A stretch of 32,391 nucleotides of DNA, taken from assembly GCA_009917405.1 (NCBI GenBank), contig QZED01000022.1, positions 1 to 32,391 of the forward strand, written 5' to 3'. The position numbers and the translations under genes were made by a program. Of the stretch, positions 1-32,391 are shown piece after piece; position 1 is the stretch's first letter, and every line of letters starts with the position of its first letter. Under the pieces are notes generated by a model. It saw only the letters and a program-made list of their open reading frames with translations, did not search any database and had not been told where the DNA came from. This stretch comes from a bacterium c-19. GTDB lineage: Bacteria; Bacillota_I; Bacilli_A; Erysipelotrichales; Erysipelotrichaceae.

Positions 1-1
1 T

Positions 2-196
2 GGTAAACGAAATGTAGCAACGCACTATTTACAAGGATATTTAGCGTTATTTCAGTATAAAAGGAAGCATCTGTTATATTTGGATAATCACATATGCAGG
101 AGTCTGTTTTATCAGTTAAATTGTATAAAAACTGCACTAAGAAACAAGGATATTTGTAATGGAGTCAATATTTATAGGACTTTTTATAATTTATAA
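2..196 (+). CDS. C-terminal end of an unidentified protein (partial)
   Basis: An open frame enters from the left edge and runs 64 codons to a TAA at 194-196, which is long for AT-rich non-coding DNA. The visible peptide is basic and aromatic, with stretches such as HYLQGYLALFQYKRKHLLYL and a final NIYRTFYNL. I do not recognise the family. The composition resembles the C-terminal tail of some glycosyltransferases, but that is a guess. No terminator follows, and the next gene starts 79 bases later. Confidence 0.5.
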   Translation, partial: GKRNVATHYLQGYLALFQYKRKHLLYLDNHICRSLFYQLNCIKTALRNKDICNGVNIYRTFYNL

Positions 197-275
197 ACAC
201 CTTTAAAATTAAAAGCGGAGTAATACAAAAAATAATGAAATGTTTCATTTCGATGAACAAGAAAGGAGAAAAGTG

Positions 276-3208
276 ATGAAACAGATTAGAAAGCTGATGA
301 TCAGTTGTTTAACAGCTTTAATGGTCGCAACTTTACTGCCGGCTCAGGGAATTTCTGTAAAAGCTGCGCAGTTAAAGAATTTGGCTTTAAACAAGACAGC
401 AACGGAATCCGCGTATATCCTGATTCAGGAAAGACGGCAATGAAGGCTGTTGACGGAAAGCGTAAGGGTGATGAAGACCCTGATACAAACAATGATTCCA
501 GATGGACTACAAAGCGTCTTGGTACAGGAACACCTTCTGAACAATGGGATCCGAATATTGAACAATGGATGATGGTCGACCTCGGTGAGGAGTACACTGT
601 CAATAAAATTGTGATCGATTGGGAGGGTGCCACTGCGACAAAATATAAGCTGCAAGGCTCTTTAGACGGTGTGAACTTTACTGATTTTGTAGAAAGCGGC
701 ACCACTGCCGCCGGTGAAATGGTACATGACAGTCTAGATGTGAACGCACGTTATGTAAAGCTGTTGTGCTTACAGCCGAAAACTGCAAAATACGGTTATT
801 CCGTTTATGAATTTGAAGTATATTCAAATGATGTAATCGATGACCATGTTCCTTCTACTGCTGCTGAAGTAATTAAAGATATTCAAAATACAGCTCCAAC
901 TTTAGCACCTGACGGAAATTCTTTGGTTCTTCCGACAGTGCCGGCGGAATATGAGATTGAATTATACGGAACAGACAATGCACAGGTCGTAAGTACAGCG
1001 AATGTTGTTTATCAGCCGATCAGTGCAATGCCTGTAAAGGTAATGTATCGTGTAACGAATAAAACAGATGCAACAGATACAGCGACATCTACTGTTGATG
1101 CACCGGCAATTACGATTCCGGGCAGTAATCCGGTATCGGGAACAAACGCAAAGCCGAATGTTTTACCGGGGTTAAGAGAGTGGAACGGTGGAACCGGAAG
1201 CTTTCAGTTAACAAACAGCTCTCAGATTATCTATAGCGCAGATAATCAAAAGGCTGCGGCAAACGTATTGAAATCCTATCTGAAAGACATGTTGGGAATG
1301 GATATTAATGTGGTTAAGGGCGCTGCACCGAGAACAGGTGATATCTCATTTGCTTCTGCTTATACAACAGATGAACTTGGTACAGAAGGCTACTACATGA
1401 GCATTGATGATGTAGTTACAATTTCCGCACCGGGCAATACTGAAAACGGATGGATTTACGGTGCTGCTTCAATTACACAGATTTTATATCAGAACGATAA
1501 TACAGCACCAAAAGGACTGACAAGAGATTATCCGCAGTATGAAGTACGTGCCGGTATGATTGATGTCGGCAGAATGTATATTCCGTTGGAATATCTTGAA
1601 GAAATGACAATTTATATGTCTTTCTACAAGATGAATGAAGCACAGATCCACATTAATGACTACTGGGGACAGTCCGGCTACAGCGCATTCCGTTTGGAAT
1701 AAAGTATATCCTTCTATTAACGCAAAAGACGGTTATTACACGCAAGAGGAATATCGTCAGTATCAGAAAGATATGAAAGTATACGGTATTGATGTAATCA
1801 CAGAGCTTGATACTCCATATCATGCCGATGCTCTTAAGGATATTGAGGGCGTTGTCATGTGGAAAGCAGGATATTTGGATATCAGAACTGAGGATGCGCT
1901 CAATGCGAATGCGAAAATAATAGAAAATTTGATTGATGAATTTTTAGACGGTCCCGATCCGGTAATTCAAAGTGAAAACTTCCATATCGGTACTGATGAA
2001 TATGATAAAGCTTATGGCGAACAAATGCGTAAATGGACAGATCATTTCGCAAAATATGTAAATGCAAAGGGCTATCAAAGCCGTGCTTGGGCTTCCTTAG
2101 GTAAAAACGGTTTCAACGGTACTACTCCGGTAACAAGTGATATCGTAATGAACTTATGGGCGCCGTATTGGGCAGATGTTCATGAAACATACAATGCAGG
2201 CTATGATGTGATTAATACCTATGGCGGATGGTTATATATTGTTCCTGCCGCAAATGTCGGATATCCGGATCGCTTTGATACGAAAAAGCTTTATGAAAAG
2301 CAATGAATAAGTATGCTTATCTGCTTAATGAATTAGCAAATTATCCTAAAGATATGGCCGATGCATTTAAGCAAGCATATACTAAAGCAGAACAGGTAAA
2401 TAAGGATAGTGAAGCGATGCAGGCAGAAGCTGATGCAGCTAAGAATGCATTGGTTATGGCAGCTCAGAAATTGGAAACATATGAGGAACCGAATCCTGAT
2501 GATCCTGATAAACCGGATCAACCTGAGAAACCTGACCAGCCGAATAAACCGGATCAGCCCAATAATCCGGATAAACCAGATCAGCCAAATAACCCTGATC
2601 AACCCAATAATCCGGATAAACCAGATCAGCCAAACAATCCTGATGAACCAAGTAAACCTGACCAGGGCAACAACGCCTTGGTTAAAGATGATGTTACGGT
2701 TGAGACAGATGTTGTATTAGATGATGATATTAAACTGGCTGTTAAACATTTTGATCAAGAAATGCTGAAACAGTTGGGCGTCGAAATCAAAGATAAGACT
2801 TTCTTGAAGAAATATAACTTTGAAAAATTGATTGATATTTATTTTGTAAACGGCAAGGATGAGCGCGTTGAATTCAATCATCCAATTCAAATGGTTATGA
2901 GCATAAAAATTGAAAAAGAGATGCTTGGTAAAGATTTAAGAGTTGTTTATATCTCTGATTCCGGTGATGTCAGATTTATTCCGAGCTGGTTTGAAAACGA
3001 TACGATTAAATTTAAAACAACGCATAATTCTTATTATGCAGTCGTATCAACAGCAGCAACTGTTCCTGGTGAAAGCATCAAACCGAATTCTCCGATTAAG
3101 AATACCGGTACGAAGACGGAACAAAATGGAACGGCAATTCTTTGGACGATGTTACTGTTAGTTGGTTCTGCGGTATATGTAACTCGTAAGAGACAAGAAA
3201 ACAATTAA
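276..3208 (+). pseudogene. Broken secreted beta-N-acetylhexosaminidase (GH20) with F5/8C domain and wall-anchor-like tail
   Basis: The ATG at 276 follows AAAGGAG (262-268). A signal peptide of about 30 residues comes first, ending near VKAAQ. Then come an F5/8 type C (discoidin-like) domain starting NLALNKTATES, a linker domain, a GH20b-like N-terminal domain and a GH20 barrel with the catalytic Asp-Glu pair in HIGTDEYDK (about 1996-2020). A helical FIVAR-like segment, a Pro/Asp/Asn repeat and a hydrophobic C-terminus with an RKRQENN basic tail follow. The reading frame is broken three times. Near 410, a one-base loss after ATES moves the frame. Near 1700, SAFRLE hits a TAA, while WNKVYPSINAKDG continues in another frame. 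Near 2303, the barrel stops at KKLYEK, so the last part of the GH20 fold is absent and the next segment is in a new frame. The first two could be indels; the third looks like a true internal deletion. Intact homologues cleave terminal GlcNAc/GalNAc from host glycans. Confidence 0.85.
2486..2668 (+). repeat. Pro-Asp-Asn repeat encoding a wall-spanning stalk
   Basis: Tandem degenerate codon repeats encode units such as PDKPDQPNN repeated about eight times, in the frame of the third segment of the hexosaminidase pseudogene. This is typical of extended wall-spanning stalks in Gram-positive surface proteins and is prone to copy-number change. Confidence 0.85.
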
Positions 3209-3215
3209 TTAAACT

Positions 3216-3256
3216 AAACAAGGTATAGCGACAAGTGCGCTTATGCCTTGTTTTTT
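3216..3256 (+). terminator. Rho-independent terminator after the hexosaminidase pseudogene
   Basis: AAACAAGG (3216-3223) pairs with CCTTGTTT (3246-3253), extended inwards by TATAGCG/CGCTTATG, and ends in six T residues. Confidence 0.9.
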
Positions 3257-3376
3257 CAAATAAACGAAAATGATCATTAATGTAATGACTTCATTATGTG
3301 CTGCAAAAGGATTGAATCACCGGATATGATTGTTCTGATGAAAAGTATGGATTAATGATATAAATGCGTAAAAGTG

Positions 3377-3385
3377 TGGTATAAT
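3377..3385 (+). promoter_or_regulatory. Extended -10 promoter of mreB
   Basis: TGGTATAAT is a TGn-extended -10 element (TATAAT at 3380-3385) about 33 bases before the mreB start. No good -35 is visible, as is common for extended -10 promoters. Confidence 0.65.
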
Positions 3386-3417
3386 GTTATAAATGCGAAA
3401 TGGAGGTCATTCAGACT

Positions 3418-4410
3418 ATGAGTTTTTTTTCAAAAGAGGTTGGTATTGATTTAGGTACCGCAAATTTATTAATATATGTCAAAGGCGAGGGTGTCGTAAT
3501 TGATGAACCCAGCGTTGTTGCAATAGATGCCAGTACGAAGAAATGCTTGGCTGCAGGTCAAGATGCTAAAGATATGCTTGGAAGAACTCCGGGTCGAGTG
3601 ATGGCGATCAGACCAATGAAAGACGGTGTCATTGCTGATTTTGAAGTTACAGAGATTATGTTGAATTTCTTTTTAAAGAAATTGGAATTAAAGGGGATGT
3701 TTAAGCGTCCAACAATTTTAATTTGTTGCCCGAGCAATATTACATCGGTTGAACGTAATGCGATTCGTGACAGTGCATATCGTGCCGGAGCGAAGAAAGT
3801 ATATATTGAAGAGGAGCCGAAAGTTGCAGCGGTCGGAGCCGGATTGGATATCTCTAAACCGAGCGGTTGTATGGTGCTTGATATAGGTGGCGGTACTACC
3901 GATGTTGCAGTATTGTCTTTAGGAGAAATTGTTTCTTCTACTTCATTGAAAATTGCCGGAGATACTTTGGACAAGGATATTCTAAAGTTTGTGAAAGAAG
4001 AAAAGAAATTGTTGATCGGTGATCGTACAGCTGAAGAAATTAAGAAAAAGGTTGGTACGGCGTGGAAGGGCTCTCGTCATGATTCTATTGAAGTGAGCGG
4101 ACGTGATTTAGTAACTGGTTTGCCTCATACTATTACGCTTACTAGTGAACAGATTGAAGAGAGCATCAGAGAGTCGTTGCAGGAGATTGTCCGTGCATGT
4201 AAAACGGTTTTGGAACAGACACCGCCGGAGCTTGCCAGCGATATCGTAACCCGCGGAATTGTGTTGACAGGCGGAGGGGCATTGCTTCATGGTATCGATG
4301 AATTATTACGTAATGAATTACATATTCCTGTATATGTTGCAGATAATGCACTTCGTTGTGTGGCAGAGGGTACCGGAGTTATGTTAGAAAATCTACATCT
4401 TGTAGAATAG
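3418..4410 (+). CDS. mreB: Rod-shape-determining protein MreB/Mbl
   Basis: Actin-like cytoskeletal ATPase that organises lateral cell-wall synthesis under the membrane. The 330 residues match the family length. The N-terminal phosphate-1 loop is VGIDLGTANLLIYVKG, phosphate-2 is LDIGGGTTDVAV (about residues 158-169), and the adenosine motif is GIVLTGGGALLHGID near residue 288. ATG 3418 is chosen because GGAGG (3402-3406) lies at proper spacing before it; the ATG at 3400 would place the ribosome site inside the gene. It is followed after 21 bases by tagO in an apparent operon. Whether it is the mreB or mbl paralogue cannot be told from the sequence alone. Confidence 0.95.
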   Translation: MSFFSKEVGIDLGTANLLIYVKGEGVVIDEPSVVAIDASTKKCLAAGQDAKDMLGRTPGRVMAIRPMKDGVIADFEVTEIMLNFFLKKLELKGMFKRPTILICCPSNITSVERNAIRDSAYRAGAKKVYIEEEPKVAAVGAGLDISKPSGCMVLDIGGGTTDVAVLSLGEIVSSTSLKIAGDTLDKDILKFVKEEKKLLIGDRTAEEIKKKVGTAWKGSRHDSIEVSGRDLVTGLPHTITLTSEQIEESIRESLQEIVRACKTVLEQTPPELASDIVTRGIVLTGGGALLHGIDELLRNELHIPVYVADNALRCVAEGTGVMLENLHLVE

Positions 4411-4431
4411 GCAGTCAAGGAGGTGTAGGAA

Positions 4432-5544
4432 ATGGAATGGTTGAAATATCTGTTCATTCCTTTTCTGATGTCGGCCTTATTGACGCCGATATTAAAAAAG
4501 ATTGCTTACCAATTAGATATCTATGCAGAGATGAATGAACGAACAATTCATACAAAGAAAATTGCACGTATCGGCGGTGTTGCGATCTATGTATCATTTA
4601 TTATCACTATGGCTATGTTTGTAAAAGTTGATGATGCTTTAAATCGTATTTTGATTGGTGCCAGCGTTATGTTTATCGGTGGTTTAATTGATGATATGTT
4701 GAATTTAAGACCAAAGTATAAGCTTGCATTTCAATGCGCAGCTGCGTTGATTCTCATATCATTCGGCGGTGTTACTTTAGATGCGATTCGCTTGCCGTTC
4801 GGTATTTCTATTGATCTCGGTTTGATTTCACTGCTTGTTACTTTTGTTTGGGTGATCGGTATTACGAATGCAGTTAATCTGATCGATGGCTTAGATGGTT
4901 TAGCAGGCGGAATATCAGTAATTATTCTTGTAGTAATCGCAACGCTTTCCTTATTAGAAGGTCGTTCGGATATTATGATGCTTTCTTTAATATTGGCAGG
5001 CAGCACATTAGGATTTCTTATGTATAATTCTCATCCTGCAAGTATTTTTATGGGAGATTGCGGTGCGCTATTCTTAGGATTTGTAATCTCGGCAATTTCA
5101 CTTTTAGGCTTTAAGAGTTCAACTTTGATTACCCTCGGTTTGCCGATATTATTATTAGGAATTCCTATTTTGGATACAATCAGTGCAATTATACGAAGAA
5201 AACTATCAGGGAAAAGCTTCTCTGATGCAGATAAAAATCATCTTCATCATGTGTTGATGCGTCGCTTCGGACATCGAAATACGGTATTGATTCTGTATGC
5301 AGTTACAGGTTTATTCGGACTGACAGCTTACTTATATATTGTTAATAAATCCCTCGGTTTGATTGCACTCATTGTGATGGCAATCGGCGTGGAGCTGTTC
5401 TTGGAAATTTCGCATATGATTTCCCCGCAGTATCATCCGATCTTATCAGTGATTGATGTGATACGTAAAGCATTGAAAAAACCATCCTTAGAAGATGAAA
5501 TCGAAGAAAAGCTGGAAGAAAAGCTGCCGGAACACGAGATATAG
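4432..5544 (+). CDS. tagO: Undecaprenyl-phosphate GlcNAc-1-phosphate transferase (TagO/WecA family)
   Basis: Integral membrane enzyme that transfers GlcNAc-1-phosphate from UDP-GlcNAc to undecaprenyl phosphate, the first committed step of wall teichoic acid or another wall polymer. The 370-residue protein has about ten membrane segments. Signature motifs are the Asp-Asp pair in IGGLIDDML (residues 87-88), NLIDGLDGLAGG (149-160), GDCGALFLGF (208-217) and the histidine loop HLHHVLMRRFGH (270-281). A strong AAGGAGGTG lies at 4418-4426. Co-transcription with mreB links wall-polymer initiation to the elongation machinery. The charged tail (EEKLEEKLPEHE) is cytoplasmic. Confidence 0.93.
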   Translation: MEWLKYLFIPFLMSALLTPILKKIAYQLDIYAEMNERTIHTKKIARIGGVAIYVSFIITMAMFVKVDDALNRILIGASVMFIGGLIDDMLNLRPKYKLAFQCAAALILISFGGVTLDAIRLPFGISIDLGLISLLVTFVWVIGITNAVNLIDGLDGLAGGISVIILVVIATLSLLEGRSDIMMLSLILAGSTLGFLMYNSHPASIFMGDCGALFLGFVISAISLLGFKSSTLITLGLPILLLGIPILDTISAIIRRKLSGKSFSDADKNHLHHVLMRRFGHRNTVLILYAVTGLFGLTAYLYIVNKSLGLIALIVMAIGVELFLEISHMISPQYHPILSVIDVIRKALKKPSLEDEIEEKLEEKLPEHEI

Positions 5545-5548
5545 AAAT

Positions 5549-5580
5549 AAGGTATTCTTGACGGGATACCTTTTATTATA
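5549..5580 (+). terminator. Terminator of the mreB-tagO operon
   Basis: AAGGTAT (5549-5555) pairs with ATACCTT (5566-5572), followed by T-rich sequence. Confidence 0.85.
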
Positions 5581-5611
5581 TAAAATATGTTTGAAAAGTC
5601 TTTTATGTAAA

Positions 5612-5670
5612 AAACCTCTTTCTGTATAATGTAGTTGCTTGGCAGCTGACCAAAGTGAAGAAAGAGGTTT
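5612..5670. repeat. 12-bp perfect inverted repeat enclosing a TATAAT and an inner palindrome
   Basis: AAACCTCTTTCT (5612-5623) and AGAAAGAGGTTT (5659-5670) are exact reverse complements separated by 35 bases. The loop holds TATAAT (5625-5630) and the near-palindrome TTGGCAGCTGACCAA (5639-5653). The right arm includes an AAAGAGG ribosome-site-like string, followed by a six-codon frame starting at ATG 5676 (MKGIIR). It may be the end of an insertion sequence, a MITE or a structured leader; I cannot name it. Confidence 0.6.
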
Positions 5671-5724
5671 GTTTAATGAAAGGCATAATTAGGTAATTAC
5701 ATAGCCTTATGTATTATCAAATAA

Positions 5725-5750
5725 AAACCGGTTTTCCCGGTTTCTATTTT
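5725..5750. terminator. Bidirectional terminator between tagO and the minus-strand surface genes
   Basis: AAACCGG (5725-5731) pairs with CCGGTTT (5737-5743), with T-runs on both sides (CTATTTTT on plus; TTTTTATTT on minus). Confidence 0.8.
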
Positions 5751-6762
5751 TCACTTATTCTTTTTCTGATTGGATATATAACGCAGAAGCATCCGATACT
5801 GCCCACCATCATCCATAATAATGCATTGGTGAAATCTCCTGTGTTGGCGCCAGTAGTTTGATCTTACGGCTGTCCATTGTTATGATTATTGTCATTTGGA
5901 TAGTCGGGATTGTTATTATCAAGATTTCCTTCATCATCAGGATTGTTATTATCCTCATTAGTATTATCAGGATTATCAGATTCATTATCATTGTTGTTTG
6001 GGTCATCAGATTCAGGTTTACCATTAGTAGGATCATCAGTATCGGTTGGGTCATTATCGTCATTAGGATCAGTCGGATTGTTATCATCATCTCCTGGAGC
6101 AACAGGATTAGGATCGGTCGTATTGTTATCGTCATCTCCCGGATCAACAGGATTAGGATCAGTCGGAGTACCGCCGGTAGCGTTTGCCTCGAAATGAACA
6201 ATAACATTATTTAAATATTTGGGATCTTGCAATTCATCCAAAGTCGGTGGGGTTTCATTCTCATAATAGCCGGCAAATCGATATTCTACTTCAATATCTT
6301 GCGGTTGATTAGATTCTGCATTCACATTAATGGTTCCGTCTGGTGCTTGTTGCCAAGTTCCTTCATCTTTGATGCGATAATATACTACATGAAACGGATA
6401 TTCAGAATCAAATACGACAACTGCGGTTTCATCAGTACTAAAAGTGGGTTTCTCAATTTATGTTTTAGTTCTGATTCTTGCCGTATGGTCAATACAGTGA
6501 TTGGGGTCATAATCTGCACGAAATTTGAAAAGTTGATTGATAAAGAACCGGAGATAGTATTTGCATTCTTCATCACAGCAGTATCTCAACCGTCTACTTT
6601 TAGCGCTAAACTGTTTAATTGATCTATAGGGTCAACAAATTCTATGGTATAGAAATTCATTAATTCCTCAGCGTGTAATGCATAATTCACACCGTATGCA
6701 CCCAATGTTGCAGCGATCAATCCCAAGAATAGAATTGCTGCTTTTCTATATTTCTTTTTCAT
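5744..6762 (-). pseudogene. Disrupted surface protein with NTGD sorting-like tail (paralogue 1)
   Basis: The ATG at 6762 follows GAAGGGA and starts a signal peptide (MKKKYRKAAILFLGLIAATL). Three lesions follow: an in-frame TGA at 6586-6588, a frameshift near 6457-6459 where one A is missing from an A-run, and a TAA at 5864-5866. Reading through all three gives one coherent protein: a region with DTAVMKNANTISGSLSINF, a module starting FHVVYYRIKDEGTWQQ, a long Asp/Asn/Pro repeat stalk, then TTGANTGD, a hydrophobic helix and an RKR tail, ending at the TAG at 5744. The middle module is clearly similar to one in the next gene upstream (6991-8428), so the two are diverged tandem copies. Ligand unknown. 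Confidence 0.8.
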
Positions 6763-6797
6763 AAAAATCGCTTTCCCTTCTTTTCACTACATATATT

Positions 6798-6826
6798 ATT
6801 ATACACTCGGATTAATGAAAAGTGAA
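6798..6826 (-). promoter_or_regulatory. Promoter of surface pseudogene 1
   Basis: On the minus strand, TTCACT and TGTATAAT are separated by 17 bases (-10 at 6803-6798, -35 at 6826-6821). Confidence 0.65.
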
Positions 6827-6965
6827 TATATCACGAAAAAAGCACTTTTTAAGCGCTAATTTTGCATTTTATCGATATTTGAAAATAAGTGTAAAAGAAA
6901 GAAAATTATATAAAAATATGGCATATGATAAAAATTAGGATAGATAGATTATAAGATATAGAAAA

Positions 6966-6986
6966 ACGACATTCATTGTCGCTTTT
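6966..6986 (-). terminator. Terminator of surface gene 2
   Basis: On the minus strand, GCGAC and GTCGT form a short stem around AATGAAT, with A and T runs extending it. It lies just after the stop at 6991. Confidence 0.65.
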
Positions 6987-6990
6987 TGTC

Positions 6991-8428
6991 TTATTGATGA
7001 TGACTTTCAGATTTTTTTCTGTTTAGGATCGTCAGTGTAAAGAATGTCCCGGCTAAAAGACAGCCCCAGAATCCGATTTTTGTTTCATCACTAGTATTTA
7101 CACTCGCAAGTTTTTCTGTATCAAGTGTATTTTTAGTCGGATGATTTACTTGATTCTGATCCTCATCTTCTGTTTCATACTGTTTATTTGATGTTAAATT
7201 AGCATCTTTCCAGCCTACCACAAACGCAGATACATTATCAACCGTAATATAAATGCCGTCTTGCTCGGCTGTATATTCTAATAAAGTTGCGCCGTCGGTA
7301 TTGCCGTCTTTAAACTGATAGATTACAAACTCATGCTCAGCTGTAGCTGTAGAGGGATACGGAAGTACCATCGAATAGTTTTCTATCGGCTGTACTCTTG
7401 TATTCTGCACATATAAGGCTGCCTGATAATAAGTAATTTGATGAGCGGGAATATCCTTATATTCTTTAAAATAAGCGATTACTCTTTGATATTTATTGAA
7501 ATCAGCCTCTTTCATTTCAACGATTTTTAATTCTGCCTCATCTTTTGTATAAGTATTGCCGTCTGCGTCCTTAAATGTACTTTCTTCCGTATTATCCTCT
7601 TCATTATCGGAAATAGACGGATTAGGGTCATCAATTTTATCCTCTTCAATGTTTTTTGCGGCTAAGAAACTGATCGAGATAACATTTGGATCGATAGGTT
7701 CATCAAAGCTGTCTATATCAGGCTCCTGTTCCTGTGGATAATAATAGCGCTCCTCGTAGGAAACATTGACTTCGTGTGCCTCTTTTGATTGCGCATGAAC
7801 CTCAAATATATCGCCGTCACTCTTTTTCCATGGCTCATCTGCAATTTTATAAAATACTTGATGAAGTGGATTTTTTTGTGGCGATGGAAACAGTAACAAT
7901 TTCATCATTTTCATAATGATCCTTTTGCATACCGTCTGCCCCAAATACCGCCGCTCCTTCCACTGCGTCAGGCGCATTTCCGGCAAATGCCTGAAAAGTA
8001 TAATTATCTTTAATATTTCCTGGCTCTATCATAAGAAATGTCGGTTCAAAATAATACTGAGAAGAAGATAATTCAATCATTTGAGGAATGGAGTCATCTA
8101 TTTCAAGTGATAAAATATTATCGGAATAATCTTCACTGTTATAGGAATAAGCTGTTCCGTTCATTTCCACTGATAAATCATCGATCGGATTATTTTGAGC
8201 TTCCTCAATCACTAATGTAATCCGCTTTGAATTCATAGTCATTACTTCATCTTGATTAACTTCCTCATCAGAGATCAGCGCTTCATTGATCGCAGCAGCA
8301 TCAGATGTATAGGTCAATGTTTTTTGATCCTGCGCATGCAGAAAGCTTCCTTTTAATAAAAACAAGGAACCAATTAATGTTGCTGCACCGCATAATATAA
8401 CGGCTTTATTGATTAAATCTTTTCGCAT
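6991..8428 (-). pseudogene. Frameshifted surface protein with NTSD sorting-like tail (paralogue 2)
   Basis: It starts at ATG 8428 after AAGGGTGA with a signal peptide (MRKDLINKAVILCGAATLIG). The first frame ends in ATKKSTSSSIL. The second frame picks up at QKNPLHQVFYKIADE and runs to 6991. The break is at a run of seven A residues on the coding strand (7877-7871); six would restore one protein of about 479 residues. The C-terminus reads SVNTSDETK, a hydrophobic helix (GFWGCLLAGTFFTLTILN) and RKKS. The module after the break is similar in sequence to the FHVVYYRIKDEG module of the neighbouring pseudogene. It could be an authentic pseudogene, a phase-variable gene caught off, or a homopolymer read error. 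Confidence 0.8.
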
Positions 8429-8466
8429 GATTCACCCTTCTTTATAAATTTTACATATTCTATTTT

Positions 8467-8495
8467 ATTATACCTATGATTAACTAAAATTGGAA
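8467..8495 (-). promoter_or_regulatory. Promoter of surface gene 2
   Basis: On the minus strand, TTCCAA (8495-8490) and TATAAT (8472-8467) are spaced 17 bases apart. Confidence 0.6.
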
Positions 8496-8749
8496 CAACT
8501 TTTTATCGTGTTTTATATAATTTTACATTGTTTTTCACTGTCTCAGTCGCTTTTTGCAAAACTATGTTACGCTGTTTTCTGTGAATCAATTTGTTATTCA
8601 TACTAATGTATATGAATGTAATTTCAGTGTTTGATAAGAAAAGAGGGAAGAGGTTGAATGAGTCATAAGTTTATTTTTAGTGAAAGACAGACATAATCAG
8701 CTTAACAGTTTATTCATGGTTCGTGTTTTTTATGCGTAAAAAGCACAAT

Positions 8750-8782
8750 GTGACAAAATATCCGAGTCGGTTTCCATACAAT
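8750..8782 (+). promoter_or_regulatory. Candidate Spo0A-type promoter of spoIIE
   Basis: GTGACA (8750-8755) and TACAAT (8777-8782) are separated by 21 bases, too far for an ordinary sigma-A promoter. TGACAAA (8751-8757) matches the 0A-box TGNCGAA at six of seven positions and overlaps the -35. Bacillus spoIIE has a similarly long spacer and Spo0A control. The rest of 8429-8749 holds the divergent promoter of surface gene 2 and nothing else I can identify. Confidence 0.45.
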
Positions 8783-8803
8783 ATTGCCTAGAGGTGATCT
8801 TGT

Positions 8804-10681
8804 ATGGAAAAAACAGTAGTATCTGCTTCGGCAAAAGCGGAGAGCTTTTATCATCCCCGCTTATTTGTGGTTTTTACCGGTGCATTTTTACTGGGATGCT
8901 ATGACGGACTTTGTGCCTATGTATTTGCTTTTTTATATCTTGCGTATTTTTATATGCGCGATGAAAAAGAATGCCGTATTGCAAGTATTGCGATATTGCT
9001 GGGTTCTTGTTTTTGTGGTTTTATCACTACTTATTTTTATGCGCTTGGGATGACCATATTTTTTTTAGTGATTCATGGTCTACGTTTATTTGATCAAAAT
9101 GTTTACCGCCGTTTACCGATGATTGCCGCATGCTTAAGCATTCCTTACGGAATCTATGCTTTTCATCTGGATTTAAGAGTTTTGTGTATTGCTTTCTTTG
9201 CTTACTTGTTGGCAATGATCGATCATCGTGAAATTGGTTGGATACAAAAAAAATTAGTTTTGACTTCACAAATATACGGTATCTTCTTTGTGACGCTGGC
9301 GCTATTGAGTTTAAATTGGATAGGCGGAGCGTTAGGAGAATGGCTGTTTGCGGCGTTTTTATTTACAGCGGCATTCTTTTGTGAGCCGTTGGTGCTGATC
9401 ATCTTGATGGGTTTAGTTTCTGTAGCGACACCTACTCTTGTATTATCCTCGGTAATAGTTTTGGCAACCGTATGGATCTCAATTATGAAACAAGAAAAAT
9501 ATTTGTTATGCAGCGGTTTGTTATTAATGATTTTATGGTTTGACTTATCATTACCGAATACTGCATTGTTTCTCATCGGATCGCTTACTTCGTTTCTCTA
9601 TGATGAAAAGAAATTGCCGTTTCATAGTGAACGACATCGACAACTACCGAATAATCAAGTCTCGACTCATATTTTAAATAAGCAGATTAATCATTTTTCC
9701 GGAATATTTACGGCATTATCTGATTACTATGAACAAATATCCGATGTTGAAGCTCAAATGCTTTCTGATATGGCAAAGGCATTGAAGTATTGTGCAGATA
9801 CTTTAAAAAAGGTTGACACGACACAATCACAAAAGCAACGGATATTAAAGGCTTTGGAAGGATACCAGTATGAGGTGGATGTGCTTGAAATTGAGCAGCA
9901 GGAAGACGGGCATATGGCAATTGAACTGGAAATTCGCAATATTAAGAAAAACGAGATCCAACAGACATTGTTGCCGTTGCTAGAGGTGCTGACTCATGAA
10001 CATTTGAATATTACGCAGCTTCATCATAAGCGTTTTACAAGAGGAGCACATGTGATTACATTGGAAAATCAAGTGCCATTTCAAATTGATTCCTATGCAG
10101 ACGCACAAAAGAACATGTATGAGAGCTGCGGAGATACATTCTCGATATTCCGATATCGCAATACGGTCATTTCCATGATTTCCGACGGCATGGGAAGCGG
10201 AGAACATGCGGCAACCTCATCACGATTGATTACGAATTTGTTTCAACGTATGGTTGTCAGCGGAATTCCTAAGGCAGATGCGATCAAATGCATTAATAAG
10301 CTGCTGCAAAGTGATGCGTATGCGACATTGGATGTGGTTTGTTTTGATTGTGCGGCAGGTAAGGCTTATATTTTTAAATCAGCAGCCTGTCCGACATTTC
10401 TTATCCGAAATCATGAGCTTTATGAAGTAAACGGCAGTTCCTTGCCGGTAGGAATAGTTTCATCGATAGAGCCTGATTGCTTTGTGGCTGATTTACAAGA
10501 CGGAGATGAATACTTAATGATCAGTGACGGTATTTTTATGGATGAAATCTATGAATGGTTGAAAAATCGCAGTTGTGAAAATGCGAAAACATCAATAGAA
10601 GACTTGATGGAAGTTCTTCGCAGACGACAGCGCTTGGATGATTCTACGGCGGTATTAAGCAAGGTACACAGTGTGCTGTAG
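8804..10681 (+). CDS. spoIIE: SpoIIE-like membrane PP2C-type serine phosphatase
   Basis: In spore formers SpoIIE dephosphorylates SpoIIAA to release sigma-F in the forespore and sits at the polar septum. Here residues 1-270 contain about ten hydrophobic segments, and residues 270-380 are a coiled/regulatory region. From about residue 400 there is a PP2C/SpoIIE domain with metal-binding ISDGMGSGEHA (near 459), LMISDGIFMDE (near 571) and a final DDSTAVL. At 625 residues it is shorter than the Bacillus protein (about 830), mainly in the central region. AGAGGTGAT (8790-8798) sets the start. No spoIIA operon or sigma-F gene is in the window, so a role in true sporulation is inference; a phosphatase in another partner-switching pathway is the alternative. 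Confidence 0.85.
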   Translation: MEKTVVSASAKAESFYHPRLFVVFTGAFLLGCYDGLCAYVFAFLYLAYFYMRDEKECRIASIAILLGSCFCGFITTYFYALGMTIFFLVIHGLRLFDQNVYRRLPMIAACLSIPYGIYAFHLDLRVLCIAFFAYLLAMIDHREIGWIQKKLVLTSQIYGIFFVTLALLSLNWIGGALGEWLFAAFLFTAAFFCEPLVLIILMGLVSVATPTLVLSSVIVLATVWISIMKQEKYLLCSGLLLMILWFDLSLPNTALFLIGSLTSFLYDEKKLPFHSERHRQLPNNQVSTHILNKQINHFSGIFTALSDYYEQISDVEAQMLSDMAKALKYCADTLKKVDTTQSQKQRILKALEGYQYEVDVLEIEQQEDGHMAIELEIRNIKKNEIQQTLLPLLEVLTHEHLNITQLHHKRFTRGAHVITLENQVPFQIDSYADAQKNMYESCGDTFSIFRYRNTVISMISDGMGSGEHAATSSRLITNLFQRMVVSGIPKADAIKCINKLLQSDAYATLDVVCFDCAAGKAYIFKSAACPTFLIRNHELYEVNGSSLPVGIVSSIEPDCFVADLQDGDEYLMISDGIFMDEIYEWLKNRSCENAKTSIEDLMEVLRRRQRLDDSTAVLSKVHSVL

Positions 10682-10711
10682 CTTTGATATGAATTTAAAA
10701 TCAAATGTATC

Positions 10712-10740
10712 AAACGGCGGGTAATCGATTCGCCGTTTTT
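10712..10740 (+). terminator. Terminator of spoIIE
   Basis: AAACGGCG (10712-10719) pairs with CGCCGTTT (10731-10738), followed by T residues. Confidence 0.9.
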
Positions 10741-10883
10741 AAGTACAATTAACGGAAATGAATCTAGGAAGCAGAATTGAATTGAGGTATTATTGCAGCT
10801 TTTTTATCGCAGATACGGCAACTGAGTGATTTATATTCCGGCTGTTTTTGAGTTATTTGAATGATTCGTTTTGCTCCTGATAC

Positions 10884-10912
10884 TTGCGTTTTCATGCCTT
10901 AGTGCTTATAAT
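10884..10912 (+). promoter_or_regulatory. Promoter of the ECF transporter gene
   Basis: TTGCGT (10884-10889) and TATAAT (10907-10912) are spaced 17 bases apart. Transcription would begin near 10919, leaving a leader of about 120 bases. Confidence 0.7.
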
Positions 10913-10918
10913 AAACAT

Positions 10919-11039
10919 GTCGCAACAGCTGAAAACAGAATAAATCGTGATCCGCAGGACATGAATTTACGGTCGTTATCACAAAGTTGCGCTTTCTCAA
11001 GACACATCGCATCTACGAGAGCGAAAGTAGGAGGACATT
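10919..11039 (+). promoter_or_regulatory. Structured 5' leader of the ECF transporter gene (possible riboswitch)
   Basis: A leader of about 120 bases lies between the promoter and AGGAGG at 11029-11034. It can form alternative pairings near the ribosome site: CGCT(TT)CTC with GAGAGCG, and CTAC with GTAG just before AGGAGG. Many S-component genes are under vitamin riboswitches, but I do not recognise a known class here. The 10741-10883 stretch before the promoter shows nothing I can identify. Confidence 0.35.
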
Positions 11040-11660
11040 ATGAGAACAAAGAAAACAAAAGATTTAACCCTGTTTGCCTTTTTTTTGGCAGTTGAGCTGA
11101 TTCTATTATTTACCCCGCTCGGCTTTTTACGTATCGGACCGCTGTCAGCTACGCTGATGCATATTCCGGTTATCATTGCTGCAGTGACAATGGGATGGAA
11201 GTATGGTGCGGCACTTGGCTTGATTTTCGGGATCTGCAGTGTTTGGAATGCAACTTTTGCGCCCGGTATTACATCGTTCTGTTTTTCCCCATTTATTACG
11301 ATTGGCGGAATCAGCGGTAATTATGCCAGTCTGATTGTCGCTTTGGTGCCGCGTATTTGTATCGGCTTGGTATCCTATGGTGTATTTACGCTATGTCGAA
11401 AGCACAAGGTCAATGAATCGATAAATGTGGTTGCGGCTGCTTTGGCAGGAGCAATCATTAACACGGTGCTTGTACTCGGCTTTATCTATCTGTTTTTCGG
11501 ACAAGCATATGCACAGGCTTTGAGCATATCGTTTGATACGTTGTTGGCAGTGCTTATGGGAGTTGTCTTCAGCAACGGTATAGCAGAGGCTGTGATTGCC
11601 GCAGTGGTTACTTTGATGGTTTATAAAGCATTAAAGCCTATTTTGAAGCAGTCTGCTTAG
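11040..11660 (+). CDS. ECF transporter S-component (vitamin uptake; possibly pantothenate)
   Basis: Substrate-binding membrane subunit of an energy-coupling-factor importer. The 206 residues form about six membrane helices and contain the GPLSATLMHIPVIIAAVTMG segment and a following GALLGL-type helix typical of ECF S-components in this size class. ATPase and EcfT subunits are not in the window, as expected for group II ECF systems that share one energising module. The start is fixed by AGGAGG five bases upstream. The substrate is unassigned; the HIP motif resembles pantothenate-type S-components, but that is tentative. Confidence 0.82.
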   Translation: MRTKKTKDLTLFAFFLAVELILLFTPLGFLRIGPLSATLMHIPVIIAAVTMGWKYGAALGLIFGICSVWNATFAPGITSFCFSPFITIGGISGNYASLIVALVPRICIGLVSYGVFTLCRKHKVNESINVVAAALAGAIINTVLVLGFIYLFFGQAYAQALSISFDTLLAVLMGVVFSNGIAEAVIAAVVTLMVYKALKPILKQSA

Positions 11661-11674
11661 TTAAAAATCAATTC

Positions 11675-11698
11675 AAAAAGCCGCAAAGGCTTTTTTTT
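11675..11698 (+). terminator. Terminator of the ECF S-component gene
   Basis: AAAAAGCC (11675-11682) pairs with GGCTTTTT (11688-11695), with eight T residues. Confidence 0.9.
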
Positions 11699-11789
11699 AT
11701 AAAAATCAGATAAAAAACACATAAAGTTATAGTCAAACTGTCAATAATTTAGTAAAATAGAGTTTAGAGATTGTCAGGAGTTGATAAGC

Positions 11790-12740
11790 ATGAAAGAACA
11801 AGAAGTTAAGAAAAGACATGCGATAGGTTCAGAAACTAACAGTCTGGACAGCGATATGAAAACAATGAAGCAGTGGGCAGATGAATCTCGTCAAAAAGAG
11901 GCTTTTAAAAGTACTAACAGTAAGCAAAGTACTGTTGAAAATAAACTAACCTCAAAAAAGCAAAAAACAGTTGAAAATAAAGAGAATGAGAAAAAGAGTG
12001 TAAAGCCTGTCGGCCATGCTTCGACACCTAAGAAAGAAGCAACCAAGTCAACCTCACAAAGCAAGTTGACGAAACCTCAACCGACACCGACGAAAAAGCC
12101 GCGGTCAAATCAATCACCTGCGAATCATAGCAAAGGGACAGCGAAAAAACCTAATTATTTATTATGGGTAACCATTGGTGTGATTGCGATTCCTTGCTTG
12201 ATCTTATTATATATATTTTTAGGTTCTCGTGAGAATTCCTCTGAACCGGTGGTGGGTTCACGCTTTAAAAATGCTTTGGATCCTAAAATTACCGAAGAAG
12301 ATTTAAAAGGATTAGAATCAAGTTTGGTTTTTGATGGTGCAGAGGCAGTTGAGATCAATTTAAAGTCGGCAACCTTGCGAATCAATATTAACGCGAAAGA
12401 TGATTTAAAGCAGGATGCAATCCAAAAGCTGATGAATGATGCTTATGCTAAAGTGACTGAAAAGCTTCCCGTCGATAAGTATTTTACTAATAAAAAAGAC
12501 GGTGACAAAGTAATTAAGATGTACGATTTGGAGATCAGCGCTTATAATTATATTCCTAAAAAGGATGAAGAAAAAAAGGGTCAGATTCATTTAAGCAAGG
12601 TGAAGAATTCTTCTGCCGACCAGCCTGTCGATGATATATTGAGTACTCCTAAGGATAAGCAAAGTGCAGAGGAAATTTTGAATCCGGATACTTCTAATCC
12701 GCCAACGAATGATAATAAACAACAGACAGAGGGCGAATAG
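11790..12740 (+). CDS. Lysine-rich single-pass membrane protein of unknown function
   Basis: A 316-residue protein with no family I recognise. Residues 1-125 are highly polar and Lys/Ser/Thr-rich and probably cytoplasmic. One membrane segment (YLLWVTIGVIAIPCLILLYIFLG region) lies near residues 126-150. A folded domain of about 110 residues follows outside (PKITEEDLKGLESS onwards), then a Ser/Asp/Asn-rich tail. ATG 11790 is preferred over the upstream TTG at 11781 because AGGAG ends at 11780, nine bases before it. rlmD starts 19 bases after its stop, so the two are probably co-transcribed. The topology suggests an envelope-associated sensor or anchor. Confidence 0.8.
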   Translation: MKEQEVKKRHAIGSETNSLDSDMKTMKQWADESRQKEAFKSTNSKQSTVENKLTSKKQKTVENKENEKKSVKPVGHASTPKKEATKSTSQSKLTKPQPTPTKKPRSNQSPANHSKGTAKKPNYLLWVTIGVIAIPCLILLYIFLGSRENSSEPVVGSRFKNALDPKITEEDLKGLESSLVFDGAEAVEINLKSATLRININAKDDLKQDAIQKLMNDAYAKVTEKLPVDKYFTNKKDGDKVIKMYDLEISAYNYIPKKDEEKKGQIHLSKVKNSSADQPVDDILSTPKDKQSAEEILNPDTSNPPTNDNKQQTEGE

Positions 12741-12759
12741 CCCTTTTTCTTGGAGGCTT

Positions 12760-14400
12760 ATGAAAAAGAATGATATTGTGAAAGGAACTTGTGTCAGCTA
12801 TACTTATCAAGGCTTTGGTGTGGTAAAGGTCGACGGATTTCCATTATTTGTGAAAAATTTAATCTTGGGTGAAGAAGCAGAAATCATTGTGACAATGGTG
12901 AAGAAGCAGTTTGGATACGGAAGAGTAAAGCAACTTTTGACAAGAAGCGAAGATCGTGTTGAACCGCTGTGTCCACTTGCCGGTAAATGCGGCGGATGTC
13001 AGATCCAGCATATGTCTAGAAAACATCAGGCATTCTTTAAAAAGGAACAAGTGGAAAGTGTAATGAGACGCATCGCTCACATTGATACAGAGGTTTCTGA
13101 TGTTTTGATGATGGAAAATGGCTGGAATTATCGCAACAAAGCGCAGGTACCGTTTCAGTTACAAAATGATCGAGTGGTTTGTGGCTTTTATCGTTTGCAT
13201 TCCAATGAATCGGTGGATATGAATGAGTGTATGATTCAGCATCCCGTAATGAATCGTGTATTACAGATTGTGAAAGGGTATTTAAGTCAAAAGCATTCGG
13301 TGGGGAGCTTGCGTCATTTATTGATTAAATATGCGAGAAGCAGTGATGAAATTATGGTTGTTTTTATCACCTCAGATGCGAATGGCATGGACTGGGAACC
13401 ACTGGTGCAGCTTTTATGTGAAAAAGTTCCGCAGGTAAAAAGCGTTATGTTAAATATTAATCAGCGCGGTGATAATGTGATCTTAGGTGAGGAAGAAATT
13501 TTATTGTACGGTCAGCCGTATATCAGTGATCGAATTTTTGATCTGTCCTTTCGTATTGCAATGAAATCTTTTTATCAAGTGAATCCGCAGCAGACTGAGG
13601 TATTGTATCGCACGGTAATGCAGTATGCGCAGCTGAGTGGAAGTGAGACGGTTCTGGATTGTTATTGCGGGGTCGGAACGATTGGCTTGTGTCTAGCGAA
13701 GCAAGCAAAGCAGGTGATCGGTATTGAAATTATTCCTGAAGCTATTGAAAACGCGAAGGAAAATGCTAAGCGTAATCATATTGAAAACGCGCAGTTTATT
13801 TGCGCTGATGCAAAAGCTTATGCAAAGGAATTGAGTGATCATAAACAAAAGATTGATGTTGTAATCGTAGATCCGCCGCGCAAGGGGTGTGATGAGCAGG
13901 TGTTGGAAAGTATTGCGAGTATGGCGCCGCAGCGAATTGTTTATGTGTCTTGTGATGTCGCAACACAAGCGAGAGACATTGAACGTTTGAAGCGGTACGG
14001 CTATCATGCGGCAGCGGTGCAGCCTGTGGATATGTTTCCGCAGACACAGCATGTTGAGACGGTTGTAATGCTTTCCCACAAAAAACCCGACAGCGTAATC
14101 AACGTAAAAGTCGAGTTTGGCGAGGGTGAGGGAAAAGTGCCGCTTGATAATATTGCCAAGAGAGCCGAAGCGTACAAACCGAAAGAGCGAGTTACATATA
14201 AGATGATTAAGGAATACATAGAAGCGAAGTATGGCTTCAAAGTACATACCGCATATATCGCAGAGGTTAAAAGGGAGTTAGGATTGCCGATGTATGATGC
14301 CCCTAATGCGGTAGAGGAATTGAAACAGCCGAGGAAGCATCCGACGGCGGAGAAAGCGGAAGCGATAAAGGATGCACTTAGATATTTTGAGGTAATTTAA
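12760..14400 (+). CDS. rlmD: 23S rRNA (uracil-5-)-methyltransferase RlmD/RlmCD with extra C-terminal tail
   Basis: SAM-dependent methyltransferase that makes 5-methyluridine in 23S rRNA. Order: N-terminal TRAM domain (residues 1-60); iron-sulfur cysteines in CPLAGKCGGCQ (near 71, 77, 80) plus Cys in NECMIQHP (near 157); SAM loop VLDCYCGVGTIGL (near 302); the VDPPRKGCDE motif (near 370); catalytic Cys in YVSCD (near 397). Canonical proteins end shortly after HVETVVMLS. This one continues about 100 residues (DSVINVKVEFGEGEGK to YFEVI) with a predicted helix-turn-helix-like stretch (VTYKMIKEYIEAKYGFKVH) and a visibly different codon choice. I recall similar tails on RlmD proteins whose gene holds an integrated conjugative element. 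TGGAGG lies seven bases before ATG 12760. Confidence 0.92.
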   Translation: MKKNDIVKGTCVSYTYQGFGVVKVDGFPLFVKNLILGEEAEIIVTMVKKQFGYGRVKQLLTRSEDRVEPLCPLAGKCGGCQIQHMSRKHQAFFKKEQVESVMRRIAHIDTEVSDVLMMENGWNYRNKAQVPFQLQNDRVVCGFYRLHSNESVDMNECMIQHPVMNRVLQIVKGYLSQKHSVGSLRHLLIKYARSSDEIMVVFITSDANGMDWEPLVQLLCEKVPQVKSVMLNINQRGDNVILGEEEILLYGQPYISDRIFDLSFRIAMKSFYQVNPQQTEVLYRTVMQYAQLSGSETVLDCYCGVGTIGLCLAKQAKQVIGIEIIPEAIENAKENAKRNHIENAQFICADAKAYAKELSDHKQKIDVVIVDPPRKGCDEQVLESIASMAPQRIVYVSCDVATQARDIERLKRYGYHAAAVQPVDMFPQTQHVETVVMLSHKKPDSVINVKVEFGEGEGKVPLDNIAKRAEAYKPKERVTYKMIKEYIEAKYGFKVHTAYIAEVKRELGLPMYDAPNAVEELKQPRKHPTAEKAEAIKDALRYFEVI

Positions 14401-14675
14401 TGGAGGAAAGGATTTATCAGAGTGCAGAGCATATAGTTGGGATACATCAAAAAGCCTATGAGGTTTATTTGCCATTGGTTGAAGATGTGTGTAGCAGAAC
14501 CGTGTCAGAGGCTGAATTATCACATTGGCTTGATTATCTACTGGACTTTGCATGTGACGAAAAAATATTGGGGTTGTATAAGAAAGTGTGTAGAAAATAT
14601 TTATATGTATATCCGAGGTGCATCAAATCTTATATTGAAGCGTATCGGGAAATGTGGGAGGATGAAAACAAATGA
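14400..14675 (+). CDS. Small hypothetical protein coupled to rlmD
   Basis: A 91-residue, mostly helical, acidic protein with HWLDYLLDFACDEKILGLY in its centre. Its ATG shares a base with the rlmD stop (TAATG), and GAGG sits just before it, so translation is coupled. It is intact, unlike the three genes that follow. I cannot assign a function. Its position directly after the rlmD tail suggests that it belongs to the element that supplied the tail. Confidence 0.75.
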   Translation: MEERIYQSAEHIVGIHQKAYEVYLPLVEDVCSRTVSEAELSHWLDYLLDFACDEKILGLYKKVCRKYLYVYPRCIKSYIEAYREMWEDENK

Positions 14676-14709
14676 CTATTCGGCGGAATATATCTAAGAT
14701 AAGTGATAG

Positions 14710-14738
14710 TTACAATGCTTGAGAAAGTTTGTGATAAT
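14710..14738 (+). promoter_or_regulatory. Promoter of the KilA-N gene
   Basis: TTACAA (14710-14715) and GATAAT (14733-14738) are spaced 17 bases apart, very close to the ribosome site AGGAGG at 14744-14749. Confidence 0.5.
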
Positions 14739-14753
14739 ATTACAGGAGGAGCA

Positions 14754-15594
14754 ATGGAAAAAATAATTAAGGATACAATTCATGCGAATGGGATAGATAT
14801 TGGTACTTATACACAAGATTTTGAAAATGAATTTATTTCATTGACGGATATTGCCCGATATAAGAGCGATGATCCAACGGCGGTTATTCAAAACTGGATG
14901 AGAAATCGGGATGTTATAGAATTTTTGGGATTATGGGAAAGACTTCATAATCCAGATTTTAAACTCCTTCGAGGGGTTTAGAAAACAGGCAGGGGCAAAT
15001 GCATTTACAATGTCACCAAAGAAGTGGATAGAAGCTACGGACGCTATTGGTATTGTTTCAAAGTCGGGACGTTATGGTGGTACGTATGCCCATAGTGATA
15101 TTGCCATGTCTTTTGCAACTTGGATTTCTCCTGAATTTCAGTTATATATTATGAAGGATTACAGGAGATTAAAGACGGATGAGAATAGTCGGTTATCTCT
15201 AAATTGGAACTTAAACAGGGAAATTTCCAAGTTAAATTACAGGATACATACGGATGCCATTAAGGACAATTTGATTCCAGCAGAATTAACCCCTGCGCAG
15301 ATAGCTTATACATATGCTAATGAGGCAGATATGTTAAATGTGGTTCTGTTTGGAAAAACAGCGAAACAATGGAAAGATGAAAATCCAACCGTAAAAGAAA
15401 ATATGCGGGATGTGGCAACGTTGAATCAATTACTTGTGCTTGCGAATTTGGAAAGTTATAATGCAGTATTGATTAATCAGGGAAAGATTCAGAAAGAGCG
15501 GATGAGATTGTTGCGCCAATTAGCAGTTCAACAGCTACAAATGTTGGAGGCAGTAAGCTTGAATAATCTTCCCCAATTAACAGAACGGACATAA
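14754..15594 (+). pseudogene. KilA-N domain phage-type protein, frameshifted
   Basis: The ATG at 14754 has AGGAGG five bases upstream. The first frame gives a KilA-N domain start (FISLTDIARYKSDDPTAVIQ, then NWMRNRDVIEFLGLWERLHNP) and ends at TAG 14979-14981. The same protein continues in another frame from FEGFRKQAGANAFTMSPKKW through GGTYAHSDIAMSFATWISPE to ERT at 15594. The break lies near 14964-14970. KilA-N proteins are DNA-binding antirepressor-like proteins of phages and mobile elements. The C-terminal half is open for nearly 200 codons. Confidence 0.85.
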
Positions 15595-15640
15595 TTGTAA
15601 AAGTTGTATTGTGTGATAATGTAATGAGAAGGAGATAAAA

Positions 15641-16476
15641 ATGAGAGGAAAAACAATACGACATTTTTTAATTGATGGACAGGTAGATGGTAGATGGGCC
15701 AGTGAGCTTTCTAATTGGATAGGTAAGGCATATAAAATTCCACGTACATATATTAATCAATGTACGGATAGAGATGATTTGAGTAATACGGGGTGTATTT
15801 TTTATTCGGGCGTAATGATGAAACAGATGAGGAGCAAGTTTATATAGGAGAGGCTGAAAATATTTTTAACAGACTTAAACAACATCTTTCTGAAAAAGAT
15901 TTCTGGACAGAGTGCATAGTGTTTATTAGCAAAGATAATAATTTGAACAAAGCACATATAAAATATTTGGAAAATTATCTTTATATTTTGGCGAAAGAAT
16001 CTAAAAGATATGAGGTAGTAAACAGCAATGTGCCTACAGAAGCATCAATATCTGAGATGGATCGTGCAGAAATGGATGAGTTCATTGATAATATGCGGTT
16101 GATTTTAGGAGTGTTGGGACATAAAATTTTAGAACCGACTATAAAGAGGAAAAGTGATGAGAAAGAAAATCTTTACATTTTACAAGACCGTACTGGAATC
16201 AAGGCGAGTGGTAAACCGATTTCAGAAGGTTTCGCGGTGTTGAAAGGTTCTAAGATTGCTGATAATGTAACGACATCTTTATCAAAGTCTGTTATCAATA
16301 AACGACAGCTGTTATTTGATAAAGGCATTGTTGATGAGAACTTTACTTTTACTCAGGATTGGGCATTTACGAGTCCTTCACTTGCGGCAGCAATAGTTGC
16401 AGGGTATAGTATTAACGGTAGGAATGCATGGAAGAATGGAAAAGGAATATCATTAAAAGAAATAGAAGAGGAATAA
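15641..16476 (+). pseudogene. GIY-YIG nuclease-like protein with DUF4357-type C-terminus, frameshifted
   Basis: The first frame (ATG 15641, AAGGAG upstream) runs MRGKTIRHFLIDGQVDGRWA to LSNTG and then diverges. The second frame supplies VYFLFGRNDETDEEQVYIGE, the GIY-YIG core, followed by NIFNRLKQHLSEKDFWTECI. A conserved C-terminal region (SGKPISEGFAVLKGSKIA onwards) resembles DUF4357. One missing G in the GGGG run at 15790-15793 explains the break; five would restore a protein of about 278 residues. Members are stand-alone accessory nucleases often found near restriction or mobile genes. Confidence 0.85.
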
Positions 16477-16644
16477 AAAATGATTTTTGTGAGAAAGAAG
16501 TAATACCGTTGAAAGTGTGGTTCTGATAGTGAGAAAATAAACGCGCAATTTACTTGTTTATAAATATTTTGATATTATATTGCTGCTTATGAACTTTCTG
16601 AGGATACTCATGATATAATATAGAAAATATATTCATATTGTAGG

Positions 16645-16976
16645 ATGAATAACCTTATGGATGATAATGATACCGTAGTATTTGAAGATGGGAATTTAGA
16701 CTTGATGCAACAATTTTGTCGCAGAGAGATACCATATGGCTGAGCGCTAATCAAATGGCAGATCTTTTTAAGCGTGATGAAAAGACAATAAGAAAACATA
16801 TTAATAATGTGTTCAAAGAAAATGTGCAGATAGAGATAACAAAACGTAATTTTTACATATTGCGGGTATCAAGCAAAGAATACCATTTTTTAGATATTAT
16901 TATTTTTGTAAGGTATAGGGTAAAGTCTCAACGCAGCGTATATTTTCGTAAATGGGCAAGTAAGATTCTAAAGTAA
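16645..16976 (+). pseudogene. RhuM-family (virulence-associated) protein remnant
   Basis: The ATG at 16645 starts MNNLMDDNDTVVFEDGNLDL, which leaves frame near 16700 and stops at TGA 16741. The other frame resumes DATILSQRDTIWLSANQMAD, then KRDEKTIRKHINNVFKE, the classic RhuM start, and continues with altered sequence to RYRVKSQRSVYFRKWASKIL at 16976, where it stops. Intact homologues are about 330 residues, so most of the C-terminus is gone. The 16477-16644 gap before it contains a TATAAT-type -10 (near 16614) and no gene. Confidence 0.8.
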
Positions 16977-17147
16977 GTCAGATGGAAAGAAAAGTATAGT
17001 AAAATTAATTCATCATTATTGCATTGATTTGCTACGACAAATAGAGTTTAATATTGATGTTTTCGGATTAGGCAAGTCTGGTACTAACACGTTTTACTTA
17101 TGAAGCCAAAGGATATCTATGTTATAATTAAAAAGGTGATGAAAATT

Positions 17148-18515
17148 ATGGAAAGAGAGAAACTCGGAAGTAGGTTGGGTTTTATTTTATTAAGTGCTGG
17201 TTGTGCTATAGGAATCGGAAATGTATGGAAGTTTCCGTATATTGCTGGTCAATACGGCGGCGGTATATTTGTACTGATTTATTTGTTTTTTCTGCTTATT
17301 TTAGGAATACCGGTAATGACAATGGAGTTTTCATTGGGACGTGCTAGTCAAAAAAGTCCTGCAAGGCTTTATCAGCAGCTGGAACCGAAAGGATCAAAGT
17401 GGCACCTACACGGGTATCTGTCGGTTATCGGACTATATCTTTTGATGATGTTTTATACAACCGTAACTGGTTGGATGCTAAGGTATTTTCTGGCGATGGC
17501 AAACGGCAGCTTTGAAGGTATTCAGGTTGCCGAAGTCGGAAATTACTTTAATAATATGCTGAATGACAGCACCTCGATGATTTTATTTATGTTAATCGTA
17601 GTCGTCATCGGTTTTCTCGTTTGCTCGTTTGGTTTAAAAGAAGGTTTGGAACGAATCACAAAATTTATGATGATTGCATTACTTATTATTATGCTGGTAC
17701 TTGCCGTAAACAGCATTTTTATGAGCGGCGGAGAGGAAGGCTTAGCGTTTTATCTAATACCTGATGTTCAAAAAATGATAGATGCCGGCATTGTCAATGT
17801 AATCGTTGCAGCAATGAATCAAGCATTTTTTACGCTTAGTTTAGGTATCGGCGCAATGGCTATATTCGGAAGTTATATCGGAAAAGAAAGAGCACTTTTG
17901 GGTGAGGCAGTCAACGTTGCGTTTCTTGATACATTTGTTGCATTTGTTTCGGGTCTGATTATTTTTCCTGCTTGCTTTGCGAACGGTGTTCAGCCTGACA
18001 GCGGACCAAGCTTAATCTTCATTACATTGCCGAATATATTTAACAATATACCGTTAGGACGTTTATGGGGCAGTCTGTTTTTTATCTTCATGTCGTTTGC
18101 ATCGCTTTCAACAATTTTTGCTGTATTTGAGGGAATCATTGCCTCGACAATGGATATTAGCGGATGGAGCAGAAGAAAAACTTGCTTGGTAAACGGGATT
18201 ATGATGTTTGTGCTTTCACTGCCGTGTGCATTAGGATTTAACCTGTTAAACGGTATTCAACCGTTTGGTGACGGTTCTACAATTATGGATCTTGAGGACT
18301 TTTTGGTAAGTAATATAATTCTGCCGATCGGCTCAATGATGTTTGTACTTTTCTGTGTCAGTAAAAAAGGCTGGGGCTGGGATAAGTTTGTAGATGAGGC
18401 AAACACAGGCAAAGGATTAAAAATCAAGAAGTATATGCGATCTTATATGACATATGTTTTACCTGTCATTGTATTTATCGTTTTTGTTTTAGGTCTTTAT
18501 AACTTTTTTAATTAA
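17148..18515 (+). CDS. Neurotransmitter:sodium symporter (NSS/SNF) family transporter
   Basis: Na+-coupled importer of amino acids or related amines in the LeuT fold. The 455 residues show about 11-12 helices. The TM1 signature is GFILLSAGCAIGIGNVWKFP, followed by GGGIFVLIYLFFLLILGIPVM; TM6 has NQAFFTLSLGIGAMAIFGSY, and TM8 contains the FASLSTIFAVFEG stretch. ATG 17148 follows AAAGGTGAT; an upstream in-frame ATG at 17139 overlaps that site. The substrate cannot be set from the sequence. It stands alone as a monocistronic unit. Confidence 0.92.
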   Translation: MEREKLGSRLGFILLSAGCAIGIGNVWKFPYIAGQYGGGIFVLIYLFFLLILGIPVMTMEFSLGRASQKSPARLYQQLEPKGSKWHLHGYLSVIGLYLLMMFYTTVTGWMLRYFLAMANGSFEGIQVAEVGNYFNNMLNDSTSMILFMLIVVVIGFLVCSFGLKEGLERITKFMMIALLIIMLVLAVNSIFMSGGEEGLAFYLIPDVQKMIDAGIVNVIVAAMNQAFFTLSLGIGAMAIFGSYIGKERALLGEAVNVAFLDTFVAFVSGLIIFPACFANGVQPDSGPSLIFITLPNIFNNIPLGRLWGSLFFIFMSFASLSTIFAVFEGIIASTMDISGWSRRKTCLVNGIMMFVLSLPCALGFNLLNGIQPFGDGSTIMDLEDFLVSNIILPIGSMMFVLFCVSKKGWGWDKFVDEANTGKGLKIKKYMRSYMTYVLPVIVFIVFVLGLYNFFN

Positions 18516-18572
18516 TTCTTAAGATATTCTTTAAGAACAGACAGACATCTGATTAAAGCAATGAATCTCATA

Positions 18573-18604
18573 TAAAAAGTGCAGAAACCAAACTGCGTTT
18601 TTAT
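18573..18604 (+). terminator. Terminator of the sodium symporter gene
   Basis: AAAAAGTGCAG pairs with CTGCGTTTTT through GCAG/CTGC plus two wobble pairs and an A/T extension. The 18605-18755 stretch after it holds a small palindrome (GTATAGTTATAC, 18624-18635) and no gene. Confidence 0.7.
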
Positions 18605-18755
18605 ATGCTTTTATCAAGTGATGTATAGTTATACATACAGATACTGAGAGAGATCAAATGACCGGGAAAGAAAAATCCAAGATTAACAAGAAACGGCGAA
18701 TATCTCCTTTATAACTTAAAATATTTTAAACAGAGGCGAGTTAAATAAGCCAACC

Positions 18756-19028
18756 TCAATGATGATTTTTAGCTGTACCGCTCGGTGTGCGTGCGTTATT
18801 TACAACTACGATTTTAATGTTTTTTAAAGTGTGATCAGGCGCTTTTTTCAGTATGTCGCTAATGGCGCTCAAGCGCTTGTGTCCGTCAATACAATGATAA
18901 ACACCATCTGTCAGCTTTACACGGATCGGAAACCCTTGCCCCATACGCAACAGACTTTCACGCAAAGAATCGCTGTAAGAACAAGGTTTAAAATCAATGT
19001 CGAGAATCGCACAAGTTTGTATTTTCAT
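18756..19028 (-). CDS. Small ParB/sulfiredoxin-fold protein coupled to a ClC gene
   Basis: A 90-residue protein consisting only of a ParB N-terminal-like (Srx-fold) domain: ILDIDFKPCSYSDSLRESLL near the start and the signature YHCIDGHKRLSAI (IDGHxRL, residues 43-55). Plasmid ParB proteins have further DNA-binding regions, and none is present here. AGGGAGCG precedes ATG 19028. It starts only 24 bases after the ClC stop on the same strand, implying one transcript. ParB-like domains can act as nucleotide hydrolases; a role beside an anion transporter is not known to me. Confidence 0.75.
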   Translation of the reverse strand: MKIQTCAILDIDFKPCSYSDSLRESLLRMGQGFPIRVKLTDGVYHCIDGHKRLSAISDILKKAPDHTLKNIKIVVVNNARTPSGTAKNHH

Positions 19029-19052
19029 AATTCGCTCCCTTTTCTATGCCCT

Positions 19053-20306
19053 TTATTTCTTATCAATAAAGCGTGGCGAAAATTTAGAATACATGATCTT
19101 TTGTTCATGATATAAGCTTTCATAGCCGCTTAACATATAGGCTATTGTGTCTGCCAATAAGAAATAAGCAGTACCGACAAACCCAAAAAGTTCAAAGCTT
19201 AAAAACAGAGAAGTGATCGGGCAATTCGTTACCCCGCAAAATACACTCATCAAACCGATTGCCGCCGCAAAACCGATCGGAATATTTAACAATGAACCTA
19301 AGCAGGCGCCCAGTGTCGCACCGATAAAGAAACTGGGGACAATTTCTCCACCTTTAAAGCCACAGCCTAAGGTGACGGAAGTAAAGATGATTTTTAATAA
19401 AGCTGCTTGCCATATGACTTCCCCGTCGATACTTTTCTCAATCATATCCATACCGGTACCCAAATATTCACTTCCGCAGAATACGGAAAGCACGATAATC
19501 ATGCAGCCGCCGCAAAAAATACGTACATACTGATTACGGAAATACATGCGAAACAATTCATTGACAAAATGCAGAATATGACAAAACAAACGCGCTGCAC
19601 AAGCACACAAAATCGCCAGTAATGCCACCCTGCACACTAAACTTAAATCTAAGTCCGGTATTTGCGCAATTAGAAAATGCTCACCTTTTACTCCTAAGGA
19701 AGAAGCCAATGCCGATGCAATCAGGGAAGCAATCGCACAAGGAACCAAGGCGGAATAATACATAATTCCGACACTGATAACCTCTAAAGGAAAAATTGCC
19801 GCTGTAATCGAGGTACCGAACAAGGCAGAAAACGCAGCCGACATACCGCACATCGTAATGATATGCATATCCTTTTCGTCAAGCTTAATGAATCTGCCGA
19901 TTTGTGCCGCAATGCTTCCGCCGAGCTGTAAAGCTGCTCCTTCTCGACCGGCAGAACCGCCGAACAGATGAGTCAGCGCAGTTGAAATAAAGATCAGCGG
20001 AGCCATTTTCATCGGCACCTTTTCAGTTGAACGCACCGAACTGATTACCATGTTTGTACCCTTGCTTTGTCTTACACCACTCATACGATACAGCCATACA
20101 ATCAGCAAACCGCCGAACGGCAGAAACAGAACCAGCTTCGGATATTGAAGCCGTGTCTGAGTCACATAGCTCAAGCAGTAAGAGAATGCTGCGCCGACTC
20201 CACCGATTAATAGTCCGCAAAAAACGGCAATGATCAACCACTTTATAAATATTAACAGATGTCGTTTTTCATCATCAAAAAATACTTTTCTTTCCTCTGA
20301 ATTCAT
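19053..20306 (-). CDS. ClC-family anion channel/antiporter, possibly fluoride type
   Basis: A 417-residue membrane protein with the ClC gating motif GSAGREGAALQLGG (residues 117-130), the following FSALFGTSITAAIFPLE helix and the late pore loop GCGFKGGEIVPSFFIGATLG. The usual first pore motif GSGIP is absent; the matching region reads SKGTNMVISS (81-90). Loss of that serine and an FKGGE-type loop are features of the CLC-F fluoride/proton antiporters. The start at 20306 follows AAAGGAG. No fluoride riboswitch is visible in the short leader. A chloride antiporter is the alternative. Confidence 0.85.
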   Translation of the reverse strand: MNSEERKVFFDDEKRHLLIFIKWLIIAVFCGLLIGGVGAAFSYCLSYVTQTRLQYPKLVLFLPFGGLLIVWLYRMSGVRQSKGTNMVISSVRSTEKVPMKMAPLIFISTALTHLFGGSAGREGAALQLGGSIAAQIGRFIKLDEKDMHIITMCGMSAAFSALFGTSITAAIFPLEVISVGIMYYSALVPCAIASLIASALASSLGVKGEHFLIAQIPDLDLSLVCRVALLAILCACAARLFCHILHFVNELFRMYFRNQYVRIFCGGCMIIVLSVFCGSEYLGTGMDMIEKSIDGEVIWQAALLKIIFTSVTLGCGFKGGEIVPSFFIGATLGACLGSLLNIPIGFAAAIGLMSVFCGVTNCPITSLFLSFELFGFVGTAYFLLADTIAYMLSGYESLYHEQKIMYSKFSPRFIDKK

Positions 20307-20327
20307 AATTTAAACTCCTTTGTATGT

Positions 20328-20336
20328 ATTATAGCA
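20328..20336 (-). promoter_or_regulatory. Extended -10 promoter of the ClC-ParB-like operon
   Basis: TGCTATAAT on the minus strand (TATAAT at 20333-20328), 22 bases before the start codon. This leaves almost no leader and so no room for a riboswitch. Confidence 0.65.
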
Positions 20337-20428
20337 CAACAAAAAGCAGAATAAAAATAACAATATAAAAAGACAAAAAGGGACAGTGTATGCATCTGAA
20401 ATTTACTATACTTTTTATGGTGATAACA

Positions 20429-20932
20429 ATGAAAAAGCGAAAAAAGTCGTTTGAATTAATCTATCTACTCCCTTATACAGCGGTCATCATTAAGGCCATT
20501 ATCTTTTCTTACATATTATCACACCTATGTCTGATGCCGGTCTATGTAGAAGGGCAAAGCATGAATCCGACAGTAAAAGACGGAACTATCGGATTATCCA
20601 ATATTGCATTTCGACATGTATTTGGATTAACACGCTTCGATATTGTTTTAATACAAAGAGAAAACGGAGAAGTATGGGTAAAGCGAGTCATCGGATTGCC
20701 GAATGAGACCCTTTCAATTAAGGATAATGTCCTTTATATCAATCAGAAGCCATGTCCGCAGCGTTTTTTAAGTGATACCGTTAAAACAAATGATTACGAT
20801 GAAATCCAAATCGGTGCGGATGAGGTATTCGTAATGGGAGATAATCGGGAACATTCCTATGATTCTAGAAATGTCGGTACGATTTCACTTTCCGATATTA
20901 TCAGTAAAGATCTCTATGCTGTACTGCCTTAG
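20429..20932 (+). CDS. lepB: Type I signal peptidase
   Basis: Membrane-bound serine/lysine protease that removes signal peptides from secreted proteins. Counting from ATG 20429 (167 residues), the N-terminus is basic (MKKRKKSFELIYLLP) and followed by one membrane anchor. Catalytic Ser44 lies in EGQSMNPT and Lys85 in VWVKRVIGLP; the conserved GDNREHSYDSRNVG box is at 137-150. GGTGAT lies just before this start. An in-frame ATG at 20390 has AAGGG upstream and would add a hydrophobic leader of 13 residues; I consider it less likely. Confidence 0.9.
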   Translation: MKKRKKSFELIYLLPYTAVIIKAIIFSYILSHLCLMPVYVEGQSMNPTVKDGTIGLSNIAFRHVFGLTRFDIVLIQRENGEVWVKRVIGLPNETLSIKDNVLYINQKPCPQRFLSDTVKTNDYDEIQIGADEVFVMGDNREHSYDSRNVGTISLSDIISKDLYAVLP

Positions 20933-21093
20933 GCAAATGATTGAATGATAAATATCAAGTTCATGTGATAAATTATTACCTAGGAAATAATTTTTTATTT
21001 GAAGTCTGTATTTTTACGTTTAATTATGATACGATTATATTAACCTAAAAATGATTTTAAGCGATATAAAAGCGATGGTGAGGATGTGAAAGC

Positions 21094-21231
21094 ATGAAGC
21101 GAGGAAAAGGCGCAGAACTTTTGGCGCAAGTAAAAAAGAAGCAACAACAGAAGCAAGATAACGGTTTTCAAAAAGCAACGAAAAAGAAAAAAAAGAAAAC
21201 AGCTTTTGATAAAGTGAATTTTAACGGATAA
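21094..21231 (+). CDS. 45-residue lysine/glutamine-rich basic protein
   Basis: A short gene reading MKRGKGAELLAQVKKKQQQK, then DNGFQKATKKKKKKTAFDKV and NFNG. About a third of its residues are Lys or Arg, and AGGA lies ten bases before the ATG. It ends exactly at a strong terminator. Nucleic-acid or ribosome binding is plausible from its charge. I know no family; composition and ribosome site are the only evidence that it is real. Confidence 0.55.
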   Translation: MKRGKGAELLAQVKKKQQQKQDNGFQKATKKKKKKTAFDKVNFNG

Positions 21232-21232
21232 A

Positions 21233-21273
21233 AAAAACAAGGCTATAAAAGAAAGGTAACGGCCTTGTTTTTG
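21233..21273. terminator. Shared terminator between the basic small gene and the lipid kinase
   Basis: AAAACAAGGC (ending 21243) pairs with GCCTTGTTTT (from 21262), with T-runs on the plus side. The stem overlaps the 3' end of the convergent lipid kinase gene and can serve both strands. Confidence 0.85.
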
Positions 21274-22127
21274 ATTGTGATTTCGATTAACTCCGGATTT
21301 CCGCCTTCCTCTCCGTCTAAGGTCCAGTTTGCCTTCGAATCACTCTCGATTAGTATAGACTGAGCAGTAAAGAATTCCATAAATTTTTCATTAATTTCCT
21401 GTTTCAGAAGCGCAGTGATAATAACTTGTAAATCAAGCGGATTTTGCGGCATGCGAATCAATAAAACTTCAAATTCACCGTCGTCCAATTGTGCATTTTT
21501 CGTATTGATTGATTGAAAGCCGGCGATTGATCGGGCATTGGTAACAGCGCCGAATACAAAGTCATCATCGATTATGCGATCTGATGCTGTTATTCGCATA
21601 TGATAGGTTGTAATATTAGGAAATTGTTTTAATCCTTCTAAGAAATAAGCGGCACGTCCCAACAAGTTTTTGGTTGCCTGCGGAGTTCGATAGGATACCT
21701 CGGTAAAAGCACCGAAAGCGGCCACATAAGTAAAAAAACGATCATTGAAGGAACAAATATCACATGCGAACGTATTTCCCTCTTTAAAAGCTGCCACAGC
21801 TTTTTGTGCATTCGCAGACAATTTTAATGTGTTCGCAAAATCATTTACGGTTCCGCTTGGAATATAGGCTAACGGCAACGGTTGTGCCAGTAATGTCAAA
21901 CCGTTGATTACTTCATTCAAAGTCCCGTCTCCACCGCAGCAGATCAATAATTCAAAATCATTGCCGTAGGTTTGAATCAATTCTGTAGCATGATCTTTAT
22001 GAGCGGTAGGAAAGCAGGTCACAAGATCGCCTTCCTGAAAAAATCCTTCGATAATAGTATGAAGGGCATTTTTCACCTTGCCTTTTCCGGCATGAGGATT
22101 ATAAATCAGCATACATTTACGATTCAC
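21243..22127 (-). CDS. Diacylglycerol/lipid kinase family protein (DagK/YegS type)
   Basis: Soluble, membrane-associated kinase that phosphorylates diacylglycerol or a related lipid. The 294 residues start at GTG 22127 after GAAAGGAT. Motifs are YNPHAGKGK (9-17), the catalytic-loop CGGDGTLNEVINGL (64-77), PLAYIPSGTVNDFA (about 84-97) and a C-terminal beta domain with DGEFEVLLI and LDGE. A role in recycling DAG from lipoteichoic acid synthesis fits a Gram-positive cell. It is transcribed alone. Confidence 0.9.
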   Translation of the reverse strand: MNRKCMLIYNPHAGKGKVKNALHTIIEGFFQEGDLVTCFPTAHKDHATELIQTYGNDFELLICCGGDGTLNEVINGLTLLAQPLPLAYIPSGTVNDFANTLKLSANAQKAVAAFKEGNTFACDICSFNDRFFTYVAAFGAFTEVSYRTPQATKNLLGRAAYFLEGLKQFPNITTYHMRITASDRIIDDDFVFGAVTNARSIAGFQSINTKNAQLDDGEFEVLLIRMPQNPLDLQVIITALLKQEINEKFMEFFTAQSILIESDSKANWTLDGEEGGNPELIEITIKNKAVTFLL

Positions 22128-22299
22128 GGCTTATCAATCCTTTCCACTGTTTAATATTATACATTAAATTGATAAAAAAACAATTTTATTATGGCAAAGT
22201 CTACCTTCAATTATTATGACAATGATTTAAAGATCATCATTTGATAAAAAGAAGTAATAGGTGAGGTTGACATGGAAAGTTTCCTATCCTGCGAAAATA

Positions 22300-22368
22300 T
22301 GCTATAATAAAGATGTTCATGTGTTTGAATGCAATAATACGTCAAGCGTTTCCTTTTACACGGAAACG
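22300..22368 (+). promoter_or_regulatory. Promoter and leader hairpin of the H1-like gene
   Basis: TGCTATAAT is an extended -10 (TATAAT at 22303-22308). In the transcript, CGTTTCC (22347-22353) pairs exactly with GGAAACG (22362-22368) around an 8-base loop, with no T-run, 38 bases before the start codon. A consensus TTGACA at 22267-22272 lies too far away (30 bases) to serve as the -35. Confidence 0.6.
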
Positions 22369-22405
22369 GCTATCGAATTTTTCTATAGATGAAAAGGAGA
22401 ACAAG

Positions 22406-23821
22406 ATGAGTAAAAAGAGTACGAAAACAGTATCTGTTAAGAAAGTAAAAACTAATCAGGGTGTGGTTAAAAAAGCAGAAAAGGCTGTAGAAGCAAACGC
22501 AGTTAAAACCGCTGTTGCCGAAAATGCAGCAAAACCGACTGAAGCTAAAATTGATGCAAAAGCTAATGAAGTGAAAACTAAGGCAGATAAGCCGGCGGTA
22601 AAGGCTGAAAACAAAAATGCGAAAATCGCAGCAAAACCATTGGTAAAGGAAAGTACAAAGACAGTGAAAGCTGAGGATGTGAAAAAACCGGCAGAAAAAG
22701 CCGCGAAGCAGGTCAAGAGTGAACCGGTGAAAAAAGTAGCAGCGGCAGTCGTTGAAAAAACGGCTGAAGTGAAAGCAGAAAAAGCAGTAAAAGGTGCTGA
22801 AGTGAAATCAAAGGAAACAAAGTCTGTGAAGGCGGAAGTGAAATCCGACGATAAAGCTATTGCTAAGAGTGGTAAAGCGACAGATAAACAAGCAGCGAAA
22901 AAGGCAAAAGAAACTAAAACGACTGTGAAAAAAGAACCAAAAAAGACGGAAAAAGCGCCGGTAAAAAAGGCAGTTAAGAAAATTGTTAAGAAGATCGATC
23001 AAGAAAAATTAGATCAATATGCAGTACGTTCCTTGGCAGATTGTATCCAAGATATGCAAAAGATGCAGGTCCAATATGAATATGAAGATTACTATCGTTT
23101 GTTGTTAGATGAAGCTGATTTAAAGAAATTGGCTAAAAACATCATTGAAGGCAACAACATTAAAAACGGGAACTATGACTATAAAGAATTAGGTTATGAT
23201 ATTGACTTAGTGATGGTGACCTTAGATAAAGTAGCAGAGACCATGGATATTAAGGCGGCGGATTTCAAAGAATATAAAAAATCCATCACGAAAGCATTGA
23301 ATTTTACAATGGGTGAAGATGCCGAAGCGAATGCTGGTGAATACTTAGATGAATTTAAGCTTGCGGAAAAACTATTGATGGTCGGACAGCGTAAAGAAAT
23401 CACGGAAGCTGAAGCCTTAAGCGCATTGATCGGTGCTGATGTAAATGCCTATTTCAAACATTTCTTCACCTTTGCTTATGCATTGTTGCCAAGCTGGCAG
23501 TATGATGATGTGAAATATTATGAAAACTTTGCTTATGCGGTATTATCACAATTCTCTGATCTGTATGAAAGTGAGCAACAGCGTATTCAGATTGACGTTG
23601 CCGACTTATATATCAAGCATGGAGATTATCAGTTAGGCGATGAATTATACGGATATATTTTACGTGATAATCAGATCAAAGATTATATCTATTATCGCTA
23701 TGCTTCTGTTTATAAAGACATTGATTACAATAAAGCAAAATCCATTGCATACAGTTCTTTCCAGTATGTGGATGATCGGTATACGTATTATCCGAATATT
23801 TTAGAAATTGTCAATCAGTAA
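22406..23821 (+). CDS. Histone-H1-like Lys/Ala-rich protein with helical C-terminal domain
   Basis: A 471-residue two-part protein. Residues 1-215 are a low-complexity Lys/Ala/Val/Glu tail with repeated AEKA, VKAE and KKAVKK-like units, similar in composition to bacterial H1-like DNA-binding tails. Residues 216-471 form a folded helical domain without cysteine runs or membrane segments; it begins IDQEKLDQYAVRSLADCIQD and contains paired-helix stretches (IDVADLYIKHGDYQLGDELY) that look TPR-like. ATG 22406 follows AAAAGGAG; the open frame upstream to 22313 lacks a ribosome site. A nucleoid- or RNA-associated role is inference from the tail. Confidence 0.8.
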   Translation: MSKKSTKTVSVKKVKTNQGVVKKAEKAVEANAVKTAVAENAAKPTEAKIDAKANEVKTKADKPAVKAENKNAKIAAKPLVKESTKTVKAEDVKKPAEKAAKQVKSEPVKKVAAAVVEKTAEVKAEKAVKGAEVKSKETKSVKAEVKSDDKAIAKSGKATDKQAAKKAKETKTTVKKEPKKTEKAPVKKAVKKIVKKIDQEKLDQYAVRSLADCIQDMQKMQVQYEYEDYYRLLLDEADLKKLAKNIIEGNNIKNGNYDYKELGYDIDLVMVTLDKVAETMDIKAADFKEYKKSITKALNFTMGEDAEANAGEYLDEFKLAEKLLMVGQRKEITEAEALSALIGADVNAYFKHFFTFAYALLPSWQYDDVKYYENFAYAVLSQFSDLYESEQQRIQIDVADLYIKHGDYQLGDELYGYILRDNQIKDYIYYRYASVYKDIDYNKAKSIAYSSFQYVDDRYTYYPNILEIVNQ

Positions 23822-23873
23822 GATAATATTAAAATTAATTTCAAGCAATATATTTTATAAATTATATGAAATC

Positions 23874-23905
23874 AAAACAGATGTCACCAGTGTGATATCT
23901 GTTTT
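23874..23905 (+). terminator. Terminator of the H1-like gene
   Basis: AAAACAGAT (23874-23882) pairs with ATCTGTTTT (23897-23905). Confidence 0.85.
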
Positions 23906-23923
23906 CTCTTGGTTTGAAACAGC

Positions 23924-24140
23924 TTAAGCATTGTCATCATCAGCACAATTTATGTGTTCAAGCGGATTATAACGATAAAATTCTGTATAACCGCACTTTA
24001 TACAGCTGACAGCGTTGAATTTTTTGTTTGCGATACTAAAGAAATAAGCCAAGTTACCGTTGATTATATCAGCCCAAATCATTTCGTATTGATTATATCA
24101 GCAGTTCAGATAAATAAAGGCCCTTTTTTTATAGAAATAC
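23924..24140 (-). pseudogene. Remnant of a small zinc-ribbon protein
   Basis: A minus-strand frame reads EMIWADIINGNLAYFFSIAN and then KKFNAVSCIKCGYTEFYR, stopping at TAA 23924-23926. The CxxCGYTEFYR knuckle and the preceding N-K-K-F pattern are typical of small Firmicute zinc-ribbon proteins. The first knuckle is destroyed: the expected CxxCG reads YLNC followed by TGA in the same frame, and no start codon is in frame after the AAAAGGAG near 24145. The rest of 23906-24239 holds only the deacetylase promoter. Confidence 0.6.
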
Positions 24141-24199
24141 TCCTTTTCATAGAACATCTACTGCTATTATAACAAATGAAAGAAACATTTTATCTTTAA

Positions 24200-24228
24200 T
24201 TGTCTTTTTAGAATTATAAAAATATGAT
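24200..24228 (+). promoter_or_regulatory. Promoter of the deacetylase gene, predicting a near-leaderless mRNA
   Basis: TTGTCT (24200-24205) and TATGAT (24223-24228) are spaced 17 bases apart. Transcription would start near 24235, only about five bases before the ATG at 24240. Confidence 0.55.
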
Positions 24229-24239
24229 ACCATTATTTC

Positions 24240-25055
24240 ATGACAACAATCACAGCACGAAAGAAAATAATAAAGCAATACAGGAATAGGCGAGTAATCC
24301 TGCCGATTATTATTTCGGTTTATTTGCTTGCGGCCTTATTTCATATCTGTTTTATGCAAAATAATGACAAGATTGCAATTCTCGGATTTCACAATGTTGT
24401 TCGTGACGAAGTGAAGCGACAGGAATATCCTTATAATATGTGGGTCGAAAGCGAAAGTGTGTTTCGTGAAAGAATTGCATATTTATATGAACAAGGCTAT
24501 ACGACATGGACGATGCAGGAATTATATGAATGGAAATGCGAAAAAAGGAAAAAGCCTGAAAAAGTGGTGGTTTTAACATTTGATGACGGTTATCGTTCTT
24601 CAAAAGATATTATAGCACCGATATTGAAAGAATACGGCTATCGAGGAACTACATTTGTAGTAGGATCTTTAGTGAAACAAGCAGATGAAACATCAATCTA
24701 TTTGAGCGAGGAAGATTTAAAGGATCAGGAAACGATGGAATATTATTCTCACACTTATCAGATGCATGACCATTATAACCACGAATATGCGGTAGATCAC
24801 TTTTCCAAACAACAGCTACAAAAGGATTATGAACAACAGTTGTCAATTACAGACTGCTCATATGTTGCATATCCGTTTGGACATTATAATACCGAGATAA
24901 CATCTGTTTTGGAAGAAAACGGTGTGAAGTTAGCATTTGGTTATCATGAAAATCGAAAAGCATCAAAGACAGATCATGCTTATACGCTTCCGCGTTTTTC
25001 TGTTAATGCCTATACGACAATGGATACGATGAAGGCAATGCTGGAGAGCGAGTAA
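24240..25055 (+). CDS. Membrane-anchored polysaccharide deacetylase (CE4/NodB family)
   Basis: Metal-dependent deacetylase acting outside the membrane on wall or surface polysaccharide, probably on N-acetylglucosamine. The 271 residues have a basic cytoplasmic start, one anchor helix (VILPIIISVYLLAALFHI, 19-36), then the NodB domain: LGFHNVV, motif 1 TFDDGY with Asp115-Asp116, motif 2 SHTYQMH with His171 and His176, and motif 3 YPFGHYN near 217. No Shine-Dalgarno is present before the ATG at 24240, and no later ATG would keep the anchor. All catalytic positions appear intact. Confidence 0.88.
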   Translation: MTTITARKKIIKQYRNRRVILPIIISVYLLAALFHICFMQNNDKIAILGFHNVVRDEVKRQEYPYNMWVESESVFRERIAYLYEQGYTTWTMQELYEWKCEKRKKPEKVVVLTFDDGYRSSKDIIAPILKEYGYRGTTFVVGSLVKQADETSIYLSEEDLKDQETMEYYSHTYQMHDHYNHEYAVDHFSKQQLQKDYEQQLSITDCSYVAYPFGHYNTEITSVLEENGVKLAFGYHENRKASKTDHAYTLPRFSVNAYTTMDTMKAMLESE

Positions 25056-25126
25056 GAAAACTAAGAAAAACTTTTATTGCGATGGATTAGCCTATAAGGG
25101 ATATTGTGCAAACGCATACGATACAT

Positions 25127-25145
25127 TGAGATAACAAATATCTCA
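25127..25145 (+). promoter_or_regulatory. Leader hairpin just before the Cys-rich gene
   Basis: TGAGATA and TATCTCA pair perfectly around ACAAA, ending one base before the ribosome site AAAGGAGG (25147-25154). CATACGATA (25115-25123) upstream resembles a late-sporulation -10 (CATAnnnTA), but I see no matching -35. Confidence 0.5.
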
Positions 25146-25163
25146 TAAAGGAGGAATTATCTT

Positions 25164-25613
25164 ATGCGTAATGCGAAACCATGCGGCTGTTCTTTCTCTC
25201 AATCTAATTCATGTATGGCAGGGGAAAGAATTCGTGTCAATTCTGCAAGTTCCTGCGGTTGTGAAAAAAATCATTATCGTTGTCAGGAAAGTCGTTGCCC
25301 GAGACCTTGTACTCCGCCAAACTGCCCGTCAAGACCATGCCCGCCAAAACCGCGTCCGCCGAAAACGTGTCCTCGTCCCGATTGTGAGGATCGCTGTGTA
25401 GAACAGTATCGCAGCTGTTTAAGAAACTGCCGTCGTGAACGTCCGGATCGTTGTGAATGCCGCAATATGAATCACGAATGCTGTGATGATTTTGATTCAT
25501 TGTACGGACCTATTTATGACTTCGATTTTGATTATGATGATTACGGTTACGGCAGAAATCGCTGCTGCAAGCGTCATCAAGATCATGATGATGACTGCTG
25601 TGATGAAAAATAA
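25164..25613 (+). CDS. Cysteine-rich small protein (23 Cys in 149 residues), function unknown
   Basis: Strong AAAGGAGG sets the start. The N-terminal third has scattered CGC pairs. The middle is a Pro/Arg/Lys/Cys repeat (CPRPCTPPNCPSRPCPPKP), followed by DRCVEQYRSCLRNCRRERPD. The end is acidic and Tyr/Asp-rich (YDFDFDYDDYGYG) and closes with Cys-Cys pairs in HQDHDDDCCDEK. There is no signal peptide or membrane helix. Cross-linked spore-coat proteins and metal-binding proteins have such compositions. With spoIIE in the window a coat role is conceivable, but nothing proves it. Confidence 0.75.
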   Translation: MRNAKPCGCSFSQSNSCMAGERIRVNSASSCGCEKNHYRCQESRCPRPCTPPNCPSRPCPPKPRPPKTCPRPDCEDRCVEQYRSCLRNCRRERPDRCECRNMNHECCDDFDSLYGPIYDFDFDYDDYGYGRNRCCKRHQDHDDDCCDEK

Positions 25614-25751
25614 TCGGCTTTTCGTGCTTTAGCTGCTTGCTTCCCAATTCAAATTCAGTATTTAGCAGATAAGAAGCTGAATGAAATTTTGCTCAGGCAG
25701 CAATTCAAGATGCTTACTTGTTGTTTGAGTATATCTTTTATCTGACTGTTC

Positions 25752-25904
25752 TTAAGGACTGCCGCAATAAACATCATGATCGATGAGTGCGACAGTCTTT
25801 TCGTACATCTTTTGTTTAACGACAGGATATAACACTTCATTTGTTTCATGTTTACCGCTTCCTTTTGAAACTGTTTTGTCAAAGATTGCGACTGTTTTTT
25901 TCAA
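25752..25904 (-). pseudogene. Possible short gene or remnant, unidentified
   Basis: A minus-strand frame from TTG 25904 reads LKKTVAIFDKTVSKGSGKHE, then TNEVLYPVVKQKMYEKTVAL and IDHDVYCGSP before TAA. The peptide looks protein-like, but there is no ribosome site. Sequence beyond the stop stays open in the same frame for about 30 codons. I do not recognise it. The rest of 25614-25911 shows nothing else. Confidence 0.25.
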
Positions 25905-25911
25905 CTTAATA

Positions 25912-25940
25912 TTTCAAAGTATCAGTTTTTATATTATAAT
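25912..25940 (+). promoter_or_regulatory. Promoter of the small membrane protein and acetyltransferase operon
   Basis: TTTCAA (25912-25917) and TATAAT (25935-25940) are separated by 17 bases. Confidence 0.65.
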
Positions 25941-25963
25941 AAATGGAGAAATGAGGTTGTCTT

Positions 25964-26218
25964 ATGGAATTTATATTCGCTTTTATCATTTTTGTGATTA
26001 TCATTAATCTTATCGGTCTTTTATTTTCTTTTTTGTGGCCTGCCATCGTTGTGCTGGTGATCGTAGTAGGAGTGATGAATTTCTTAGCATATCGCAAAAG
26101 AAAAAATAACGGTTACTATTACTCAGAAACTACTTATTATGATAACAGGAATCGTAAACAGGATTGTGATATTATTGATGTGGAGTACACAGAAACCGAA
26201 ATAGATGAAGATAGATAG
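25964..26218 (+). CDS. Small two-helix membrane protein, unknown function
   Basis: An 84-residue protein: two adjacent hydrophobic helices (residues 2-24 and 25-43), then a polar Tyr/Asn-rich tail (YYYSETTYYDNRNRKQDCDI) ending in acidic residues. GAGG lies 11 bases before the ATG. Its stop is nine bases ahead of the acetyltransferase start, so the two form an operon. No family recognised. Confidence 0.7.
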   Translation: MEFIFAFIIFVIIINLIGLLFSFLWPAIVVLVIVVGVMNFLAYRKRKNNGYYYSETTYYDNRNRKQDCDIIDVEYTETEIDEDR

Positions 26219-26227
26219 GATGATAAT

Positions 26228-27142
26228 GTGATTAAGGAAGCCGGTAAACCGAATAAACCTGAAATATATGAATTATGGAAGAGTGCATATCCGACCAAAA
26301 GCAAAGCATATTTAAGCTATTATTTTAAGCATGTCTTTGATGAAGGAAATTGCTTGTATCTGCCACAGGATGAGCGAATTATCGCATCATTGCAGATGAA
26401 TGAGCATATCGCATGTTTTAACGGTAGAAAATTGAAAAGTACCTATATTCTCGGCGTTGCTACATTGCCTGATTATCGCAGAAGAGGGCATATGCATTAT
26501 TTAATGAACAGTGCTTTAGATGAAATCAGTCATAATCATTTGCTTACATTTATTGAAGCATTTAATCCTAAGCTTTATGAACCGTTTGGTTTTGAAACCG
26601 TTTATGAATCAAAAACATACACGATAAACACTCATTATTTTGATAAAATATCGACAAGCGGTGTTTCTCATCATATCACCGCCAGAGAGTTAGAGGAAGT
26701 GTTCCGTAAATACAGCCGTCATTTTGACTGTAGCTATGTGCGTGATGTTCACTATTATGACTTATTTCTGAAACGCTCTGTGCTTGACCACGGCAATATC
26801 TGTGTGTACCGTAATAAAGATCATGAGGTTTGCGGATATGCTGTATATCGTGAAAACAGTGTTGAGGTTAAGGTAAGTGAGATTGTTTACTTAGATTCGG
26901 TTGCTTTAATGAAGCTGTTGCGATTTATATCAGACGGTTATCCGGATATTACGGTAACGGTATCGCAATCGGAAAAGCTGGAACGTTTATTTCCGCTGAC
27001 GATTCCTAAAAAAAGTTCGACCACAATGGCACGCATTAATAATTATGATTTATTTAATAAGCTGTACAACTGCAAGGTGCGTACACCGAAAGAAGCATTT
27101 GCGCAGTTGAAAAAGCCGATTTTCCTAAATGAATGTTATTGA
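26228..27142 (+). CDS. Eis-like GNAT acetyltransferase
   Basis: Acetyl-CoA-dependent N-acetyltransferase of the Eis type (GNAT domains plus a C-terminal sterol-carrier-like region). The 304 residues include the acetyl-CoA loop ILGVATLPDYRRRGHMHYLM (near residues 75-94) and FIEAFNPKLYEPFGFETVYE (near 114-133). GTG 26228 follows AGGA, which overlaps the previous stop. Mycobacterial Eis acetylates aminoglycosides, but the substrate of this one is not predictable. Confidence 0.82.
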   Translation: MIKEAGKPNKPEIYELWKSAYPTKSKAYLSYYFKHVFDEGNCLYLPQDERIIASLQMNEHIACFNGRKLKSTYILGVATLPDYRRRGHMHYLMNSALDEISHNHLLTFIEAFNPKLYEPFGFETVYESKTYTINTHYFDKISTSGVSHHITARELEEVFRKYSRHFDCSYVRDVHYYDLFLKRSVLDHGNICVYRNKDHEVCGYAVYRENSVEVKVSEIVYLDSVALMKLLRFISDGYPDITVTVSQSEKLERLFPLTIPKKSSTTMARINNYDLFNKLYNCKVRTPKEAFAQLKKPIFLNECY

Positions 27143-27148
27143 GAAATG

Positions 27149-27178
27149 AAAAACACTGTGTATAAGACACAGTGTTTT
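27149..27178. terminator. Bidirectional terminator between the acetyltransferase and a convergent membrane gene
   Basis: AAAACACTGTG (ending 27160) pairs perfectly with CACAGTGTTTT (27168-27178). Confidence 0.85.
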
Positions 27179-27216
27179 AGTTTAACTGATTTTCATTTTT
27201 ACGGTTAATCTTTTCG

Positions 27217-27813
27217 CTATTTGGTTTTGGCTATCTGCCCGCTGTGAGAACGGCGATACAGAAATGCTCTGAGATTAAAGATTCCATAGATAATGCTCAA
27301 AATCAAGATTAATCCTCCAAAGCTTAAGAGTAGGATCGTCTTCGCATCCATAGTCACTGTCTCATCCATACGCTGATAAAATAAAACAATCACTAGAGCG
27401 CCGAACACTGGATATAAAACAGCCTTGCTTAATAGGCGCCAGCCCTCCTGTTCTGCCATTGATGCGGTCATGCTCGGCTTACTGTTCGGAATATAACGTT
27501 GCAACTGAATGAGTGCTGGCAGAAATACTTTATGGAAACGATATTGAAGAATCACAAATACAAAGATTCCCAGAAGCACACATACATAAATTGGAAGACC
27601 GCTGTCCCCCAGCGCAATATAAGCGATTAAACCTGCTAAGACCGGAATCATAAAGCGGTTTGCATAAATTTGATAAGACTTCACATTCTCGTCTTGAATG
27701 ACATACCCTTTCATTTTACGGGGTTGATAATAAATTTTTCTGCCCTTATCATCCTCATAAATATGGATGCCCGACACACTGTCTGTATTGTACTGATAGC
27801 TTTTATTTGCCAT
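27217..27813 (-). CDS. Four-helix membrane protein, unknown function
   Basis: A 198-residue protein with a soluble Tyr-rich N-terminus (MANKSYQYNTDSVSGIHIYE), two helices near residues 55-90, a polar middle (PNSKPSMTASMAEQEGWRLL) and two more helices, ending in a basic tail. ATG 27813 is chosen because GAGGTG lies at 27820-27825; the GTG at 27822 is part of that ribosome site. I recognise no family. It is transcribed alone, convergent with the acetyltransferase. Confidence 0.75.
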   Translation of the reverse strand: MANKSYQYNTDSVSGIHIYEDDKGRKIYYQPRKMKGYVIQDENVKSYQIYANRFMIPVLAGLIAYIALGDSGLPIYVCVLLGIFVFVILQYRFHKVFLPALIQLQRYIPNSKPSMTASMAEQEGWRLLSKAVLYPVFGALVIVLFYQRMDETVTMDAKTILLLSFGGLILILSIIYGIFNLRAFLYRRSHSGQIAKTK

Positions 27814-27890
27814 TGTTTTCACCTCTGTCCTTAATTATATATGGATTTACGCTATCCGTCTAGGAAAATAAGTAGATTTATTACTAAAAT

Positions 27891-27952
27891 ATTTGCACTA
27901 ATTAACAAGATTGCTTTGTAACATTGTTTTTTTTAGCAACTTATGATATTAT
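27891..27952 (+). promoter_or_regulatory. Promoter of agaS operon with possible AraC-regulator site
   Basis: TTGTTT (27924-27929) and TATTAT (27947-27952) are spaced 17 bases apart. ATTTGCACT (27891-27899), whose complement is AGTGCAAAT, lies upstream. The same nine bases occur in repeat 1 upstream of the EIIB gene (31700-31708). Confidence 0.5.
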
Positions 27953-28002
27953 GAACGTGTAAAAAAATGGATATGAGATCCATAGAAAAGGAGATAAGGA
28001 AC

Positions 28003-29184
28003 ATGATTTTTGGAAAAGAAAAAGCAGAATGGGAAAATCTTAAAGGCGTATTCACCGCTACGGAAATTAACCAGCAGCCTGCAACATGGAAAAAGACCAT
28101 CGCGCAGATCAAAGAGCAAAAGAATGATTTAAAGGCTTTTATTGCAAATGTGGTTAATAATGATGATTATGATATCATCTTAACTGGTGCTGGAACAAGT
28201 GAATTTGTCGGAAATGCTTTGTTTTCTTATTTAAATAAGGTAACAAACTTTAAGGCAAAATCTTACGGAACTACTGATTTGGTGGCAACTCCGGAAAACT
28301 ATTTATCTCAAACAAAGCCAACCTTGTTGATCTCTTTCGGACGCAGCGGAAATTCTCCGGAATCTGTAGGTGCGGTAGATGTAGCTGATGAGGTATGCGG
28401 CGATAACCTGTATCATTTGTTTGTAACATGTAATAAAAACGGTGCTTTGTCAAAAGCAGCAGAAACTAGGAAAAACGCTTATGCGATCAATTTAACTGAT
28501 GAAACGCATGATCAAAGCTTCGCAATGACTTCTTCATATTCTAATATGATGTTAGCAACATTGCTTTGCTTCTCATTGGATCGTATTGATGAAGCAGCAG
28601 CTGAATTGAGCGATATCATCGAGCGTTCGGAAGCATTTTTGGCGGATAGCTGGGATTTCTGCAAGAAAATTGCCGATGAATATAATTTCAACCGTATCGT
28701 TTATTTAGGTGCAAATGCATTAAAAGGTATGGCTCAGGAATCTGCATTGAAAATGTTAGAGTTGACAGCCGGTAAAGTTTGCACAATGTATGATACACCG
28801 TTAGGTTTCCGTCACGGACCTAAATCTATTATTGATGATAATACACTGACTGTTGTTTATATTTCTGACAATGCTTATTCTCGTCAATATGAAGTGGACT
28901 TATTGAAAGAAATGAGCGGACAGCGTAAAGGAAATAAAATTGCGATTATTGCCGCACATGCTTATCCTGAATTGGAAGGTTTGGCTGACTACTTATTCGT
29001 ATTTGATAATAAGGAAGATCATGACAATATGTATTTGGCATTTGAATACATTCTGTTTGCTCAAACTTTAGCACTGTTTAAATCATTGTCTTATGATATT
29101 ACACCGGATAATCCATGCCCTACGGGTGAGGTAAACCGCGTTGTAAAAGGTGTTATCTTATATCCTTATAAAAAAGAAGCATAA
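28003..29184 (+). CDS. agaS: SIS-domain sugar-phosphate isomerase/deaminase (AgaS-like)
   Basis: Cytoplasmic enzyme with two SIS domains, like the AgaS proteins that deaminate/isomerise galactosamine-6-phosphate to tagatose-6-phosphate. The 393 residues contain the first phosphosugar site ILTGAGTSEFVGNAL (near 54-68), LLISFGRSGNSPES (near 107-120), a second SIS site IVYLGANALKGMAQESALKM and the LTAGKVCTMYDTPLGFRHGP loop. ATG 28003 has AAAAGGAGATAAGGA upstream; an ATG at 27967 has none. It is followed by EIIA after 50 bases, which places it in an amino-sugar PTS pathway. Confidence 0.88.
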   Translation: MIFGKEKAEWENLKGVFTATEINQQPATWKKTIAQIKEQKNDLKAFIANVVNNDDYDIILTGAGTSEFVGNALFSYLNKVTNFKAKSYGTTDLVATPENYLSQTKPTLLISFGRSGNSPESVGAVDVADEVCGDNLYHLFVTCNKNGALSKAAETRKNAYAINLTDETHDQSFAMTSSYSNMMLATLLCFSLDRIDEAAAELSDIIERSEAFLADSWDFCKKIADEYNFNRIVYLGANALKGMAQESALKMLELTAGKVCTMYDTPLGFRHGPKSIIDDNTLTVVYISDNAYSRQYEVDLLKEMSGQRKGNKIAIIAAHAYPELEGLADYLFVFDNKEDHDNMYLAFEYILFAQTLALFKSLSYDITPDNPCPTGEVNRVVKGVILYPYKKEA

Positions 29185-29234
29185 TTCTTATTAATTATCA
29201 TTTACAATATATATTTGAAAAGGAGAAAAAGAAG

Positions 29235-29663
29235 ATGATCGGATTAATCGTTACAGGACACGGGAACTTTGGTTCCGGCTTAACCAGTTCCTTGAATTTA
29301 ATTGCAGGAGAACAGGAAAATTATCAGTATGTAGATTTTACAAAAGAAGTAGATGAGCTTCGTGATGATCTGAATAAAGCAATGGATGCATTGAAAGACT
29401 GCGAAGGCATCTTGGTATTATCTGATTTGGTTGGTGGATCCCCGTTTAAAACAGCAGTAGAGGTCGGCTTCCCGAGAGGTAATGTTGAGGTTGTCGGAGG
29501 AAGCAATTTGCCGATGCTTGTGGAAATTTCCATGACACGTAAATTCATGACGGATGCGACAGCAAAGGATTTGGCTGAAGCTGCCGTAAATACAGGTAAA
29601 GATCAAATTCTGCGTTATGAATTCAAACCGGTTGTTCAGGAAACAAGCGAAGACGGAATTTAG
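29235..29663 (+). CDS. PTS EIIA component, mannose family
   Basis: Cytoplasmic phosphocarrier that receives phosphate from HPr and passes it to EIIB. The 142 residues begin MIGLIVTGHG, where His9 is the phosphorylated residue, and include VLSDLVGGSPFKTA and the GGSNLPMLVE stretch typical of EIIA-Man/Aga. AAAGGAG lies upstream. Its partners EIIB and EIIC start 2.2 kb downstream beyond the AraC gene, so the PTS is split over two transcription units. Confidence 0.92.
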   Translation: MIGLIVTGHGNFGSGLTSSLNLIAGEQENYQYVDFTKEVDELRDDLNKAMDALKDCEGILVLSDLVGGSPFKTAVEVGFPRGNVEVVGGSNLPMLVEISMTRKFMTDATAKDLAEAAVNTGKDQILRYEFKPVVQETSEDGI

Positions 29664-29677
29664 AAAGGTAATCACTA

Positions 29678-29959
29678 ATGACTATTGATTGGAATGTAAT
29701 CCTATGGTGCTGTATTACAATTACTACATTGATTGTAATATTTGCATTGATCTACTACTTTATGTCGGCACGAATGATGAGAAGAAAGCGTCAAGAAATC
29801 ATAACGTTGACCGAAGGCATTAAAGTTGGCAAAAAGGTAATGTTTGCAGGCATTGTAGGAAAAATCGTAAGCATCGACGGTGAATTTCTGAAAGTTGAAG
29901 TTGCCAAAGGTGTGGTTATGGAAGTGAACCGTTTTGCGGTTTCAGCTTTAGTTGATTAA
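29678..29959 (+). CDS. yajC: YajC-family membrane protein
   Basis: Small Sec-associated membrane protein: 93 residues, one N-terminal helix (VILWCCITITTLIVIFALIYYF), then MMRRKRQEIITLTEGIKVGK and a compact SH3-like domain with GIVGKIVSIDGEFLKVEVAK. It starts 14 bases after EIIA with AAAGG between, so it is co-transcribed. In streptococcal hyaluronan clusters a yajC gene also sits beside mannose-family PTS genes. This supports a glycosaminoglycan-linked transport role rather than the usual secDF context. Confidence 0.88.
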   Translation: MTIDWNVILWCCITITTLIVIFALIYYFMSARMMRRKRQEIITLTEGIKVGKKVMFAGIVGKIVSIDGEFLKVEVAKGVVMEVNRFAVSALVD

Positions 29960-29967
29960 ATGTAAAT

Positions 29968-30014
29968 AAAGACAGAAGAAGCGTCATGTATATGATGTCA
30001 TAATCTGTCTTTTT
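29968..30014 (+). terminator. Terminator of the agaS-EIIA-yajC operon
   Basis: AAAGACAGA (29968-29976) pairs with TCTGTCTTT (30004-30012), with an inner ATGTATAT hairpin and a T-run. Confidence 0.85.
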
Positions 30015-30141
30015 ATATATTTAAGGTATTATAATTGATTCATACTGTTTTCATGTCTTATTAGTGAATTTTTAGTACAAAATTACTATGTAAACGGTAT
30101 CTTCTTCATTAAAATCTGCTGGGGCAAGCAGTGATGAAAAA

Positions 30142-30174
30142 AAAGACAAGCTTTGATATACAGCGCTTGTCTTT
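30142..30174 (-). terminator. Terminator of the AraC-family regulator gene
   Basis: On the minus strand, AAAGACAAGC pairs with GCTTGTCTTT, ending in a run of T residues (A-run 30137-30144 on plus). Confidence 0.85.
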
Positions 30175-30177
30175 CGC

Positions 30178-31350
30178 TTAGTTATAAATGGTTTTGGCAT
30201 AATCACTCGGAGTAATGCCGAATACCTGCTTGAATTTACGTGAGAAATAGTGAATGCTTGTAAAACCGAGCATTGAAGAAATTTCACTGATTGTGTAAAT
30301 GCTTTCTTTAATCAGCAACTTGCTTTTTGCCAGTTTTAAATTGCTGATATACTGTTTTGGTGCTATATTAAGGTTATTTTTAAACAATGTTTGCAGACTG
30401 GAGCGTGAAATTGAGAATTTCACACAAATATCCTCAATCGTGATTGATTCGTAAATTTTATCATTTATAAAAATGATGATTTCATTCAGCAATTCATTTT
30501 CAAACTTCTGCTGCATCGGACTGGAAGCTACTGGGGAGGAATCTAAGAAATCGTATTGTAGAACCCTGATGATTAATTCTTTTAAGTAACAAAGCATTAA
30601 TTCATTATCATATAGCATTCCGTTATTGGAAACCTTGATAAAGTCATTCAATGCGCGGTGAATTTCTCGATGTGCATGATAAACGCGATTTGTTATCAGA
30701 AATTCATCTTTAAGATCCATATCGAACAAAATCGTTAGATAGGAACATGATTGATCGGCATGGTTACTTTGTGTATGATATTGATCAGGGGCATAGAGAA
30801 TCAAATCCATCTCATTCAGTTGATATTCTTCATCATCAACTGTAGTTTGCAGTGTGCCGTTATCAATAAAAGTCAGTTCCCAATAGTTGTGTTTTTCTCC
30901 CGGAAATGTGTAATTTGTATTACGTACTTGATAATAGTAAGCATATATTTCTTTTATATGAAAGGTTTGAATCAACGGTTCATATTCTATAGGATGCTTT
31001 TGCTTCAGCGGAACAGTAACTTTTTTGGTCTTGCTGTCACAAGATAATTCGATTCTGGCATTGGACGAAATGGCAATAAAGTTAAATTTGACACCGGCCT
31101 TTATTTTTATGACACGGTGAATAACGAATTTTTCGTATTCTTTACCGTCTTCATCAACTGATACAACAAGCATGACGATTCCAGAGGATACCTTTACATA
31201 TGCATCTTGATTATATATAAGAAAGCTGTCAATACTTTTGTCTTTGATTCGAAAGGTGGTGTTGCTTAATTTTGATGACTGCTTCTTTGTAAGATCACTG
31301 ATAATTTCACCATAACGAGAGAATATGTAGCTTGTTGTTTTATTGAACAT
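30178..31350 (-). CDS. AraC-family transcription regulator of the PTS locus
   Basis: A 390-residue regulator. An N-terminal region of unclear fold (1-130) precedes a cupin-like sensor with WELTFIDNGTLQTTVDDEEY and a DLILYAPDQYHTQ metal/sugar-pocket-like stretch. Two helix-turn-helix units follow at residues 290-388, with SISRSSLQTLFKNNLNIAPK, then the AraC signature AKSKLLIKESIYTISEISSM and GFTSIHYFSRKFKQVFGITP. AGAGGTGA lies before ATG 31350. It stands between the two halves of the PTS and is divergent from EIIB, so it probably controls both, responding to the imported sugar. Confidence 0.9.
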   Translation of the reverse strand: MFNKTTSYIFSRYGEIISDLTKKQSSKLSNTTFRIKDKSIDSFLIYNQDAYVKVSSGIVMLVVSVDEDGKEYEKFVIHRVIKIKAGVKFNFIAISSNARIELSCDSKTKKVTVPLKQKHPIEYEPLIQTFHIKEIYAYYYQVRNTNYTFPGEKHNYWELTFIDNGTLQTTVDDEEYQLNEMDLILYAPDQYHTQSNHADQSCSYLTILFDMDLKDEFLITNRVYHAHREIHRALNDFIKVSNNGMLYDNELMLCYLKELIIRVLQYDFLDSSPVASSPMQQKFENELLNEIIIFINDKIYESITIEDICVKFSISRSSLQTLFKNNLNIAPKQYISNLKLAKSKLLIKESIYTISEISSMLGFTSIHYFSRKFKQVFGITPSDYAKTIYN

Positions 31351-31449
31351 ACTTTCACCTCTTTTTAATAGTTATAGATTAAGAAACTTATGATTTTAGT
31401 TTTTTGAATTGTTCATTTCAGCTTTAAAGATGTTAGCTTTATTATATGC

Positions 31450-31466
31450 AAAGTACAAAGAAAATG
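31450..31466 (+). promoter_or_regulatory. Possible third regulator site near araC
   Basis: AAAGTACAAAGAAAATG closely resembles repeat 2 (AAAGTGTAAAGAAAATC at 31719-31735) and lies about 100 bases upstream of the AraC start, consistent with autoregulation. The remainder of 31351-31690 shows no credible gene: an 83-codon frame at 31446-31697 lacks a ribosome site and is of biased composition. Confidence 0.4.
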
Positions 31467-31695
31467 CAAATGTTTTATTATAATGAATTGACTCCTTCTT
31501 ATAATCAGACTGGGCAAGATAGAATCACTATTAATTTTTTAATTTATAATGTGAAATTAAGCGGAAAATTCATTCATAAACAGCTTTGTTTATCACATTT
31601 TATCATATTTATTTCCTGCATGTATAATATTTGCTGTTATTGGTATATAATTGATTTAGTACAAATTTTGCAAAATAAAAATAGGCGAATATACT

Positions 31696-31755
31696 AAAAA
31701 GTGCAAATGAAATCGCAAAAAGTGTAAAGAAAATCAGAAAATTTTGTCATAGAAT
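31696..31755 (+). promoter_or_regulatory. Direct-repeat operator overlapping the EIIB promoter
   Basis: AAAAAGTGCAAATGAAATC (31696-31714) and AAAAAGTGTAAAGAAAATC (31717-31735) match at 16 of 19 positions and repeat every 21 bases, two helical turns. Repeat 2 covers the -35 region of a TAGAAT -10 (31750-31755) that lacks a good -35, the typical layout of AraC-activated promoters. Confidence 0.65.
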
Positions 31756-31758
31756 AGC

Positions 31759-31808
31759 AATGAACTGAAAGGGGTTACGTATGGGGCGACTCACAATCTA
31801 AGTTCATT
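31759..31808 (+). promoter_or_regulatory. Leader hairpin enclosing a six-codon open frame
   Basis: AATGAACT (31759-31766) pairs exactly with AGTTCATT (31801-31808). Inside lies AAAGGGG (31768-31774), then ATG 31781 with frame MGRLTI and TAA at 31799-31801. It may be a leader peptide or a chance frame. Confidence 0.4.
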
Positions 31809-31831
31809 TACGGCAGAAAGGAGAGAGAGAA

Positions 31832-32308
31832 ATGCCAGATATTGTTTTAACAAGAATTGATGCTCGTCTGATTCATGGTCAGGTAGCAACGCAGTGGTGC
31901 GGTTCTGTTGGTGCTAATTTATTATTAGTAGCCAATGACGATGTTGCGGTGAATGAAATGCGCCAAGGTTTGATGAACATGGCAGCACCTGCTTATGCAC
32001 AAACACGTTTTTTCTCAATCGAGAAAACCTGTGCAATTATCAGCAAGGCTTCCCCGCAGCAGCACATTGCAATTATTTGCGACTGCCCGCAAGATGTATT
32101 GCGTCTTGTTGAAGGCGGAGTACCAATTAAAAAAGTCAATATCGGAAATATGCATATGGCAGAGGGTAAACGTCAGGTTGCAACAAGTGTTGCGGTAAAT
32201 GACGACGATGTCGCATGTTTCAAAAAATTACAGGATCTCGGTGTAGAGCTGGAAATCAGACGTGTTCCGGATATTGCAGCTGAACCTGTAGACAAATTGT
32301 TTAAGTAA
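31832..32308 (+). CDS. PTS EIIB component, mannose family
   Basis: Cytoplasmic phosphotransferase that passes phosphate to the incoming sugar. The 158 residues begin MPDIVLTRIDARLIHGQV, where His15 is the phosphorylated residue. They continue with LLLVANDDVAVNEMRQGLMN and the VNIGNMHMAEGKRQV loop characteristic of AgaV/GAG-type EIIB proteins. AAAGGAGAG lies upstream. EIIC follows after 37 bases; the EIID partner should lie just past the window. Confidence 0.92.
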   Translation: MPDIVLTRIDARLIHGQVATQWCGSVGANLLLVANDDVAVNEMRQGLMNMAAPAYAQTRFFSIEKTCAIISKASPQQHIAIICDCPQDVLRLVEGGVPIKKVNIGNMHMAEGKRQVATSVAVNDDDVACFKKLQDLGVELEIRRVPDIAAEPVDKLFK

Positions 32309-32345
32309 TATCAAAATTTATTCTTAGGAAAGGAGAAACAAATTT

Positions 32346-32391
32346 ATGGATTTCAATATTGTTGAATGTGTGTTACTGGCAATCCTTACAT
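32346..32391 (+). CDS. PTS EIIC component, mannose family (partial, N-terminus only)
   Basis: The ATG at 32346 follows AGGAAAGGAG, and only MDFNIVECVLLAILT is visible before the right edge. The hydrophobic start and position after EIIB make it the sugar-channel subunit EIIC. Confidence 0.7.
   Translation, partial: MDFNIVECVLLAILT

Follow-up and report, generated by a model that had tools for sequence, protein, structure and literature searches.

Why the rRNA methyltransferase RlmD of bacterium c-19 should run well past its expected end is the question raised by the window, the 32,391-nucleotide stretch of contig QZED01000022.1 analysed here. By homology, the gene starts at position 12757 on the forward strand, and its frame is open through 14400. 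The TIGR00479 model ends at RlmD residue 434, at HVE, and PDB alignment to pneumococcal RlmCD gives the same end point. As a first-pass annotation of this DNA had noticed, the protein continues beyond HVETVVMLS; the extension measures 107 residues. We propose, with a probability of roughly 0.83, that it belongs to the left end of a cassette that integrated site-specifically at the codon for a catalytic glutamate, and that the tail passes from a large serine recombinase (LSR) to RlmD.

The host-derived part of rlmD (12757–14055, forward strand; TIGR00479, E 1e-134) reaches to the HV of HVETVV and up to this point shares 91% DNA identity with the sister species, G004. Foreign DNA begins at base 14056 with the crossover core GAGACGG (14056–14062), the first conserved run of bases in more than 100 contexts. 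DNA before the junction is fully variable, comprising the RlmD of many hosts, serine recombinases, and other ORFs; from GAGACGG onward it is conserved, with few variants, which fall in one diverged tail subgroup. The element-encoded end of RlmD (14056–14400, including the stop) comprises ETVVMLS and the 107-residue tail (phrog_27283, E 4e-8). The first-pass annotation was right that insertion of an element had exchanged the 3' end of rlmD for sequence of the element's own, as the GAGACGG junction and the differing ends in congeners indicate, but it placed the foreign part from 14085; ETVVMLS is itself supplied by the element. The GAG of the core encodes a glutamate that aligns with E443 of Streptococcus pneumoniae RlmCD (PDB 5xj1), the general base of the methylation reaction (PMC6235398, PMC5614603). 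The element thus enters rlmD through the catalytic codon and restores both this codon and the end motif, so that the enzyme gains a tail and is not damaged.

Native RlmD ends short in congeners (VECVCLLEHSDIINKQ, VECVTLIVKK, and VECVILIVRK, each followed by a stop). Four of six congeners have an rlmD that carries no tail and one other has a different tail, while across the order the tail family is present in 57 of 244 genomes. The comparison of rlmD ends suggested at the outset hence gives a clear answer: the same tail in all relatives, with no linked mobile genes, is not what is found, since tail-less congeners exist and serine recombinases are linked to the tail elsewhere. An origin of the tail as an ancestral RlmD domain is ruled out by the tail-less congeners and by a mismatch in identity, tails being 93–98% identical across hosts whose RlmDs are only 40–58% identical. 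Chance read-through or misassembly is likewise ruled out, the same junction recurring at about 50 other RlmD loci.

In the sister species, RlmD is 92% identical and the same site holds another island, headed by a different, degenerate tail. That tail belongs to a second family, and the island (L127, G004:C11) also encodes a 350-residue Fic-like protein and has three genes resembling RhuM, of which one is truncated. The window genome itself encodes two further RlmD paralogues (G000:C119:26558-28149 and G000:C10:3858-5177). A decayed tail-like remnant lies behind one of these, and two distant serine recombinases (C10:7592-8857 and 9706-10863) lie near the other.

Close relatives of the tail number in the hundreds, and the extension of RlmD is therefore not a chance product; the tails placed in context came from GTDB and viral contigs. 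Matches also occur on 97 plasmid records, 90 of them from Enterococcus, mostly at less than 60% identity. One tail relic of about 57% identity (L134 8001-8279, NZ_KR936172.1; hypothetical protein WP_002294510.1) is flanked by spw and lsa(E)-lnu(B) within a multiresistance cluster of pY13, which may at one time have belonged to a tail-bearing element. Searches with the tail gave no Pfam and no PDB match, and Foldseek with the tail model gave nothing significant. The predicted structure has three core helices at low-to-moderate confidence (pLDDT 63), so that of the helix-turn-helix-like stretch reported by the first-pass annotation the helices are suggested, but no match to a known family or structure supports it. 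The altered codon use that it had also reported is real but mild, the tail having a GC3 of 0.49 against 0.41 for rlmD and 0.38–0.45 for three neighbouring genes.

At nine loci first seen as non-RlmD fusions, the carrier of the tail is an LSR with resolvase, recombinase, and zinc-ribbon domains. Within the main LSR clade the tail is in frame at the C-terminus in 10 of 10 loci, and in a model of an LSR–tail protein the recombinase is complete and is connected by a linker of low confidence to the tail, which forms a small helical domain apart. Other LSRs of the main group have short host-like ends after the core (VETVCLLSRK and VECVVLIQRKHI). Fusion of LSR and tail is not universal, since all four loci of a second clade have LSR and tail in different frames. 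The genes of this second, distant clade (L060 8200-10050, L065 1809-3641, L092 233-2083, and L103 8200-10014) end at the same core, reading through it in a frame other than that of the tail. The swap of ends between LSR and RlmD is the reciprocal exchange published for conjugative elements that integrate into rumA.

In the mechanism that we propose, the cassette integrates at GAGACGG in rlmD and supplies its own ETVVMLS together with the 107-residue tail. In other genomes the tail is the in-frame C-terminus of the LSR, read across the attachment site, as the circular or tandem form would have it; integration thus hands it from the LSR to RlmD, and the LSR receives a short end from the host. 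An att-plus-tail end of this kind also heads short cassettes that encode no recombinase; these are stacked in tandem at rlmD and are probably mobilised in trans by rlmD-type LSRs. Homologous recombination between tails may sometimes rearrange cassettes, as in the chimeric tail of the window. The window genome has no rlmD-type LSR, its nearest LSRs being 25–27% identical, and mobility there is therefore historical or helper-dependent. Free-standing tails, a further point against the proposal, have no obvious start codon.

Thirteen loci contain two tandem att–tail sites, 1.6–4.5 kb apart. Each unit between the tails consists of one to four genes, all on the same strand and none of them for a recombinase. 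Several cassettes carry defence genes (PARIS-like, ietAS, HerA-DUF4297, restriction-modification, and YhcG): their contents include AriA/AriB of PARIS, IetS, HerA with DUF4297, and a putative restriction enzyme paired with a DNA methyltransferase, while nucleases of the YhcG/DUF1016 type adjoin right cassette ends. Whole cassettes are common to pairs of loci from att to att, over 3.9 kb in L049 and L036, 2.8 kb in L050 and L089, and 3.1 kb in L062 and L103. The left neighbours of these three are unrelated, and on the right too the shared stretch stops at the core, beyond which comes either a tail, of one family or the other, or an rlmD end of native type. Among alignments between loci, 859 of 1844 start within 15 bp of the core. 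Such shared units look like products of site-specific recombination in trans, by which the cassettes would have moved. The last position before the core is repeatedly occupied by YhcG/DUF1016 nucleases and elsewhere by RhuM (right ends, for example in L046, L059, L071, L081, L092, and L110); rlmD-end-like DNA (TGTGGGGATATGTTCT...CATGTGGAGACGG) follows. A PADLOC comparison of regions downstream and upstream of rlmD was unusable as a measure of enrichment, its control being inflated by redundant models and a housekeeping UvrD helicase, and our statements on defence refer to named gene contents only. Among gut Firmicutes, tail-bearing cassettes are common, and anti-phage genes are present in several of the examined ones.

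The island in the window is a decayed cassette of this recombinase-free kind, with GAGACGG and a tail on the left, the next core on the right, no recombinase, and a unit shared with other loci. All its features lie on the forward strand. The tail is followed by a 91-residue ORF (14400–14675) and by a KilA-N gene in two pieces. The N-terminal piece (14754–14981, PF04383) ends in a frameshift relative to L081, in which the gene (5317-5856) is continuous across the break; the C-terminal piece (15010–15594, PF04383 and phrog_2657) has 94% amino acid identity to its counterpart in L050. Next comes a GIY-YIG/DUF4357 gene (15793–16476; PF14267, phrog_12629, and, below the gathering score, PF01541) that is split across two overlapping frames, its 5' part lying in the other frame (15641-15847). 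A second attachment site (16505–16546), encoding TVESVVLIVRK and a stop, marks the left end of an older cassette and is 95% identical to DNA at RlmD paralogue ends (L019 and L133). The right part of the island, its end shared with the sister species, holds the remnant of a truncated RhuM gene in two pieces (16716–17070, PF13310). KilA-N, GIY-YIG/DUF4357, and RhuM are the only matches among the island's ORFs, which include no conjugation or mobilisation genes, and the state of all three bears out the earlier impression of a decayed island. No clean attR was found at the right side of the island, because this side is older than the left end and decayed.

The cassette of tail, 91-residue ORF, and KilA-N gene also occurs in L081, L110, L050, and L122. 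Within it, the window tail is chimeric: to about 14348 it follows the main tail clade (L045, L112, and the first tail of L081), and from about 14370 the inner cassette of L081, with the crossover zone at 14349–14376. Such a chimera would result from one crossover between two tails, for example one that removed an upstream cassette. The intactness of tail and neighbouring ORF amid decay had been taken as a possible sign of function. For the tail, purifying selection on the family agrees with this; in the window genome itself, intactness says little because the graft is recent.

What the tail does must be considered in the light of that selection. The median dN/dS over the whole tail is 0.088 (77 pairs), which points to purifying selection on the family, and because it is the protein that has been kept, the tail is probably more than a spacer. 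Our tentative suggestion is that it serves the LSR as an accessory domain, small, helical, and DNA-binding, which would tune the activity or direction of the recombinase and be parked on RlmD, under the rlmD promoter, when the element is integrated. The searches for family and fold gave no match in favour of DNA binding. An accessory role is the most economical since the LSR is the protein to which the tail is joined when the element is excised or in tandem, and it is plausible because engineered fusions of integrases to recombination directionality factors switch the direction of recombination (PMC5737554). The natural LSR–tail fusion is the sole feature seen here that is in common with such factors.

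The main rival, which we consider unlikely, is a direct action of the tail on RlmD or the ribosome, whereby it would regulate methylation, protect the target site, or make the host dependent on the element. Strong purifying selection would suit this role, as would the finding that 52 of 52 RlmD–tail fusions are in frame, but a fixed crossover base explains the frame conservation, and the same tail is found on LSRs and other upstream ORFs. Site protection in particular fits poorly with the tandem arrays, in which tailed sites do take further cassettes. Solved RlmCD structures (PDB 5xj1) cover residues 1–454 of the 543-residue protein, and deletion of residues 455–543 raised in vitro activity by about 25% (PMC5614603). 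This would favour an action on the enzyme, but the effect is small, and the RlmCD core alone is active. Residues 455–543 resemble the tail in length and place, the two features on which they were compared.

It also seems doubtful that the tail protein is functionless, its frame open only to spare RlmD and its first 30–45 bases important as attachment-site DNA. Synonymous variation is indeed lowest in the first ten tail codons (0.20 bits, versus about 0.4–1.0 later), as expected for an attachment site, and broken tails exist (L055, L110, L122, and the degenerate tail of the sister species). Yet the low dN/dS holds over the whole tail, and conserved residues lie far from the attachment site even in families that are 32–33% identical. 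To spare RlmD, moreover, a short stop would be enough, as in the VESVVLIVRK end of the older cassette in the window.

The first-pass annotation had further treated the tail and the 91-residue ORF as a coupled pair. The overlap on which this was based is confirmed, the intact ORF starting inside the rlmD stop codon (TAATG), and it is kept in L081. The ORF itself has no family match and is found in two of 392 genomes, one of them the window genome; among viral contigs, plasmids, phages, and the 392 genomes, its homologues are the cassette copies and one distant relative (36%) only. This rarity rules out a conserved companion of the tail. A dedicated pair is unlikely since the ORF is rare and accompanies few tails, since each decays independently of the other (a broken tail with an intact ORF in L110, the reverse in L050), and since the window tail was recently spliced onto the cassette that carries the ORF. 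A toxin–antitoxin or addiction pair, to which small overlapping ORFs might point, is very improbable on the same grounds, neither a conserved linkage nor a match to any toxin–antitoxin family having been found for the tail and the ORF. The ORF is best read as cassette cargo, not a required partner.

Insertion of elements into rlmD with exchange of gene ends is already known. SCCmec elements employ serine recombinases, target the 3' end of the rRNA methyltransferase gene rlmH, and form tandem composites, all of which has its counterpart here. However, the target here is rlmD, not rlmH, with no ccr genes at the window site and no recombinase ORF in the island, and SCC is not known to append a tail domain. 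Streptococcal ICEs that integrate into rumA and have a single serine integrase exchange the 3' part of rumA with that of the integrase gene (Ambroset et al. 2016, PMC4701971). The window insertion resembles these, and rumA/rlmD-type ICEs and IMEs generally, in its position at the rlmD/rumA 3' end and in the exchange of gene ends. Unlike them, the island has no integrase or conjugation genes; a serine integrase that shares the att site from the opposite end is absent there and present in relatives. A portable shared tail domain and recombinase-free arrays are not described for rumA ICEs in the passages of that paper considered here.

When CTn5 inserts, rumA acquires a C-terminus from the element (CD1844A) that is similar to the one in an Enterococcus RumA homologue (2015, PMC4320837). 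By that description the host gene is fused, as here, to an element ORF, but CTn5 is a full conjugative element some 45 kb long and the window cassette is small. In the myxophage Mx8, attP lies inside int and integration swaps the C-terminus of the integrase, changing its activity (PMC4701971). That integrase is of the tyrosine type, and the part lost is not known to reach a host enzyme. Streptococcus suis 'rum' phages (e.g. OP662530.1) have the rum site and a related RlmD tail in common with the window (44% identity over query residues 36–107), but they are whole phages and their tail is divergent. As for integrons, the recombinases linked to the tail are of the serine type, and there is no IntI-like ORF among the family matches of the island. 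What is apparently new is the tail as the left end of short (1.6–4.5 kb) recombinase-free cassettes in tandem arrays. Within the open-access library searched, no paper was found that describes the tail as a portable domain in common use, or arrays at rlmD of cassettes that bear defence genes and lack a recombinase.

The recurrent extra C-terminus on an rRNA methyltransferase would thus be explained as the footprint of site-specific integration through a catalytic codon. A natural integrase–tail fusion that is undone by integration would bear on the directional control of serine integrases. The gene rlmD would also be a storage site, and one short tail would serve as a search handle for defence cassettes. 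More speculatively, the rlmD 3' end in gut Firmicutes could be an integron-like platform, on which a trans-acting serine recombinase inserts and stacks recombinase-free cassettes, many with defence genes, and in which the portable tail, as long as it is part of the recombinase, regulates it, and on integration comes to lie on RlmD under the rlmD promoter.
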